Shown: one piece after another, positions 1 through 54,198 of the stretch
Position numbering within the stretch: the stretch's first letter is position 1
Layout of the letters: each line of letters starts with the position of its first letter
Assembly (NCBI GenBank): GCA_002067865.1
Contig: MVRC01000010.1
Span: 1 to 54,198, forward strand
Direction of reading: 5' to 3'
Length of the DNA stretch: 54,198 nucleotides
Origin: Methanomassiliicoccales archaeon PtaU1.Bin124
GTDB taxonomy: Archaea > Thermoplasmatota > Thermoplasmata > Methanomassiliicoccales > UBA472
The notes under the pieces: generated by a model
What the model saw: only the letters and a program-made list of their open reading frames with translations
What the model was told of the DNA's origin: nothing
Databases searched by the model: none
Made by a program: the position numbers and the translations under genes

Positions 1-1
1 G

Positions 2-316
2 CTGATGTGCATCATCCAGAACGCGGAGAGCGGGAACGAGCGGCTCACCACCGGGGAGGTCTATGAGACCTATCGAGACGTGGCCAGGCATCTGGGGCTG
101 GTAATTTTGACCCAGCGCCGCATCACCGATCTCATCTCGGAATTGGACATGCTGGGCATCATCCATGCCAAGGTTAAGTCCTTCGGGCGCGGGGGCAGGA
201 CGAAGGAGATCGACCTGAACGTGTCTCCTCTGGACACAAGAAAGGTGTTGGAGGAGGACGACATGTTCCAGGACCTGAAGAACTACCACCCGAAGAACCA
301 GACCACATTGATCTAG
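2..316 (+). CDS. cdc6: Orc1/Cdc6 replication initiator, C-terminal fragment
   Basis: This is the 3' end of a gene that enters from the left; the reading frame is open to the window edge. About 104 residues remain and form the C-terminal winged-helix domain of archaeal Orc1/Cdc6. That domain binds origin DNA next to the AAA+ module, which is missing here. The visible pattern TTGEVYETY, then an ITDLISELDMLGII helix and a GRGGRTKEI wing, parallels the C-terminus of the second Orc1/Cdc6 at the right end (VTTGEVEKTY, ELSNIGLI, GGGRTTYI). The stop codon shares a CTAG with the stop of the opposing signal peptidase gene. The two copies are clearly different paralogues. The family call is confident; which paralogue it is cannot be told from the fragment. 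Confidence 0.85.
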   Translation: MMCIIQNAESGNERLTTGEVYETYRDVARHLGLVILTQRRITDLISELDMLGIIHAKVKSFGRGGRTKEIDLNVSPLDTRKVLEEDDMFQDLKNYHPKNQTTLI

Positions 317-1209
317 GAGCGTTTCTTCCAGAACTTCAGCCTTTCTAACCAGGCCTTCGGCTTCGCCCAGATGTCGACGCCCCTTTTCTTCATAACGGAC
401 GTCACAACGTCAAGGCTGACCGGTATGGCCACGATCAAGAAGATGCAGACGAACAGGTCGGTCCAGCTGTTGGCAGCCACCCCAGGTCCGTATGGCGTGA
501 ACTGCCCTGAAGCCCAGAGCTTCAACAGTCCGAACCATGGTAGTTCACCCCTCGCCACCCCAACCACCCAGCTATCCAGGATGGGCTCGCGGCAGATGGG
601 TGCCTGGGGATTCTGATCTATGAGATCGTTGTGGTCTCCCTTGGTGATGAACCCGTTGTGCTTGTATTTGGCCAGGTTATCGAGGGGGATCACGAGCGTC
701 TCATCCTTGTAGCCAACATGGAATATCTCCAGGTTGCCGGTCATGGACCACCATTGGCCGTCGCTCACTCCGCCATGGGACCAAAGATCGTCCGGGAAAT
801 TTGCAAGGGAAGGTGCGTCGAACGAAAGTGACGTCGCATTGTACTCGAGGTAGATGATGGCCCGATGTATGATGGGCGTATACTGGCTCGAGCCATATCT
901 CTGATAGACGACGACGTCGCCGTATTCGCCGAAAGTATTGTAACCACTGGAATAAGACGATACATATGTGCGGATGGAGGAGGTGGAAGAGACCTTCTGC
1001 ACGAGCACCATGTCGCCGGTATCGATGACGCCGATGGAGCTTTGGGTGGTCGAATGTTCCATGCTTCCCGATTCGACCACGACCAGCGGCGGCCATATGC
1101 CGCTGTACAAGAAGAGGGCCCCGATGATGATCACGACCGCGATGGCGGCGAACAATATGCTCTTCAGCTCATCGTACGCCCGTCGGAAGCGACCCTTGGG
1201 TTCGGCCAC
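313..1209 (-). CDS. Signal peptidase I, archaeal (S26B) type
   Basis: A 298-residue membrane protease that should remove signal peptides from secreted proteins on the outer face of the membrane. One membrane helix lies at about residues 18-38. It is followed by the box ESGSM, with the catalytic Ser at 49, and IIHRAI, with His115 in place of the bacterial Lys, as in the archaeal/ER Sec11-like class. The third box, KGDHND, is at 190-195. A second hydrophobic segment near residues 250-270 would place a basic tail in the cytoplasm, which is longer than many archaeal homologues. The central insert of about 60 residues between boxes is rich in Ser, Tyr and Trp. It is divergent from the dCMP deaminase gene and overlaps cdc6 by 4 nt at the 3' end. 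Confidence 0.9.
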   Translation of the reverse strand: MAEPKGRFRRAYDELKSILFAAIAVVIIIGALFLYSGIWPPLVVVESGSMEHSTTQSSIGVIDTGDMVLVQKVSSTSSIRTYVSSYSSGYNTFGEYGDVVVYQRYGSSQYTPIIHRAIIYLEYNATSLSFDAPSLANFPDDLWSHGGVSDGQWWSMTGNLEIFHVGYKDETLVIPLDNLAKYKHNGFITKGDHNDLIDQNPQAPICREPILDSWVVGVARGELPWFGLLKLWASGQFTPYGPGVAANSWTDLFVCIFLIVAIPVSLDVVTSVMKKRGVDIWAKPKAWLERLKFWKKRS

Positions 1210-1303
1210 GGCGTTAGGGAGGGCAGAATTGATAGATATAACATTTGCACCCCTCCATCAGATGAATATATTATCATGCAGCGCATCAGCCTGGTGGATT
1301 GAA

Positions 1304-1786
1304 ATGGACCGTCCGGACAACGACACATATTTCATGGCCATGGCCGAGCTCGTTTCCACCAGGTCCACCTGCCTCAGACGGAAAGTAGGGGCGGTGATCG
1401 TGAAGGAGAAACGGGTCCTCAGCACCGGGTACAATGGCGCTCCGAAAGGACTGAGGCATTGCGAGGAAGTGGGCTGCGTTCGACAAAACCAGAACATCGA
1501 GACTGGCACCCGCCACGAACTATGTCGCGGGGTCCATGCCGAGCAGAACGCGGTGGTCCAGGCAGCATATTTCGGCACGAGCATAAAGGACGCATCAATC
1601 TATACCACCTGTTTCCCGTGCGTGCTATGCACCAAGATCCTCCTCAACGCGGGCATCTCCGAGATCATCTACATGAACGATTATATCGACCCTTTGTCAA
1701 AGGAAATTCTCAACGAGACCGATATCGTCGTTAGAAAATTCGAGGAAAAGAATAGCCCATTAAACACCCTTTTTAATAAAAAATAA
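1304..1786 (+). CDS. Deoxycytidylate (dCMP) deaminase family protein
   Basis: A 160-residue zinc deaminase of the dCMP deaminase/ComEB family, which converts dCMP to dUMP for thymidylate synthesis. The zinc site is visible: HAE with His78 and proton-shuttling Glu80, and PCVLC with Cys106 and Cys109. The segment TGYNGAPKG at 41-49 and the Cys-rich loop RHCEEVGC are typical of the dCMP branch rather than cytidine deaminase. The open frame extends back to 968, but that part is antisense to the signal peptidase gene. ATG 1304 is preceded by a GGTGG-like site and starts at the family's normal N-terminus, so I chose it. The 3' end runs into a T-rich tract (CCTTTTTAAT) that may terminate transcription. 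Confidence 0.88.
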   Translation: MDRPDNDTYFMAMAELVSTRSTCLRRKVGAVIVKEKRVLSTGYNGAPKGLRHCEEVGCVRQNQNIETGTRHELCRGVHAEQNAVVQAAYFGTSIKDASIYTTCFPCVLCTKILLNAGISEIIYMNDYIDPLSKEILNETDIVVRKFEEKNSPLNTLFNKK

Positions 1787-1928
1787 TTAATGAAAATGGT
1801 CCCGCGCAATTCTTATAAGGCATACTTATTGTGCGATGCTGGCTTTGGAATTTGATTACCGATAGGAATCATCATAGAAACGTCATGTCAATCGTTTATT
1901 CGAGGTCAGCGTGTCAAGGTTTAGCAAA

Positions 1929-1952
1929 TGGTTAAATAATGTAAATTAATTC
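1929..1952 (+). promoter_or_regulatory. Candidate promoter of the ATP synthase operon
   Basis: An AT-rich block with a TATA-like GTTAAATAAT at 1931-1940 lies about 45 bp before the GTG of the first ATPase gene, in a 193-bp non-coding gap. A second TATA-like run (TTCTTATAAGG, about 1810-1820) lies further up. Both are assigned by eye. The leader then carries a GGGAGAGG ribosome site just before the GTG. Confidence 0.35.
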
Positions 1953-1979
1953 GGAGGCGCAATCAGCGGGGAGAGGCCT

Positions 1980-2300
1980 GTGACTAGGGCTGACACACTT
2001 CTACAGATCAAGGACGCCGAATCAAAGGCGGCCCAAATCGTCAAGGATGCTCAGGAAAAGCAGAGGGCCATCGTTGCCAATGCGAGGCGCGACGCCGTCA
2101 AGAGGATCCAGGACGCCGAGGTTAAGATGCGCGAGGAGAACGACCGTGCCTTCAACAGCGAGAGGGCCAAGGTCACCAGCACAAAGACTGAGCTGATAAA
2201 CAAGGGCGCCGAAGAGGCCAGGCTCGTCAAGTCCGGTTCCGCTTCCAAGAAGGCGGCCGTCCGTGCTCACCTGAAGGATGCGTTCGAAAAGTCCCTCTGA
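1980..2300 (+). CDS. ahaH: A-type ATP synthase subunit H
   Basis: A 106-residue, highly charged, almost entirely helical protein with the long Ala/Lys/Glu coiled-coil pattern of the peripheral-stalk subunit H (AhaH, equivalent to V-ATPase G). It pairs with subunit E to form the stator that holds the catalytic head against the membrane sector. The start is a GTG with a GGGAGAGG ribosome site a few bases upstream. It is the first gene of the H-I-K-E-C-F-A-B-D operon and lies 9 nt before subunit I. Sequence conservation in this subunit is low, so the call rests on length, composition and position. Confidence 0.85.
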   Translation: MTRADTLLQIKDAESKAAQIVKDAQEKQRAIVANARRDAVKRIQDAEVKMREENDRAFNSERAKVTSTKTELINKGAEEARLVKSGSASKKAAVRAHLKDAFEKSL

Positions 2301-2309
2301 GGTCTGAAA

Positions 2310-4367
2310 ATGCTGATGCCAGAGAAGATGAACCGCGTTTTGATCGTCGGTTCAAAGGAGAACATGAAGAAAACAATCGATGTTCTCTATCAGACCGAGG
2401 CCATACACCTAGTCGATTTCCCTGCAGAGGAGCAGGGCTTCACCCTCGGCCAACCGCTGACTGAAGCATCAGAGGCCTCCCAGAAGCTTCTGAAGTTGCG
2501 CGCGCTCGAAAAGGACATGGAGCTCACAGAGGACGGCTGCGACATGAAGGTCGTGGACGCCTGCAAGCTTCGCTCCGAATGCGACCAGAACATTAAAGAG
2601 CTCGATTCCAAGCTGAGCGTAGTGGTGGAAAAGAGGGTTCAGGCCCAGACCCGGCTCAGTGACATTCAGAACGACAGGAAGGCCTTGGAGCCGTTCCTGG
2701 CGATCGACATTCCTATCGACCTTTACAAGGGATACAATACCCTGGGCGTTTCATCCGGTTATGTCAAGTCCGACCCTAGCGCCCAAGTGCGCCAAGCATC
2801 GGCAGACGCCGAGGTGTTCGCATCCAAGGACGGCAAGTTTATCGCGGCCTTCTATCCGAAGAAGGATGCGGCCGAGGTCGTCAAGGCGCTCATGCAGAAC
2901 GGGTTCGTGGAGGTCCCCGCCCCAAATGGCACCGGACTTCCGGCTGCCCGCATGAAGCAGCTGGACGATGAGACGGTCTCCCTGGAAAAGACCATGGAGG
3001 AGACCTCGAAGACATTGGAGGAGCTCAGGAAGGACTACGGTTGTGCCGTTAACGCCACCGATGAACAGCTCGCCATCGAGGTCCAGGTCGCCGAAACGCC
3101 TCTCCGCTTCGGAGCCACTCAGCACGCGTTCATCATTGACGGCTGGGTCCCTGAGAGCGATTATGAGGCACTGAGGAGCAAGATCGAGACGGAGACCGCC
3201 GGCAAGGTCAACATCGAGGTGCTTGAGACCGCTACGAGGCACGAGAGCCACGAGCATGACACGCAGCACATCGAACTGGTCGACTATGGCCAGAAGGACG
3301 TCGCCCCGACCAAGCAGGCCAACGGCAAGACCGTCCGCAAGTTCGAGTACTTGACGGAGATGCTCTCCACCCCCAAGTACAACGAGATCGACCCCACGGT
3401 CATTCTCGCATTGACATTCCCTCTGTTCTTTGGACTGATGATCGGTGACATGGGATACGGCATAGCGTTCGCATCCCTCGGAGCGCTCGGTCTGTCCAAG
3501 TGCAAGAGCCCGGAGTGGCGCACCATCGCCACCATGCTGTTCTTCGGCGGTCTATGGGCCACTTTCTTCGGCTTCGTCCTGTTCGGCGAGGCTCTGGGAA
3601 TGCACTTCGGGCCGGTCTGGGAAGGCGGAGCTACAGCTGCGGCCTATCCGTACGGTAACGAGCTCACGTGGTCCTATATATTCCACTATAACTTGCCGCA
3701 CATCGGCATCTTCAGCAAGCTGGTAGATGTCAAGATGTTGCTGTTCATCTCCATGATGATCGGGTTCGTCCACCTCGCATTGGGGTTCGGCCTGGGATTC
3801 TACAACAAGTCCGTGCGCTTCGGTCTGAAGCACGCGGTCATGGAGAAGTTCAGCTGGATCATGATCCTGGTGGGCGGTTGGTTCATGTTGATCTGGCTCA
3901 TCGATGTCCTCATCCAGCCGATCGCCTGGATGGGATTCCCTCTCCTTCAGTACTATATCTACATCGCCCTGGCATTGATATTGCCAGGAACGATCATGGC
4001 ATATCTGGGGGAGGGAGGCGGCGCCATATTGGAGCTGCCGGGCCTGATGAGCAATGTGCTGTCTTACACCCGTTTGACGGCCATAGCGATGTCGAAGGCT
4101 GGTCTGGCGTTGGCATTCAACACCTTGGCCTTCAGCATCATCATCGATGTATCAGGGACCGTTGACCCGGTCATGGCGATCATAGCAATGGTGGTGTTCG
4201 TCGTAGGGCAGCTGATGGTGTTCATCCTGGGGATCATATCCGCAGGCCTGCACGCTGTCAGGTTGCATTACGTTGAACTATTCCAGAAGTTCTACGAGGG
4301 CGGCGGTTCGAAGTTCGACCCGTTGCGCATCGTAAGAAAGTGGACGAGCGAAAAAGCAGGTGAGTAA
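2310..4367 (+). CDS. atpI: A-type ATP synthase subunit I (a subunit)
   Basis: A 685-residue membrane subunit that carries the two ion half-channels against the rotating c-ring. The first 360 residues or so are soluble and coiled-coil rich and contact the peripheral stalks. The remainder contains about seven or eight hydrophobic helices. The essential arginine is visible in LSYTRLTAIAMS (Arg588), preceded by a Gly/Glu-rich segment around GEGGGAILE. The length is normal for archaeal subunit I. The start at 2310 has a GAGGT site 5 nt upstream; Met3 is an alternative. It is followed after 2 nt by the proteolipid gene, so the two are probably translated together. Confidence 0.95.
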   Translation: MLMPEKMNRVLIVGSKENMKKTIDVLYQTEAIHLVDFPAEEQGFTLGQPLTEASEASQKLLKLRALEKDMELTEDGCDMKVVDACKLRSECDQNIKELDSKLSVVVEKRVQAQTRLSDIQNDRKALEPFLAIDIPIDLYKGYNTLGVSSGYVKSDPSAQVRQASADAEVFASKDGKFIAAFYPKKDAAEVVKALMQNGFVEVPAPNGTGLPAARMKQLDDETVSLEKTMEETSKTLEELRKDYGCAVNATDEQLAIEVQVAETPLRFGATQHAFIIDGWVPESDYEALRSKIETETAGKVNIEVLETATRHESHEHDTQHIELVDYGQKDVAPTKQANGKTVRKFEYLTEMLSTPKYNEIDPTVILALTFPLFFGLMIGDMGYGIAFASLGALGLSKCKSPEWRTIATMLFFGGLWATFFGFVLFGEALGMHFGPVWEGGATAAAYPYGNELTWSYIFHYNLPHIGIFSKLVDVKMLLFISMMIGFVHLALGFGLGFYNKSVRFGLKHAVMEKFSWIMILVGGWFMLIWLIDVLIQPIAWMGFPLLQYYIYIALALILPGTIMAYLGEGGGAILELPGLMSNVLSYTRLTAIAMSKAGLALAFNTLAFSIIIDVSGTVDPVMAIIAMVVFVVGQLMVFILGIISAGLHAVRLHYVELFQKFYEGGGSKFDPLRIVRKWTSEKAGE

Positions 4368-4369
4368 AA

Positions 4370-4591
4370 ATGGCAGACATGGGATTGATAGCAATCGGAG
4401 CGGGAATAGCAGTCGGTTTGAGCGGACTGGCCTCTGGTGTCGCCGAGGCCGGCATCGGTGCCGCCGCGGTTGGGGCCATGGCCGAGAACGAGAAGCTCTT
4501 CGGTAAGGGCCTTATCCTGACCGTTATCCCCGAGACCATCGTCATCTTTGGACTGGTCATCTCCGTTCTGCTCTGGATCAAGATGGAGTAA
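4370..4591 (+). CDS. atpK: A-type ATP synthase subunit K (proteolipid c)
   Basis: A 73-residue two-helix hairpin, the single-copy form of the rotor ring proteolipid. Helix 1 is Gly/Ala-rich and spans about residues 5-37. The polar loop is ENEKLFGKG, and helix 2 carries the ion-binding glutamate in VIPETIVIF (Glu55). A second acidic residue, Glu26, sits toward the end of helix 1. Whether the ring uses H+ or Na+ cannot be settled by eye. There is no duplication of the hairpin, unlike the large proteolipids of some methanogens. A GGTGAG ribosome site precedes the ATG. Confidence 0.95.
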   Translation: MADMGLIAIGAGIAVGLSGLASGVAEAGIGAAAVGAMAENEKLFGKGLILTVIPETIVIFGLVISVLLWIKME

Positions 4592-4626
4592 GCGCGGGGC
4601 ATACCGCATAAGCAAGAGGCCGTTCC

Positions 4627-5181
4627 ATGGCATTGGATAACGTAGTTGGACAAATCCTGGACAGCGCCAACAAGGACGCTGACAAGCTGATCCAGGAAGC
4701 GGAGAAGGAGAAGGCAGCCATCCTTAATCAGGCCGACGATAGCATCGCTGCGAAGAAGAAGGCCCAGGATAAGGAGCAGGAGGTCGCTCTGGTCCGTTTG
4801 AAACAACAGGAGCTATCCAGTGCCGAGCTGGAGGCGAAGAGGATCGTTCTGAACGCCAAGAAGGAAGTGCTGGACGAGACCTTCCGCGAGACCTTGAAAG
4901 AGCTCAACGCCATGCCGGCGTCAGAGAAGTCCAAGGTCTATGCGAAGATCATCGCCAAGTCCCAGTCCGTCATCATCAACCCGAAGGTCTATTGCCCGAA
5001 GGGAGATGGCAGCCTGGTGCAAGCCACTGGTGTCAGGACGGTCATCGAGAAGGATATGGAGCCAGGACTCATCCTCGAGAGCGATGACGGCTCGATCAGT
5101 CTCGATTACCGCTTCAAGACCATCTTGGAAGGCGTCTGGGAAAAGGAACTGAAGAACATATCGAACGTCTTGTTCGGGTGA
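4627..5181 (+). CDS. atpE: A-type ATP synthase subunit E
   Basis: A 184-residue peripheral-stalk subunit. Residues 1-80 are a charged coiled coil (DADKLIQEAEKEKAA and similar repeats) that should pair with subunit H. The C-terminal half is a mixed alpha/beta head with the family-like ending GSISLDYRFKTILE that docks on subunit B. Length and position between K and C are standard. The gap to the next gene is only 4 nt. Confidence 0.92.
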   Translation: MALDNVVGQILDSANKDADKLIQEAEKEKAAILNQADDSIAAKKKAQDKEQEVALVRLKQQELSSAELEAKRIVLNAKKEVLDETFRETLKELNAMPASEKSKVYAKIIAKSQSVIINPKVYCPKGDGSLVQATGVRTVIEKDMEPGLILESDDGSISLDYRFKTILEGVWEKELKNISNVLFG

Positions 5182-5185
5182 ACCA

Positions 5186-6250
5186 ATGGTACGACTATGG
5201 GGTAGGGACAAAGGGAATTTTCCGTACGCCTGCGCCAGGGTGAAGGCTAAGAAGAGCTTGCTCCTCACAAAGGACAACTACCCCAAACTGCTCATGATGG
5301 ACCTGAACGAGATCGGTAGGTTCCTCGGCGAGACGCAGTACAAGGTGGAGATGGCGGAGCTTGGCGCCAAATACGAGGGCGTCAACCTCATCGAGCTCGG
5401 CACGGCCCGGAACTTGGCCAGGGTGAACAGGCAGATCCTTCAGTTCTGTACTGGAGAGCTGCATGAGACCGTGGCCAAATATCTGGGCAGGTGGGATTAT
5501 TGGAACATCAAGACCATCCTCAGGGGCAAGTTCTCCGGAGCTACCGTGGAGGAGGTCCAGGAAGAGCTGGTGGCATCGGGCAACCTATCCGAGGAGTACC
5601 TGCTCTATCTCTACACGCTGGATAACATCTCCGACATTCTGGAGGATGTCCGCAGGAAGGCGGGCGTTTCCCTGCCCGAGGAGATCAAGGCAGCGTTCGA
5701 AGCGAACGGGACATTGGGCCCGATCGAAGACTATCTGGACAAGCTGTACTACCAGAACCTCATCGCACAGCTGGAGAAGGGATCCAGGGCCGACAAGACC
5801 CTCTTGACCTTCGTGAAGAAGGAGGTCGACACCGTCAACCTCCTCACCCTGCTGAAGCTGAAGAGGGACAAGGTCCAGGTGGACAAGGCCGGCGTCTACT
5901 TCATCGAGGGCGGACAGGAGCTGCCCGTGAAGGAACTGATGCGCCTGGCAGGAATGGAGAACCTGGAGCAGACCGCCAACGAGCTTTCCAAGCTGTCCTT
6001 CTATGAGTCGATCAAGGAGGACCTGCAGAAATCCGTGGCGAACAACTCCCTGACGGACGTAGGCCTGTCGGTGAGGCGTTATCTGGCCAGGCAGGCGGAG
6101 CGGTTCGGGCACGTCTATCCGATGTCCGTGCTGCCCATCGTTGACTACATGGTCAGGAAGAAGAACGAGGTCGACAACATCCGTGTGATCGCTCGCGGCA
6201 AGCAGAGCGGCCTGGACGTCGACCAGATAAAGAAACTGCTGGTGGTGTGA
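5186..6250 (+). CDS. atpC: A-type ATP synthase subunit C (V-ATPase d homologue)
   Basis: A 354-residue, mostly helical, soluble protein of the archaeal C / V-ATPase d family. It forms the funnel that couples the central stalk to the proteolipid ring. Three similar helical bundles are expected, and repeated phrases such as YLGRWDYWNIKTILRGK and LLTLLKLKRDK fit the family's conserved Trp/Asn-Ile-Lys motifs. It overlaps nothing and sits 4 nt after atpE and 1 nt before atpF. The N-terminus (WGRDKGNFPYACARVKAKKS) matches the usual family start. Confidence 0.93.
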   Translation: MVRLWGRDKGNFPYACARVKAKKSLLLTKDNYPKLLMMDLNEIGRFLGETQYKVEMAELGAKYEGVNLIELGTARNLARVNRQILQFCTGELHETVAKYLGRWDYWNIKTILRGKFSGATVEEVQEELVASGNLSEEYLLYLYTLDNISDILEDVRRKAGVSLPEEIKAAFEANGTLGPIEDYLDKLYYQNLIAQLEKGSRADKTLLTFVKKEVDTVNLLTLLKLKRDKVQVDKAGVYFIEGGQELPVKELMRLAGMENLEQTANELSKLSFYESIKEDLQKSVANNSLTDVGLSVRRYLARQAERFGHVYPMSVLPIVDYMVRKKNEVDNIRVIARGKQSGLDVDQIKKLLVV

Positions 6251-6251
6251 G

Positions 6252-6548
6252 ATGGACATTGCGGTCCTAGGCAGCGAGGAGTTCGTGGTGGGCTTCCGCC
6301 TCGGAGGAGTGAAGCGCACATACGTTACGAAGCCAGAGCAATATGAGCACAAGATCCAGGAGCTCATCGCCGATCAGACCATCGGCGTTCTGGCGATCGA
6401 TTCTGATGACATTGACAAACTGAGCCCGACGGCCAGGAAGAAGGTGATGGAGAGCATCGCCCCTGTCGTCGTCATGATAGGGAAGAAGGAAGGCGACCTC
6501 CGCGAGAAGGTCAAGAGAGCGATTGGCGTTGATTTGTATAAAACTTAG
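6252..6548 (+). CDS. atpF: A-type ATP synthase subunit F
   Basis: A 98-residue central-stalk subunit with a CheY-like Rossmann fold. It begins with the family signature IAVLGSEEFVVGFRLGG and ends in a basic helix (LREKVKRAIG) that inserts along subunit D. Subunit F modulates ATPase activity through this helix. The gene is 1 nt after atpC and 10 nt before atpA. Confidence 0.93.
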   Translation: MDIAVLGSEEFVVGFRLGGVKRTYVTKPEQYEHKIQELIADQTIGVLAIDSDDIDKLSPTARKKVMESIAPVVVMIGKKEGDLREKVKRAIGVDLYKT

Positions 6549-6558
6549 AGGGGTTTAA

Positions 6559-8292
6559 ATGGCGAACGAAGGCAAGATCTACAGAGTTGCTGGTCCTGTC
6601 GTGACTGCAACGGGGATTTCCCCAAGGATGTACGATGTCATCCTCGTCGGCAAGGAACAGTTGATGGGTGAGGTCATCAAGATCGTTGGTGACAAGACCG
6701 TCATCCAGGTATACGAGGATACCTCGGGCGTGGCCCCGGGCGAGAAGGTCGTCAACACTGGGCAGCCCCTCGTCGCGGAATTGGGACCGGGCCTGCTGGG
6801 AAGCGTCTATGATGGAATCCAGAGGCCGCTGCCTGACCTGATGAAGGTCATGGGCGACTTCATCAAGCGCGGAGTTTCCGCTCCGGGCTTGGACCGCAAG
6901 GCCAAGTGGCCGTTCACCCCCGTGGTAAAGAAGGGCGACACCGTCGTCCCTGGACAGATCATCGGTACCGTACCCGAGAGGTCCATCCTGCACAAGATCA
7001 TCGTGCCGCCTGGCGTCTCCGGTGTCATCGATGACATCAAGTCCGGTGAGTTCACTGTTACTGACACCATTGCCACCATCAGCGGCAAGCCGGTGCAGAT
7101 GATGCAGAAGTGGCCGGTCCGTTTCGGCCGCCCCTTCTCCAAGAAGATGGCCCCGGACGAGCCGCTCATCACTGGGCAGCGCATCCTGGACGCCCTGTTC
7201 CCGCTCACCAAGGGCGGTACTGGCGCCATCCCCGGTGCGTTCGGTACCGGCAAGACCGTCACCCAGCAGCAGCTGGCCAAGTGGTCCGATGCCGAGATCG
7301 TGGTCTACATCGGCTGCGGCGAGCGCGGCAACGAGATGACCGAAGTGCTTACGACCTTCCCGGAGCTGGAGGACCCCAAGACCGGCAAGCCCCTGATGGG
7401 CAGGACCGTTCTTATCGCCAACACCTCCAACATGCCAGTGGCGGCCCGTGAGGCTTCCGTCTACACCGGAATGACCATTGCAGAGTACTACCGTGACATG
7501 GGATACAACGTCTCCCTGATGGCCGACTCCACCTCCAGGTGGGCAGAGGCCATGCGTGAGATATCCTCCCGTCTGGAAGAGATGCCTGGTGAAGAGGGAT
7601 ACCCCGCTTACCTGTCCGCTCGTCTGAGCGAGTTCTACGAGCGTGCCGGCCGCGTCGAGCTGCCGGACAAGAGCCTAGGTTCCATCTCTGTCGTCGGCGC
7701 GGTCTCCCCGCCCGGCGGTGACCTGTCCGAGCCGGTCACGCAGAACACCCTGCGCATCGTCCGTGTCTTCTGGGCACTGGACTCCAAGCTCCGTGAGAGG
7801 AGGCACTTCCCAGCCATCAACTGGCTTACCTCGTACTCTCTGTACTCTGGTGGCCTGGACAACTGGTACAAGAAGAACGTGGCCGAGGACTTCCCCGAGT
7901 TGCGCAACTGGACCATGGGCCTACTGCAGAAGGAGGCCGAGCTCCAGGAGATCGTGCAGCTGGTCGGTTCCGACGCCCTGCCCGAGGAGCAGAAGCTGAC
8001 CCTTGAGGTGTCTAGGATGGTCCGTGAGATCTTCCTGCAGCAGAACGCCTACCACAAGGTGGATACCTATTCCCCCTTGTCCAGGCAGTACAACTACCTC
8101 AAGATCATCAAGATGTTCAACGACTATGCGCAGAAGGCCCTGGAGGGCGATGTGTCTGTCGACACCATCTCCAAGATGAAGGTCCGTGCGACCCTGCAGT
8201 CCTCCAAGCTCGAGGAGAACGTCGACCAGATCCTGGCCGACATCCTCAACGGTGGCCTTGCGAAAGAGTTCGAGACCCTGGGGGCGAAGTAA
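6559..8292 (+). CDS. atpA: A-type ATP synthase catalytic subunit A
   Basis: A 577-residue catalytic subunit that hydrolyses or makes ATP at the A/B interface. Domain order is a beta-barrel (1-75), the bulge/non-homologous region (about 110-185), the nucleotide-binding domain and a C-terminal helical bundle. The P-loop reads GAFGTGKT at 226-233; the common archaeal form is GPFGSGKT, so two positions differ. The catalytic Glu lies in the GCGERGNEM stretch, and [12 protein letters not shown] and [11 protein letters not shown] are family motifs. No intein is present, although this gene hosts one in some Thermoplasmata. It ends directly at the ATG of atpB. Confidence 0.97.
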
Positions 8293-9675
8293 ATGACTAC
8301 CAAGGAGTACAGAACGATCTCTCAGATCGCCGGTCCGCTGGTCTTCGTGCAGAAGACCGAGCCGGTAGCCTATAACGAGCTCGCGGTCGTCCGCCTCCCG
8401 GATGGTTCCGAGAGGAAGGGACAGGTGCTCGACTCGTCCGACGACGTCGTGGTCATCCAGATGTTCGAAGGCACTGCCGGTATCGAGAAGGCATCCGGCG
8501 CCCGCTTCCTGGGCGAGACCATGAAGATGCCGGTGTCCCGCGACATGCTGGGCCGCATCCTATCCGGTTCCGGTGAGCCCCTCGACGGTGGCCCCCAGAT
8601 CATCCCGGAGCAGCGCCTGGACATCAACGGTGCAGCTATCAACCCGTGGGCCCGCGACTCTCCGTCCGAGTTCATCCAGACCGGTATCTCCACCATTGAC
8701 GGAATGAACACCCTGGTCCGTGGCCAGAAACTTCCGATCTTCTCTGGTTCCGGTCTGCCGCACAACGAGATCGCTCTGCAGATCGCACGTCAGGCAAAGG
8801 TGCTTGGCGCTCAGGAAGAGTTCGCAGTGGTGTTCGCGGCCATGGGTATCACCAACGAAGAGGCCGGTTACTTCATGAAGGACTTCGAGCGCACCGGTGC
8901 GCTGAAGAAGGCCGTCGTGTTCATGAACCTGGCCGACGACCCGGCCATCGAGCGTATCATCACGCCCCGTCTGGCACTGACCACCGCCGAGTACCTCGCC
9001 TACGAGCTGGGATACCACGTGCTGGTCATTCTGACCGATATCACCAACTACTGCGAGGCGCTGCGTCAGATCGGCGCCGCCCGTGAAGAGGTGCCTGGCC
9101 GCCGTGGCTACCCAGGGTACATGTACACCGACCTGGCGAACCTGTACGAGCGTGCAGGGAGGATCAAGGGCAAGAAGGGTTCCATCACCCAGATCCCGAT
9201 CCTGTCCATGCCCGGCGACGACATCACCCACCCCATCGCCGACCTTACCGGTTATATCACCGAGGGCCAGCTGGTGGCAAAGCGTGAGCTGGTCCGTGCC
9301 GGCATCTACCCGCCCATCGATGTTTCGACCTCTCTGTCCCGGTTGATGAACGAGGGTATCGGAAAGGGGAAGACCCGTGAGGACCACAAGGCCGTGTCCG
9401 ACCAGTGCTACGCCGCATATGCGGAAGGCAAGGACCTGCGCGGATTGGTCGCCATCGTCGGTAAGGACGCCCTGTCCGAGAGGGACCGGAAGTTCCTGGA
9501 CTTCGCCGACCTGTTCGAGAAGCGCATCGTCAAGCAGGGACGTGACGAGGACCGCGACATCGAGACCACGCTCAACCTCTGCTGGGAGATCTTGGCCAAC
9601 CTGGACGAGAGCTCTCTGACGCGTATCGACCGCAAGTACATCGAGAAGTACCACCCGAAGTACAAGAAAGCGTAA
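8293..9675 (+). CDS. atpB: A-type ATP synthase subunit B
   Basis: A 460-residue non-catalytic partner of subunit A. It begins with the V/A-type N-terminal barrel ([14 protein letters not shown]) and contains the degenerate P-loop region [20 protein letters not shown], which has no functional GxxxxGKT. Other family markers are ANYLERAGR-like [11 protein letters not shown] and the [19 protein letters not shown] stretch. TAA of atpA and ATG of atpB are immediately adjacent, implying translational coupling and matched expression. Confidence 0.97.
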
Positions 9676-9684
9676 GGTGGACCA

Positions 9685-10317
9685 ATGCCGCAGAGCGAAG
9701 TAAAGCCGACCCGGTCAGAGCTCCTCGAGATCAAGAGGAAGATCAAGCTGACCAAGTCTGGCTATAAGATCCTCAAGATGAAGCGGGACGGCCTCATCTT
9801 GGAGTTCTTCAAGATCCTCGAAGAGGCAAAGGTGGTCAGGGAGAAGGTGACGACGCAGTACGATGTGGCGATGGAGAAGATCGCCATAGCCGACTCCGTC
9901 GACGGCGTCATCGCGGTCAAGTCCGCATCCTTCGCGCTCAAGACCAAGCCGGAGATCAAGCTCCGGTCCAAGAACGTCATGGGGCTGGTGGTCCCGGAGA
10001 TCGAGGCCACCTCCATCAGGACGCCCATGGACCAGCGCGGCTACGGCGTGGTCGGCACCTCCGTCTACATCGACGAGGCGGCCAAGGCGTTCGAGGACCT
10101 GGTCGAGACCATCATCGAGGCGGCCGAGATCGAGACGACCATGAAGAAGCTTCTCGACGAGATCGAGAAGACCAAGAGGCGTGTGAACGCGCTTGAGTTC
10201 AAGGTCATCCCCGAGCTGCAGGCCTCCGAGGCGTTCATCCGCCTCCGCTTGGAAGAGATGGAACGCGAGAACACCTTCCGTTTGAAGCGCGTCAAGCAAA
10301 AAGCAGCCAAGGCATGA
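9685..10317 (+). CDS. atpD: A-type ATP synthase subunit D
   Basis: A 210-residue central rotor shaft, the archaeal counterpart of F-type gamma. It begins with the usual PTRSELLEIKRKIKLTKSGYKILKMK helix (quoted in part) and ends with a second long helix, VNALEFKVIPEL through ENTFRLKRVKQ. The two termini form the coiled coil inside the A3B3 head. A GGTGG-type site precedes the ATG. Its TGA overlaps by 4 nt the ATG of a small membrane-protein gene that continues the operon. Confidence 0.95.
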   Translation: MPQSEVKPTRSELLEIKRKIKLTKSGYKILKMKRDGLILEFFKILEEAKVVREKVTTQYDVAMEKIAIADSVDGVIAVKSASFALKTKPEIKLRSKNVMGLVVPEIEATSIRTPMDQRGYGVVGTSVYIDEAAKAFEDLVETIIEAAEIETTMKKLLDEIEKTKRRVNALEFKVIPELQASEAFIRLRLEEMERENTFRLKRVKQKAAKA

Positions 10318-10460
10318 GAGACCTTGACGACTTCCTAAACTCCTTCGTCAACACCCCAGAGAAGCGGGCGAAGCTGCTCCGTTATTTCTGGGTGATCTCA
10401 CTTTTCATGCTCGTGCTGGGCTTCTTCTTCATGATCCTGTTCTGGGACCGCGGCATCTGA
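10314..10460 (+). CDS. Small single-span membrane protein ending the ATPase operon
   Basis: A 48-residue protein too short for standard ORF calling. Its ATG overlaps the atpD stop in an ATGA, which strongly implies coupled translation. Residues 1-20 are charged (MRDLDDFLNSF, then PEKRAK). Residues 21-44 form one very hydrophobic, Phe-rich helix (FWVISLFMLVLGFFF in part), and the tail is WDRGI. The Arg/Lys-rich N-terminal flank predicts an N-in topology. Methanosarcina mazei's aha operon is known to end with a small hydrophobic gene, ahaG, after ahaD, and this gene sits in the same place. Homology cannot be judged by eye. Its TGA abuts the stop of the opposing polB with no intervening base. 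Confidence 0.75.
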   Translation: MRDLDDFLNSFVNTPEKRAKLLRYFWVISLFMLVLGFFFMILFWDRGI

Positions 10461-11924
10461 TCAGGAATTGAAATCGACGACCTGGACCAGACCATTGCCT
10501 AGGTGCACCAGCATCAGCTTGGCAGGGTCGGGATTGAAGTTGTGCATCTTCTGGAAGGTGGTCTGCGACTGCCACGTGGAGGCGTTGATCAGCCTGACCC
10601 CATTGTAATGGTCGACCCCAGCTCCATGCACATGGCCGGTAACGAAGATGTCGGGCACCTGATCGATCGCCAGGAAGTCCTTCTTCTCCGGCGCCAGCGG
10701 CGTCCTGCCGCCGTAGATGGGGGCCAGATGCCGGCGTTTCAGCATCTCCTTCATGGCACCGATGGGATTGGCATAGGAAAGGCCCTTCACCGAGGCCATC
10801 AGGTCGTCGAAGCTCTTGCCGTGATAGGAGAGGATGGTGCGTCCTTCCACCTGGAAATAGGATGGATTGCCCAATAGTATGGTGGACGAGTCGAACATCT
10901 TGGCCAGCTCGCCGGAGAAAGCTGGCTGCGGTTCTGCCGGTCTCACGGCATCGTGGTTCCCTGGCTGCACGATGATATGGATGTAATCGGGGATGTCCTT
11001 CACCAGTTCGGAGAGCGCATGGTACTGGTCGAAGATGTCGTCCAGCTCCAGCTCCTCCTCCTGGTTGGGGTAGACGCCGATGCCATCGACGCAGTCCCCC
11101 GGGATGACAAGATACTCCAGGCCGATGTTGGGCGCCTCCTGGCGCACATAATCGATCATCTCCTCCCACTGCCTGCGCAGGAAAGTGTTGCTGCCCACAT
11201 GCACATCGGACATGAAGCCGATCACGGAACTGAGGTCCCTTCTCTCCATGCCGCTTCCATGGGGCACATCGGGCCTTATCAGCGTGTCAGCGCGCAGCTT
11301 CTTGTCCCTGGATATGGGCTTGCCGATGATCCCGATGACCTCATCGGGAAGGATGGATTCGTTGGCCAGGCGGGACTCCTTCGGAATCATGACCGTGATC
11401 TTGCCTGTCTCGTCCTCCTTGTCGAGGCAATCACCGCCGGAACGGCAGTCCTTAACTTCATTGACCATGCCGATGATCTTGACGCTCTTCTCCACCATCA
11501 GGCGGTTGGAGTCCAGGGCGCGGTCGATGGTGGTAGAGCCCACCAGGTCTCTTCGCCTCTGCAGCAACCCCTTCAACGTCTGGAACCGGTCCTGGAAGTA
11601 GGTGGCGAAGCCTTCCACCGAGGCGTTGCAATCGCTCATGCCGGTGATGTCGCTCAACACAACGATGTCGCCGTTGGCATATTCCTTCGGGCCCATGTCA
11701 TAGTCCGTTGCGGCCTCCTCGGTCAGCCTGGCATCCCGGTCAGGTTCGATGATGCACACCTTACGCAGGTGCCCCATGGTTATGACCAGGGGCCTTTCCT
11801 CCATGCGGTCGATGCAGCCCCGGGCGAAATTGAACGGATTGGACTGGGCGAGCACGAATCGTTCCGCCTCAGGGTCGAGAATGTATCCGTCCCGGGCCAG
11901 CTCATCGATGACATTCTCACGCAT
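10461..11924 (-). CDS. polB: DNA polymerase D small subunit (DP1)
   Basis: A 487-residue small subunit of the archaeal replicative polymerase PolD. It carries the 3'-5' proofreading exonuclease in a calcineurin-like phosphoesterase domain. An N-terminal helical region (1-60) precedes an OB-fold-like stretch (about 145-220) and the catalytic domain. The metal-binding motifs are all intact: SDVHVGS (239-245), GDCVDG (276-281), GNHD (322-325) and GHVHGAG (430-436). The enzyme should therefore be active, unlike the eukaryotic B subunits. The large subunit DP2 is not in this window. It is divergent from the UPF0201 gene. Confidence 0.96.
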   Translation of the reverse strand: MRENVIDELARDGYILDPEAERFVLAQSNPFNFARGCIDRMEERPLVITMGHLRKVCIIEPDRDARLTEEAATDYDMGPKEYANGDIVVLSDITGMSDCNASVEGFATYFQDRFQTLKGLLQRRRDLVGSTTIDRALDSNRLMVEKSVKIIGMVNEVKDCRSGGDCLDKEDETGKITVMIPKESRLANESILPDEVIGIIGKPISRDKKLRADTLIRPDVPHGSGMERRDLSSVIGFMSDVHVGSNTFLRRQWEEMIDYVRQEAPNIGLEYLVIPGDCVDGIGVYPNQEEELELDDIFDQYHALSELVKDIPDYIHIIVQPGNHDAVRPAEPQPAFSGELAKMFDSSTILLGNPSYFQVEGRTILSYHGKSFDDLMASVKGLSYANPIGAMKEMLKRRHLAPIYGGRTPLAPEKKDFLAIDQVPDIFVTGHVHGAGVDHYNGVRLINASTWQSQTTFQKMHNFNPDPAKLMLVHLGNGLVQVVDFNS

Positions 11925-11977
11925 CTGGATTGCGATGGGGAGCCTGACTTTAATACTTATTCTTCCTATCGAGCATC

Positions 11978-12364
11978 ATGCTTTCCGTGACGGCGCGGAC
12001 GCCGCTCTATCCGACGGAGGACGCCTCCAAGGTCATGAGGGCGCTCCTATTCCTGTTTCCCAATGGCGAGGTGGAGGAATCAAGCGATATGCTCGAACTG
12101 CGCACCGACGATATGGCCGCGTTCATGGAGAACATCCGCAGATCGAGGATCCTGGATGCGATACGATCGGCATTGAGGCAGGGAATGGATGGAAACAGAA
12201 CGGTTTTCCTCCTGAACAAGCAGGTGGCCTGTGCGGGAAGGATCAGCCTGACCGAAGGGAAGGTGCCGCTGGGCAGCATAGAAGTGACGATCGAATCGGA
12301 AGACATCGAGAAAGCGATTGACCGCATTGCACCGATGACAGTGAACGGGGAAGAGGTCCAATGA
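11978..12364 (+). CDS. UPF0201 family protein (predicted RNA-binding)
   Basis: A 128-residue protein matching the archaeal UPF0201/COG1931 pattern: the start VTARTPLYPTEDASKV, an aliphatic LFP segment, the phrase FLLNKQVACAGRI, PLGSIEVTIE and a terminal IDRIAPMTVNGEE. Members are small alpha/beta proteins proposed to bind RNA and have been annotated as exosome-associated; no enzymatic activity is established. Its TGA overlaps by 4 nt the ATG of the next gene, so the two form an operon. It is transcribed divergently from polB across about 50 bp, which includes a TTTAATACTTATT box. Confidence 0.78.
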   Translation: MLSVTARTPLYPTEDASKVMRALLFLFPNGEVEESSDMLELRTDDMAAFMENIRRSRILDAIRSALRQGMDGNRTVFLLNKQVACAGRISLTEGKVPLGSIEVTIESEDIEKAIDRIAPMTVNGEEVQ

Positions 12365-13122
12365 TCGCCCTCTCCTCCCCCGCTCTCAGCCTGATGCCCC
12401 TGGCGGAGGCCATTGAACTGGTCGCCAGGGATTTCAAGGCCTGGGAGATCGTGGGGGAGGGAAAACATTTCCTGCCGGACATCGAAAAGGAACTGGCAGG
12501 GTCGCTGCCTTCATATGAATTGGAGATGTCCGTTCATTCGCCGCTCAGCGACATCAACATCGGCAGCCTGAACCCAAGGCTCAGACAGGCTGCGTTGAGC
12601 GACGTGCTACGGACCGTGGAATGCGCTGGCAGGCTAGGATTGAACCCGATCACAGTCCACCCCGGCTTCCTTACGCCGTTGGCCTATTTGGACAGGGAAG
12701 GGGCGAAGAGCGCGACCAAGGACTCTCTGCGGCTGATCGAGAAGGCTGGAAAGGAACATGGGGTGACTGTGGCGCTGGAGAACATGCCGGACATGCCCAT
12801 CTCGATGATCACCACACCCAAGGCCTTGAAGGAATTGCTGGATGGAACGGAGCTCAGCATATGTTTCGACATAGGCCATGCTCACACCACTCACAACGTC
12901 GATGCTTATCTGGAAATGCACGACCGGTTCGCCAACATCCATATCCACGATAACGATGGCAGGTGGGACCAGCATCTTCCGATCGGCATGGGCAGCATCG
13001 ACTTCCCGCCCATCCTGAGGAGGCTGGCATCTTACAAGGGACGATATGTGATAGAGGCAAGGGAACTGAAGGAGGCACCTGGTTCCCAGCAACGCCTGAA
13101 AAGGCTGTTCTCAGAGCTTTAG
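12361..13122 (+). CDS. Sugar phosphate isomerase/epimerase-like TIM barrel protein
   Basis: A 253-residue member of the xylose isomerase-like/AP endonuclease family 2 TIM barrels. Metal-ligand motifs of the fold are recognisable: MSVHSPLSDIN, ITVHPGF, VALENMPD, ICFDIGHAHTT and IHIHDNDGRWDQHLPIGMG (given in pieces). In this family such residues bind a divalent metal at the barrel mouth. The real substrate cannot be inferred; endonuclease IV-like DNA repair and sugar epimerisation share this fold. The missing Zn-cluster pattern and short length favour an isomerase. It is coupled to the UPF0201 gene by an ATGA and overlaps the opposing protease gene by 4 nt. Confidence 0.8.
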   Translation: MIALSSPALSLMPLAEAIELVARDFKAWEIVGEGKHFLPDIEKELAGSLPSYELEMSVHSPLSDINIGSLNPRLRQAALSDVLRTVECAGRLGLNPITVHPGFLTPLAYLDREGAKSATKDSLRLIEKAGKEHGVTVALENMPDMPISMITTPKALKELLDGTELSICFDIGHAHTTHNVDAYLEMHDRFANIHIHDNDGRWDQHLPIGMGSIDFPPILRRLASYKGRYVIEARELKEAPGSQQRLKRLFSEL

Positions 13123-14435
13123 TCCTTCTTACCGCAACGAGTGCAAAATAGCGCTCCATTATCATATCTGGCCTGCGTCCCTCCACACTGTTTGCAGACG
13201 AACGCTGGAACCTGCCCGTGGTAAGTGATGGGTGGTTCGTTTTGTGCCGGGGGTGGAGCAACATTCTGCTGGCCCTGCGAGTACATAACCGGGGCGGGGC
13301 TCGCCTTCTTTACCAGACCTTTGTCGCCCATGAAATCATAGATGCGGAGTAGATAGTAGATGAAGCACGCCAGCCCAATGATGATTATGGCTATCTCCAG
13401 CAGTCCGATGGCCACACCTGAACTTACCGACTTCCCCGCCGCATAATATGGCATGTTGAGGTAATCAACAAAGAAGTGCAGCATGATCGACGCATACAGG
13501 CCATATCTGATGAAGAGGTAGCCCAATGCCAGGCCGGAAGCGAAGGTCGGGATCAGCTTGACCGCGTCCCAACTGGATAGATGGGCCAGGGAGAACATCA
13601 GCGATGAGAAGAGCAGCAGCGCGATCTCCAATTTTCCCAGTTCGAACCCGCCGCCCAGCAGATATCTCTTCGGAGACCTCATCTTCTTCGTGGCCAGATG
13701 TATCACGAGCAAGGGCAGGCCGATCAGCATCACGCGGGACACGATCTCCTCCCAGACCGATGCGCCGGCCAGCGACAACAGCAACGCCCACAATGACTGA
13801 TCGAAGTCCGGAGTGGTGATGCCGATGCCAGCGATCTCGGCTACGATATAGACCAGATAGGTGAAGAAGACCGTGGCGAACATGAGCGTGGCCGTCACGA
13901 ACAGGGGGCTGTGCCCCTTCTCCGGCATCTTGCCGCGCAGCTCATTGAGGAACGGCTTGAAGCTTTCGCGGCCCATGTAGAGGAAAGATATAATGATGGC
14001 CGAGGCAAGGAAGACATAGAACCCGGCCAGTACTATACCCCCGATCCTGTGCAGGACAATCAGCCAGGGCACGATGATGAAGATGGGATAGGTGTGGCTG
14101 GACGTCTCCGGGAAAACGATGGTCGTGCCCCATATCATCAGACCTATGTTGAGTATGCACTCCAGCACGAGAACGAGGATCAGCCAGGCAGTGGCGATGC
14201 TGGTATAGCGGCGGAACTTCTGGAACGGGGTCTCCCTGTCAAAATATGCGTACGGGGGCGGGTACATCACTGGCGTGGTTTGGACGGGGACCTTCGAGGC
14301 GTGATGAGCAGGACGTTCTCCGGTAGATGTCGAAGCACCGCAGTATTGGCAGAACTTCGAATCGGATGGCAGCTCCCGCCCGCAGTTGGAGCAGCGGAGA
14401 CCATCAGGCGACCGTTCCGGTTCGGACCCCTCCAT
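13119..14435 (-). CDS. CPBP (CAAX-protease-like) membrane protein with zinc ribbons at both ends
   Basis: A membrane protein of about 438 residues. Near the N-terminus is a double-CXXC ribbon (CSNCGRELPSDSKFCQYCG). Seven or eight hydrophobic helices follow, and a second ribbon ends the protein (CKQCGGTQARYDNGALFCTRCG, in part). The core carries the CPBP glutamate pair in SVWEEIVSRVMLIGLP, with later histidines in SLAHLSSW and HFFVDYLN. These are the motifs of Abi/Rce1-type intramembrane proteases. Two flanking zinc ribbons are an unusual arrangement. The open frame begins at 14489, but a TATA-like TTAAAAATAT lies inside it at 14459-14468. I prefer ATG 14435, which has a GGATGG upstream. Confidence 0.82.
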   Translation of the reverse strand: MEGSEPERSPDGLRCSNCGRELPSDSKFCQYCGASTSTGERPAHHASKVPVQTTPVMYPPPYAYFDRETPFQKFRRYTSIATAWLILVLVLECILNIGLMIWGTTIVFPETSSHTYPIFIIVPWLIVLHRIGGIVLAGFYVFLASAIIISFLYMGRESFKPFLNELRGKMPEKGHSPLFVTATLMFATVFFTYLVYIVAEIAGIGITTPDFDQSLWALLLSLAGASVWEEIVSRVMLIGLPLLVIHLATKKMRSPKRYLLGGGFELGKLEIALLLFSSLMFSLAHLSSWDAVKLIPTFASGLALGYLFIRYGLYASIMLHFFVDYLNMPYYAAGKSVSSGVAIGLLEIAIIIIGLACFIYYLLRIYDFMGDKGLVKKASPAPVMYSQGQQNVAPPPAQNEPPITYHGQVPAFVCKQCGGTQARYDNGALFCTRCGKKD

Positions 14436-14617
14436 GGTCGCTTCCATCCTACCATTCATATTTTTAATTGCCGGTTTCACCCGGACCATGTATGGTCAGT
14501 CCAATTTTTGCACTATCTGGATGGCCAGCGAGGCCTTCTCCAGATGTCCAGAATCATGCAAACTTTTAATATGCACAGGGGTGTTTCATTTCAAAGCCCC
14601 GCAATGGAGGAAATGAT

Positions 14618-14872
14618 ATGGAAGATGATGGAAAGGAGAAGAATGTGACTTTCATAACCATTAGTGCAGAAAAGATCCCCTTCGGGCGGAACAACTTCAT
14701 CGAGGTGGCGAGGAAGCGCGCCAAGACCGCCGACGGTGGGGAGAACGAGTTCATCTCCTTGTCCCGGGGTTATTACCTTCCAGACGGGTCCGAGAGGTTC
14801 AAGAAGTCAGTTACGATCCCGGACGACCCGCAGATAAAGAACTTCGTGATCGAAAAGATCAAGCAGATGTAG
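14618..14872 (+). CDS. Small conserved-looking protein of unknown function
   Basis: An 84-residue soluble protein that I do not recognise. It starts with an acidic/basic stretch (MEDDGKEKN), then a predicted beta strand VTFITISAE. A central basic region (VARKRAKTADGG) precedes FISLSRGYYLPDG and a C-terminal helix, FVIEKIKQM. The basic centre and beta-rich core could suit a nucleic-acid-binding protein; this is a guess. Expression signals are clear: a TATA-like CTTTTAATATG near 14563-14573, a GGAGG site before the ATG, and a hairpin/T-run terminator just after the stop. It is thus a monocistronic unit. Confidence 0.75.
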   Translation: MEDDGKEKNVTFITISAEKIPFGRNNFIEVARKRAKTADGGENEFISLSRGYYLPDGSERFKKSVTIPDDPQIKNFVIEKIKQM

Positions 14873-14889
14873 ATCTGCCAGATCTAAAA

Positions 14890-14926
14890 AGGGCTGGTAC
14901 GCCCTATCACATTTCCCCCTTTTTTT
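14890..14926. terminator. Bidirectional hairpin terminator
   Basis: AGGGC (14890-14894) pairs with GCCCT (14901-14905) around a 6-nt loop. On the plus strand a pyrimidine tract ending in seven Ts follows (14914-14926). On the minus strand the same hairpin is followed directly by TTTTT. It therefore can serve both the small gene on its left and the CYTH gene on its right. The only other convergent pair in the window that is not overlapping or abutting at its stops is the VOC gene and tRNA-Gly. Confidence 0.6.
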
Positions 14927-15431
14927 GGATTATCAGCTCTAGGTAAGAACGGATCTCATTCCCCTCGATCCCAAGCCGATGCTTAATATCCTCGACCCTA
15001 ACCAATCCCTTCTCAGCATCCTGCCCAGAGAACTCCAGTTCGACGTAACTGCCCAATCCTTCGACCTGGTCCAGGCAGACCAGCACATCGTCCAGAACGT
15101 ATTCCTTCCGAACCTTTCGCACTTGAATGAACTTGACGAATCCCAGACGCTCGAGAACCGTCCTCATCTGCTCCATCGGCACAGAGAATTCGATCTCTTC
15201 TCTGGTCTTCGAGCGGGCATCCATCTTTGGTCCTTTGTAGGTCAGAACCTGGGCGTTTCCGTCCATCCTCAATCGCAGCGCTTCGTCCGTCACACCGAAG
15301 TCACGGCAAGGGTGTGCCATGTACAGGTCCTCCTGGGCCTTCTCTGTGACGAACACACCTCCCAGACCGACCAACCTGGTCTCTATCGACCCTAGGTCAG
15401 TAACTGGCACTTTCACCTCTATCTCCAACAT
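14907..15431 (-). CDS. cyaB: Class IV adenylate cyclase / CYTH-domain protein (CyaB-like)
   Basis: A 174-residue CYTH protein, the fold shared by class IV adenylate cyclases and thiamine-triphosphatases. The signature EIEVKV opens the protein at residues 3-8. The tunnel residues include RLR (about 52-54), YKGP, REEIEF, VRKEY, and the acidic CLDQVEGLGSYVELEF stretch, which chelate metal and triphosphate. In most archaea the substrate is unknown; triphosphate hydrolysis is at least as likely as cAMP production. It is a single gene divergent from the cobalamin adenosyltransferase gene. Confidence 0.85.
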   Translation of the reverse strand: MLEIEVKVPVTDLGSIETRLVGLGGVFVTEKAQEDLYMAHPCRDFGVTDEALRLRMDGNAQVLTYKGPKMDARSKTREEIEFSVPMEQMRTVLERLGFVKFIQVRKVRKEYVLDDVLVCLDQVEGLGSYVELEFSGQDAEKGLVRVEDIKHRLGIEGNEIRSYLELIIQKKGEM

Positions 15432-15485
15432 CGAGATGTGATATGGCGGTCGTCTACATAAATGCCAGCAGGTAAAGGAACCTAT

Positions 15486-16040
15486 ATGATGAGCCTAGCC
15501 GATGTGCAATCCATGGGCGCGGAGCTGGGGCTGGTCCAAGTCTATACTGGCGAAGGAAAGGGCAAGACCACTGCAGCCTTAGGCCTGGCCCTGCGCGCAT
15601 GGGGCCATGGCCTGCGCGTCTGCATCATCCAGTTCATGAAGGTGGGCGAGGACTATGGGGAGGTCATCGCCTTGCGGAAGATCGAGGGGATCGACATCTA
15701 CCAGTTCGGCTCGGACCATCTGGTCTTCGAAGGGGAGCAGACGGACGAGGATATCGCGTTGGCCGAGAGGGGCCTGAACCTGGCAACGGAGGTTCTGGAA
15801 TCCAATGAATATGACGTCCTGATCCTCGATGAGATCAACGTCGCGCTATATTTCGGGCTTTTGAGCGTCAAGAACGTTCTTACTATGATCAAGAACCGTA
15901 GCGGCGGCATGGAGGTCGTCCTCACGGGAAGACATGCGCCAAAGGAGGTCCTCGGTATTGCAGACCTTGTTACGGTGATGAGGGCAGAAAAACACCCTTA
16001 CGATTCAGGTGTAGTTGCTCGAAAGGGTATCGAATTTTAA
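15486..16040 (+). CDS. cobO: Cob(I)alamin adenosyltransferase (CobA/CobO type)
   Basis: A protein of about 184 residues that transfers adenosyl from ATP to cob(I)alamin or corrinoid precursors. The modified P-loop GEGKGKTTAALG is near the N-terminus. It is followed by IIQFMKVGEDYGE, the acidic LILDEINVALYFGLL motif and VLTGRHAPKEVLGIADLVT. The frame is open from ATG 15462, but AAAGGA at 15472-15477 sits correctly for the ATG at 15486. The gene stands alone among plus-strand genes. An adenosyltransferase implies the cell makes or salvages corrinoid cofactor. Directly at the stop codon a 10-bp unit, CGAATTTTAA, is repeated in tandem. Confidence 0.93.
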   Translation: MMSLADVQSMGAELGLVQVYTGEGKGKTTAALGLALRAWGHGLRVCIIQFMKVGEDYGEVIALRKIEGIDIYQFGSDHLVFEGEQTDEDIALAERGLNLATEVLESNEYDVLILDEINVALYFGLLSVKNVLTMIKNRSGGMEVVLTGRHAPKEVLGIADLVTVMRAEKHPYDSGVVARKGIEF

Positions 16041-16085
16041 CGAATTTTAATTATCCCTTTTAATAATCCCTATTTTGATAATATT
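16031..16085 (+). terminator. T-rich terminator region after cobO
   Basis: Several T-runs (ATTTTAA repeated, CCCTTTTAATAA, CCCTATTTTG) follow the stop codon inside an AT-rich gap of 163 bp. Archaeal termination often needs only such U-rich stretches. No strong hairpin is visible. The remainder of the gap, up to 16203, holds TATA-like sequences (TATCTATATATG, ATAATATTCATATAG) that should drive the giant surface protein gene. Confidence 0.45.
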
Positions 16086-16203
16086 ATCTATATATGTAAC
16101 ATCTGGCCATCATTTATCCAGGAAGAAAAAACCTCATAATATTCATATAGTGGTGAGGTGCATAGATGTTGATTAAGAGCGATAGCTGCCCCTTTCAGAG
16201 GTC

Positions 16204-19200
16204 ATGTCGATGTCGTGTTCAAAGGCGAATATCAGGAAAGCTAAGAAGGCCGTCTCTGATATCATAGGTAATCTTCTGATCCTGGCGATCACGGTCACCT
16301 TGTTCTCGAGCGTGCTTTTCTTTGTCGTAAATCAGCCAGCTCCGCAAAATACCACCTATGCGGAGTTGCAGTTCACTCAGCCAGTGAATGCAAATGAAAA
16401 CTTCTGGGTGAATATCACACACAAAGGTGGCCAGATTCTGGCGAATGAAACCACACTGATAATCATCAATATCAACACGACAACACCGATGGCCCTTCGT
16501 ATCTCATCGAGCACGCCCAGCATCGGCAGCACCTGGACCACAGGTGAGACATGGTGCTATAATTTAGGGGCAGGATATGGAACATCGAACATCTCTGCTA
16601 CCATTGTCGACACCCAGACGAACAACATCGTCTGGCAGTCCGATCTGAATGGCGGGCAATCCAGTGCCTTCTCTCCGATCATCAGTTATAAGGGAACGAC
16701 CCCGAACCCCGCGGTCTCAGGAGTCGCGCCGGAATTCTATGCCTATGTGTTCGACCCGAACGGGGACTCTCTCACAGTGACATTGAACATGACCAATCTT
16801 GGCATCGCCGGTGAGCGGGTCATGTCCGATTCCGACAACGACAACATATATCGTCTGACTTCGCCAGCGGCCGCTGCCGTGGCTTGGAACGGTAAATATG
16901 TGGAGATCACGGCCACCGATTCCACCGGTAAGATAACCAAATCCAGACTGTTCCTCTCTGTCATCACCAGTGGTGGGGGCAGCAGCAGCGATGACTTCTG
17001 GGATAGGTACGGACAATGGTTGGTCGATGGAACTTACCCGCCAGATGCTAGCGGAGGAGAGAGCAGCGGTACTGATGGATCGTTCGGTACATCGTTCTAT
17101 TACGTCAGGAACGCAGCTGATTACAGCATCACAAGGAATTTCAATTCGACCACTGACAGGATATTGGTCGAATTCTACAGTGATTCGTTGCAGAACCTCG
17201 CCATCGAAAATACTCTGATGGTGCTGGACTCAGCCGGCAAGGAGGTCAAACCACAGACGTCATATTCTGCTTTCGGCTATAGTGGTGTCTATGGTACGAT
17301 CTACAAGTACACTTACACCTTTAACGCACCAGATGACAGCGGGATCTACACCTTGAGGATCAAATTAAGGGACAACATCGGGACTGTCATCAACCTAGTA
17401 GATAACATCATCATCAACAATGCTAACACACCGAGGCTGGTGTTCTACAAGGTGAACGAAGACAACTCGATCACCCAGACGAACAGCTTTAACCACACTG
17501 ACACGATCCTCCTCAGGATCTACACGAAGACCACTGGAGCCGATATCACCAAGGTAGGTTTCAGCGACATTGAGATAGCCGATTATTCCGGAAAATATGT
17601 CATAAAGCTCGCGTCCATAACGCCAAGCGTGTCCCCGGCGGACCCGCTGTGGAGCGGGGCGATCACCCAGATCTTCAAGACGGCCGGTATGAGCGCTCTC
17701 CGGGATGCCGACTCTGATATCACCACCGGCATCTATTCCATTCAGATCAAGCCTCTGCTAGCCACTCAGGGATGGTGGCTATCTGGCCGTAACAGTTACT
17801 CATGCAAGATATCCATCTTCACCGACACAGATGAAACGTATGAGCAGATCAGCAAGCAGTTCAACATCTCGGCACCGACATCTACCACAGATATCATAGC
17901 AAGTGTGGGAAAGGGCTCTTTCACATGGAGCGCTTCGGGGGCGTCGTGGTCCGACAATTCCATAGCTTGGTATTCGTTCAAGGAAGGTTCCAGCCAGTGG
18001 CAGAAGTTCGTCATCGATGATTCGTCCTATAAGGGCCCATTGGGCATGTGCCTGACGGATATGGACGGCGATGGATACAAGGATCTCGTGGTCGGGTTCC
18101 AGGACACTGCGGTAGCGGTCGCCTGGTATAGGAATATGAACGTGGATGGTAGTGTATGGTCCAACACTCCGACACTGATCGCGAGCACGTTCGATGCCAA
18201 CCCTGGAACTCAGGCCGCGGGAGGAACCAGCAAGGGTTTGGCGGATGAGGACACTACCGTCTGGTCACATTATGTTTCACCGTGGTTGGGGGAACAGTCC
18301 AACAACTTCTACCCAAGCGGCACAACATATGTCTGTACCAACGAGATAGCCACAGCCATTAGTGCTGGCGATCTGGACCACGATGGATTCATGGATATTG
18401 TGGTCAGCTTCGTTCACTCAGTAACGTATTCCACCGCTGGAAGTACTGGAAGTGCGGATTACTCCAACTCATTCGGTATGTTCTTCAACAGGGGCATCCG
18501 GATCTACTGGTCCGCCTCGCCAGTGGACACTTCGACCCTCCTATACAGTACCAACGACTGGATAACCAGCAACAACGCTAATGATAACTCGAACCCGGGT
18601 GCGATGGACCTGGCCGTAGATGACCTCAATAACGATGGGTGGGACGACATTGTTGCGGTCTACGAGACCGGTACTACCAAGGTCTGGTTGAACCAGTTCC
18701 CCAAGCAGAGCTCTGCGGATTGGACCACGATGAGGACCGAGGCTTTCGGTGCCGGCTCGCTCATCACCGATATCCCGGTCGTGGATGGAACCACTCCCTG
18801 GGGTAATTACGCAGATTCAAACCGCGTTTGGCCTAAGCTTGAGCTGGCAGATGTGAACGGTGACACCTTGGTCGATATCATTCGCACATCCTCGGCTAAC
18901 ACGAAGGTGACAATATTCTACACCCAGTCCAACATGGATGCAGAGAAGATAGCATTTGTCACTGCCGAGAGCGGTACGGCCTTGAGGACCAATGACATGA
19001 ACAATCTGAAGGCCGTCGATGGTGCATTGGAGGTCCTGTCCGATTCATTCGCTTCCGGTGTGAACGCACCATATTATGCCGTTCAAACAAGTTCGGATAA
19101 CACCGGCGGTACGATCGGCAACCTCGCGAACAATGATGGAGTCTACTATACTGTAGCAGGAGTGAATGGAAACCCGAAGAAACAGATGAACCTCAACTTC

Positions 19201-20457
19201 GCCATGACAGGGATGACGAACGACGCCACCATCAGCAGTGTAAGGTTGTACGTCAAATATTACACTGGCAACTCCTATTCTACCAGCAATTGGTTGACCA
19301 TGGTATCTGGTGGAAGCACAACGTCAATATTGCAGATCAACAGCCTATACAAGTCTGCAAACCCGTATACTGGGTATATCGATCTGTATGCGCTGGGCGT
19401 TGATACGTACTCTGAATTGGTCAATCTGAACGTCTACTTCATCAATTCCATGACGAGCAGCAATTCCGCGTATTCTGTCTACTTCGATGTGGTTCGCGTC
19501 GAAGTGACGTTCAAGTCCTGGTCGATGGATTGGACCTATACGCTGGCCAACTCAAATGTCTATCCTAATCACTGGCTTGTGGTCAACGCTTCGGCCACAT
19601 CGTCCAATCTGAGCTACACTCCGCAGTTCACTCTGCAGTATTCCTCCGATGGAACGATCTGGACCACGCTAGGAACGATCACCAGCTCGACCGGTCAGAA
19701 CTACACATACAAACTTGCAGCGTCACCGAATGCCAACTACTACGTGCGCATCAAGGACACGCAGACTCTGGCCAACAGAGGAGGTTCGAACTTCACCGTA
19801 TCATTGGACATGGTGATCGTGAACCATTCCAGGGCCGTCAATGATCCGCTGGTCGTATTCTGGACGGCTAATAACAGATACTCCGACTTTGACTTCGTAC
19901 AGCCAACGACGAACATGGCGGCCAGCAGTAGGATCACCTGCATAGCGGTGGGCGACGTCGGTACATACACTTCGGACCCATCCCGTGTAGATGGGCTGAA
20001 GGATATCGTCATCGGGACGACCGATACGGACGGGGTAGGGACTCTATATGTGGCCATCCATAAGATCGGAGCTTTCGTCACTCCTACTGAGATACCGACC
20101 ACCGCCTTGGCGACAAAGGTGGGCAGCAATACTGCGATCTTCCGCACGACCGATGTCGAGATCGGTGACTTCAACGGAGACAAGTACACCGATATCGTCC
20201 TCATGATCGGCTACAACTTCGGCAGGCAGGAATCCAACCCGACGACCCCTACGATATGGGTCTATACCAACCAGGCGAACCCGACCAGCATTCAGTTCAC
20301 CGAACAGGCGTTGAACGCCATGGTGACTGGTGAATCGGGCATCAATGTCGAGACCGGCAATGTGGACCTGTCCATACTGTTGCCGTTCGCCAGCCTGATC
20401 GGTATACCGGCCGCCGTGGTCATACTGGATCGCAAGGAGAAGAAGGGCAAGAAGTAG
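16204..20457 (+). CDS. Giant surface protein: type IV pilin-like N-terminus with FG-GAP-like repeats
   Basis: A 1417-residue predicted extracellular protein. It opens with a class III (prepilin-type) signal: basic KANIRKAKKA, then VSDIIGNLLILAITVTLFSS. FlaK/PibD-type cleavage is expected after KKA, as in archaeal pilin N-terminal domains. A beta-rich, Asn/Thr/Ser-heavy body follows. Calcium-binding-like FG-GAP/VCBS repeats are at about residues 619 (DMDGDGYKDLVVG), 724 (DLDHDGFMDIVV), 807 (DLNNDGWDDIVA), 883 (DVNGDTLVDII), 1262 (DGLKDIVIG) and 1322 (DFNGDKYTDIVL), probably blades of a beta-propeller. A C-terminal hydrophobic helix (ILLPFASLIGIPAAVVIL) and basic tail suggest a second membrane anchor. 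A role in adhesion or cell-surface structure is inferred. It is transcribed alone, with GGR 15 bp downstream. Confidence 0.85.
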   Translation: MSMSCSKANIRKAKKAVSDIIGNLLILAITVTLFSSVLFFVVNQPAPQNTTYAELQFTQPVNANENFWVNITHKGGQILANETTLIIININTTTPMALRISSSTPSIGSTWTTGETWCYNLGAGYGTSNISATIVDTQTNNIVWQSDLNGGQSSAFSPIISYKGTTPNPAVSGVAPEFYAYVFDPNGDSLTVTLNMTNLGIAGERVMSDSDNDNIYRLTSPAAAAVAWNGKYVEITATDSTGKITKSRLFLSVITSGGGSSSDDFWDRYGQWLVDGTYPPDASGGESSGTDGSFGTSFYYVRNAADYSITRNFNSTTDRILVEFYSDSLQNLAIENTLMVLDSAGKEVKPQTSYSAFGYSGVYGTIYKYTYTFNAPDDSGIYTLRIKLRDNIGTVINLVDNIIINNANTPRLVFYKVNEDNSITQTNSFNHTDTILLRIYTKTTGADITKVGFSDIEIADYSGKYVIKLASITPSVSPADPLWSGAITQIFKTAGMSALRDADSDITTGIYSIQIKPLLATQGWWLSGRNSYSCKISIFTDTDETYEQISKQFNISAPTSTTDIIASVGKGSFTWSASGASWSDNSIAWYSFKEGSSQWQKFVIDDSSYKGPLGMCLTDMDGDGYKDLVVGFQDTAVAVAWYRNMNVDGSVWSNTPTLIASTFDANPGTQAAGGTSKGLADEDTTVWSHYVSPWLGEQSNNFYPSGTTYVCTNEIATAISAGDLDHDGFMDIVVSFVHSVTYSTAGSTGSADYSNSFGMFFNRGIRIYWSASPVDTSTLLYSTNDWITSNNANDNSNPGAMDLAVDDLNNDGWDDIVAVYETGTTKVWLNQFPKQSSADWTTMRTEAFGAGSLITDIPVVDGTTPWGNYADSNRVWPKLELADVNGDTLVDIIRTSSANTKVTIFYTQSNMDAEKIAFVTAESGTALRTNDMNNLKAVDGALEVLSDSFASGVNAPYYAVQTSSDNTGGTIGNLANNDGVYYTVAGVNGNPKKQMNLNFAMTGMTNDATISSVRLYVKYYTGNSYSTSNWLTMVSGGSTTSILQINSLYKSANPYTGYIDLYALGVDTYSELVNLNVYFINSMTSSNSAYSVYFDVVRVEVTFKSWSMDWTYTLANSNVYPNHWLVVNASATSSNLSYTPQFTLQYSSDGTIWTTLGTITSSTGQNYTYKLAASPNANYYVRIKDTQTLANRGGSNFTVSLDMVIVNHSRAVNDPLVVFWTANNRYSDFDFVQPTTNMAASSRITCIAVGDVGTYTSDPSRVDGLKDIVIGTTDTDGVGTLYVAIHKIGAFVTPTEIPTTALATKVGSNTAIFRTTDVEIGDFNGDKYTDIVLMIGYNFGRQESNPTTPTIWVYTNQANPTSIQFTEQALNAMVTGESGINVETGNVDLSILLPFASLIGIPAAVVILDRKEKKGKK

Positions 20458-20472
20458 GGGCCACGTCGTTTC

Positions 20473-21666
20473 ATGAAAGAATACGATGTAGTGGTCTCAG
20501 GTGCTGGCCCAGCGGGAGCTATGGCGGCATATCACTGTGCGAAAGCGGGGCTTACCACATTGCTGGTGGAGAAGGACCTGGCTCCCCGCGACAAATGCTG
20601 CGCCGGAGGGCTGCTCGGTCGTGCCGAGGGACTGCTGGATTTCCCTGTTCCGAAGGAGATCATCCGAAGAAGGATCGATTCCATCGGTATCACTGTGGAC
20701 GGGACCAGAGAAGAGGTCCCCACAGGCAGGTCCACCGCCGCCACCATTGATAGGGGAGAGTTCGATCAATATCTCACGAACAAAGCTGGTGACGTCGGGG
20801 CAGAGGTCATCCTAGGGAGGAAGGTCGGCAGCATCTCCGAACAGGATGAGCGCGTCATCGTCCGAGTCGGTGATATGGAGGTCCGCTGCCGATCGGCCAT
20901 CGTTGCTGAAGGAGTGGCGAGCCACAATGCGAATAAATTGTTCGGTCCAAAGCCATCTGGATATCTCGCCGTAGGTGCAAGGGCGAAGTTCACCACGAAG
21001 GACCAGCTGCCCGATTCCCTGGACTTCTACTTCATCGACACTCCCACGAAAGGGATCCAGTTCGGTAGACGGTTTCCAGTAAATGGCTGGATGTTCCCAG
21101 GAATGGATGGAGGGAACATCGGGGTATGCGGTACTGGCCTGGGGAGAGGTACCATCGAGCATCATCTGCAAAGGATCGAGTCCGACATGGGGCATCAGGG
21201 CATCTCGATATCGAGAGGCCCGACCGCCACCTGGCCCGTTCCATTCCGCCCCCGCAAAAGGCTCGTTTCCAGAAGATGCGTCGCGATCGGAGACGCCGCC
21301 GGGTTCGCCAGTCCCTTGAGCGGGGAGGGAATGACGTACGCCTTCAGGAGCGGCAGGTTCGCCTCCGACAGTATCAAGGAGCTGCTGAACGGCGATGCCA
21401 ACGACCTAAGGGGATATTCCCGTTCATGCCAGGACAGCATCGTCCGGGACATTCGGGCGGCCAGCCTGATAGGTCCGGTACTTCATTGGCTCATCGGCGT
21501 GGTCGATACGAAGCATTTCTTCAGCGTCATCCGCGAATACGACGACCTGATGGGAACGATGGTGAACATTGCTTTGGGGGATCAGGACTGGCGCTCTCTG
21601 GCCCTGCAGACGATACCGGATTTCCTGCCGCTGTTCCTCTCCTCCCTGCCTTCAGATAAGGCCTAG
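20473..21666 (+). CDS. Geranylgeranyl reductase family FAD oxidoreductase
   Basis: A 397-residue flavoprotein of the archaeal geranylgeranyl reductase family, which saturates the isoprenoid chains of membrane lipids. The Rossmann motif is VVVSGAGPAGAMAA (residues 6-19). The Cys-containing DKCCAGGLLGRA is the family's substrate-side motif, and the second FAD motif is AIGDAAGFASPLSGEGMTYA. Family members also act on quinone or chlorophyll-type prenyl chains, so the exact substrate is open. A UbiA-type prenyltransferase gene converges on it with a 15-nt overlap, which supports an isoprenoid role. It starts 15 bp after the giant surface protein gene. Confidence 0.87.
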   Translation: MKEYDVVVSGAGPAGAMAAYHCAKAGLTTLLVEKDLAPRDKCCAGGLLGRAEGLLDFPVPKEIIRRRIDSIGITVDGTREEVPTGRSTAATIDRGEFDQYLTNKAGDVGAEVILGRKVGSISEQDERVIVRVGDMEVRCRSAIVAEGVASHNANKLFGPKPSGYLAVGARAKFTTKDQLPDSLDFYFIDTPTKGIQFGRRFPVNGWMFPGMDGGNIGVCGTGLGRGTIEHHLQRIESDMGHQGISISRGPTATWPVPFRPRKRLVSRRCVAIGDAAGFASPLSGEGMTYAFRSGRFASDSIKELLNGDANDLRGYSRSCQDSIVRDIRAASLIGPVLHWLIGVVDTKHFFSVIREYDDLMGTMVNIALGDQDWRSLALQTIPDFLPLFLSSLPSDKA

Positions 21667-23325
21667 GAGGCGAAGGGCCGCATAGACCAGGCCTACGAAG
21701 GCGACGAGCATGACCACCTTCGATGAAAGATACTTTTTAAAAAGAATGGCCGCCAAGACGCCCAATGTGGGGAAGAAGACAAGATCGATCGTCGTCTGGA
21801 AGAGGAACAAAGGCAACAGCGAGGAGAAGAATATGAGCACAGATACTACGCTCGCCCCCTTCTCAATTCCAATGATGGTGTAGACCGTCTTCACGCCGCC
21901 CTTCTTGTCCTCCGAATAACCGTCCACATCGGTCACCATCGACCCGACGAACAGGCCGACCAGCATGCACAGGCCCACCTCCAAGGCTGTCATCGAAAGG
22001 GAAGCGGTCAACATGTTCCCGGTCAGGTACGGGCCGATGTACTGCCATTTCACATAGTTGACCTGGCCGTAGGGGGTGAGGTAGCCGAACAGGAAGGCCA
22101 GGAACGTTCCGATTCCCATGGTCAAAGGCCGCAGGAGCTGCTCCTTCAACCGCAACGGGGGGTAGGAGTAGGCCCAGCCGATGAAAAGGATGACGACGGC
22201 GATCAACCCCAACGTCCACGAAAGCAAGAAGGCCAGTAGGACACCGGCGATGGCCAGGCAGTAGGACATCTGTTTGGCGAGGTCCAGAGGGACCGCGCCT
22301 ACCAGGATCGAACGGCGGGGCGTCGGGAGGTCCATCTTCAGGTCCGCCACATCGTTCCAGATGGTCGTGGACTGCCAGATCATGAGAGCGGCAATGACCG
22401 AAACGCCCAACGGGCCCAAGTTGGCCCAGTATGGGGGGTCCAGCACATGCGTGACCAGGTTCAGGTCGCCGACGTTGGTCCATCCCATCGTCATGCCTGC
22501 GAGCAGGATCGCCGCGAAGAAGGCGGTCTGCAGCGGGCGCATGCTGCGGGCGACAGCGACCATGTTCTTCCTCAGAACGGTCACGCCGATCACAAAAGTG
22601 AGGGCCGCAGCTACTAGCAGATAGTAGGCCAGCAGGTAGAGGTGATAGAGGTTGTAGCGGGTCGAGGCGTAGTTCGGGAACTGTGCGATCCCCTCGGTGA
22701 ACCCGACCGGGAGATAAGCAGCGGGGGTCGCCAGGAAGAACATGCCTGCCAGGGCGAACACGATGAAGAGGCCCAGGCGGGTCAGGGCGAATATGCGGTC
22801 TGGCTGCCTGTCCAATTTGTCCCGCTGACACCAGAATATGTAAGCGCCCATGGCGAAGAGGACGAGCACCACCTCGATCCCCTGACCAGGATGGAACTTG
22901 GTCCCGCTGAAATGCAATATGGCATTGATGAACTCGGTCCAGTCGTAATACGAATAGCTGTCCGTTACACCGAACAAAAACTTGTCCAGGATTGGCGGCA
23001 CCAGTATGAGCGCATAGATGAACGTGATGAACGCGATCGCCTTCCTAAGTCCCCTTCCCGAGAAGGCGGCCAGCAGCAGGACCAGCCCCAGATAGACCAC
23101 TACATAGAAGGCGACATGGTGGGCGATGCTGAATATCCAAGGGTGGGCCGTGTTGACGAAGTTAGGGTCGAGGAGGTAATATTCAGAGAGGTCCCTGATC
23201 GTGGCGAGAACGATCACATAAAGGAAGGCCAATGCCAGGGGCAGGCGCTCCTTCTCGGCGATGTCCCGGATGCGGTCCACTCCAGAGACGAAGCGTTGCC
23301 CGACCGTCGCCCCATCCACACCCAT
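21652..23325 (-). CDS. UbiA-family prenyltransferase with a large extra N-terminal membrane domain
   Basis: A polytopic membrane protein of about 557 residues. The C-terminal ~280 residues are a UbiA prenyltransferase. They carry the first aspartate motif NDVADLKMD (the NDxxDxxxD form) and the second as TDVDGYSEDKKGGVKT. The first ~270 residues add about seven further hydrophobic helices without a motif I know. UbiA enzymes are usually about 280-300 residues, so this is nearly double. The longer frame to 23532 lies over the upstream gene; ATG 23325 has AGGGGG upstream and lies 26 nt after that gene's stop. Substrates could be lipid, quinone or haem precursors. Convergent geranylgeranyl reductase favours lipids. 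Confidence 0.82.
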   Translation of the reverse strand: MGVDGATVGQRFVSGVDRIRDIAEKERLPLALAFLYVIVLATIRDLSEYYLLDPNFVNTAHPWIFSIAHHVAFYVVVYLGLVLLLAAFSGRGLRKAIAFITFIYALILVPPILDKFLFGVTDSYSYYDWTEFINAILHFSGTKFHPGQGIEVVLVLFAMGAYIFWCQRDKLDRQPDRIFALTRLGLFIVFALAGMFFLATPAAYLPVGFTEGIAQFPNYASTRYNLYHLYLLAYYLLVAAALTFVIGVTVLRKNMVAVARSMRPLQTAFFAAILLAGMTMGWTNVGDLNLVTHVLDPPYWANLGPLGVSVIAALMIWQSTTIWNDVADLKMDLPTPRRSILVGAVPLDLAKQMSYCLAIAGVLLAFLLSWTLGLIAVVILFIGWAYSYPPLRLKEQLLRPLTMGIGTFLAFLFGYLTPYGQVNYVKWQYIGPYLTGNMLTASLSMTALEVGLCMLVGLFVGSMVTDVDGYSEDKKGGVKTVYTIIGIEKGASVVSVLIFFSSLLPLFLFQTTIDLVFFPTLGVLAAILFKKYLSSKVVMLVAFVGLVYAALRLLGLI

Positions 23326-23351
23326 ATGGGAGCCATTGCCCCCTGGATATA

Positions 23352-23978
23352 TTATGGTGCTGTCACTGGTCTTTTGAGCCAGGCGCGGACGCCATCGGCC
23401 CTTTCGCACTCCACCAGGGCCAGCACGGTGGCCTTCTTGCCGCCGAGCCGACGCAGACATTCGGCCATGTGCTTCTCCCTTTCCTGATTCAGCTCGCGGA
23501 AGCCCTTGGCCCGATTGACCCTGCGGTCCCACGAGCGGACCATGCCCTCCGGCGAGGAGTGGTCCAGCCTAAGCTTGTGCGCCCTATTGGAAAAGTACGA
23601 CTCCCTCAGCAGGTCCAGTCCACCGACCTTGAGGCAATAGACCTCCGAGTACAGCTCCTCGTTCATGTCGATCGGGAGCATCTTGATGCCCTTGGCCATG
23701 CAGAGGTCGTAAGCATCGACGAAGCAAGGCGGGGGCAGTTTGACCTCGCCGAAGGTCTCCAGATGGACCTGGTAGACCTGCTCCAGGAAGCTCATCTCAT
23801 ACTTGGCGTAATCCTCTTTGCGGGCCAGCCCCTCCAATTCCTCCTTGGAAATGGAGATGCACACCAGGTCCGGGCTCATCTCTTCGATGGCCTTGCGGAC
23901 CCTGTCGCCCTCTGATACGAGACCCTTAACGACCGGCATCAGTTCGATCTTGCAGCCGCCCAGCTCAATCCTTTGCAT
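23352..23978 (-). CDS. Divergent TraB/PrgY-like protein
   Basis: A 208-residue soluble protein that resembles the TraB/PrgY/GumN fold in layout. A strand and helix near the N-terminus (VRKAIEEMSPDLVCISISKEELEGL) matches the family's 'PDxVxxEL' segment. The C-terminal REKHMAECLRRLGG followed by ATVLALVECERADGV matches its 'RDxxMAxxL ... VVGAGHV' segment. The family's hallmark histidine motifs (GTxHxS and GxGH) are absent, so any protease-like activity is doubtful. I chose ATG 23978 because the longer start at 24026 lies deep inside the upstream gene; the remaining overlap is 14 nt. The assignment is by pattern only. Confidence 0.6.
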   Translation of the reverse strand: MQRIELGGCKIELMPVVKGLVSEGDRVRKAIEEMSPDLVCISISKEELEGLARKEDYAKYEMSFLEQVYQVHLETFGEVKLPPPCFVDAYDLCMAKGIKMLPIDMNEELYSEVYCLKVGGLDLLRESYFSNRAHKLRLDHSSPEGMVRSWDRRVNRAKGFRELNQEREKHMAECLRRLGGKKATVLALVECERADGVRAWLKRPVTAP

Positions 23979-24930
23979 CTGATTCACTTCTCTCCGTGAC
24001 AAGTCTGCGAAGCTTGACCATCTCATCGATCTTGCGAAGCTCGTCCTTCCCCACCAACGCCGTACCTTCGATGGAATGGCGGGAACGCGAGCGCTCGATG
24101 AAAATGACCGATTGCTTCCCAGTTATCTGTGAAATGTCATGAACGACCCTGGCCTTCTCCTTCACCTTGCTCTCGTCCCGGCCCAGGCCTGTGAGGATGA
24201 GGACATCCCGGTCCACCGTCAATGCCTCGAAGGGGGCCTTCTGGGTGGGCTTGATGGAATAACCGATCTGTGTGAGCACGCGGAATATTTCCTGGGTGAA
24301 CGGGTCGTAACGCTCCATCTCCACAGGGGGTGACTCCCCTCCTTCGGGCTTATAGCCCAGCGGGTCGACCGGCAGCAATATGGGCGTCTCCAGGAACTCC
24401 TCCAGGCGGATGGCCGCGTCGATCATCGCCCCCATGCCAGACTCGTACATCTGGATGGTGCGGCGGGAGACCCCGGCGATCTCGGCCAAGGTGCCCAGGC
24501 TGATGTTCTTCTCCTCCCTGGCCTTCTTGAGGATGTCGCTGTCCAACCGGACGTACAGGCCGCCCGGCGCAGCGAAGATGAACGGAGGAACGTTCTCACA
24601 GAGCAGGTCCGTGAGCGTGGTCAGGTTGATGATCGGGACGTTGAAGCGGGAATAGACGATCCCCTCCTCGATGTCCCCTGAGCCGGACCTCTCCCCTATG
24701 AGGAGCGGGGATCCGCCTAATGCCTCGGCCAGCGTTTTCAGTTCGTCGGCGTTCTCCTTGGAAAAGGCATCGACGTTGCTGAGGATCTTGATGAGCAGTA
24801 ACGATTCGTCCCGCCTTGCGACCACATCAAAACTGATGCTGCGCATGTTCAGCGGTTTCGACACCGTGAATCCCGATCTCATGAGGGACTCACGTATGTG
24901 GCCGATCAGTTCCTCACGCTGCACGGTCAT
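23965..24930 (-). CDS. XRE-type transcriptional regulator of the archaeal COG1395 family
   Basis: A 321-residue putative regulator. The N-terminal ~125 residues resemble a restriction-endonuclease-like alpha/beta domain (SFDVVARRDESLLLIKILSNVD). Then comes an XRE helix-turn-helix at about residues 130-185 (LKKAREEKNISLGTLAEIAG, then SRRTIQMYE). A C-terminal alpha/beta domain repeats the fold of the first (TVDRDVLILTGLG, VVHDISQITGKQSVIFIE). Such proteins are widespread in euryarchaea without a known regulon. A TATA-like GATTATATAG lies about 27 bp before the ATG, suggesting a leaderless mRNA. It leads an operon with the TraB-like and UbiA genes. Confidence 0.85.
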   Translation of the reverse strand: MTVQREELIGHIRESLMRSGFTVSKPLNMRSISFDVVARRDESLLLIKILSNVDAFSKENADELKTLAEALGGSPLLIGERSGSGDIEEGIVYSRFNVPIINLTTLTDLLCENVPPFIFAAPGGLYVRLDSDILKKAREEKNISLGTLAEIAGVSRRTIQMYESGMGAMIDAAIRLEEFLETPILLPVDPLGYKPEGGESPPVEMERYDPFTQEIFRVLTQIGYSIKPTQKAPFEALTVDRDVLILTGLGRDESKVKEKARVVHDISQITGKQSVIFIERSRSRHSIEGTALVGKDELRKIDEMVKLRRLVTERSESDAKD

Positions 24931-24984
24931 CTACATGTCCCAGCCCTTCTATATAATCGTTGGGTGAACCCATCGGGCCATGGA

Positions 24985-24998
24985 GGAAAGAAAAAAGA
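24985..24998 (-). terminator. T-run terminator after the second hsp20
   Basis: Directly after the hsp20 stop, the minus strand reads GGTCTTTTTTCTTTCC, a six-T run plus more pyrimidines. No hairpin is visible. It would end the stress-gene transcript before the XRE regulator promoter. Confidence 0.45.
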
Positions 24999-25000
24999 CC

Positions 25001-25531
25001 TCAGGCCGCCTTGATCTTAGGCGCCCTGGGTTTCCTTGGGGCCTTCTTCCGCATCGTCACCATCACCACGCCGTTGCGGCACTCGGCCGTCAGCGAGGAT
25101 GGCCTGACCTCTGCAGGCAGGTCCACCGACCTTTCCATGCACCCCGTCTCCCTTTCCACTAAGATGTGGAGCCGCTTTCCCTTGGCGGTGGCCGTCACGT
25201 TCTCCTTCGAGGCGCACGGCAGCTCCGCCAGGACGATGATGTCCTCGCCCTTCTGAATTATGTCTACCAGGCCTCCCTCCTCCTCGTCGGCCTCGGGCGC
25301 ATCCTCGGCCTCATCATTGGCCGGGAGCAACCTGAAGTCGCCCTCTTGGATAGGGACGATCTTCCTTGGCCTCTCCACATATCTGACCTCTGAATAGCCG
25401 GTCGGCTCCTCCCAGGACCACTGGCCAGAGGCCGACCGCATCAGGTCGTCCATGCGGCGCCGCATGTCGTCGAACATGCGGTCGAACTCTGCGAACGGGT
25501 CATATTCCCGCTCGCTTCGCCTCCTTGCCAT
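25001..25531 (-). CDS. Hsp20/alpha-crystallin family protein (divergent)
   Basis: A 176-residue small heat-shock-like protein. A basic/acidic N-terminal arm (DPFAEFDRMFDDMRRRMDDLM) is followed by an acidic linker (about 75-90). The alpha-crystallin beta-sandwich starts near residue 92 (VDIIQKGEDIIVLAELP), and the C-terminal strand is CRNGVVMVTMRKK. It ends in a Lys/Pro/Ala-rich tail without a clear I-x-I anchor, so oligomer assembly may differ from its neighbour. The frame extends to a GTG at 25540, but GAGGTGA sits 5 nt before ATG 25531. The gene follows cdc48 after 5 nt and should be made with it. Confidence 0.82.
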   Translation of the reverse strand: MARRRSEREYDPFAEFDRMFDDMRRRMDDLMRSASGQWSWEEPTGYSEVRYVERPRKIVPIQEGDFRLLPANDEAEDAPEADEEEGGLVDIIQKGEDIIVLAELPCASKENVTATAKGKRLHILVERETGCMERSVDLPAEVRPSSLTAECRNGVVMVTMRKKAPRKPRAPKIKAA

Positions 25532-25536
25532 ATCGC

Positions 25537-27720
25537 TCACCTCACATACTCGAAGTCTTTCACGATCTTCTCGAACTTCTTTGCCTCGGCCTTTGAGCGG
25601 GGAAGATACTTGGCCAGTCCGATCTCGAAGTGCTTCTTCGTGATCATGATGTCCTTCATCCTCTCCGGCGGAACCTCATCGCCCTGGGCCACGGCCTCAC
25701 GGATCGCCGCCATGACTGCCTCGTTCACCACGGCCGACAGGTCGGCCCCGGTGTACCCATCGGTCTTATGCGCCAGCTCGTCCAGCGATACATCAGGTGC
25801 CAATGGCTTTCTGCGGGTATGGACCTTCAATATGTCCTTTCTGGTCTCCAGGTCCGGCACACCCACCGATACCATGCGATCGAACCGTCCTGGGCGGATC
25901 AATGCCGGGTCTATGATGTCCGGGCGGTTGGTGGCCGCGATGATCACCACGTTGTGAAGCGATTCCAGCCCGTCCATCTCCGTCAGCAGCTGGGAGATGA
26001 CCCTTTCCGTGACATGGGAATCCGAACCGGTTCCCCTGACCGGCGCTATGGAATCGATCTCGTCCATGAAGATGACGCAGGGTGCGGCCATCCTGGCCTT
26101 GCGGAACGTCTCCCTCACCGCCTTCTCCGACTCGCCCACCCACTTGCTGAGGAACTCCGGTCCCTTGACATTGATGAAGTTGGCCTCCGCTTCAGAAGCC
26201 ACGGCCTTGGCCAGCATCGTCTTTCCCGTGCCTGGTGGTCCGTACAGCAGGATGCCCTTGGGCGGTTCTGCGTCCAGATGTTCGAACAGGTCGCCATATT
26301 TCAGCGGCCACTCGACCGCCTCCTTCAGCTCCCTCTTCACATCTTCCAGTCCGCCGATGTCGTCCCATTTGACGTCGGGCGACTCGATCAGGACCTCTCT
26401 CAGGCTGGAGGGCTGCATCTCCCTCAGCGCGGAGAAGAAGTCGTCCCTCTTCACCACCAGCTTGTTCAGGACCTCCACCGGGATGGAATCCATCTCCAGG
26501 TCCAGCTCCGGCAGCACCCGCCTGAGCGAATGCATGGCGGCTTCCTTGGTTAGGGCCCACAGGTCGGCACCGGCATAGCCATGGGTGAGGCCGGCCAGCT
26601 TCTCCAGGTCCACGTCGTCGTCCATGGGCACGCCCCTGGTGTGGATCTGCAGGATGTCCAGCCTGCCCTTCCTGTCCGGTATGCTGATCTCGATCTCGCG
26701 GTCGAAACGTCCGGGGCGGCGCAGTGCCTGGTCGATGGCGTTCGGTCTGTTGGTGGCACCGATGACCACAACCTTGCCCCTCGATTCGAGGCCGTCCATC
26801 AACGCCAGGAGCTGGGCCACGATCCGTCTCTCCGTCTCACCTGTCACTTCGTCCCGCTTCGGGGCGATGGAATCGATCTCGTCGATGAATATGATGGTCG
26901 GGGCGTTCTCCTCTGCCTGCTTGAATATCTCCCGCAGCCGCTCCTCCGACTCACCATAGAACTTGCTCATGATCTCCGGTCCGCTGATGGACACGAAGTT
27001 GGCGCTGGTCTCTCCCGCCACCGCCTTGGCCAGAAGGGTCTTCCCGGTCCCTGGCGGGCCATGCAGCAGCACTCCCTTCGGGGCCTCCACCCCCAGCCGT
27101 TCGAACAGCTCCGGGTGGCGCAGGGGGAGCTCGATCATCTCCCTGACCTTCTTGACCTCATCCCCCAGGCCTCCTATGTCCTCATAGGTGACCTTGGGGA
27201 TCTTGGAAATGGCCTCCTTGGCAGGCTTATCGCTGATCTTGACCTCGCTGTCCCGCTGGATCATGGCGGCGTCGGCCGAAGGCTGGTACGATATCACGGC
27301 CAGGTCGATGCGGCGGCCCATGATGTTCAGCTCCACCACGTCGCCTCTGGTGACCACGCGGCCTTCCAGTGCCTGGCCCAGATATTCCTCGCCCCCCATG
27401 ATGCGCATCTCCTCCAACGGGGCGAACATGATCTTCTGGGCGTTCTTCACCGCCACCTTGCGTATGGCGACCTTGTCGTCCAGCCCGACTTGGGCATTGC
27501 GGCGGACATGACCATCGATACGGATCAGGCCGCGGTTCTCATCTTCAGCGTAGCCGGGCCACACGACAGCTACCGTCTTCTTCTTGCCGTCGATCTGCAC
27601 CACGTCACCGGGGGATATGGCCATGATCTCCATCACCTCCGGATCGACGCGGGCTATGCCCTTGCCCACGTCGCGCGATTTCGCCTCTGCGACCTTCAGC
27701 ACCTTGTCAGTTGCGGCCAT
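25537..27720 (-). CDS. Cdc48/VAT AAA+ ATPase (p97 family)
   Basis: A 727-residue unfoldase that extracts and unfolds proteins for refolding or proteasomal degradation. The N-domain (1-180) binds substrate and cofactors. The D1 module has Walker A GPPGTGKT at 221-228 and Walker B IIFIDEID near 276-283. D2 has Walker A at 494-501 and [12 protein letters not shown]. Second-region-of-homology arginines ([21 protein letters not shown]) are intact. It ends in YVR and so lacks a canonical HbYX proteasome-docking tail. It sits between two hsp20 genes and downstream of an ArsR-type regulator, with no obvious promoter of its own in the 66-bp gap, which points to co-expression with hsp20. Confidence 0.97.
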
Positions 27721-27786
27721 TTAAATTCCTTTTCCATTTCCAGATGTTCCTTCTTCAGTGCAACGATAAGAGGTTTGGGGGGACGC

Positions 27787-28260
27787 TCACTCGACGTCCA
27801 CTTTCTTCTTCTGGGGCTCTTCCTTTCTAATTTTGGGGAGATCGATCTCCAGGACGCCGTCGGTCATTTTGGCCTTGATAGCGTCCGGGTCGATGTCTTC
27901 CGGCAGGACCAGTCTGCGGTGGTAGTACATCGTCCCTCTCTCCTTCCGGATGTACCCCTCCTCTTCGACATCCTCGCCGCTCTCCTTCTTGGCGGTGATC
28001 TCTAACGCCCCTTCGCCGATCTCCAGGGTTATGTCCTCCTTGGACATGCCCGGCAGGTCCGCCTGCAGGACGTAACCGTTCTCGGTCTCCTTGAGGTCGA
28101 TCGCTGGCACCCTATGGTCGAACGCGGTCAGACCGGGCCACCACATCTTGTTCAGGTCGATGGTCCTCTCTTTGAACATGCGGTCCATCTCGTCCAACAT
28201 GGCGAACGGTCCCCAGTAGATGCCTGGGACCAGTTCATTTCCTTCCTTTCTGACGACCAT
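27787..28260 (-). CDS. hsp20: Hsp20 small heat-shock protein
   Basis: A 157-residue holdase chaperone. The N-terminal arm (about 1-50) includes FAMLDEMDRMF. The alpha-crystallin domain (about 52-145) contains DLKETENGYVLQADLPGMSKEDI, in part, and the canonical GVLEIDLPK. The tail is Lys/Glu-rich. A GGAGGG ribosome site lies just before the ATG. The promoter has a strong TATA box (TCTATATATAGA, 28327-28337) and an 18-bp operator-like element near the start of transcription (see the separate entry). It probably leads the hsp20-cdc48-hsp20 unit. Confidence 0.94.
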   Translation of the reverse strand: MVVRKEGNELVPGIYWGPFAMLDEMDRMFKERTIDLNKMWWPGLTAFDHRVPAIDLKETENGYVLQADLPGMSKEDITLEIGEGALEITAKKESGEDVEEEGYIRKERGTMYYHRRLVLPEDIDPDAIKAKMTDGVLEIDLPKIRKEEPQKKKVDVE

Positions 28261-28284
28261 TTTATTCCCTCCTTCGAGGCACTA

Positions 28285-28302
28285 CAACCTGAGGTTGTAT
28301 AC
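28285..28302 (-). promoter_or_regulatory. Operator-like element at the hsp20 promoter
   Basis: Plus-strand CAAC-CTGAG-GTTGTATAC. It contains the perfect 15-bp inverted repeat ACAACCT-G-AGGTTGT (28284-28298). The element starts 30 bp downstream of the TATA box centre (about 28332), so it should cover positions just after the transcription start. Bound repressor there would block RNA polymerase, as Phr does in Pyrococcus. The same pattern occurs upstream of the adjacent ArsR gene. Confidence 0.6.
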
Positions 28303-28340
28303 CGTCCGATTTGTATAGTTTGCACTTCTATATATAGATT

Positions 28341-28649
28341 TCATTTCTTGGTAAGGCGCCTCACCTCTTCCTGCATCTCCTGGACATACCTCTCCATGCG
28401 ATTTTCCAGGCGGCGCATTTCCTCCATCATGTGGGGCATCTCCCGGTTCAGGTCCTCCGCCATTCTGTCCTTGATGTTGTTCAGCGCGCTTCCCGGCCCC
28501 TGGACCCCCTGCTTCACGTCATCATACATCATTCGTCCCACTCGGTCCATCTCCTGGGCGGCCCTCTCGATGCCCCTCTGGGCCTCCCCGGCCGCCTTCT
28601 TCATCTCCTGGATGTATCTTTCCGCCATCTTCGCCACATCATCGGCCAT
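28341..28649 (-). CDS. Small coiled-coil protein in the stress cluster
   Basis: A 102-residue, Met/Glu/Arg-rich helical protein with no domain I recognise. Heptad-like runs fill most of it: MAERYIQEMKKAAGEAQRG, then a Gly-Pro break near residue 52, then MMEEMRRLENRMERYVQEM. This suggests two helices folding into an antiparallel or oligomeric coiled coil. The frame can start at 28697, but ATG 28649 lies 1 nt after the regulator's TGA, so the two are a tight operon. Its link to the regulator suggests a stress or co-regulator role; that is inference. Confidence 0.72.
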   Translation of the reverse strand: MADDVAKMAERYIQEMKKAAGEAQRGIERAAQEMDRVGRMMYDDVKQGVQGPGSALNNIKDRMAEDLNREMPHMMEEMRRLENRMERYVQEMQEEVRRLTKK

Positions 28650-28650
28650 C

Positions 28651-29280
28651 TCATTCGTCCCCCAGGTACTTCGATAGTATCCCGACCACCTCTTCATCTC
28701 TCAGGTCCAGCAGCTGTGCGATCTGGCCGGCCTCCAGGTCCGGTCTCTGCATGTACTCGAAGAGCACCCTCCTCACCTGGTAGTCCTTCACCTCGCTCTC
28801 CAGGCGGGAATAGCCTTCGTTCAGCGCCTTCTCTTTGGCCCTGATCAGCTCGGTCCTCCTCTTGGTAAGGTCGACCAGCTCCATGTCTATGTGCGCAACC
28901 TGTTCCCTGGTATCGACCACGGACTCCTTCAGCCAGCCATTGTCATGGACCAAACCCTGCTCTTCCTCCTCGTCCTCATCGAGCTCCCTCGTCTCGATCT
29001 CGGTATTGAACAGCCCTGGCCCTATGTCCACGGTGATGGTGAAGCCGGTGGTCGGAACGTAGATCCTTCTGGCAGGTCCGCCCTGGTCGCTTTGAACTGG
29101 ATAGGACCGCACCAACTTGTATTCCTCCAGTACCTTGAGGTGCTTCACTATCCCTTGCTGGCTCAGCCCCAGCTCGCGCGACAGCTGCATGGGATAGTGC
29201 GGTTCCCGGACCAGGGCCTCGAGTATCCTTCGCCGGGTGGGGTTCTCGATCACAGAGAGCAGTATGTCCAGTTCGTCCAT
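28651..29280 (-). CDS. ArsR-family regulator, probable heat-shock repressor
   Basis: A 209-residue regulator. The N-terminal winged helix (about 1-80) has the ArsR pattern: LSVIENPTRRRILEALV, QLSRELGLSQQGIVKHLKVLEE, then a RRIYVP wing. The middle is acidic (ELDEDEEEEQ), followed by a coiled coil (HIDMELVDLTKRRTELIRAK) for dimerisation. The C-terminal region (YMQRPDLEAGQIAQLLDLRDEEVVGIL, in part) looks like a second helical domain. Size and architecture recall Phr, the Pyrococcus heat-shock repressor. The frame extends to a TTG at 29298, but ATG 29280 follows a GGTGAG site. Its own promoter carries the same element as the hsp20 promoter, implying autoregulation. Confidence 0.85.
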   Translation of the reverse strand: MDELDILLSVIENPTRRRILEALVREPHYPMQLSRELGLSQQGIVKHLKVLEEYKLVRSYPVQSDQGGPARRIYVPTTGFTITVDIGPGLFNTEIETRELDEDEEEEQGLVHDNGWLKESVVDTREQVAHIDMELVDLTKRRTELIRAKEKALNEGYSRLESEVKDYQVRRVLFEYMQRPDLEAGQIAQLLDLRDEEVVGILSKYLGDE

Positions 29281-29295
29281 GTTCTCACCGGTTGC

Positions 29296-29313
29296 CAACT
29301 ACCAGTTGTATAC
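29296..29313 (-). promoter_or_regulatory. Operator-like element at the ArsR promoter
   Basis: Plus-strand CAAC-TACCA-GTTGTATAC, identical to the hsp20 element at all 13 fixed positions and differing only in the 5-bp centre. The TATA-like TTTATTAATAG on the minus strand is centred near 29343, giving the same 30-bp spacing as at hsp20. Probable autoregulatory site. Confidence 0.55.
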
Positions 29314-29423
29314 ATCGAATTATTCCCACTGGCCACTATTAATAAACTGCCATTGCACCCGACGTAACGATAGAAGTAGCACCGCTGGCAACCTATTAAC
29401 TAGACCATGCCTTTACAGGGTTC

Positions 29424-30476
29424 ATGCCGGGCGAGCTTGTGGGCGAAAGCATCTTGGTCAAGGACCAGACCGAGGCCAGCCAGATCTATAACAAGGGATG
29501 CTACGGCTATCCTCAGAAAGGCGGCGGGTTGGAGTTGGACATCCTCGAGGCGGCCTTGCTGTCCGAATCTGACCGGCTCCAGGTCTGCAGCGAAGGTGTC
29601 GTGCTCACGGTCCCGGAGATCATCCGCAAGGGGGTATCGCTTCGTGACGAGTTCATGACCAAGTACCTGGTCTACAGAGATCTCCGCCAGAGGGGCTACA
29701 TCGTCAAGCTGGATGGCGGCGATTTCGATTTCCGTGTGTTCCCCAGAGGTTCCTTGCCGAGCAACTCTCAGACAAAGGCATGGGTTCTGGCAGTCTCGGA
29801 GAGATCGGAGTTCAACATGGCCTTCATGCTCTCTCAGGCAGAGATATCCGAGAGGACCAGGAAAGAGCTGTTGCTGGCAGTGGTGGACGAAGAGGGTGAC
29901 CTCACCTACTACGAGGCTGAAAGGGCGGTGCCCAAGGGGCAGCTGCAGAACGAGCGAGCGTACCGTCTGGCAGAAGGGACGATGATCAACGATAGCGTCC
30001 TAGTGCTCGATGAGGGGGAATCGGACGCATTGCTTAAGGAGGGCTTCTACGGCAAGAAGATCGGGAAGTACCTCCAGCTGTCGCTCATCGAGGCCGCCTA
30101 CCTGGTCGACATCGAGAGGCTGAGCATCGTATCGATCGCAGGACGTCCTGTCAAACCCTCCTCATTTCTGAAGAGGGCGAAGGGGCTTCAGCCTGATTTC
30201 GACATGAGGCTGGAAGCATTCAAGGACCTCAGGGCCAGGGATCTGGTGGTGAAGACCGGTTTCAAGTACGGCACTCACTTCCGGGTCTACGAAGGAGACC
30301 CCAGCAATCACCATTCAAAATACCTGGTGCATGTGGTGCCGCAGGGTTATTCCACCATCTGGGCAGAGATATCTCGAGCCATCCGGCTGGCCCATGGGGT
30401 GAAAAAGGAGATATTGTTCGCCAACATGGCGGACGGCAAGATGGAGTATGTCAATCTGAAGCGCGTCAGGCCTTGA
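29424..30476 (+). CDS. endA: tRNA-splicing endonuclease EndA (two-repeat form)
   Basis: A 350-residue enzyme that cuts bulge-helix-bulge introns from pre-tRNA. The length is about twice the 170-180-residue homotetrameric form, so it is the fused (homodimeric) type. The first half is a degenerate repeat (KYLVYRDLRQRGYIVKLDGG). The second holds the catalytic triad region: KYGTHFRVYEGD (Tyr), HHSKYLVHVV (His) and RLAHGVKKEIL (Lys). A TATA-like CTATTAACT lies about 27 bp before the ATG, indicating a leaderless transcript divergent from the ArsR gene. The 3' end overlaps the opposing gene by 11 nt. Confidence 0.93.
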   Translation: MPGELVGESILVKDQTEASQIYNKGCYGYPQKGGGLELDILEAALLSESDRLQVCSEGVVLTVPEIIRKGVSLRDEFMTKYLVYRDLRQRGYIVKLDGGDFDFRVFPRGSLPSNSQTKAWVLAVSERSEFNMAFMLSQAEISERTRKELLLAVVDEEGDLTYYEAERAVPKGQLQNERAYRLAEGTMINDSVLVLDEGESDALLKEGFYGKKIGKYLQLSLIEAAYLVDIERLSIVSIAGRPVKPSSFLKRAKGLQPDFDMRLEAFKDLRARDLVVKTGFKYGTHFRVYEGDPSNHHSKYLVHVVPQGYSTIWAEISRAIRLAHGVKKEILFANMADGKMEYVNLKRVRP

Positions 30477-31437
30477 CCTCGCAGGTCGGCCCCCTCCTCA
30501 ACAGCTCCTTCTTCTTAGCCGCCTCGGCCCAATCCGACGGGTCAAGCGCCAACGCCGCATCCAGCATCTCCTCGGCCTCCTTGGTGCGGCCGGAGTTCTG
30601 ATAGACGTTGGCCATCTTCACCATGAAGTTGGTGCGCTTTCGAGGGAACTGGGTGAATTGGATGGCCTTTCTGTAGGATTCAATGGCCTCATCCAGATGA
30701 CCGCCCTTCAGCAATGCCTCGGCATATCTGGCATATCGCACAGAGCGGGTCTCCGGGGTGGCTGGCTGCTCGCTCAGGTCCTTCAGGGTGCGGATCAGAC
30801 CCTCGACCGCCACGGCCTTGGCCAGTTCCCGCCCGCATGCGGCGCACTTCATATCGCCATGCTTCACCGGGGCACCACAGCCGGCGCAGAAATGGGGAAG
30901 CTCGCTTCCACAGCCCGGGCAGCAGGTCCATTCGGTCTCCACGACGTCCTGGCAGTGAGGGCATTTCGAGACCAGCTTTGCAGAGGTCTGAACCCTCTTC
31001 ATCATCGCCTCGACCTCCTCCTGCGGAGGGGAGAAGTAAGCCTTCTTGACGTAGACGAACGCAAAGGCCAGGACCTCCACGAACAGTGTGATGACGTTCA
31101 AGACCAGAAGCAAGTCAACGGTCCCGCGGGTACCTGCGGCCATGTTCGGGGCATAGGCCGTGAACAGCAGCCCGATATACAAGAGACGGAAGGGTATGTT
31201 CAATCCGATCCCGCGGATGATGGACTCGTACTCACCCTCTTGCACGATCCATAGGGAACGGACCACGCCCAGCTCGTAAACGGCCAGGAACACTACCAAT
31301 AGCAATAGCAGATAGCCGATCACCGTGCTGAGCACCTTAAGGTTGAACGTCAGCGAGAAAACGGTTATGATCGATAGCAATCCAGCGACGATCATCCACA
31401 TCGCGATCGGTCTCAGAACGACTTTCTTAAGGTCCAT
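30466..31437 (-). CDS. Membrane protein with zinc ribbons and TPR-like C-terminus
   Basis: A 323-residue protein of unknown function. Four hydrophobic helices occupy residues 10-130. Zinc-ribbon pairs follow at about 158-205 (CPHCQDVV, CCPGCGSELPHFCAGCGAP, CAACGREL). The C-terminal third is TPR-like: YARYAEALLKGGHLDEAIESYRKA (in part) and MANVYQNSGRTKEAEEMLDAALAL. This suggests a membrane-anchored scaffold that binds partner proteins. A TATA-like GCTATTTATTCC lies about 45 bp upstream of the ATG. It is downstream of tfb on the same strand but separated by a hairpin and a T-run. Confidence 0.75.
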   Translation of the reverse strand: MDLKKVVLRPIAMWMIVAGLLSIITVFSLTFNLKVLSTVIGYLLLLLVVFLAVYELGVVRSLWIVQEGEYESIIRGIGLNIPFRLLYIGLLFTAYAPNMAAGTRGTVDLLLVLNVITLFVEVLAFAFVYVKKAYFSPPQEEVEAMMKRVQTSAKLVSKCPHCQDVVETEWTCCPGCGSELPHFCAGCGAPVKHGDMKCAACGRELAKAVAVEGLIRTLKDLSEQPATPETRSVRYARYAEALLKGGHLDEAIESYRKAIQFTQFPRKRTNFMVKMANVYQNSGRTKEAEEMLDAALALDPSDWAEAAKKKELLRRGPTCEVKA

Positions 31438-31492
31438 TTCAGCCCCTCAGGTAGGTCATTCAAATCAGGCTGCTGGAATAAATAGCTTTTCG

Positions 31493-31520
31493 GCCCGGGG
31501 CCGTCCCGGGCGGAAAAAAG
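31493..31520 (-). terminator. Terminator region after tfb
   Basis: In the direction of tfb transcription, a six-T run (31514-31519) is followed by a 7-bp GC hairpin, GCCCGGG (31505-31511 complement) with CCCGGGC (31493-31499) and a 5-nt loop. The T-run precedes the stem, which is not the bacterial order, but U-runs alone can stop archaeal polymerase. Confidence 0.4.
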
Positions 31521-31527
31521 AAGCGGT

Positions 31528-32460
31528 TTAGAGCTGGATCTCGATGCCCAGCTTCTCGGTCAGTTCCTTGTACCGGTTACGGATGGTGACCTCAGTGACG
31601 CCTGCGATGTCAGCCACCTCGCGCTGCGTCCTGCGCTCGTTGCACAGGATGGAGGCGATGTAGATGGCCGCTGCGGCGACCCCGGTCGGTCCGCGACCGG
31701 AGGTGAGCTCCTTTTTGGCCGCGTCCTTCAGGATGTCCGCGGCCTTGGCCTGGACATCCCCGGTAAGCTTCAGTTCGGAGCAGAAGCGCTGCACATAGTC
31801 CTGGGGACGGGTGGGCATCAGCTTCAGCTTGAGCTCGCGGGTCATGAACCTGTACGTCCTTCCGATCTCCTTGCGCCCCACGCGGGAGGAGTTGGCGACC
31901 TCGTCAAGCGTACGGGGCACATTGCACTGGCGGCAGGCGGCGTACAATGATGCTGCCACAACGCCCTCGATGCTGCGTCCGCGGATGAGGTTCTTGTTGA
32001 CGGCCTTCCTGTAGACCATGGCGGCCGTCTCCCTCACGTTGCGCGGCAATCCCATGGCGGAGGCCATGCGGTCCAGCTCGCTAAGTGCGAAGGCAAGGTT
32101 CCTCTCGGTGGCATTGGACACACGGATCCTGCGCTGCCACTTCCTCAGCCTATACAGCTGGGCCCTGTTGCGGGTCGGGATGCTCTTGCCGTAAGAGTCC
32201 TTGTTCTTCCAAGAGATCTCAGTGGAAAGACCCTTGTCGTGGATGGTATAGGTCATCGGAGCGCCGGTACGGGCCCTCTTCTCGCCCTGCTCCACATCGA
32301 ACGCTCTCCACTCCGGTCCCAGGTCGATGAATTGGTCGTCTATGACGAGGCCACACTCCTCACAGATGAGCTCGCCTCGCTCATAATCGCGGACAAGGTG
32401 TCCGCTGTTGCACTCAGGACATCTTTCGATCTCGTCTGTCCCTTCCCTTTGCTTTGGCAT
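31528..32460 (-). CDS. tfb: Transcription initiation factor TFIIB
   Basis: A 310-residue general transcription factor that bridges TBP-DNA and RNA polymerase. The zinc ribbon is [19 protein letters not shown] plus CEECG (about 13-40). The B-reader/linker follows (GPEWRAFD). Two cyclin repeats begin near 115 and 210, with ending signatures [13 protein letters not shown] and [21 protein letters not shown], and a C-terminal helix-turn-helix reading BRE DNA ([13 protein letters not shown]). The frame continues upstream through gar1; ATG 32460 begins at the family's usual N-terminus. It overlaps gar1 by 47 nt, so translation of the two is linked. Confidence 0.95.
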
Positions 32461-32695
32461 ATTCTTCGACCTCCTCCACATAGACCTGCTTACCCACGGC
32501 AGAGAGCAACGAAAGCTCTCCCACTGGCTCGACAGAAACATAGGGCGAGCTGACCGGCCCGAAGACCCTGACCACCCTTCCCACCGGCTTCTGCCGGTTG
32601 TCCGTGATCCGGGCCCGGGGCTGCGGCGCGAAAGCTCCACGCACTATCAGCTTTCCGTCAAAAGTCACTTCTTGGACATTACCAAGAAACTTCAT
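32414..32695 (-). CDS. gar1: H/ACA ribonucleoprotein subunit Gar1
   Basis: A 93-residue beta-barrel protein of the H/ACA guide RNP that makes pseudouridine in rRNA; it contacts Cbf5. The family pattern is visible: the start [17 protein letters not shown], the conserved [19 protein letters not shown] (residues about 37-55), and a basic tail [14 protein letters not shown]-like TTTTATAATC lies about 48 bp upstream and GGTGA sits 4 nt before the ATG. The final 47 nt are also the start of tfb in another frame. Gar1-TFIIB adjacency is common in archaea. Confidence 0.9.
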
Positions 32696-32831
32696 TTTTC
32701 ACCAGGTTCGCCGTGCTAAACCGGCGTTGGACAAGGGATTATAAAACAAGTATTTAAGCATTATGCAAACGTTTATTTAGGTTTCGTTGCTCACTATATA
32801 ATTATTACAATCCTCGGATACCCACATTTCA

Positions 32832-32850
32832 TCTGTAGGTTTATTAACCA
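32832..32850 (+). promoter_or_regulatory. Candidate promoter of the CoA synthesis gene
   Basis: TTTATTAA near 32838-32845, after a second TATA-like ACTATATAATTA at about 32793-32804, in the AT-rich 166-bp gap divergent from gar1. The first would give a start near ATG 32862 or the in-frame ATG 32877; the second would give a short leader. Assigned by eye. Confidence 0.35.
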
Positions 32851-32861
32851 TCTAGTGAAGG

Positions 32862-33650
32862 ATGGTTAAAACCTTTATGGTGAGTAAGTGCATTGGGCGG
32901 AACGTGGAGATTTCCAAGGATCATCCTCGCTACCGATCCCTCGTCATCAGGGAGAGGATGGGCGAGCTCATGGAAAGAGGGGTCGTCGCCCGAACGGGCC
33001 TGATCGCACATGGCCGTGGAGAGGCTTTTGACTATCTCATAGGGGAAAGGACCATTCCTTGCGCAGCAAGGGCGGAGGAGGCGGCTGCCGCCGCGCTTCT
33101 AGAGGCCAAGAGGCCCGTCATAACGATCAACGGCAACGCAGCGGCACTGGCCGCCAAGGAACTGGTCGATCTGGCCATTCTGGCCGGGGCCAAGGTCGAG
33201 GTGAACCTGTTCCACCGCACCGATGAAAGGGTGGAGAGGGTCTGCAACTACGTGGAAGAGGTGAGCGGTGCAAAGGTCCTGGGTAGGGACCCGGATGCCA
33301 TATTGCCCGGGATCGCCTCCGACAGAGCGAAATGTTGCTCGGAAGGCATCTTCACTGCCGACCTGGTGCTCATACCCCTTGAGGATGGGGACAGGGCCGA
33401 GGCGCTGGTAAAGGCGGGCAAGAAGGTCATCGCCATCGATCTGAACCCCCTGTCGAGGACGGCGGTAGTGGCGCACATCAGCATCGTCGACGAGGTGACC
33501 AGGGCCGTGCCGAACATCATCACCCATGCCGCTCGTTTGAAGAACGACAAGAATGCCAGGCGCGCCATCCTCAAATCCTATGATAACCATGCCGCCTTGC
33601 AAGGCGCGCGAGATGCCATATGCGCCCATATGTCCGAAGGCGCCAAGTAG
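32862..33650 (+). CDS. 4-phosphopantoate--beta-alanine ligase
   Basis: A 262-residue enzyme of the archaeal coenzyme A pathway, COG1701. It joins 4-phosphopantoate and beta-alanine using ATP, replacing bacterial PanC. The signature DHPRYRSLVIRERM, then GLIAHGRGEAFDYLIGE, is unmistakable. Other family pieces are NGNAAAL (a nucleotide-binding loop), NLFHRTDERV, and IDLNPLSRTA with HISIVDEVTRAVPN. Met6 (32877) is an alternative start. The partner pantoate kinase is not in the window. SAH hydrolase follows 14 nt downstream, so the two may be co-transcribed. Confidence 0.93.
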   Translation: MVKTFMVSKCIGRNVEISKDHPRYRSLVIRERMGELMERGVVARTGLIAHGRGEAFDYLIGERTIPCAARAEEAAAAALLEAKRPVITINGNAAALAAKELVDLAILAGAKVEVNLFHRTDERVERVCNYVEEVSGAKVLGRDPDAILPGIASDRAKCCSEGIFTADLVLIPLEDGDRAEALVKAGKKVIAIDLNPLSRTAVVAHISIVDEVTRAVPNIITHAARLKNDKNARRAILKSYDNHAALQGARDAICAHMSEGAK

Positions 33651-33664
33651 AGTAGGTGAATCAA

Positions 33665-34906
33665 ATGGACCAGGACCTGCTGATAAAGGGGAAGAGGAGA
33701 TTGGAATGGGCAGAGAGCCATATGCATGTGCTCAACACCATTGGGAAGAGGCTGGTTGACGAAGGACACCTGAAGGGCGTCAAGGTCGGTATGGCATTGC
33801 ACGTTGAGGCCAAGACCGGCATGCTCGCCGTATCGCTGGCCCGGGCCGGCGCTGAGGTCCGTTTGGCCTCATGCAACCCCCTGTCGACCGACGACTCAGT
33901 AGCCTTGGCGCTGAAGGAAGTGCATGGCATCAAAGTGTACGCCAAGAAATGGGAGACCACCGAGGAGTACTATTCCAATCTCAACAGCGTGCTGGACATG
34001 AGGCCCGATTATGTTATTGATGACGGGGCGGACCTAATCACCATCCTCCACACATCCCGCCGCAACCTCCTTACCGGGGTAAAGGGAGGCAATGAGGAGA
34101 CGACCACCGGAGTGATTCGTCTCCGGGCCATGGCCAAGGAGGGAAAGCTGAACTTCCCTATCGTCTCAGTCAACGATGCCAAGATGAAGTACCTGTTCGA
34201 CAACAGGTATGGCACCGGGCAGAGCACCTTTGATGGCTGGATGAACGCCACGAACCTGCTGGTGGCCGGAAAGACCCTTGTGGTCGCGGGCTATGGCTGG
34301 TGCGGTAGGGGCATCGCCATGAGGGCCAAGGGACTGGGTGCGAACGTCATCGTCACCGAGGTCGATCCGGTCAGGGCCATCGAGGCCAAGTTGGACGGGT
34401 ATCAGGTCATGCCGATGCTGGAGGCGGCCAGGCAAGCGGACATCATCATCACCGCCACCGGATGCAAGGACATCATACGCAAGGAGCACCTGGAGGTGCT
34501 GAAGGACGGATGCGTCATGGGCAACTCTGGTCATTTCGACAATGAGATCAGCAAGACCGCCTTGGGTGAAATGGCCAAGGGCCCGAACCGCGTCAGGGAG
34601 TTCGTGGACGAATATGACCTGCCTGGCGGACGGAAGGCATATCTCATCGCCGAGGGCAGGCTGATGAACCTGGCGGCCGGTCAGGGTCATCCGGTGGAGA
34701 TCATGGACACGAGCTTTTCCATCCAGGCACTATCCTTGGAGCACCTGGTAAAGAACCACGGGCGCATGGGCAACCAGGTCTATGACGTGCCGAGGGAACT
34801 GGATGAAGAGGTTGCCCGGCTGGCATTGAGGTCCATGGGCGCCAACATCGATATCCTCACCCCGGTCCAAAAGAAATATCTGGAAGACTGGCAAGAGGGG
34901 ACCTGA
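33665..34906 (+). CDS. ahcY: S-adenosylhomocysteine hydrolase
   Basis: A 413-residue NAD-dependent enzyme that splits S-adenosylhomocysteine into adenosine and homocysteine, relieving inhibition of methyltransferases. Visible motifs are NPLSTDD, the substrate loop GVKGGNEETTTGVIRL, DGWMNATN and the NAD-binding GYGWCGRGIAMRAKGLGA. The end is a LSLEHLVKNHG and C-terminal NQVYDVP segment. The length fits archaeal enzymes. I chose ATG 33665 with GGTGA 5 nt upstream rather than the GTG at 33656. Its stop shares one base with the ATG of a PfkB kinase. Confidence 0.95.
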   Translation: MDQDLLIKGKRRLEWAESHMHVLNTIGKRLVDEGHLKGVKVGMALHVEAKTGMLAVSLARAGAEVRLASCNPLSTDDSVALALKEVHGIKVYAKKWETTEEYYSNLNSVLDMRPDYVIDDGADLITILHTSRRNLLTGVKGGNEETTTGVIRLRAMAKEGKLNFPIVSVNDAKMKYLFDNRYGTGQSTFDGWMNATNLLVAGKTLVVAGYGWCGRGIAMRAKGLGANVIVTEVDPVRAIEAKLDGYQVMPMLEAARQADIIITATGCKDIIRKEHLEVLKDGCVMGNSGHFDNEISKTALGEMAKGPNRVREFVDEYDLPGGRKAYLIAEGRLMNLAAGQGHPVEIMDTSFSIQALSLEHLVKNHGRMGNQVYDVPRELDEEVARLALRSMGANIDILTPVQKKYLEDWQEGT

Positions 34907-35820
34907 TGCCAGACCCCTACCTCTGTGTATATGGCCACACAAATCTGGATTACATCATGGGGCTCAAGGAGTTCCCTGAAAAGAACACGTCAGTGGAGGT
35001 CCTGGAGAAGAGGCAATATTTCGGCGGCACCGCGGCCAATGTGGCCACTATAGCCTCGTCGCTCGGGGTGCCGACCGCCCTGGCATCATATGTTGGCCGA
35101 GACCTTCCAGCCCCCTTCCGTTCCCTGATGGAAGAAAAGGGGGTCATGCTCGAGGACCTGGTCGAGGTCGAAGGCTTTGAGACCCCGACGGTCTGGATCG
35201 TCAGCGATTCCAAGCATGATCAGATCGCCTATGTCTATCAAGGGCCGATGGGCGTGATGGATAGGATGCCCTTGCTGACCGAGCAAGCTTTGCGTTCTAA
35301 GAAGGTCCATGTGATGACCGGTCGGCCGGAGTACTATCTCAAGCTGATGCGAGAGATGAAGGCGGCCGGGAAGGACCTGGGGTTCGACCCGGCCCAGGAG
35401 ATACATAACATCTGGGACGCCGCCCGTTTCCGCAAGGCGCTGCCCATGTGCGACATCTTCTTCGGCAACGAGAACGAGATCAGGACCGCCATGAGATATT
35501 CCGGGGCGGAAAGGGAGGAAGATCTGCTGGACCTCGTCCCCCTGGTCATCAAGACGGTAGGAGCGAAGGGAAGCATCCTGATATCCAAGGAGGGAAGGAT
35601 GGATGTCCCTGCGGTCGAGGCGGACCGCGTGGTCGACACCACCGGCTGCGGCGATGCGTTCAGGGCCGGGTTCTATGCTGGCCTATATCGGCGCATGGGC
35701 CTGGTCGAGGCGGCCGTCATCGGCAGTTCCGCCGCATCGTTCATCATCGAACAACCCGGGGCGCTCACCCGCATACCCGGGTGGGATGAGGTCCGGGAAA
35801 GGGCGGAAAAAGTAATATAA
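34906..35820 (+). CDS. PfkB-family kinase, possibly adenosine/nucleoside kinase
   Basis: A 304-residue ribokinase-fold kinase. The N-terminal substrate motif is YFGGTAANVATIASSLG (about 37-53). The C-terminal PfkB signature is DTTGCGDAFRAGFYAGL, with the catalytic Asp in GCGDAF forming the anion hole. It overlaps SAH hydrolase by one base, so the two are made together. Adenosine released by SAH hydrolase must be removed to pull that reaction forward. A nucleoside kinase, like the archaeal PfkB nucleoside kinases, is therefore the most economical role. Ribokinase or sugar kinase activity remains possible. Confidence 0.87.
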   Translation: MPDPYLCVYGHTNLDYIMGLKEFPEKNTSVEVLEKRQYFGGTAANVATIASSLGVPTALASYVGRDLPAPFRSLMEEKGVMLEDLVEVEGFETPTVWIVSDSKHDQIAYVYQGPMGVMDRMPLLTEQALRSKKVHVMTGRPEYYLKLMREMKAAGKDLGFDPAQEIHNIWDAARFRKALPMCDIFFGNENEIRTAMRYSGAEREEDLLDLVPLVIKTVGAKGSILISKEGRMDVPAVEADRVVDTTGCGDAFRAGFYAGLYRRMGLVEAAVIGSSAASFIIEQPGALTRIPGWDEVRERAEKVI

Positions 35821-35900
35821 GGATTTTCAACCCGATGGAAAAATAAATGTCTGGACGAATGAAAAAAATCTCTTTACTTCGTTAGCCATTTGACGAAATC

Positions 35901-35912
35901 TTTAATAACTTT
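35901..35912 (+). promoter_or_regulatory. Candidate promoter upstream of the small membrane protein
   Basis: A BRE/TATA-like GAAATCTTTAATAAC (TATA centred near 35905) lies in the 232-bp gap after the PfkB gene. It predicts a transcription start near 35931, about 120 bp before the annotated membrane-protein ATG but only 2 bp before a GTG that opens a small reading frame. Confidence 0.45.
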
Positions 35913-35932
35913 AAAGCCGTAACCGGCGACAA

Positions 35933-36046
35933 GTGAACGGGTGGCGGTGGGACCACATCGATTGTTCCAGACCCTCTACGGATGGGAGATCGGTTGGGTT
36001 CGTAGTCATCAAAATACAGTGTTCATGTCAAATGAATAAAAGGTGA
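35933..36046 (+). CDS. Possible leaderless 37-residue leader ORF
   Basis: A GTG-initiated frame whose product would be rich in Trp, Cys and Gly (MNGWRWDHIDCSRP..., 37 residues). The GTG lies about 28 bp after a TATA-like box, the right distance for a leaderless start. Its stop codon TGA is part of the GGTGA ribosome site of the following gene. This is the geometry of a translationally coupled leader peptide. It could equally be chance in a GC-rich leader RNA; conservation in relatives would decide. Confidence 0.3.
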   Translation: MNGWRWDHIDCSRPSTDGRSVGFVVIKIQCSCQMNKR

Positions 36047-36052
36047 CCAAGA

Positions 36053-36364
36053 ATGGATCTGTGGGAGTTCCTGACAGTGCTCGTGCTGACCTTCGCTCTC
36101 TTCATGCTCTTGGCCGGAATATTCACGGCCTACTTCGGGAGCGGAAAGAGCAGGATGATCGGTATCGTGCTGCTCGTTGTCGGCCTGTTGGTCGGCATCA
36201 TTTGGATATACGGTGCGATGTACAACGGCGGCGGATACATTCCTCTGCCCAGCGGCATCAGCCTCAGCTCGGTGATCTGGAACGCGTTCGTCTATATCAT
36301 ATCGGCCGTGATCGGCGCGCTTATCGCCATCGGCGTGTTCCTGCTCGCCATCATGAAGAGCTAA
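36053..36364 (+). CDS. Small three-helix membrane protein, unknown function
   Basis: A 103-residue hydrophobic protein with three predicted membrane helices: about 8-28 (VLTFALFMLLAGIFTAYF), 36-56 (IGIVLLVVGLLVGIIWIY) and 76-100 (FVYIISAVIGALIAIGVFLL). A short basic loop (GSGKSRM) lies between the first two, and a Gly/Pro-rich loop (NGGGYIPLPSG) between the last two. I know no matching family. GGTGA precedes the ATG by 6 nt. It is a single-gene unit with a long leader and a hairpin terminator after it. Confidence 0.75.
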   Translation: MDLWEFLTVLVLTFALFMLLAGIFTAYFGSGKSRMIGIVLLVVGLLVGIIWIYGAMYNGGGYIPLPSGISLSSVIWNAFVYIISAVIGALIAIGVFLLAIMKS

Positions 36365-36372
36365 ACAAACCC

Positions 36373-36404
36373 AGGGGAGCGATCCCCGTCCATCAATCCT
36401 TTTG
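36373..36404 (+). terminator. Hairpin terminator after the small membrane protein
   Basis: GGGGA (36374-36378) pairs with TCCCC (36383-36387) over a GCGA tetraloop, followed by CCTTTTG. The stem is short but well placed 12 bp after the stop codon. Confidence 0.5.
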
Positions 36405-36448
36405 TTCTCAGCAAATATTTTTTTACTTGTATATGGTCAGTGGCCACG

Positions 36449-36913
36449 ATGCCTCAAGTCCTGATACTTCTTGGTAGCAAGAGCGACGCCGAGATAGGAA
36501 AGAAGGCCCAGGCCATCCTGCAGCGTTTCAAGGTCTCCTGCGAGCTGAAGGTTGCCTCGGCCCATCGCACTCCCGAAAGGGTCAAGGCGCTGGTGACCGC
36601 CTCGGACGCCGACGTCTACATTGCAGTGGCCGGTCTCTCGGCCGCCCTGCCCGGCGTCGTGGCCTCGTTCACCACCAAGCCCGTCATCGGCGTGCCGGTC
36701 AGCGGCAGCGTCAACCTCGATTCCATACTGTCGATCGTGCAGATGCCGCCCGGAATACCGGTGGCCTCGGTCGGTCTGGACCGGGGCGAGAACGCGGCCA
36801 TCCTGGCAGTGGAGATGCTGGGCATCAAGGAACCGCGTTTGCAGAAGGAGCTGGCAGCGTACCGTCAGGAGATGGCCGAGAAGGTGGAGAAGGACTCTGA
36901 GGAGCTGAAGTGA
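36449..36913 (+). CDS. purE: N5-carboxyaminoimidazole ribonucleotide mutase PurE
   Basis: A 154-residue purine biosynthesis enzyme. Class I PurE motifs are visible: ILLGSKSDAE at the start, SAHRTPERV with the catalytic His, IAVAGLSAALPGVVAS and GVPVSGSVNLDSILSIVQMPPGIPVAS (in part). Class II enzymes work on CO2 directly; the motif set here cannot exclude that, but length and sequence look class I. A TATA-like AAATATTTTTTTAC lies about 28 bp before ATG 36449, so the mRNA is probably leaderless; a GTG at 36440 is the less likely start. It overlaps guaAB by one base. Confidence 0.93.
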   Translation: MPQVLILLGSKSDAEIGKKAQAILQRFKVSCELKVASAHRTPERVKALVTASDADVYIAVAGLSAALPGVVASFTTKPVIGVPVSGSVNLDSILSIVQMPPGIPVASVGLDRGENAAILAVEMLGIKEPRLQKELAAYRQEMAEKVEKDSEELK

Positions 36914-37860
36914 TGTTCGACGCCAAGGAATTCGTGGAAGAGAAGATCGAGGAGATCAAGGCGGCCATCCCGGGCCGCGCGGTCATCGCCTGCTCGGGCG
37001 GAGTAGACAGCACGGTGGCGGCGGCGATCGTCAGCAAGGCCATCGGGGACAGGCTCCTCACGGTCTACGTGGACACTGGCTTCATGAGGAAGGGCGAAAG
37101 CGCCACCGTCTCCAAGATATTCGACAATCTGCATCTCAACTACCGCATCATCGATGCCTCGGAAGAGTTCTTCTCGGCGCTGAAGGGCATCACAGAGCCG
37201 GAGCAGAAGCGGAAGATAATCGGAGCAGGGTTCATCCGCGTCTTCGAGCGCGAGGCGAAGGCCTTCCATTCCGAGTACCTGGTACAAGGGACCATCGCCC
37301 CCGACTGGATCGAGAGCGGTGACAAGCTCAGGGACACCATCAAGAGCCACCACAACGTGGGTGGACTGCCCGAGGACATGAAGTTGAAATTGGTCGAGCC
37401 GTTGCGCGACCTCTATAAGGACGAAGTGCGCAAGGTGGCCCGCCATCTGGACGTCGAGGTCTCGGAGAAACAGCCTTTCCCGGGCCCGGCACTGGCCATC
37501 CGTGTCATCGGTGAGCCGACCAGGGAGAACGTGGAGATCGTGCGCGAAGCGTGCGCCATCGTCGAAGAGGAACTGGAGGCGGCCGCCAAGAGGGGCGAGA
37601 TGGAGCGCCCCTGGCAATATTTCGCAGTGCTCTTACCGGTCCAGTCCGTCGGAGTGCAAGGGGACCGCCGCGCCTATGGGCGTACGATCGCGGTCAGGGC
37701 GGTGGAGTCGATCGACGGCATGAGCGCCGCCTATTCCCGCATCCCTCACGATGTGCTGGAGAAGATCTCTTTGCGCATAACCAGCGAGATGAAGGCTAAC
37801 GTCAATCGCGTGGTCTACGACATCACCCACAAGCCCCCAGCGACGATCGAATGGGAATGA
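36913..37860 (+). CDS. guaAB: GMP synthase subunit B (ATP-PPase)
   Basis: A 315-residue subunit that adenylates XMP and aminates it to GMP with ammonia from subunit A. The PP-loop is ACSGGVDSTVAAA (about 26-38). Other family parts are VDTGFMRKGE, LVQGTIAPDWIE and the dimerisation-domain motif QPFPGPALAIRVIGE. In bacteria both domains form one chain; archaea commonly split them. The gene is translationally joined to purE (stop and ATG share a base), so two steps of purine synthesis are co-expressed. It ends 1 nt from the opposing HAD gene. Confidence 0.96.
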   Translation: MFDAKEFVEEKIEEIKAAIPGRAVIACSGGVDSTVAAAIVSKAIGDRLLTVYVDTGFMRKGESATVSKIFDNLHLNYRIIDASEEFFSALKGITEPEQKRKIIGAGFIRVFEREAKAFHSEYLVQGTIAPDWIESGDKLRDTIKSHHNVGGLPEDMKLKLVEPLRDLYKDEVRKVARHLDVEVSEKQPFPGPALAIRVIGEPTRENVEIVREACAIVEEELEAAAKRGEMERPWQYFAVLLPVQSVGVQGDRRAYGRTIAVRAVESIDGMSAAYSRIPHDVLEKISLRITSEMKANVNRVVYDITHKPPATIEWE

Positions 37861-37861
37861 T

Positions 37862-38578
37862 CTAGCCGAGGTACTGGTCCAGCTCGTCCCACGAGGAGAT
37901 GACGGCCGTAGGTATGACCCCATCCACCTTTTCGGGATGTCCAGACTCCTTAAGGTAGGCCTTCAGCCCGGCAGCCACTGCGCCTTTGATATCGCAGCGG
38001 TAGGAGTTGCCCACGTAGAACGATTCTGATGCATCGGCACCGAGGTTGTATAGGGCCAGCTTGAACATGCGGGGATGTGGTTTTCTCAGACCTACATCGG
38101 TAGAGAAGACAAGGTCGTCGAAATATTCGTTCAGGCCGTAGAATTCCAGGTCCCTCAGCGGATATTCGGAAGGCAGGCCCCAGGCCACATCTGAGATGAG
38201 GCCGATGGCATATCCCCTGTCCCTGACCTTTTCCAATGCATCCTTTGCACCGGGGATGAGCGAGCGGTTCTCCTCAAGGACACCATAAAAGACCTCGAAG
38301 CCCTCCTTCAGCAGCTCCTCCTCTTCCTCCATGCCGTAACGCACCAGTATGCTCTCCAGCACCTTTTCCAGAGGGATCTCCACCATCTCCTCCCTTTTCC
38401 GCTTGCGGCCGGTCTCCAGCAAGCCCTTGGCATACTTGCAGAAGTCGCCCTCATCGGCATCGGCTCCAGCGTTCACCACGGCCTGATGGAACTCCTTGAT
38501 GGCCTTGTTCTCGGGAGCTTCCCAGTCATTGTAATAATCGATCAGCGTGTGGCCCAGGTCGAACATTGCGGCCTTCAT
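37862..38578 (-). CDS. HAD-superfamily hydrolase
   Basis: A 238-residue phosphatase-like protein. Motif I is MFDLGHTLIDY with nucleophile Asp7 and a Gly at the usual second Asp position (DxGxT form). The helical cap spans about 20-105. Motif II is LISDVAW and motif III/IV is RKPHPRMFKLAL followed by YVGNSYRCDIKGA. The DxGxT form retains the nucleophile but lacks the usual general-acid Asp, so phosphatase activity is possible but uncertain. It sits between the two GMP synthase genes on the other strand, which may hint at a nucleotide substrate. A TATA-like GTTTAAGATTA lies 27 bp before the ATG. Confidence 0.85.
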   Translation of the reverse strand: MKAAMFDLGHTLIDYYNDWEAPENKAIKEFHQAVVNAGADADEGDFCKYAKGLLETGRKRKREEMVEIPLEKVLESILVRYGMEEEEELLKEGFEVFYGVLEENRSLIPGAKDALEKVRDRGYAIGLISDVAWGLPSEYPLRDLEFYGLNEYFDDLVFSTDVGLRKPHPRMFKLALYNLGADASESFYVGNSYRCDIKGAVAAGLKAYLKESGHPEKVDGVIPTAVISSWDELDQYLG

Positions 38579-38690
38579 ATGACGGAAATCATGTCCACGA
38601 TAATCTTAAACATTTTCTCTATGAATGGCATGTTCATGGAATTGTCCCATCACAGCGGTTTTATAGGCTCGAGGGGGTTCCCGGTCTCAG

Positions 38691-39266
38691 ATGAAGGTAT
38701 ACGTCATCGATAATGGCGGCCAGTGGACGCACAGGGAATGGCGCGTCCTGAAATATCTGAAGGTCGACACCAAGATCTTGCCGAACACGACCCCGTTCGA
38801 AGAGATCGGCGACGTGGACGCGCTCGTTCTTTCCGGAGGTTCGCCCAGCATCGCCAGCGAGGCGGGCAGGATGGGCAACAACGGGCTCTATCTGGACAAG
38901 GCGCCCTACCCGATCCTTGGCATATGCGCGGGGATGCAGTTCCTCTGCACCCATTTCGGCGGGACCATGGGGCCAGCGGCAAGGCCGGAGTTCGGAAAGG
39001 CCACGCTGCACGTCGATTCCGATGGCGATATCTTCAACGGTCTGCCGCGCGAGTTCACCGTTTGGCAGTCCCACAATGACGAGGTCAAGACCCTTTCCGA
39101 GGACTTTGAGGTACTGGCCCATACCGACAGCTGCCGCATTGAGGCCGTGAAGCACAGGAAGAGGCCCATCTATGGCCTCCAGTTCCATCCCGAAGTGGAG
39201 AACACGGACCACGGTTACGACATCTTCTCGAACTTCCTGAAGGTGGTCGAACAGTGGAACAAGTGA
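38691..39266 (+). CDS. guaAA: GMP synthase subunit A (glutamine amidotransferase)
   Basis: A 191-residue class I glutamine amidotransferase that supplies ammonia to subunit B. The catalytic Cys is in ILGICAGMQFLC, and the His-Glu pair in YGLQFHPEVEN. The start VYVIDNGGQWTHREWR matches archaeal GuaAa. A TATA-like GTTTTATAGG lies about 30 bp before the ATG, suggesting a leaderless mRNA independent of guaAB, 0.8 kb away. Its 3' end overlaps the start of a 74-residue gene by 13 nt. Confidence 0.95.
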   Translation: MKVYVIDNGGQWTHREWRVLKYLKVDTKILPNTTPFEEIGDVDALVLSGGSPSIASEAGRMGNNGLYLDKAPYPILGICAGMQFLCTHFGGTMGPAARPEFGKATLHVDSDGDIFNGLPREFTVWQSHNDEVKTLSEDFEVLAHTDSCRIEAVKHRKRPIYGLQFHPEVENTDHGYDIFSNFLKVVEQWNK

Positions 39267-39478
39267 GCCAGGCGGACAAGGAGGCATTGGAGGAGGCAGC
39301 CCGCCACATGAGGGCGGGCATGATTTTCGAGGATGCCCTGGCTAAAGGGGTACAACGGGCTCGCATGGGTTTTGAGGACTACATCAGGCTGGCATCCTTG
39401 GTGAGGGAGGAGGCAAAGAAGGATGGCAGCGAACTGGAACGGACAGCCCGTCGACTGGCCCGCTCAGAGAAGCAGTAG
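39254..39478 (+). CDS. Small helical protein coupled to guaAA
   Basis: A 74-residue, highly charged, all-helical protein (KEALEEAARHMRAGM, IRLASLVREEAKK, LERTARRLARSEK) that I cannot assign to a family. The ATG is 13 nt inside the guaAA frame, so translation is likely coupled. Codon composition looks coding. Being co-expressed with GMP synthase does not show a shared function. The 3' end overlaps the opposing gene by 15 nt. Confidence 0.65.
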   Translation: MEQVSQADKEALEEAARHMRAGMIFEDALAKGVQRARMGFEDYIRLASLVREEAKKDGSELERTARRLARSEKQ

Positions 39479-39847
39479 GACCATCACGGCCATCACGATG
39501 AGGGCGATGGCCATGGCCAGTAAAGCCATTCGGTTGTCGCTCCTCCAGACGATCGGGATCGGGCCGATGAGAACGACCCCGGCAGAACTGGGGCGCGACC
39601 TGATGTTAATGGCCTGAGCTGCATTTCCTTTCTCCTCATCACCCCCTGCGAAGAATGGCAGGAAAAATGATACGAGGATTCCAGCGAAAACGAGCAACAC
39701 CCCGACCGCCCCAATTAGCGACCTGACCTCGAATACCGGGATTATCAGGAAAAGGGAGAGGACGACACCCCCCTCTATCGCCGCCAATGCGGTCAGGACG
39801 ATGCCTGCGATGATAATTATCAGGCCAATTGTTCGGATCGGTCTCAT
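39464..39847 (-). CDS. DUF131-like (TIGR00304) membrane protein
   Basis: A protein of about 127 residues with hydrophobic helices at 5-25, 45-70 and 105-127. The segment VVLIGPIPIVWRSDNR before the last helix matches the characteristic 'GGVVLIGPIPIVFGSD' of the archaeal TIGR00304/DUF131 family. The function of the family is unknown. The open frame starts at 39943, but the 32 extra residues do not look like the family, so I took Met at 39847 (RPIRTIGLIIIIAG). Confidence 0.75.
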   Translation of the reverse strand: MRPIRTIGLIIIIAGIVLTALAAIEGGVVLSLFLIIPVFEVRSLIGAVGVLLVFAGILVSFFLPFFAGGDEEKGNAAQAINIRSRPSSAGVVLIGPIPIVWRSDNRMALLAMAIALIVMAVMVLLLL

Positions 39848-40031
39848 CGCTCTGACGAACGGTTCTCCAAGTGCATGAAGCCTTTCAGCGCTCTGCCCCC
39901 AAGTCCCCAATAGAATGGCCAGGAGGGGATATCGCGCTGTCATTCCTCGATACTATCGGTCATGTCCACCTTCGGTCCACCATTAATAAGCCTTTTAATT
40001 CAGGAGCCTGATTACCGCCCCTGGTGCTCGA

Positions 40032-40973
40032 TTGTCCTCGCTGAATCAGCTCGTCAGCGAAATGCTCCGTGCCCGCGATTTCCGCATGGGTGAACGGGAC
40101 GGCCAAATGCTTGGCTACAAGGGTGAGGTAGAGGTACTCTTCTGCCTGCTCGAATCGTTCGATGAGGGCAAATTGAGCTCGTTCCTCGAATCGACCAAGT
40201 CGTTCCAGGGAAAGAGGGTCGTGGCCACGCTGGCCCCGCTCCCCGAGACTGTCATCAAAGGCCTCCCCTCCGGTGTCATCATCTGGGACAGGGAGGCCAT
40301 CGAGCATGAGATCGGCCGGGTCCACATCGAAAAGATCGTAGGCAACAGGGAGCACGGGCTGGTCGATGAGTTCGTGGCCGACGATTATCCCAAGATGATC
40401 TCCGCCGAGGATCTGGAAAGCATCGGCGTGGTGGAGGTCGGGGAGAAGATCGTGAAGCCGGTCCTGAACCCGGACGACGTCAAGGAGATCGGCACGAGGA
40501 CCGTAGGAGGCTTCCGCTTCCGTCTTGAGCTCGTGCCTCATTACCTCTACCGCTATGCCTGTTCATTGTTCATAGACGATCACAAGCTGGGCGTGCAGGA
40601 AGGGACGCTGGCCATCAACGCCCTCACTCACAAACCGGCCGAATGGCCGGACCAGACGGAGATCGTTTTCAACATAGACCAGACCCATCAACGATTGGAG
40701 CCCTCCATCGATGTCGAGGAGGGAAGGACCATTGCTTTGGACGAGATCATGGCCAGGCACACCGCCGAGCGTGATGTGGTCCGTGATATGGGCAGCGTCA
40801 CCGTGACGGATAGAAAGAAGGTCTCTCCGCATCGGGAGGAGATAGTGCTCGAGACAGTGGGGGTATATTATCTGCCGGTCTGGTGCGTGGAAGGCGTCAA
40901 GGGCGTGATCATTCTTAATGCCGGCACTGGCAAGGTCATCAGCGAGGATTATTTCTCCAAGGACCTGTCCTGA
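40032..40973 (+). CDS. Conserved-looking protein of unknown function
   Basis: A 313-residue soluble protein. The N-terminal ~100 residues could form a small alpha/beta domain (GEVEVLFCLLESFDEGKL, then KRVVATLAPLPETVIKGLPSGVIIWDRE), loosely like a restriction-endonuclease-like core. The C-terminal ~170 residues are beta-rich and contain FRLELVPHYLYRYACSL, TIALDEIMARHTAERD and VGVYYLPVWCVEG. No enzyme motif is convincing. The start is a TTG; TATA-like TTAATAAG lies roughly 45 bp before it, and Met11 (40062) is an alternative. The 3' end overlaps the Mut7-C gene by 25 nt. Confidence 0.7.
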   Translation: MSSLNQLVSEMLRARDFRMGERDGQMLGYKGEVEVLFCLLESFDEGKLSSFLESTKSFQGKRVVATLAPLPETVIKGLPSGVIIWDREAIEHEIGRVHIEKIVGNREHGLVDEFVADDYPKMISAEDLESIGVVEVGEKIVKPVLNPDDVKEIGTRTVGGFRFRLELVPHYLYRYACSLFIDDHKLGVQEGTLAINALTHKPAEWPDQTEIVFNIDQTHQRLEPSIDVEEGRTIALDEIMARHTAERDVVRDMGSVTVTDRKKVSPHREEIVLETVGVYYLPVWCVEGVKGVIILNAGTGKVISEDYFSKDLS

Positions 40974-41431
40974 ACCCCGAATTCCTGGACCCGCTTCAGG
41001 ATATTGTTCCAGTGCGTTCCCTTCCAGTACACCTTGCCGCATCCAGAACAGCGATAGAACGTGTCGGCCATCTGCAGCGAACGGGGAGGGACCTCGCTCT
41101 CGACCTCTGCCTTAGGCACCTCTTCCAACCTGCCGTTGCATATCGCACACCTGGTCAGGCCTTGGCTGAAATCCAGATGGAACGCCGAATCGACCTGCCT
41201 CACCTGCTCGTCCAGCACGTCGCTGATGATGTACAACGACCCCTCATCATCCCTGGCCAGTTCCTTATCTCTGGTCAAAAGGACCCTGTTATCCGCCTTG
41301 GCCCGTTGCGCGATCTCCCTGTCTGCCAGGCCCTTGTCATAAGTGGTATCGTAACCCATGATCCGCAGCCATTTGGCAAGGCTTCCGAGCATCTCGTCCG
41401 CAGCGAACCGCAAACGGTCAAGCCCGTTCAT
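40949..41431 (-). CDS. Mut7-C RNase domain protein with zinc ribbon
   Basis: A 160-residue protein of the Mut7-C family (COG1656), a PIN-like ribonuclease fold. The start FAADEMLGSLAKWLRIMGYDT includes the conserved acidic residue, and LLTRDKEL the next. The zinc ribbon is RCAICNGRLEEV and YRCSGCGKVYWKGTHWN. The family is assumed to cleave RNA; targets are unknown. It overlaps the downstream end of the riboflavin reductase gene by 14 nt and is co-transcribed with it. Confidence 0.88.
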   Translation of the reverse strand: MNGLDRLRFAADEMLGSLAKWLRIMGYDTTYDKGLADREIAQRAKADNRVLLTRDKELARDDEGSLYIISDVLDEQVRQVDSAFHLDFSQGLTRCAICNGRLEEVPKAEVESEVPPRSLQMADTFYRCSGCGKVYWKGTHWNNILKRVQEFGVQDRSLEK

Positions 41432-42044
41432 AACTTAGCAGCACCCCGTCGCCCATTCTTTCCACTCCAACCAGCTTCAAAGAATATGCGTCCTTCTCGA
41501 GGAATCCTTCTCCATCTGCGGGGGTGGGCGATGTCTTGCCCCCCAGCACCTTGCTGCCCACGAAGACCGTGTACCTGTCGACCAGACCGGCCTGGAAGAA
41601 AGAGAAGATGGTCTCACCGCCCCCCTCGACGAGGATGGAGCGGACCCCCCTCTTTTCCAATAGGTCCATCAGGGCCATGAGGTCGATCCGTTTCTTGCCA
41701 AGTCCCACCGAACTGACGGAATGCCATGATGCCTTCGTTCCTTCCAGGGTGACGATGAGGGTCTCAGCCCAATCGTTGAGAACCCGGGCTGTCGAGGGGG
41801 TCCTGCCCTGGGGGTCCAGGACGATGCGCAGAGGCTGTCTCTCCTTTGGCTGGCCCTTCACGGTCAGATGTGGGTCGTCCGCCACCACCGTCCCGACACC
41901 AACAAGTATGGCGTCGCACTCCAAACGCAAGGCCCTCACTCTGGCCAGGTCCTCTTCCGATGAGATGCGCACCTGTCTCCTTTCCTTCGTGGATATCTTA
42001 CCATCGACCGACATGGCACAGTTCACGATGACCTGAGGGCGCAT
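41418..42044 (-). CDS. arfC: 2,5-diamino-6-ribosylaminopyrimidinone 5'-phosphate reductase
   Basis: A 208-residue NADPH-dependent reductase of the RibD-C family. It reduces the ribosyl chain in the archaeal route to riboflavin and F420 precursors. Family motifs are NCAMSVDGKIS at 8-18, DAILVGVGTVVADDPHLTV, LRIVLDPQGRTP and SILVEGGGETIFSFFQAGLVD (in part). It lacks a deaminase domain, as usual in archaea. A TATA-like GCATTATTGC lies about 29 bp upstream of the ATG. Confidence 0.92.
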   Translation of the reverse strand: MRPQVIVNCAMSVDGKISTKERRQVRISSEEDLARVRALRLECDAILVGVGTVVADDPHLTVKGQPKERQPLRIVLDPQGRTPSTARVLNDWAETLIVTLEGTKASWHSVSSVGLGKKRIDLMALMDLLEKRGVRSILVEGGGETIFSFFQAGLVDRYTVFVGSKVLGGKTSPTPADGEGFLEKDAYSLKLVGVERMGDGVLLSYERA

Positions 42045-42128
42045 CTGCCAGCAATCAGATTACCAGTGCAATAATGCTTTGGACCCCACCATCAACGAAT
42101 TAATAGCAAAAGCTCTCTATTCAGGGCG

Positions 42129-42941
42129 ATGAACGACTTTGACATCATAGAGATCCGTCCCAACAACATCAAGGGGGCATATGTCATTGAGGGTTTCTCC
42201 AGCATAGGGCTGGTCGGGTCCATCGCAGCTAATTACATCGTTACATTGCTGGACCTAAAGCAGATAGCGGTCCTTGATTCCCCCTTCCTGCCGTCCGTCT
42301 CGGTGGTAAGGGACGGCGTGCCCCATAGCCCGGTGAGGATCTACGCAGGCAACATCGGTTCTGGCCAGAAGGACAAGGTCGTCGTCATCGTTTCAGAGTT
42401 CGAACCGCCCCAGGAGATATTGAAGTCGCTCTCGCTGACGCTCATGGATTGGGTGGAGGACAAGAAGTGCCGTATGGTAATCTCGCCGGAAGGGATCGCC
42501 AGCAAGGCCGAGGGCCAGGAAGGCGCCGAGGCGGCGGAGCCAGAGCCGGCTCCGAAGCCCGAAGGACAGAACCAGGAGATCATGGTGTACGGGGTGGGGT
42601 CCACGCCCCGGGCCAGGGAGCTGCTGCAGAAGAACAACGTGCCGATCTTCGACAACGGTGTCGTGGTCGGTCTGGCAGGCGTGCTCCTGAACGAGGGGGT
42701 CAACAGGGACTTCGATGTCATCTCCATTTTGTCAGAGGCGCATGCGGATTATCCCGACGCCAGGGCGGCAGCGGCCGCCGTGGAGGTCATCGACCGCATA
42801 CTGCTCCACACCAAACTGGATACGAAGCCGCTATTGGAAGAGGCCGCCCTCATCGAGACCGCGCTGAAGGACATCAACAAGAAGACCAGCGACTCCGAGG
42901 AGATGGCCAAGAAGCGGTCCAGAGAGGTCATGTTCGGTTAG
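42129..42941 (+). CDS. PAC2 family proteasome-assembly-chaperone-like protein
   Basis: A 270-residue PAC2 protein, ATP-grasp/PbaB-like in archaea. The core begins with YVIEGFSSIGLVGSIAANYIV and includes DKVVVIVSEFEPP and FDNGVVVGLAGVLLNEGVNRDFDVI. PAC2 proteins bind proteasome alpha-type subunits or act as chaperones. A 25-residue Glu/Pro/Ala-rich insert at about 125-150 (EGAEAAEPEPAPKPEG) breaks the core and looks disordered. A C-terminal basic tail follows. The 3' end overlaps the opposing rtcA by 14 nt. Confidence 0.87.
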   Translation: MNDFDIIEIRPNNIKGAYVIEGFSSIGLVGSIAANYIVTLLDLKQIAVLDSPFLPSVSVVRDGVPHSPVRIYAGNIGSGQKDKVVVIVSEFEPPQEILKSLSLTLMDWVEDKKCRMVISPEGIASKAEGQEGAEAAEPEPAPKPEGQNQEIMVYGVGSTPRARELLQKNNVPIFDNGVVVGLAGVLLNEGVNRDFDVISILSEAHADYPDARAAAAAVEVIDRILLHTKLDTKPLLEEAALIETALKDINKKTSDSEEMAKKRSREVMFG

Positions 42942-43944
42942 GCGACACCGTGATCCTTACTGGAGCGGTCCCCCTCACATCGAAATGGACCGGCAGGAAT
43001 TGAGGCAACAACCACATCTGGGTCCGAAGATGTTCGGTCATCTCGCAGACCGCGATCTCCGAAGGCCCATCGGCCAATGCCAGATATGGAACGATCTGGT
43101 CGGCCGAGTATCTGTCTAGGGTGGCACAGGTCATCTCCCTTTCAAGGTCATCGCAGGCCATCTTTGCCACGGCCTCCGACCTCAAACCCCTCTCTCCTAG
43201 CTTGGAAGCGCCAAGTATCGTGTTCTGATATACGGCCGCCAGCTCCACCCCTGCACCGGTCGAGATGCCCTGTCTTGCATCGGTCCCCATCTTGACCGTC
43301 CCATGCCTGACCAGCAGTCTCTTGCACTCCATGGCCATCCTCGAGGTGACATGCTCAGGCAGGTTCTGGGAGAAAGAGGACCCTTCTATCCCGATTAGAT
43401 CGCCTCGTTCCTTCAGGTCCAATGACCTCAGCGTGCTGGTCCCGATCCCCTTTACCCAGACCTCCCCGCCCCCCTCTGGATAGAACCCCCTGTGCACCAC
43501 TTCCAGGTGGAGATCATAACCCATGCGCCGCAGCAGCGGCAAGAGGACCAGGGAATAATGATCGATGGGCGGGGCATGGCGGACGTCCGTTCCTCCCCTC
43601 ACCTTCAGCGTGAAATCGGTCCTTGACAACGCCAGCAGACAGGATTGCAGGACCAAGGTTACGCTTCCCGCCGTTCCGACATCGATCTCGCGGTCACCCC
43701 CGGTCATATGACCAGGCACGAAGTGCAGCTCGGTGCTGCCCAACGCATCGCCTTCCAGACGTCCTTGGCAGGTCCCCGCCACGCTGCAGACAGCAGCCAG
43801 ATGTTGCGGGGCCAGGCCTGGTTTGGGTCGGTTGGCCCTGATATTGCGCACCCGGACCTCCTTGCCGCACAAGGCCCCCAAAGCGATGGCCGTCCTCAGG
43901 ATCTGTCCGCCTCCTTCGCCGTGTCTGCCATCGATCTCGATCAT
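42928..43944 (-). CDS. rtcA: RNA 3'-terminal phosphate cyclase
   Basis: A 338-residue enzyme that converts RNA 3'-phosphates to 2',3'-cyclic ends. The start IEIDGRHGEGGGQILRTA is the family signature; VRNIRANRPKPGLAPQHLAAV follows. The likely catalytic His lies in the C-terminal EMTEHLRTQMWLLPQF. Length is normal. The frame extends to 43959, but GAGGG lies correctly before ATG 43944. It is a single gene; no RtcB is in the window. Confidence 0.94.
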   Translation of the reverse strand: MIEIDGRHGEGGGQILRTAIALGALCGKEVRVRNIRANRPKPGLAPQHLAAVCSVAGTCQGRLEGDALGSTELHFVPGHMTGGDREIDVGTAGSVTLVLQSCLLALSRTDFTLKVRGGTDVRHAPPIDHYSLVLLPLLRRMGYDLHLEVVHRGFYPEGGGEVWVKGIGTSTLRSLDLKERGDLIGIEGSSFSQNLPEHVTSRMAMECKRLLVRHGTVKMGTDARQGISTGAGVELAAVYQNTILGASKLGERGLRSEAVAKMACDDLEREMTCATLDRYSADQIVPYLALADGPSEIAVCEMTEHLRTQMWLLPQFLPVHFDVRGTAPVRITVSPNRT

Positions 43945-44013
43945 GATCCCTCGTAGCAATCCAGAATGACGATATCAAATCAGCGGTACACTGCAAAATT
44001 AATTATATCGTTC

Positions 44014-44063
44014 AATAAATATCCCGCTCCGGGATGCACTAGGCCAGACACTGCTTTGCCTAG
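44014..44063 (+). promoter_or_regulatory. Candidate promoter and hairpins in the antiporter leader
   Basis: TATA-like AATAAATAT (44014-44022) is followed by two inverted repeats: ATCCCG (44021-44026) with CGGGAT (44030-44035), and CTAGGC (44039-44044) with GCCTAG (44058-44063). If this box is used, the leader before the antiporter ATG is about 125 nt, long for this window. A nearer TATA-like GTATATTCT (about 44089) is an alternative. Confidence 0.35.
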
Positions 44064-44169
44064 CCGAGACGACGGTCCGAACATCGTAGTATATTCTGAA
44101 CCGCATCACTTGGCCGGCCATAGATCGCTCTGGCGCACGTTCGATGCATCTGGGAGAGCCCGGATGTAG

Positions 44170-46077
44170 ATGGAGACAAACACCATCGTGTTCGAGATCG
44201 GCGTGGTCATGCTCGTCTCATTCATCGGGGCAGCGCTGGCAACGAAGGCCAGGCAGAGCGTGATCATCGGCTACATTTTCGCAGGCATACTGATAGGTCC
44301 ATACATCAGCTTCGAAGTGTTCGGCCTGCAATACTCTGGCATCGTCAAGGACACTGGATTCATCGATTCACTATCGACGCTCGGCCTGACCCTGCTGATG
44401 TTCTTTGTCGGATTGGAATTCTCCTTCACCAAGCTGAAGCGCACCAAGTCCCCGGCGGTCCTACTGGCTCTCATCAATACCGGCCTGGACATGTTCATCG
44501 GCATCCTGATCGGCTATGCGCTGGGCTGGCCCATCGTGGACACGGTTTTCCTGGCAGGGGTGTTCGCCATGGGTTCCGCCGCCATCACCGGCAAGTCATT
44601 GCTGGAGATGCAGCGCATGTCCGCGCCTGAGACGGAGTTCCTGCTCGGCGCGGTCATCGTCGAGGACTTCGTGTCGATGGTGATCATGACGATCGCTGGA
44701 GGGCTGATCTTCAAGACCGGAGCCAGTGACGCGATGGGCATGACGGAGATCGTCGTGGGCGTCCTCGCATTCTATGCCTTCTTCATCTTCCTGGCCCTAG
44801 TGGCCATACCCCGCTGCATCAAGTATCTGGAGAGCATCAAGAACGAGGAGCTCTTCATACTGTTCGCACTGGGCATGGTGTTCCTCTCCGCGGCCTTGGC
44901 CCAGGTGGCAGGCGTTCCAGCCATAATAGGGGCGTTCTTCCTGGGCATGGTGTTCGCCGAGACCAAACTGTCCGAAAGGTTCGAGAAGCGCGTGTCCCCG
45001 TTCAAGGACGCGTTCGTGGCGATGTTCTTCGTGAGCTTCGGCATGCTGATCAATCCCGGCATGTTCGGTACGGTACTGCCCATCATCCTCATCGCCGTGC
45101 CCCTGGTCATCGTGAGCGATCTTATCCTGACCGGGGTGCTTACATATCTCCTGGGCTTCAGCTCCCGCGGTTCCACGTTCATCGGGGCGTCGATGTGCGG
45201 GCGAGGGGCCGAGTCGGTAATGTTCGCCAGCATAGGGTCGAACTCTGTCGGCGTCACCAAGGCTGCCATCATCAATCCGTTCGCAGGCCTGTTCTGCTTC
45301 ATCCTCAGTGTCGTCACACCAGGACTGATGCGCGCCTCCGATGTGCTGGCCAGATCCTTCTCCCGGATGATCCCGGCCTCGGCCAAGTTCGGCGGTGCCC
45401 TGGTCAACCGCACCTTCGGCAAGGTGATGCTGCCCTCCTCTCTCAAGCTGTTCAAGCAGACCGGCAGGATGGAAGGCGCCCTGATCGGTTACTTCGTCCT
45501 CTTCGTCGCCTTGATGGTGACCTCGGGGCTGCTGCAGATGGCACTGTTCTTCCTGGCCGTATCGGTCACGATCGGTCTTTACCGTCTGACCGAAAAAGAG
45601 ATGCGCAATATTGTCAAGACCTGTAACTACGACAACCTGGGCGTCGTCACGAGAGACCCCCGTCATATCAGCAGGTTCATCGCCGGTTTCATCTTCGCCA
45701 CATTGCTGGTCATAATACTGGTCACCTATGCGTTCACGATCACCTGGTGGTTCTCCCTGCCGGTCCTGGGCGGATATCTCATCGCGGTGCTGGCGATGAT
45801 GAGGCACGTGCATTCCACCACACGCACTCCCCTCACTAACCTCAAACCCCTGTCCCAACCGAAGGAAAGGAGTGAGAAGGCGCAACGGAGCAAGCGGCTC
45901 AAGAGCCCCAAGAACCACCATGACGCCTTCGGCTCACTGAGATCGGCCCCGGTCACGGAGGTCTCCCTACCAGAGATGTCGGAGGATGGCCCTGAGGCCG
46001 CCACGGCATCCGTGGAGGAAGTGGCAGAGGAAGAGGACGAGGTCGGCGATGAGAAGGACCGTTGGGGCCGCCTTTAG
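44170..46077 (+). CDS. CPA2-family cation:proton antiporter
   Basis: A 635-residue membrane transporter of the Kef/NapA type, exchanging Na+ or K+ for protons. About 12 helices form the exchanger core (residues 5-400). It includes FAGILIGP, LMFFVGLEF, the crossover AMGSAAITGKSLLEM with acidic ...AVIVEDF, and the later MCGRGAESVMFAS. Two more helices follow near 425-460 and one or two near 500-545. The C-terminal ~90 residues are hydrophilic and acidic, replacing the RCK/TrkA-N domain seen in some Kef proteins. No ion specificity can be read. It is separated from rtcA by a 225-bp gap. Confidence 0.93.
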   Translation: METNTIVFEIGVVMLVSFIGAALATKARQSVIIGYIFAGILIGPYISFEVFGLQYSGIVKDTGFIDSLSTLGLTLLMFFVGLEFSFTKLKRTKSPAVLLALINTGLDMFIGILIGYALGWPIVDTVFLAGVFAMGSAAITGKSLLEMQRMSAPETEFLLGAVIVEDFVSMVIMTIAGGLIFKTGASDAMGMTEIVVGVLAFYAFFIFLALVAIPRCIKYLESIKNEELFILFALGMVFLSAALAQVAGVPAIIGAFFLGMVFAETKLSERFEKRVSPFKDAFVAMFFVSFGMLINPGMFGTVLPIILIAVPLVIVSDLILTGVLTYLLGFSSRGSTFIGASMCGRGAESVMFASIGSNSVGVTKAAIINPFAGLFCFILSVVTPGLMRASDVLARSFSRMIPASAKFGGALVNRTFGKVMLPSSLKLFKQTGRMEGALIGYFVLFVALMVTSGLLQMALFFLAVSVTIGLYRLTEKEMRNIVKTCNYDNLGVVTRDPRHISRFIAGFIFATLLVIILVTYAFTITWWFSLPVLGGYLIAVLAMMRHVHSTTRTPLTNLKPLSQPKERSEKAQRSKRLKSPKNHHDAFGSLRSAPVTEVSLPEMSEDGPEAATASVEEVAEEEDEVGDEKDRWGRL

Positions 46078-46115
46078 GAAGGTTTTTACCATGCCATCTG
46101 CCTAAGCTCTTTCCA

Positions 46116-46796
46116 ATGCCCGAAGGTATACGCATCGGCGTCATCGGCTGCGATGTCATCAAGAGGGAGCTGGAAAAGGTCGTGGCGAACGATCCCGACG
46201 TCGTCCACAAGGAATACCTGGAATATGGGCTGCATATCTATCCAGATGATCTAAAGCAAAAGGTCATCGAGAAGGTCAATTCGTTGCAGGGAAAGGTGGA
46301 CGCGGTCCTTTTAGGATACGCCATCTGCCAATCGCTTCGTGGCATAACCGAGATCGTCAAGGTGCCTTCGGTGATGCTGGAAGGGGATGATTGCATCGCC
46401 ACCATTCTTACCCCGCAGGGCTACGAGGCAGAAAAGAGGAAATGTGTTGGCACATGGTTCAGCAGCCCAGGATGGGCCGAGGTCGGGATCGATGGCGCCG
46501 TCAAGGAACTCCATCTGGACTCAATGGTGCAGGAAGGTTACGACCCGATGTTCTTCATGAAGATGATGTTCGAAGGTTACCAACGCGTGCTCTTCATCGA
46601 TACCGACGTGGGCGAGAAGGAGAGGTTCGAATCTCTCTCCCGAGATTTCGCCGACCGTCTGGAACTGCGCTACGAGGAGAGGGGGGCATCGCTCCACCTG
46701 TTCGAAAAGGCGCTGCAATCGACCAAGGCCTTGGCCAGGAAGGCGGTCGCGAAGCGGCTGGAAGGAATGGCCACTGACATGGCCTCGGCGAAATGA
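46116..46796 (+). CDS. DUF1638 family protein
   Basis: A 226-residue protein of the DUF1638 family, common in methanogens and other anaerobes and of unknown function. Family features are the start IRIGVIGCDVIKREL, then VDAVLLGYAICQSLRG, the VMLEGDDCIATIL segment and the Trp/Gly-rich CVGTWFSSPGWAE. The conserved Cys and acidic residues could form a metal or cofactor site; this is inference. The frame begins at 46062, but the first 18 residues overlap the antiporter stop; ATG 46116 lies about 30 bp after GTTTTTACC, a weak TATA-like box. Confidence 0.82.
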   Translation: MPEGIRIGVIGCDVIKRELEKVVANDPDVVHKEYLEYGLHIYPDDLKQKVIEKVNSLQGKVDAVLLGYAICQSLRGITEIVKVPSVMLEGDDCIATILTPQGYEAEKRKCVGTWFSSPGWAEVGIDGAVKELHLDSMVQEGYDPMFFMKMMFEGYQRVLFIDTDVGEKERFESLSRDFADRLELRYEERGASLHLFEKALQSTKALARKAVAKRLEGMATDMASAK

Positions 46797-46873
46797 CCAT
46801 AGGGCCCTATCCTCTTTGATATCATATCCGTCGGGGCAACGGTTAATAACCAGCCAGAACAGATATTTCTTGC

Positions 46874-47467
46874 ATGGAAGAGCTGCGGCTGGAGGTGAGG
46901 GACCGACAGGTGTGGCGGGAATGGCTGGCACAGAACCATGACAAAGATGTGGTGGTATGGTTGGTCCTGTTCCGCCGGTCCGCAGACGAAAATGCCATGA
47001 CCTTCCGCCAGGCGCTGGAGGAGGCCATATGTTTCGGATGGATCGATAGTCGGATGAGAACGCTCGACTCGGAAAGGCATCTGGTCCGGTTCACCCGCAG
47101 GAGGAGAGGGAACGTTTGGTCGTTGAGGAATCTGCGAACCGCCAGCGATCTGATCAAAGAGGGAAGGATGACACCCTCCGGCGAGGCCGTCCTACCGGAA
47201 GATATTGAGAAGGAGATCCTGTTGGCAGAGGAGAGAGAAGATGCAGAGCTTTTGATGCCAGAGGACCTGGAAAAAGCATTGGAGGAATCGGACCTAAAAG
47301 GTCATTTTGAGCGGATGTCGCCTTCGAACCGAAGGGCGTTCCACCGCTGGGTGGTCCAGGCCAAAAGAGAGGAGACCAGGCGGGAGAGGGTCAGGCAGGT
47401 GGTGAATATGATCGCCAAGAACAAGATCCCAAGGAGCATGAAGGATTGGAAGTTCCAAAATGATTAA
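46874..47467 (+). CDS. YdeI/OmdA-family protein
   Basis: A 197-residue protein of the YdeI/OmpD-associated family. Recognisable pieces are VVVWLVLFRRS, the AICFGWIDS motif, the VRFTRRRRGNVWS segment and LIKEGRMTPSGEA. The C-terminal region (LKGHFERMSPSNRRAFHRWVVQAKREETRRERV) matches the family's helical tail. Most family members are bacterial, so an old transfer is possible. Function is not firmly known. A TATA-like GGTTAATAACC lies about 27 bp before the ATG. Confidence 0.85.
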   Translation: MEELRLEVRDRQVWREWLAQNHDKDVVVWLVLFRRSADENAMTFRQALEEAICFGWIDSRMRTLDSERHLVRFTRRRRGNVWSLRNLRTASDLIKEGRMTPSGEAVLPEDIEKEILLAEEREDAELLMPEDLEKALEESDLKGHFERMSPSNRRAFHRWVVQAKREETRRERVRQVVNMIAKNKIPRSMKDWKFQND

Positions 47468-47558
47468 AGAGGCCAGTCTTCACACCATCCAGTTCGTTTA
47501 TTCAAAAAATCGCACAACCACCATTGAAAAATATCCCCTGCTCACACCTTTTTTGCCC

Positions 47559-47987
47559 ATGAAACAATACAGCGTCTATCTCAATTTCAACGGCAGGACG
47601 GAAGAGGCGTTCAATTTCTACAGATCTGTCCTGGGAGGGGAGCTCACCATGCTGCAGCGCTTCAAGGATTACCCTCAGATGGGACCCGTCCCTGACAACG
47701 AGAAGGACCGGATCCTTCATGTCTCATTATCGTTGGGCAAGGCCGGAGTCTTGATGGGAAGCGACACACTGGAATCTCGAAAGATGAACGTCCTTTTCGG
47801 CAACAATGCCCACATCTCCCTCGAGCCTGAGAGCGAGGAAGAGGCCAAGAGACTGTTCGACGGGCTCTCCGCCGGAGGCAAGGTCGACTTCCCTCTGCAG
47901 AAAACGTTCTGGGGCGCGCTATATGGCATGTTCGCAGACAGGTATGGCGTGCTGTGGATGATCAACTATACCTATCCCCCGAGGTGA
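47559..47987 (+). CDS. PhnB-like VOC (glyoxalase-fold) protein
   Basis: A 142-residue protein of the PhnB/DUF899-type vicinal-oxygen-chelate group. The pattern YLNFNGRTEEAFNFYRSVLGGEL opens it, then the MGSDTLESRKM segment and NAHISLEPESEEEAKRLFDGL; it ends FADRYGVLWMINYTYP. Function of the group is unclear; metal ligands are often missing. The longer frame to 47460 overlaps the previous gene, whereas a TATA-like TTGAAAAATATCC lies about 28 bp before ATG 47559, so I chose that. It may be bacterial in origin. Confidence 0.85.
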   Translation: MKQYSVYLNFNGRTEEAFNFYRSVLGGELTMLQRFKDYPQMGPVPDNEKDRILHVSLSLGKAGVLMGSDTLESRKMNVLFGNNAHISLEPESEEEAKRLFDGLSAGGKVDFPLQKTFWGALYGMFADRYGVLWMINYTYPPR

Positions 47988-48198
47988 GATGCGTCATGCC
48001 GCCGCACTGCATCATGAAGGCGATAAACCTGCAGGAATTCGACATGAATGACGTGGAGGCGGGGCGGAGGTATGCCCAGTGCAGAACTTGGCTTTGTGCC
48101 TTTCTCGCATGGTCTATTTGCAGCGATAACTGGCAAAGGGGAGCACGAGGAAGGCGGTGCAAGACCGCATGCTCACCATTGAACAAAATGAAAATGAG

Positions 48199-48270
48199 TG
48201 CGGGTACCGGGATTCGAACCCGAGTTCGAAGCTTGGGAAGCTTCAGTCCTAACCACTAGACTATACCCGC
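48199..48270 (-). tRNA. tRNA-Gly (CCC anticodon)
   Basis: A complete 72-nt cloverleaf on the minus strand. The acceptor stem is GCGGGTA paired with TACCCGC, and the discriminator base is A. The D arm is GTCT-AGTGGTTA-GGAC. The anticodon arm is GAAGC-TTCCCAA-GCTTC, giving anticodon CCC for Gly. The T arm TCGGG-TTCGAAT-CCCGG ends with a GU closing pair. CCA is not encoded and there is no intron. A TATA-like TTTTATTGA lies about 30 bp upstream and a T-rich stretch (CTCATTTTCATTTTG) follows. Confidence 0.95.
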
Positions 48271-48319
48271 CTATGCGTGTAAATTTGTTGTCTCAATAAA
48301 ATGGTTTCTGGGCCAGCAC

Positions 48320-48598
48320 CTACTTCTTGCTGACCGACTTCAGAACGTTCTCCAGCTCGGTGATGATGCGGTAGATGACCGTCCTTCCGTGCATGGGGAT
48401 GTTCGGGTCGTTCGCCAGATCGTCGAGCTTACCAATCGCTCCGGCGATCTTGACATCCATGGGCTCGGTGGGGTGCTCCAGCCTGGTCTTTGCTTCCGTC
48501 GCACCGCGGCGGATGTTGCGGGGCACCGAGGTGTCCTCCGATAGCTGGTCCAGCACTTCCAAAATCTGATTCATTTTGACCTTAGGGTCGACGGCCAT
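48320..48598 (-). CDS. UPF0147 family protein
   Basis: A 92-residue, all-helical archaeal protein of unknown function. The family pattern is clear: ILEVLDQLSEDTSVPRNIRR, AKTRLEHP, DDLANDPNIPMHGRTVIYRIITELE (in part). GGAGGT lies 8 nt before the ATG. It follows the RAM-domain gene after 37 nt on the same strand, so both may be one operon. Confidence 0.93.
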   Translation of the reverse strand: MAVDPKVKMNQILEVLDQLSEDTSVPRNIRRGATEAKTRLEHPTEPMDVKIAGAIGKLDDLANDPNIPMHGRTVIYRIITELENVLKSVSKK

Positions 48599-48635
48599 TT
48601 ACATACCTCCATAGATTCGAATTGAAAGATGAGCC

Positions 48636-48968
48636 TCACTCATCGCTCTCGGTCTTGACCTCTCCCCTCTCCTTGAAGGTGGTCACGACCATGAGCGTCT
48701 TGGTGTCCTTTACTCCGGAGATGGTGGATATCTCGTCCACCAGAAAACGTTTCAGCTGATTGTAATTGCGGAACTTCGTCTTCACCACGATGTCGGTGTC
48801 GCCAGTCACTAGAAAGACGTCCTCGACGATGGGAAATCCAGAGACCTTCTCGGCGATGACATCCGCGAACTTGGTATCCACTTTGAGGTTGATGATGGCG
48901 GTGACCTGGTCGTCCCCATAGTACGAGGACATCACCGCTTCCACACTTTCCTTTTCCTCACCCTGCAC
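48636..48968 (-). CDS. Stand-alone Lrp/AsnC-type ligand-binding (RAM) domain protein
   Basis: A 110-residue protein made of just the RAM domain of Lrp/AsnC regulators, with no DNA-binding helix-turn-helix. The alpha/beta pattern is VTAIINLKVDTKFADVIAEKV, then GFPIVEDVFLVTGDTDIVVKTK and the terminal TKTLMVVTTF. Such proteins assemble with full-length Lrp partners or sense amino acids alone. GGAGGTG sits 5 nt before the GTG start; ATG 48932 is an alternative. It is 66 nt downstream of a small untracked gene. Confidence 0.87.
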   Translation of the reverse strand: MQGEEKESVEAVMSSYYGDDQVTAIINLKVDTKFADVIAEKVSGFPIVEDVFLVTGDTDIVVKTKFRNYNQLKRFLVDEISTISGVKDTKTLMVVTTFKERGEVKTESDE

Positions 48969-49034
48969 AGTAGCACCTCCGTCCTGATGGTCTTGAGGCG
49001 GTTCTCGAGGTTAATACGGAGAAGAGAAAAATTC

Positions 49035-49202
49035 TCACATCGAGTTTTCGAATTCCTCTTGCAGATCGATGATGACCTGTTCCAGGACCTCTTCCAAGCT
49101 GGGGCTCTGGTACTCGCGCAGGCCCCCCAGCTCGCTCTGGACGCGGGCAATGAATGTGTTATTGTTCTTAAGGAACTCGACGTTGCACAGCGACTCTTCC
49201 AT
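49035..49202 (-). CDS. Small 55-residue protein, unknown function
   Basis: A short ORF not in the track: MEESLCNVEFLKNNNTFIA, then RVQSELGGLREYQSPSLEE, and an acidic helix, VIIDLQEEFENSM. The product is acidic and helical with one Cys. Expression signals support it: a TATA-like ATTTATATAG at about 49262-49272, then a 37-nt leader ending in a GGGGTAG site. It leads the run RAM-UPF0147 on the minus strand. The longer frame overlapping it (48932-49225) encodes an unlikely Arg/Ser-rich peptide and is a shadow. Confidence 0.65.
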   Translation of the reverse strand: MEESLCNVEFLKNNNTFIARVQSELGGLREYQSPSLEEVLEQVIIDLQEEFENSM

Positions 49203-49330
49203 TGGTATCTACCCCGAGCCAACATCCCGTGAGGGCGGATGACAAATCAGCGAATACAACCCTCTATATAAATCATTTTCTCAATTGTTTGGGGCAGGGT
49301 AACATAGCTGGCTCAAGGCATGGCCTGGCA

Positions 49331-49804
49331 TCACATAGGACCCAGCGGTTTTTCCATATAGAGGGCATCCTGCCCCATACCGAAATAATTGTGGATGCGC
49401 CCCAACACCTCGTAGCCGCTGGTCAGGTAGAGGTTGATCGCCGGTACGTTCGTCATCCTCACCTCGAGACCGATCCGATGCGACCCGGCGTAGAGCGCCC
49501 GCTCCTCCAGACATTCCAGGAAACGGCGGCCGTCTCCCTTTCCCCTGCGCCCAGGCATCACAGCGATGGACACGATGCGGGATTCGCCATGATTCTTGTC
49601 ATGATAGATCATGGCCGAGCCCACCAATTGGGCATCGTCGTGCGCGATGAACGATTCGAAGCCTTCGGTCACGATAACATTCCTCAGCACCAGCTGGTCG
49701 AACCTCTCGTTGCCGAAGCATGCCTGCTCGATCGCCAACAGCTCATCCATGTCTGTCAGCACGGCCTTCCTGATGTGCACAATCTGCTCATTCCATACCC
49801 CCAT
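49331..49804 (-). CDS. rimI: RimI-like GNAT N-acetyltransferase
   Basis: A 157-residue acetyltransferase of the GNAT fold. The acetyl-CoA site is SIAVMPGRRGKGDGRRFLE (Q/RxxGxG/A-type loop at about 93-102). The end LTSGYEVLGRIHNYFG is the RimI ending, in which the Tyr acts as general acid. Archaeal RimI/Ard1 proteins acetylate N-termini of many proteins. Gene neighbours do not narrow the substrate. Confidence 0.88.
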   Translation of the reverse strand: MGVWNEQIVHIRKAVLTDMDELLAIEQACFGNERFDQLVLRNVIVTEGFESFIAHDDAQLVGSAMIYHDKNHGESRIVSIAVMPGRRGKGDGRRFLECLEERALYAGSHRIGLEVRMTNVPAINLYLTSGYEVLGRIHNYFGMGQDALYMEKPLGPM

Positions 49805-49871
49805 AATTAATCATTGGCACGGAATGCACGAGCGCTTGCCAACACCGAAATCGTTTGATATGCGATAACTG

Positions 49872-51194
49872 ATGGACAAGGGATCAACGGTCGATATCAT
49901 GCCAGCGGAGCACATAAACGATTTGCTGAAAACCCCCGTGCTTGACCGGGACGTGGAGGTCCGAGGGTGGGTCTACCGCACGAGGAGCAGCGGGAAGATC
50001 ATCTTCGATGTAATCAGGGATGCCACAGGCATCATCCAAGTGACGATCAAGAAGGGCAACCTTCCGGACACCGAGTTCGAGGACGCCCTTCGTTCTCAGA
50101 TAGAGTCATCGGTCATCATCAAGGGGAGAATGTTCCAGGACACCAGGGCGCCTGGTGGTTATGAGATCAGGGCATCGTCATTCACCCTGGTCGGAACTTC
50201 CGCACCCTTCCCGATCACCGAATATCAGAGCGAGGAGCTGTTGCTGGACAACAGGCACCTTTGGATACGGTCAAGGGAACAGCAGGCGGTCATGAAGGTC
50301 AAGGCCTCGCTCATCAAAGGGGCCAGGGACTGGCTTGACGATAACGGTTTCACCGAGGTCACGCCGCCGATATTCACCCAGAACGCCTGCGAGGGCGGCG
50401 TTACGCTCTTCAAGCTGAAGTACTTCGACCGGGAAGCATATCTGAGCCAGAGCGCCCAGATGTACCTCGAGGCCATGATCTTCTCGCTGGAGAAGGTCTA
50501 TGCCATGACCCCCTCCTTCCGCGCAGAGAAGTCGCGCACGACCAGGCACCTCACGGAGTTCTGGCACCTGGAGCTGGAGGAGGCCTGGGTGGACAACAAG
50601 GGGAACATGGAGATCCAGGAGAACCTGGTCTCGGCCATGGTACAGAAGGTGGTGCGGGAGAGAAAGGATGAGCTCCAATTGCTGGGCCGCAATGTGGACG
50701 ACCTGAAGGAGATAGTGCCTCCGTTCAAGCGGGTCACCTATGCAGAGATGATCGATCGCTTGAAGAACAAGCAGTTCGAGATCGATTTCGGATGCGACCT
50801 TGGTGCCCCGGAGGAAAGGGCGGTCACCGAGGAGGAGAAACTGCCCACGTTCGTGACCAACTTCCCCAAGGAGTGCAAGGCCTTCTACATGAAGGAGGAC
50901 CCGGAAGATCCGCGCACCGTGAAATGCGCCGACCTGCTGGCGCCCGAAGGTTACGGCGAGATCATCGGAGGCAGCGAGAGGGAGACGGACATGGACGTCC
51001 TCGTGGCCAAATTGCAGAGGCAGGACATTCCCATCGAAGCGTACCAGTGGTACCTCGACCTGCGCCGCTTCGGCTCAGTGCCCCATTCCGGCTTCGGCCT
51101 GGGAGTGGAGAGGGTCGTGAGGTGGGTCTGCAAGCTGGAGCACATCCGCGACGCAGTGCCGTTCCCGCGCACCGTATCTCGTGCCTATCCCTGA
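49872..51194 (+). CDS. asnS: Asparaginyl-tRNA synthetase
   Basis: A 440-residue class IIb synthetase. The N-terminal OB-fold (about 20-115, VEVRGWVYRTRSSGKIIFDVIRD in part) binds the anticodon. The class II motifs are clear: motif 2 is FRAEKSRTTRHLTEFWHLELE, and motif 3 is GFGLGVERVVRWV. AsnRS-like context (SQSAQMYLEAM and EKSRT) distinguishes it from AspRS, where EEHNT-like sequences occur. Met10 is an alternative start. Possessing AsnRS means Asn-tRNA can be made directly, although an amidotransferase could still exist elsewhere. The 3' end overlaps the opposing M20 gene by 10 nt. Confidence 0.9.
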   Translation: MDKGSTVDIMPAEHINDLLKTPVLDRDVEVRGWVYRTRSSGKIIFDVIRDATGIIQVTIKKGNLPDTEFEDALRSQIESSVIIKGRMFQDTRAPGGYEIRASSFTLVGTSAPFPITEYQSEELLLDNRHLWIRSREQQAVMKVKASLIKGARDWLDDNGFTEVTPPIFTQNACEGGVTLFKLKYFDREAYLSQSAQMYLEAMIFSLEKVYAMTPSFRAEKSRTTRHLTEFWHLELEEAWVDNKGNMEIQENLVSAMVQKVVRERKDELQLLGRNVDDLKEIVPPFKRVTYAEMIDRLKNKQFEIDFGCDLGAPEERAVTEEEKLPTFVTNFPKECKAFYMKEDPEDPRTVKCADLLAPEGYGEIIGGSERETDMDVLVAKLQRQDIPIEAYQWYLDLRRFGSVPHSGFGLGVERVVRWVCKLEHIRDAVPFPRTVSRAYP

Positions 51195-52243
51195 GCCGCC
51201 TGCTTGGCCAGGCGTATGTATAGGTCTAGGGCGCGCTGCAGCGCATCCTTCTCCACGAACTCGTCCGGAGCATGTGCCAGACTAGGCGCCCCCGGTCCGC
51301 AGATCAGGATGTCCTTGACCTCGGTGCAATAGACCGCCGCCTCAGTGGCATAGGGCACCTCTATGGTCTGGGTGCCTAGCTGCTCCAGAGCAGAGGTGAT
51401 CAGCGGCGAGCCGGGGTCCGTCTGGAAGGCGGGGACCTCGTGGGGTACGCGCAGCTCGAACTCATGACCCTTGAACTTCTGCCTCAGTCCCGCCTCGACC
51501 TCCTTGGATTTCAATGGGAACGGGACCCTGACATCGATCTCCGCGTGGCATTGGTCGGGGATGACGTTGCTCTTGTCGCCGCCGTGGATCACGTTCACGC
51601 CGATGGTCAGGTCCTTGCCGGAGGCCCTGGCCTCCTGGGCGTACTCGTCCACTTTGCCTAGAAGGCGGTACATGCGCATGATCGCATTGTCCCCCAGCTG
51701 GGGCATGCTGGCATGTGCTGTCCTGCCGTAGGTGTACAGGTCGAACTGAGACACGCCCTTCTCCTTGTACGCCACCTTGAGGTCGGTGGGTTCACCGATG
51801 ACGATGCCGCTGGCGTTCTTCACCGCATGGGTATGGAGCAGCGATCTGGCCCCGGTCATGCGGACCTCCTCATCGGTGGTGAACAGCACATAGAAGTCGA
51901 TGTCCTCGCTCATCAGGGCCTTGGCGGCGTGCAGCATGCAAGCGCATGCCCCCTTCATGTCCACGGCCCCCCTGCCATAGATGCGGTTCCCTTCCACCTC
52001 TCCCTGCTCCATGGTCCAATTGGAGCCGATGGGAACTGTGTCCAGGTGCCCGCTGAGCGCTAGGCCGTTATAGCCGTTGTAGGCCGAGATGGCCGGGTTG
52101 TTCGGGTCCCCCACTAGGTCCACTTCGAGCCCAAGGGTCTTCAGCCAGCCGACCACATAGTCGATCATTTCCTTCTTCTTCGCATTGTGGTCGCTCTCTA
52201 TCAACAGCAGATCGATGAGCGTCTCTGTCACGTTCCGGTCCAT
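51185..52243 (-). CDS. M20 family metallopeptidase (ArgE/DapE/LysK-like)
   Basis: A 352-residue di-zinc hydrolase. Metal ligands: SGHLDTV (His66, Asp68), GRGAVDMKG (Asp95), FTTDEEVRMTG (the Glu pair), GEPTDL and a C-terminal PGAPSLAHAPDEFV His. The dimerisation domain is about 175-275. Relatives deacetylate ornithine or succinyl-diaminopimelate, or release lysine from LysW carrier protein. The short length and archaeal context would suit LysK, but the neighbourhood has no lysine or arginine genes, so I leave the substrate open. Confidence 0.88.
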   Translation of the reverse strand: MDRNVTETLIDLLLIESDHNAKKKEMIDYVVGWLKTLGLEVDLVGDPNNPAISAYNGYNGLALSGHLDTVPIGSNWTMEQGEVEGNRIYGRGAVDMKGACACMLHAAKALMSEDIDFYVLFTTDEEVRMTGARSLLHTHAVKNASGIVIGEPTDLKVAYKEKGVSQFDLYTYGRTAHASMPQLGDNAIMRMYRLLGKVDEYAQEARASGKDLTIGVNVIHGGDKSNVIPDQCHAEIDVRVPFPLKSKEVEAGLRQKFKGHEFELRVPHEVPAFQTDPGSPLITSALEQLGTQTIEVPYATEAAVYCTEVKDILICGPGAPSLAHAPDEFVEKDALQRALDLYIRLAKQAAQG

Positions 52244-52247
52244 GTTT

Positions 52248-53345
52248 TCACCTCTTCAGGAATGGCGGCAGCACCACGGTGGCCTTTACCCTGGTCCCCC
52301 TGATCACCACGTCCAGGCTCGTCCCGGGGCGGGTGAGGGCAGGAGGCAGATATCCCATGCCGATCCCTTTATGGAGGGACGGCGAGAACGTCCCGCTGGT
52401 CACGCTGCCGACCGGTTTCCCGTCCTTCTCCAGGACATATCCATGGCGGGGTATGCCCTTCTCCAGCAGTTCGAAGCACGCCAAGCGGGGCAGGTCCGGT
52501 CTGGATGCCAGTTTGCGCATCGCCTCCTTCCCGATGAAATCGTGCTCCCACTTCACCACGAAGTCCGGTCCGGTCTGGACCGAGCACTGGCTTCCGTCAA
52601 AATCAGTGCCGGAGAGGAGGTATCCCATCTCCAGGCGCAGGGTGTCGCGGGCACCCAGGCCCACCGGCACCAGGCCGTTCTGTTTTCCGGTCTGAAGCAG
52701 CAGACGCCATAGCTGCGCCGCCATCCGGCCGTCCAGCATTATTTCGAAACCATCCTCGCCGGTATAGCCGGTCCTGGCCACCAACGCCTTGCCCTCCCAA
52801 ACCATGCCCTGCGCCGATGCCAGTGGTAGCTCCAGGAAGCGGCAGTGGAACCGTTTGATCAACGACATCTCCCCATTGAGCCATTTCCCTATGGCCGAGG
52901 CCTTGGGGCCCTGCAGTGCCAGGCAGGCCACCTGCGATGAGATGTCCGTTATGGTCTGGTCTGTTCGATGCCTCTGGATCCAGCTGACGATCTTGGGGGT
53001 GGTGGAGGCGTTCGGCACCAAGAGATATTCCTCTTCTCCCAGACGATATACGATGGTATCGTCCATGATCATGCCATCCTCGTTCAGGATGTGCGCGTAG
53101 ATGCCCTTGCCTATCTCCAGTCCGCGAATGTCGTTGGTAAGCAGCTTGAGCAATAGGGATTCAGCGTTCTTCCCCTTGATGAGCACGTCCCCCATGTGGG
53201 AAACGTCGAAAAGTCCTGCGGAGGACCTCACGGCCAGGTGTTCATCGATGATGCCCTGGTACTGGATTGGCATCTCCCATCCGGCGAACTCGACCATCCT
53301 GGCGCCGGCGGCGATATGCTCCTCGAACAGCGGGGTACGCAACAT
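52248..53345 (-). CDS. gcvT: Glycine cleavage system T protein (aminomethyltransferase)
   Basis: A 365-residue folate-dependent protein. It takes the methylene group from the lipoyl-bound aminomethyl group to tetrahydrofolate, with release of ammonia. The N-terminal pattern LFEEHIAAGARMVEFAGWEMPIQY (in part) and DVSHMGD is diagnostic; later VARTGYTGEDGFEI and LGARDTLRLEMGYLLSG. The catalytic Asp is in the conserved SHMGD-type motif region. I chose ATG 53345 over the GTG at 53360 because AGGTGG precedes it. GcvH and GcvP are not in the window. It is followed by the M20 gene after 4 nt. Confidence 0.93.
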   Translation of the reverse strand: MLRTPLFEEHIAAGARMVEFAGWEMPIQYQGIIDEHLAVRSSAGLFDVSHMGDVLIKGKNAESLLLKLLTNDIRGLEIGKGIYAHILNEDGMIMDDTIVYRLGEEEYLLVPNASTTPKIVSWIQRHRTDQTITDISSQVACLALQGPKASAIGKWLNGEMSLIKRFHCRFLELPLASAQGMVWEGKALVARTGYTGEDGFEIMLDGRMAAQLWRLLLQTGKQNGLVPVGLGARDTLRLEMGYLLSGTDFDGSQCSVQTGPDFVVKWEHDFIGKEAMRKLASRPDLPRLACFELLEKGIPRHGYVLEKDGKPVGSVTSGTFSPSLHKGIGMGYLPPALTRPGTSLDVVIRGTRVKATVVLPPFLKR

Positions 53346-53393
53346 AAGATCGACCGCCACCTAACAGGTAGCGCGCCATATTAGGCTTTCCCG

Positions 53394-54197
53394 TCAGAGC
53401 ACTTCTTCCAGCTTCTCCCTCAGCACCTTGGCAGGGATGTCCAGGAGGGAGATGTACGTGGTCCTGCCCCCGCCTGGATCGCCGGTCACCTTGGTCTGGA
53501 TCAGACCGATGTTGGACAGCTCCTGCACATATTCCCAGAACTGGGTATGGGCCCTGGGCCTCTCGCTGTACTCCTCGGCCACGATGCGGTAGGTCTTCTC
53601 CACCTCGCCCGTGGTGACGAACGCCTGGTCCTTCATTGTGCGACAGACCGCCAGGAGCACGAGCTTCCTTTGCCTCTCCAGCTCCTCGATCTTCGTCTCC
53701 GTGACGACCGAGTAGGTCAAGGCCTTGGCGGCACGGACGTGCTCCGGCATGATACGTTCGCTGCCCTCCTCCTCTGCCAGCATGCCGGATCTGTCCAACA
53801 TCTCGATTGCGAAGCGGGCGTCCCCGAACTCGGCGGAGATGTCGGCGATAAGTTGGACCGAGTCATCGTCGATGACGCTGGGGAAGAGCGCAAGCTCGGC
53901 CCTCATAGCGACGATGTCCCTCAGCTCCGCAGCGGAATATCTCTCGAAGCGGATGACGTTGGCCCGCCTGAAGGTGGACATGGCCGCTTGGTCCAGCATA
54001 TCCAGCACATACTTCTGGGAAATGAGGATGACCGATAGGGACGGTCGCGGCGATATCTTCTCTTCGTCAAATCTGGATAACTGATAGATGAGGTCCGAGG
54101 CGCCCCGCTTGATGAGCACGTCCGCCTCGTCCAGCACGACGATCAGATGGACCTTCCTCTTCTCGATGTGCTTGGCGATGGAGCGCAGCATCTCGGC
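53394..54197 (-). CDS. cdc6: Orc1/Cdc6 replication initiator, partial
   Basis: The 3' two-thirds of an AAA+ initiator; the 5' end lies beyond the right edge of the window, and the reading frame is open to it. Visible parts are Walker B VVLDEADVLIKRG, sensor 1 region SVILISQKYV, the sensor 2 arginine area FRRANVIRFERY and the C-terminal winged helix (ALTYSVVTETKIEEL to the end). The Walker A region is missing because of the window edge. The winged helix is similar to, but clearly different from, the fragment at the left edge (see that entry). The gene converges on nothing here; its promoter and any origin would lie to the right. Confidence 0.93.
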   Translation of the reverse strand, partial: AEMLRSIAKHIEKRKVHLIVVLDEADVLIKRGASDLIYQLSRFDEEKISPRPSLSVILISQKYVLDMLDQAAMSTFRRANVIRFERYSAAELRDIVAMRAELALFPSVIDDDSVQLIADISAEFGDARFAIEMLDRSGMLAEEEGSERIMPEHVRAAKALTYSVVTETKIEELERQRKLVLLAVCRTMKDQAFVTTGEVEKTYRIVAEEYSERPRAHTQFWEYVQELSNIGLIQTKVTGDPGGGRTTYISLLDIPAKVLREKLEEVL

Positions 54198-54198
54198 G

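Follow-up and report, generated by a model that had tools for sequence, protein, structure and literature searches.

The locus described here raises a question about the nature of its product: is a protein of well over a thousand residues that begins like a pilin really a pilin, or does it only borrow a pilin-like signal? The gene lies at 16204..20457 (+) of the window, that is, the whole stretch of 54,198 nucleotides that was analyzed, which matches in named genomes place among the methane-producing archaea of the order Methanomassiliicoccales, class Thermoplasmata. The ORF starts with ATG, encodes 1417 aa in one unbroken frame and occurs in only one copy in its own genome. No RNA element and no tandem DNA repeats were found in the region of the gene. 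A viral origin was also considered, and it was rejected because no encoded relative turned up in viral contigs.

The protein begins with MSMSCSKANIRKAKKA and continues with VSDIIGNLLILAITVTLFSSVLFFVV. Its first 16 residues (...KAKKA; 16204..16251, +) form the n-region of a class III signal, with a prepilin-peptidase cut predicted after A16, directly ahead of position 16252. Pfam analysis placed Pilin_N (PF07790) on residues 15-92 with an E-value of 1.7e-12 (48.4 bits, against a curated cut-off of 25.2), which, on an intact ORF, bears out the class III signal that the original prediction had assigned to this 1417-residue chain. A profile of the N-terminal part also matched the solved archaeal pilin PilA2 of Natrinema (PDB 8gi2; residues 11-149, E 1.9e-5) and two more archaeal pilins, and the predicted model of this part (pLDDT 71, pTM 0.50) contains a helix at 7-42 and strands at 54-149, followed by beta-sandwich domains. 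In every relative that we read, residue -1 is G or A and both V17 and S18 are invariant; the cleavage sites of Haloferax volcanii PilA pilins have been reported as RAVS and DAVS (PMC4371748). Two relatives (G035 and G038) carry, in the syntenic slot of the giant gene, a stand-alone pilin homologue of ~150 aa that ends at query residue ~150, in the gene order AP endonuclease, CAAX protease, [CYTH], pilin, HTH and Cdc48. Because these stand-alone pilins stop there, we fixed the boundary of the pilin module at ~150. Thus, the Pilin_N match, the PilA2 profile match, the strands of the model and the ends of the stand-alone orthologues delimit a predicted module at 16252..16653 (+), with a hydrophobic helix from V17 to ~42 and a seven-stranded beta head extending to ~150.

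Judged from its sequence, the N-terminus of the giant protein is a whole pilin domain and more than a pilin-like signal. The earlier suggestion that the helix may just anchor the protein has lost ground, given that conservation spans the whole pilin head and that only Gly or Ala occurs at residue -1. The accompanying assumption that pilin-type N-termini are normally found on proteins of 100-300 residues was too narrow, since class III N-termini also occur on large proteins. They have been reported for sugar-binding proteins of Sulfolobus at least four times the size of a pilin (PMC4371748; PMC4187195) and for bacterial modular pilins (PMC8179133).

Downstream of the pilin module, a beta-sandwich or Ig-like stalk is predicted at residues ~151-560 (16654..17883, +) from the model and from Foldseek matches, which include tandem Ig-like chains, SiiE and SbsB with low TM-scores. 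An FG-GAP propeller-like region then occurs in two parts. The first covers residues ~558-908 (17875..18927, +) with four Ca-type loops at 619, 723, 807 and 883, and the second covers residues ~1241-1370 (19924..20313, +) with loops at 1251 (long) and 1322. Between them lie inserted beta-sandwich domains, residues ~909-1240 (18928..19923, +; edges set by the repeats and the model), which weakly resemble galactose-binding and CBM32 modules (PF22633 at E 0.0057, under the cut-off; YeCBM32 at E 0.007). Both FG-GAP_3 (E 3.6e-18) and FG-GAP (E 1.3e-12) scored above their curated Pfam cut-offs, and the motifs at 611-648, 719-744, 801-831, 877-908, 1244-1290 and 1316-1357 flank the insertion. The chain ends with a hydrophobic helix at residues ~1389-1409 (20368..20430, +), a predicted membrane anchor, and a basic tail, KEKKGKK (20431..20454, +), which is predicted to be cytoplasmic. 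Since the stand-alone pilin of the same slot ends where the graft begins, we read the giant, by its homologies, as a modular pilin, composed of a pilin module, an Ig-like stalk, an interrupted FG-GAP propeller-like head and a C-terminal anchor. As expected of a modular pilin, the module is separable from what is grafted onto it: it has stand-alone orthologues, and the histories of module and head, described below, are independent.

For the head, a calcium-dependent propeller with at least six DxDxDxxxD-type repeats had been proposed. We found five strict loops, at residues 619, 723, 807, 883 and 1322. In 2000 shuffles that preserved composition, the average was 0.14 and no shuffle had more than 2. 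The number six is reached only if a longer, degenerate loop (D1251...D1267) is counted; both of its Asp residues are invariant across 14 relatives. Calcium loops in the head are strongly supported by the sequence, and the repeats make a propeller fold likely. A closed, seven-bladed propeller is only suggested by the AlphaFold model of residues 553-1417, which is all-beta with moderate confidence (pLDDT 71.5, pTM 0.59) and among whose best Foldseek matches are DDB1, sialidase, CRTAC1 and integrin alpha-V, at TM-scores of 0.1-0.2. In Foldseek searches with whole models, most matches were multi-domain all-beta proteins at low TM-scores, and such matches are not enough to establish the fold.

The search for the same architecture in relatives, proposed as a check in the original prediction, gave matches by protein search in 40 of 61 related genomes, many of them at full length (37-43% identity over ~1400 aa), and 129 invariant positions are common to 20 full-length sequences. 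Pilin_N and FG-GAP are both present in all 14 of the family members that were aligned. At the level of sequence, the same architecture has been conserved throughout the Methanomassiliicoccales. Searched with a profile built from residues 1-575, 264 of 400 genomes of the class gave matches, in open frames of up to ~2670 aa, and the giants recovered from the 18 profile-matched loci that we read share the VS[DE] motif and a long hydrophobic helix. In much of the class, the giant pilin locus has as its neighbour a CAAX-type protease whose N-terminus bears a zinc ribbon (13119-14489, -, in the window). The upstream neighbour in the window, the cobalamin adenosyltransferase CobO (15462..16040, +), is syntenic in many relatives.

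The giants have two head types: type A, to which the window protein belongs, has the C-terminal helix, and type B does not. In most type A relatives the next gene after the giant is a geranylgeranyl-reductase-like gene; in the window this FAD-dependent reductase (20473..21666, +) begins 15 bp downstream, and the two genes are possibly co-transcribed, as their spacing may suggest. Type B relatives are ~1260 aa long and occupy the same slot as the giant in several genomes; in G005, type B stands in tandem with type A, and in G028 it is found at a locus separate from A. The pilin modules of A and B in G005 are 58% identical and are each other's best match. Their heads scarcely align, the B head giving at most 52 bits with any A and being closest to the type B head of G002 (683 bits). 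In the head tree, A and B form separate clades (100/100). The pilin tree rejects a B clade, with p-AU values of 5.5e-6 for the first 165 residues and 5.7e-5 for 270 residues, for a B group that was chosen after the first tree was seen. Because the head tree splits A from B while the pilin tree rejects a B clade, pilin modules and heads have, on this phylogenetic evidence, recombined. Stem gene conversion between paralogues residing in one genome, one of which was then lost, would explain the trees as well as direct head swapping does. In a 53-row tree, several rows labelled as being without the C-terminal helix come from assemblies with truncations, frameshifts or gaps (L006, L022-L025), and for this reason we did not use the label count of this tree (8 changes). 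A broader reading, which we offer tentatively and at less than even odds, is that one class-wide pilin-bearing locus shows exchangeable giant ectodomains (a bare form, A with its second-helix tether, and B) that are reshuffled by recombination, and that the pilus machinery displays these large adhesins, with A not being released into the filament.

As to its role, we propose, with a probability of roughly 65%, that the giant is a modular type IV pilin serving as a cell-surface adhesin or receptor. The chain would be exported via the Sec pathway, and the A24-type prepilin peptidase of the same genome would cleave it after A16. The mature pilin helix would then reside in the membrane, where it may interact with the TadC/PilB pilus system, and outside the cell the Ig-like stalk would bear a propeller-like FG-GAP head, stabilised by calcium and carrying a possibly sugar-binding insertion. 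In type A, the second, C-terminal helix would return to the cytoplasm, so that both chain ends are tethered. Given this double tethering, type A would most likely be located at the cell surface or in the pilus base or initiation complex, and would not be a repeating filament subunit. Type B, which has no C-terminal helix, could be located at the pilus tip.

The C-terminal helix was noted in the original prediction, and its hydropathy agrees: the top 19-residue Kyte-Doolittle mean is 2.35 at ~1389-1408, followed by RKEKKGKK, and the relatives with an intact 3' end all keep a hydrophobic helix (means 1.8-2.4) and a basic tail. In the predicted model it has low pLDDT. No comparable helix is present in the intact giants read outside Methanomassiliicoccales type A. 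We also considered whether it is the C-terminal signal of an archaeosortase substrate (PGF-CTERM and similar), and rejected this because an exosortase-family enzyme (PF09721) was found in none of the 61 genomes, with a control genome giving a signal. These observations bear on the main rival to the adhesin proposed above, namely that the giant is a true pilus component that becomes part of filaments, at the tip for instance, with its C-terminal helix removed or tolerated. In favour of this, the pilin module is complete, and neither type B nor the remaining class members that we read have the C-terminal helix. There is also a bacterial analogy, in that modular pilins have been modelled at pilus tips and a tip position has been proposed for PilB and PilC of Streptococcus sanguinis (PMC8179133). 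However, every intact type A relative has the hydrophobic helix and basic tail, and no enzyme of the exosortase family that might remove it was found in the 61 genomes. The helix would hinder polymerisation, and filament formation by type A appears doubtful; we regard incorporation into filaments as unlikely.

Genes for pilus machinery are present in the same genome as the giant. One contig (C15) encodes a prepilin peptidase homologue with SDWRTR and GGAD, both catalytic Asp motifs, which was missed by Pfam A24 alone and was recovered with a relative's protein as the query. Another (C7) encodes a PilB-type (PilB3-like) ATPase with PilB3_C and two TadC proteins, and a small PilA-like pilin is encoded as well. 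Together with the whole pilin domain and the stand-alone orthologous pilin of two relatives, the peptidase, ATPase and TadC genes uphold the original view that a large pilin-stemmed surface protein is plausibly linked to pili. None of the giant genes read adjoins pilus machinery genes; archaeal PilA pilins commonly have their machinery encoded away from the pilin gene (PMC4858521). On C7, the ATPase and TadC genes adjoin a gene for a 1953-aa surface protein that has CARDB repeats as well as zinc ribbons and a membrane helix at its C-terminus (L086:4388-10249). The same contig has an MCM-like helicase ORF of 1373 aa with apparent intein-like insertions, as judged by eye from the translation (L087:497-4618).

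We also compared the distribution of pilin-module or giant genes with that of TadC in the 61 relatives. Both were present in 41 genomes and neither in 16, with the giant alone in 1 and TadC alone in 3 (Fisher p 7.6e-11, which overstates the evidence because the genomes are related and not independent). The three TadC-only genomes are all 79-82% complete, and in the single giant-only genome, G053, the giant is of type B and no TadC was detected. G022 has one T2SSF match of other architecture and was scored as being without TadC. In G026, the giant, TadC, Pilin_N and the peptidase have all been lost. Most genomes of family f2 (probably Methanomethylophilaceae) have no Pilin_N proteins, pilus-type TadC or giants and keep a divergent prepilin-peptidase homologue; in one f2 genome (G054), pilin module and TadC are both retained. 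An envelope scaffold or S-layer-like protein, doubly membrane-anchored and using the pilin module for export and anchoring alone, would suit the size of the giant, its Ig-like stalk and its two membrane helices. The S-layer protein SbsB is among the Foldseek matches, and Methanomassiliicoccus luminyensis has an electron-dense outer layer that is not a described S-layer (PMC4243693). Nevertheless, the giant is missing where TadC and Pilin_N are also missing, including G026 and most f2 genomes, and stand-alone pilins take its place in the same slot, and we consider such a scaffold improbable. Least probable is a bindosome-like substrate-binding protein whose pilin-type stem offers a sugar-binding head for uptake: the insertion weakly resembles galactose-binding and CBM32 modules and large class III proteins of Sulfolobus provide a precedent (PMC4187195, PMC4371748), but the neighbouring genes scanned include no ABC transporter subunit, FG-GAP heads differ in fold from substrate-binding proteins, and the CBM-like match is under the cut-off.

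The proposed modular pilin is most readily compared with those of bacteria, PilB and PilC of S. sanguinis (PMC8179133), in which an extra domain with a metal-binding, adhesion-type head is likewise grafted C-terminally of the pilin module. The giant differs from them in its archaeal Pilin_N module, which belongs to another pilin family, in its far larger graft, in its FG-GAP/Ig head and, in type A, in the second membrane helix at the C-terminus. With the haloarchaeal PilA pilins, such as Natrinema PilA2 (8gi2), it has the N-terminal family and the reach of the pilin domain in common; the 165 aa of PilA2 end with the pilin head, whereas the giant continues, and the motif is VS[DE]IIGN in the giant and VSPVIG in haloarchaeal PilA. 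PilY1/PilC tip adhesins of bacterial type IV pili are also large and have a propeller domain with a calcium site. However, PilY1 has no pilin module, and no PilY1-family propeller domain was among the Pfam results for the giant or its family members. The Sulfolobus bindosome proteins GlcS and AraS are likewise archaeal proteins of large size, and PibD processes their pilin-type signals, but they have a substrate-binding-protein fold and are thought not to be pilin-derived, whereas the giant has a whole pilin domain.

In the open-access papers searched, we found no earlier description of this architecture. If our reading is right, the modular-pilin strategy described in bacteria reaches a whole archaeal class, and the giant becomes a candidate for mediating contacts in methanogens related to gut strains. 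It would also raise the question of whether a second membrane anchor still lets a pilin use the pilus machinery, and the bare pilin, type A and type B at one locus provide a natural series for comparisons. In some other Thermoplasmata genomes, at L151 (G061) and L141 (G143), two or three giant pilin-module ORFs are clustered side by side.
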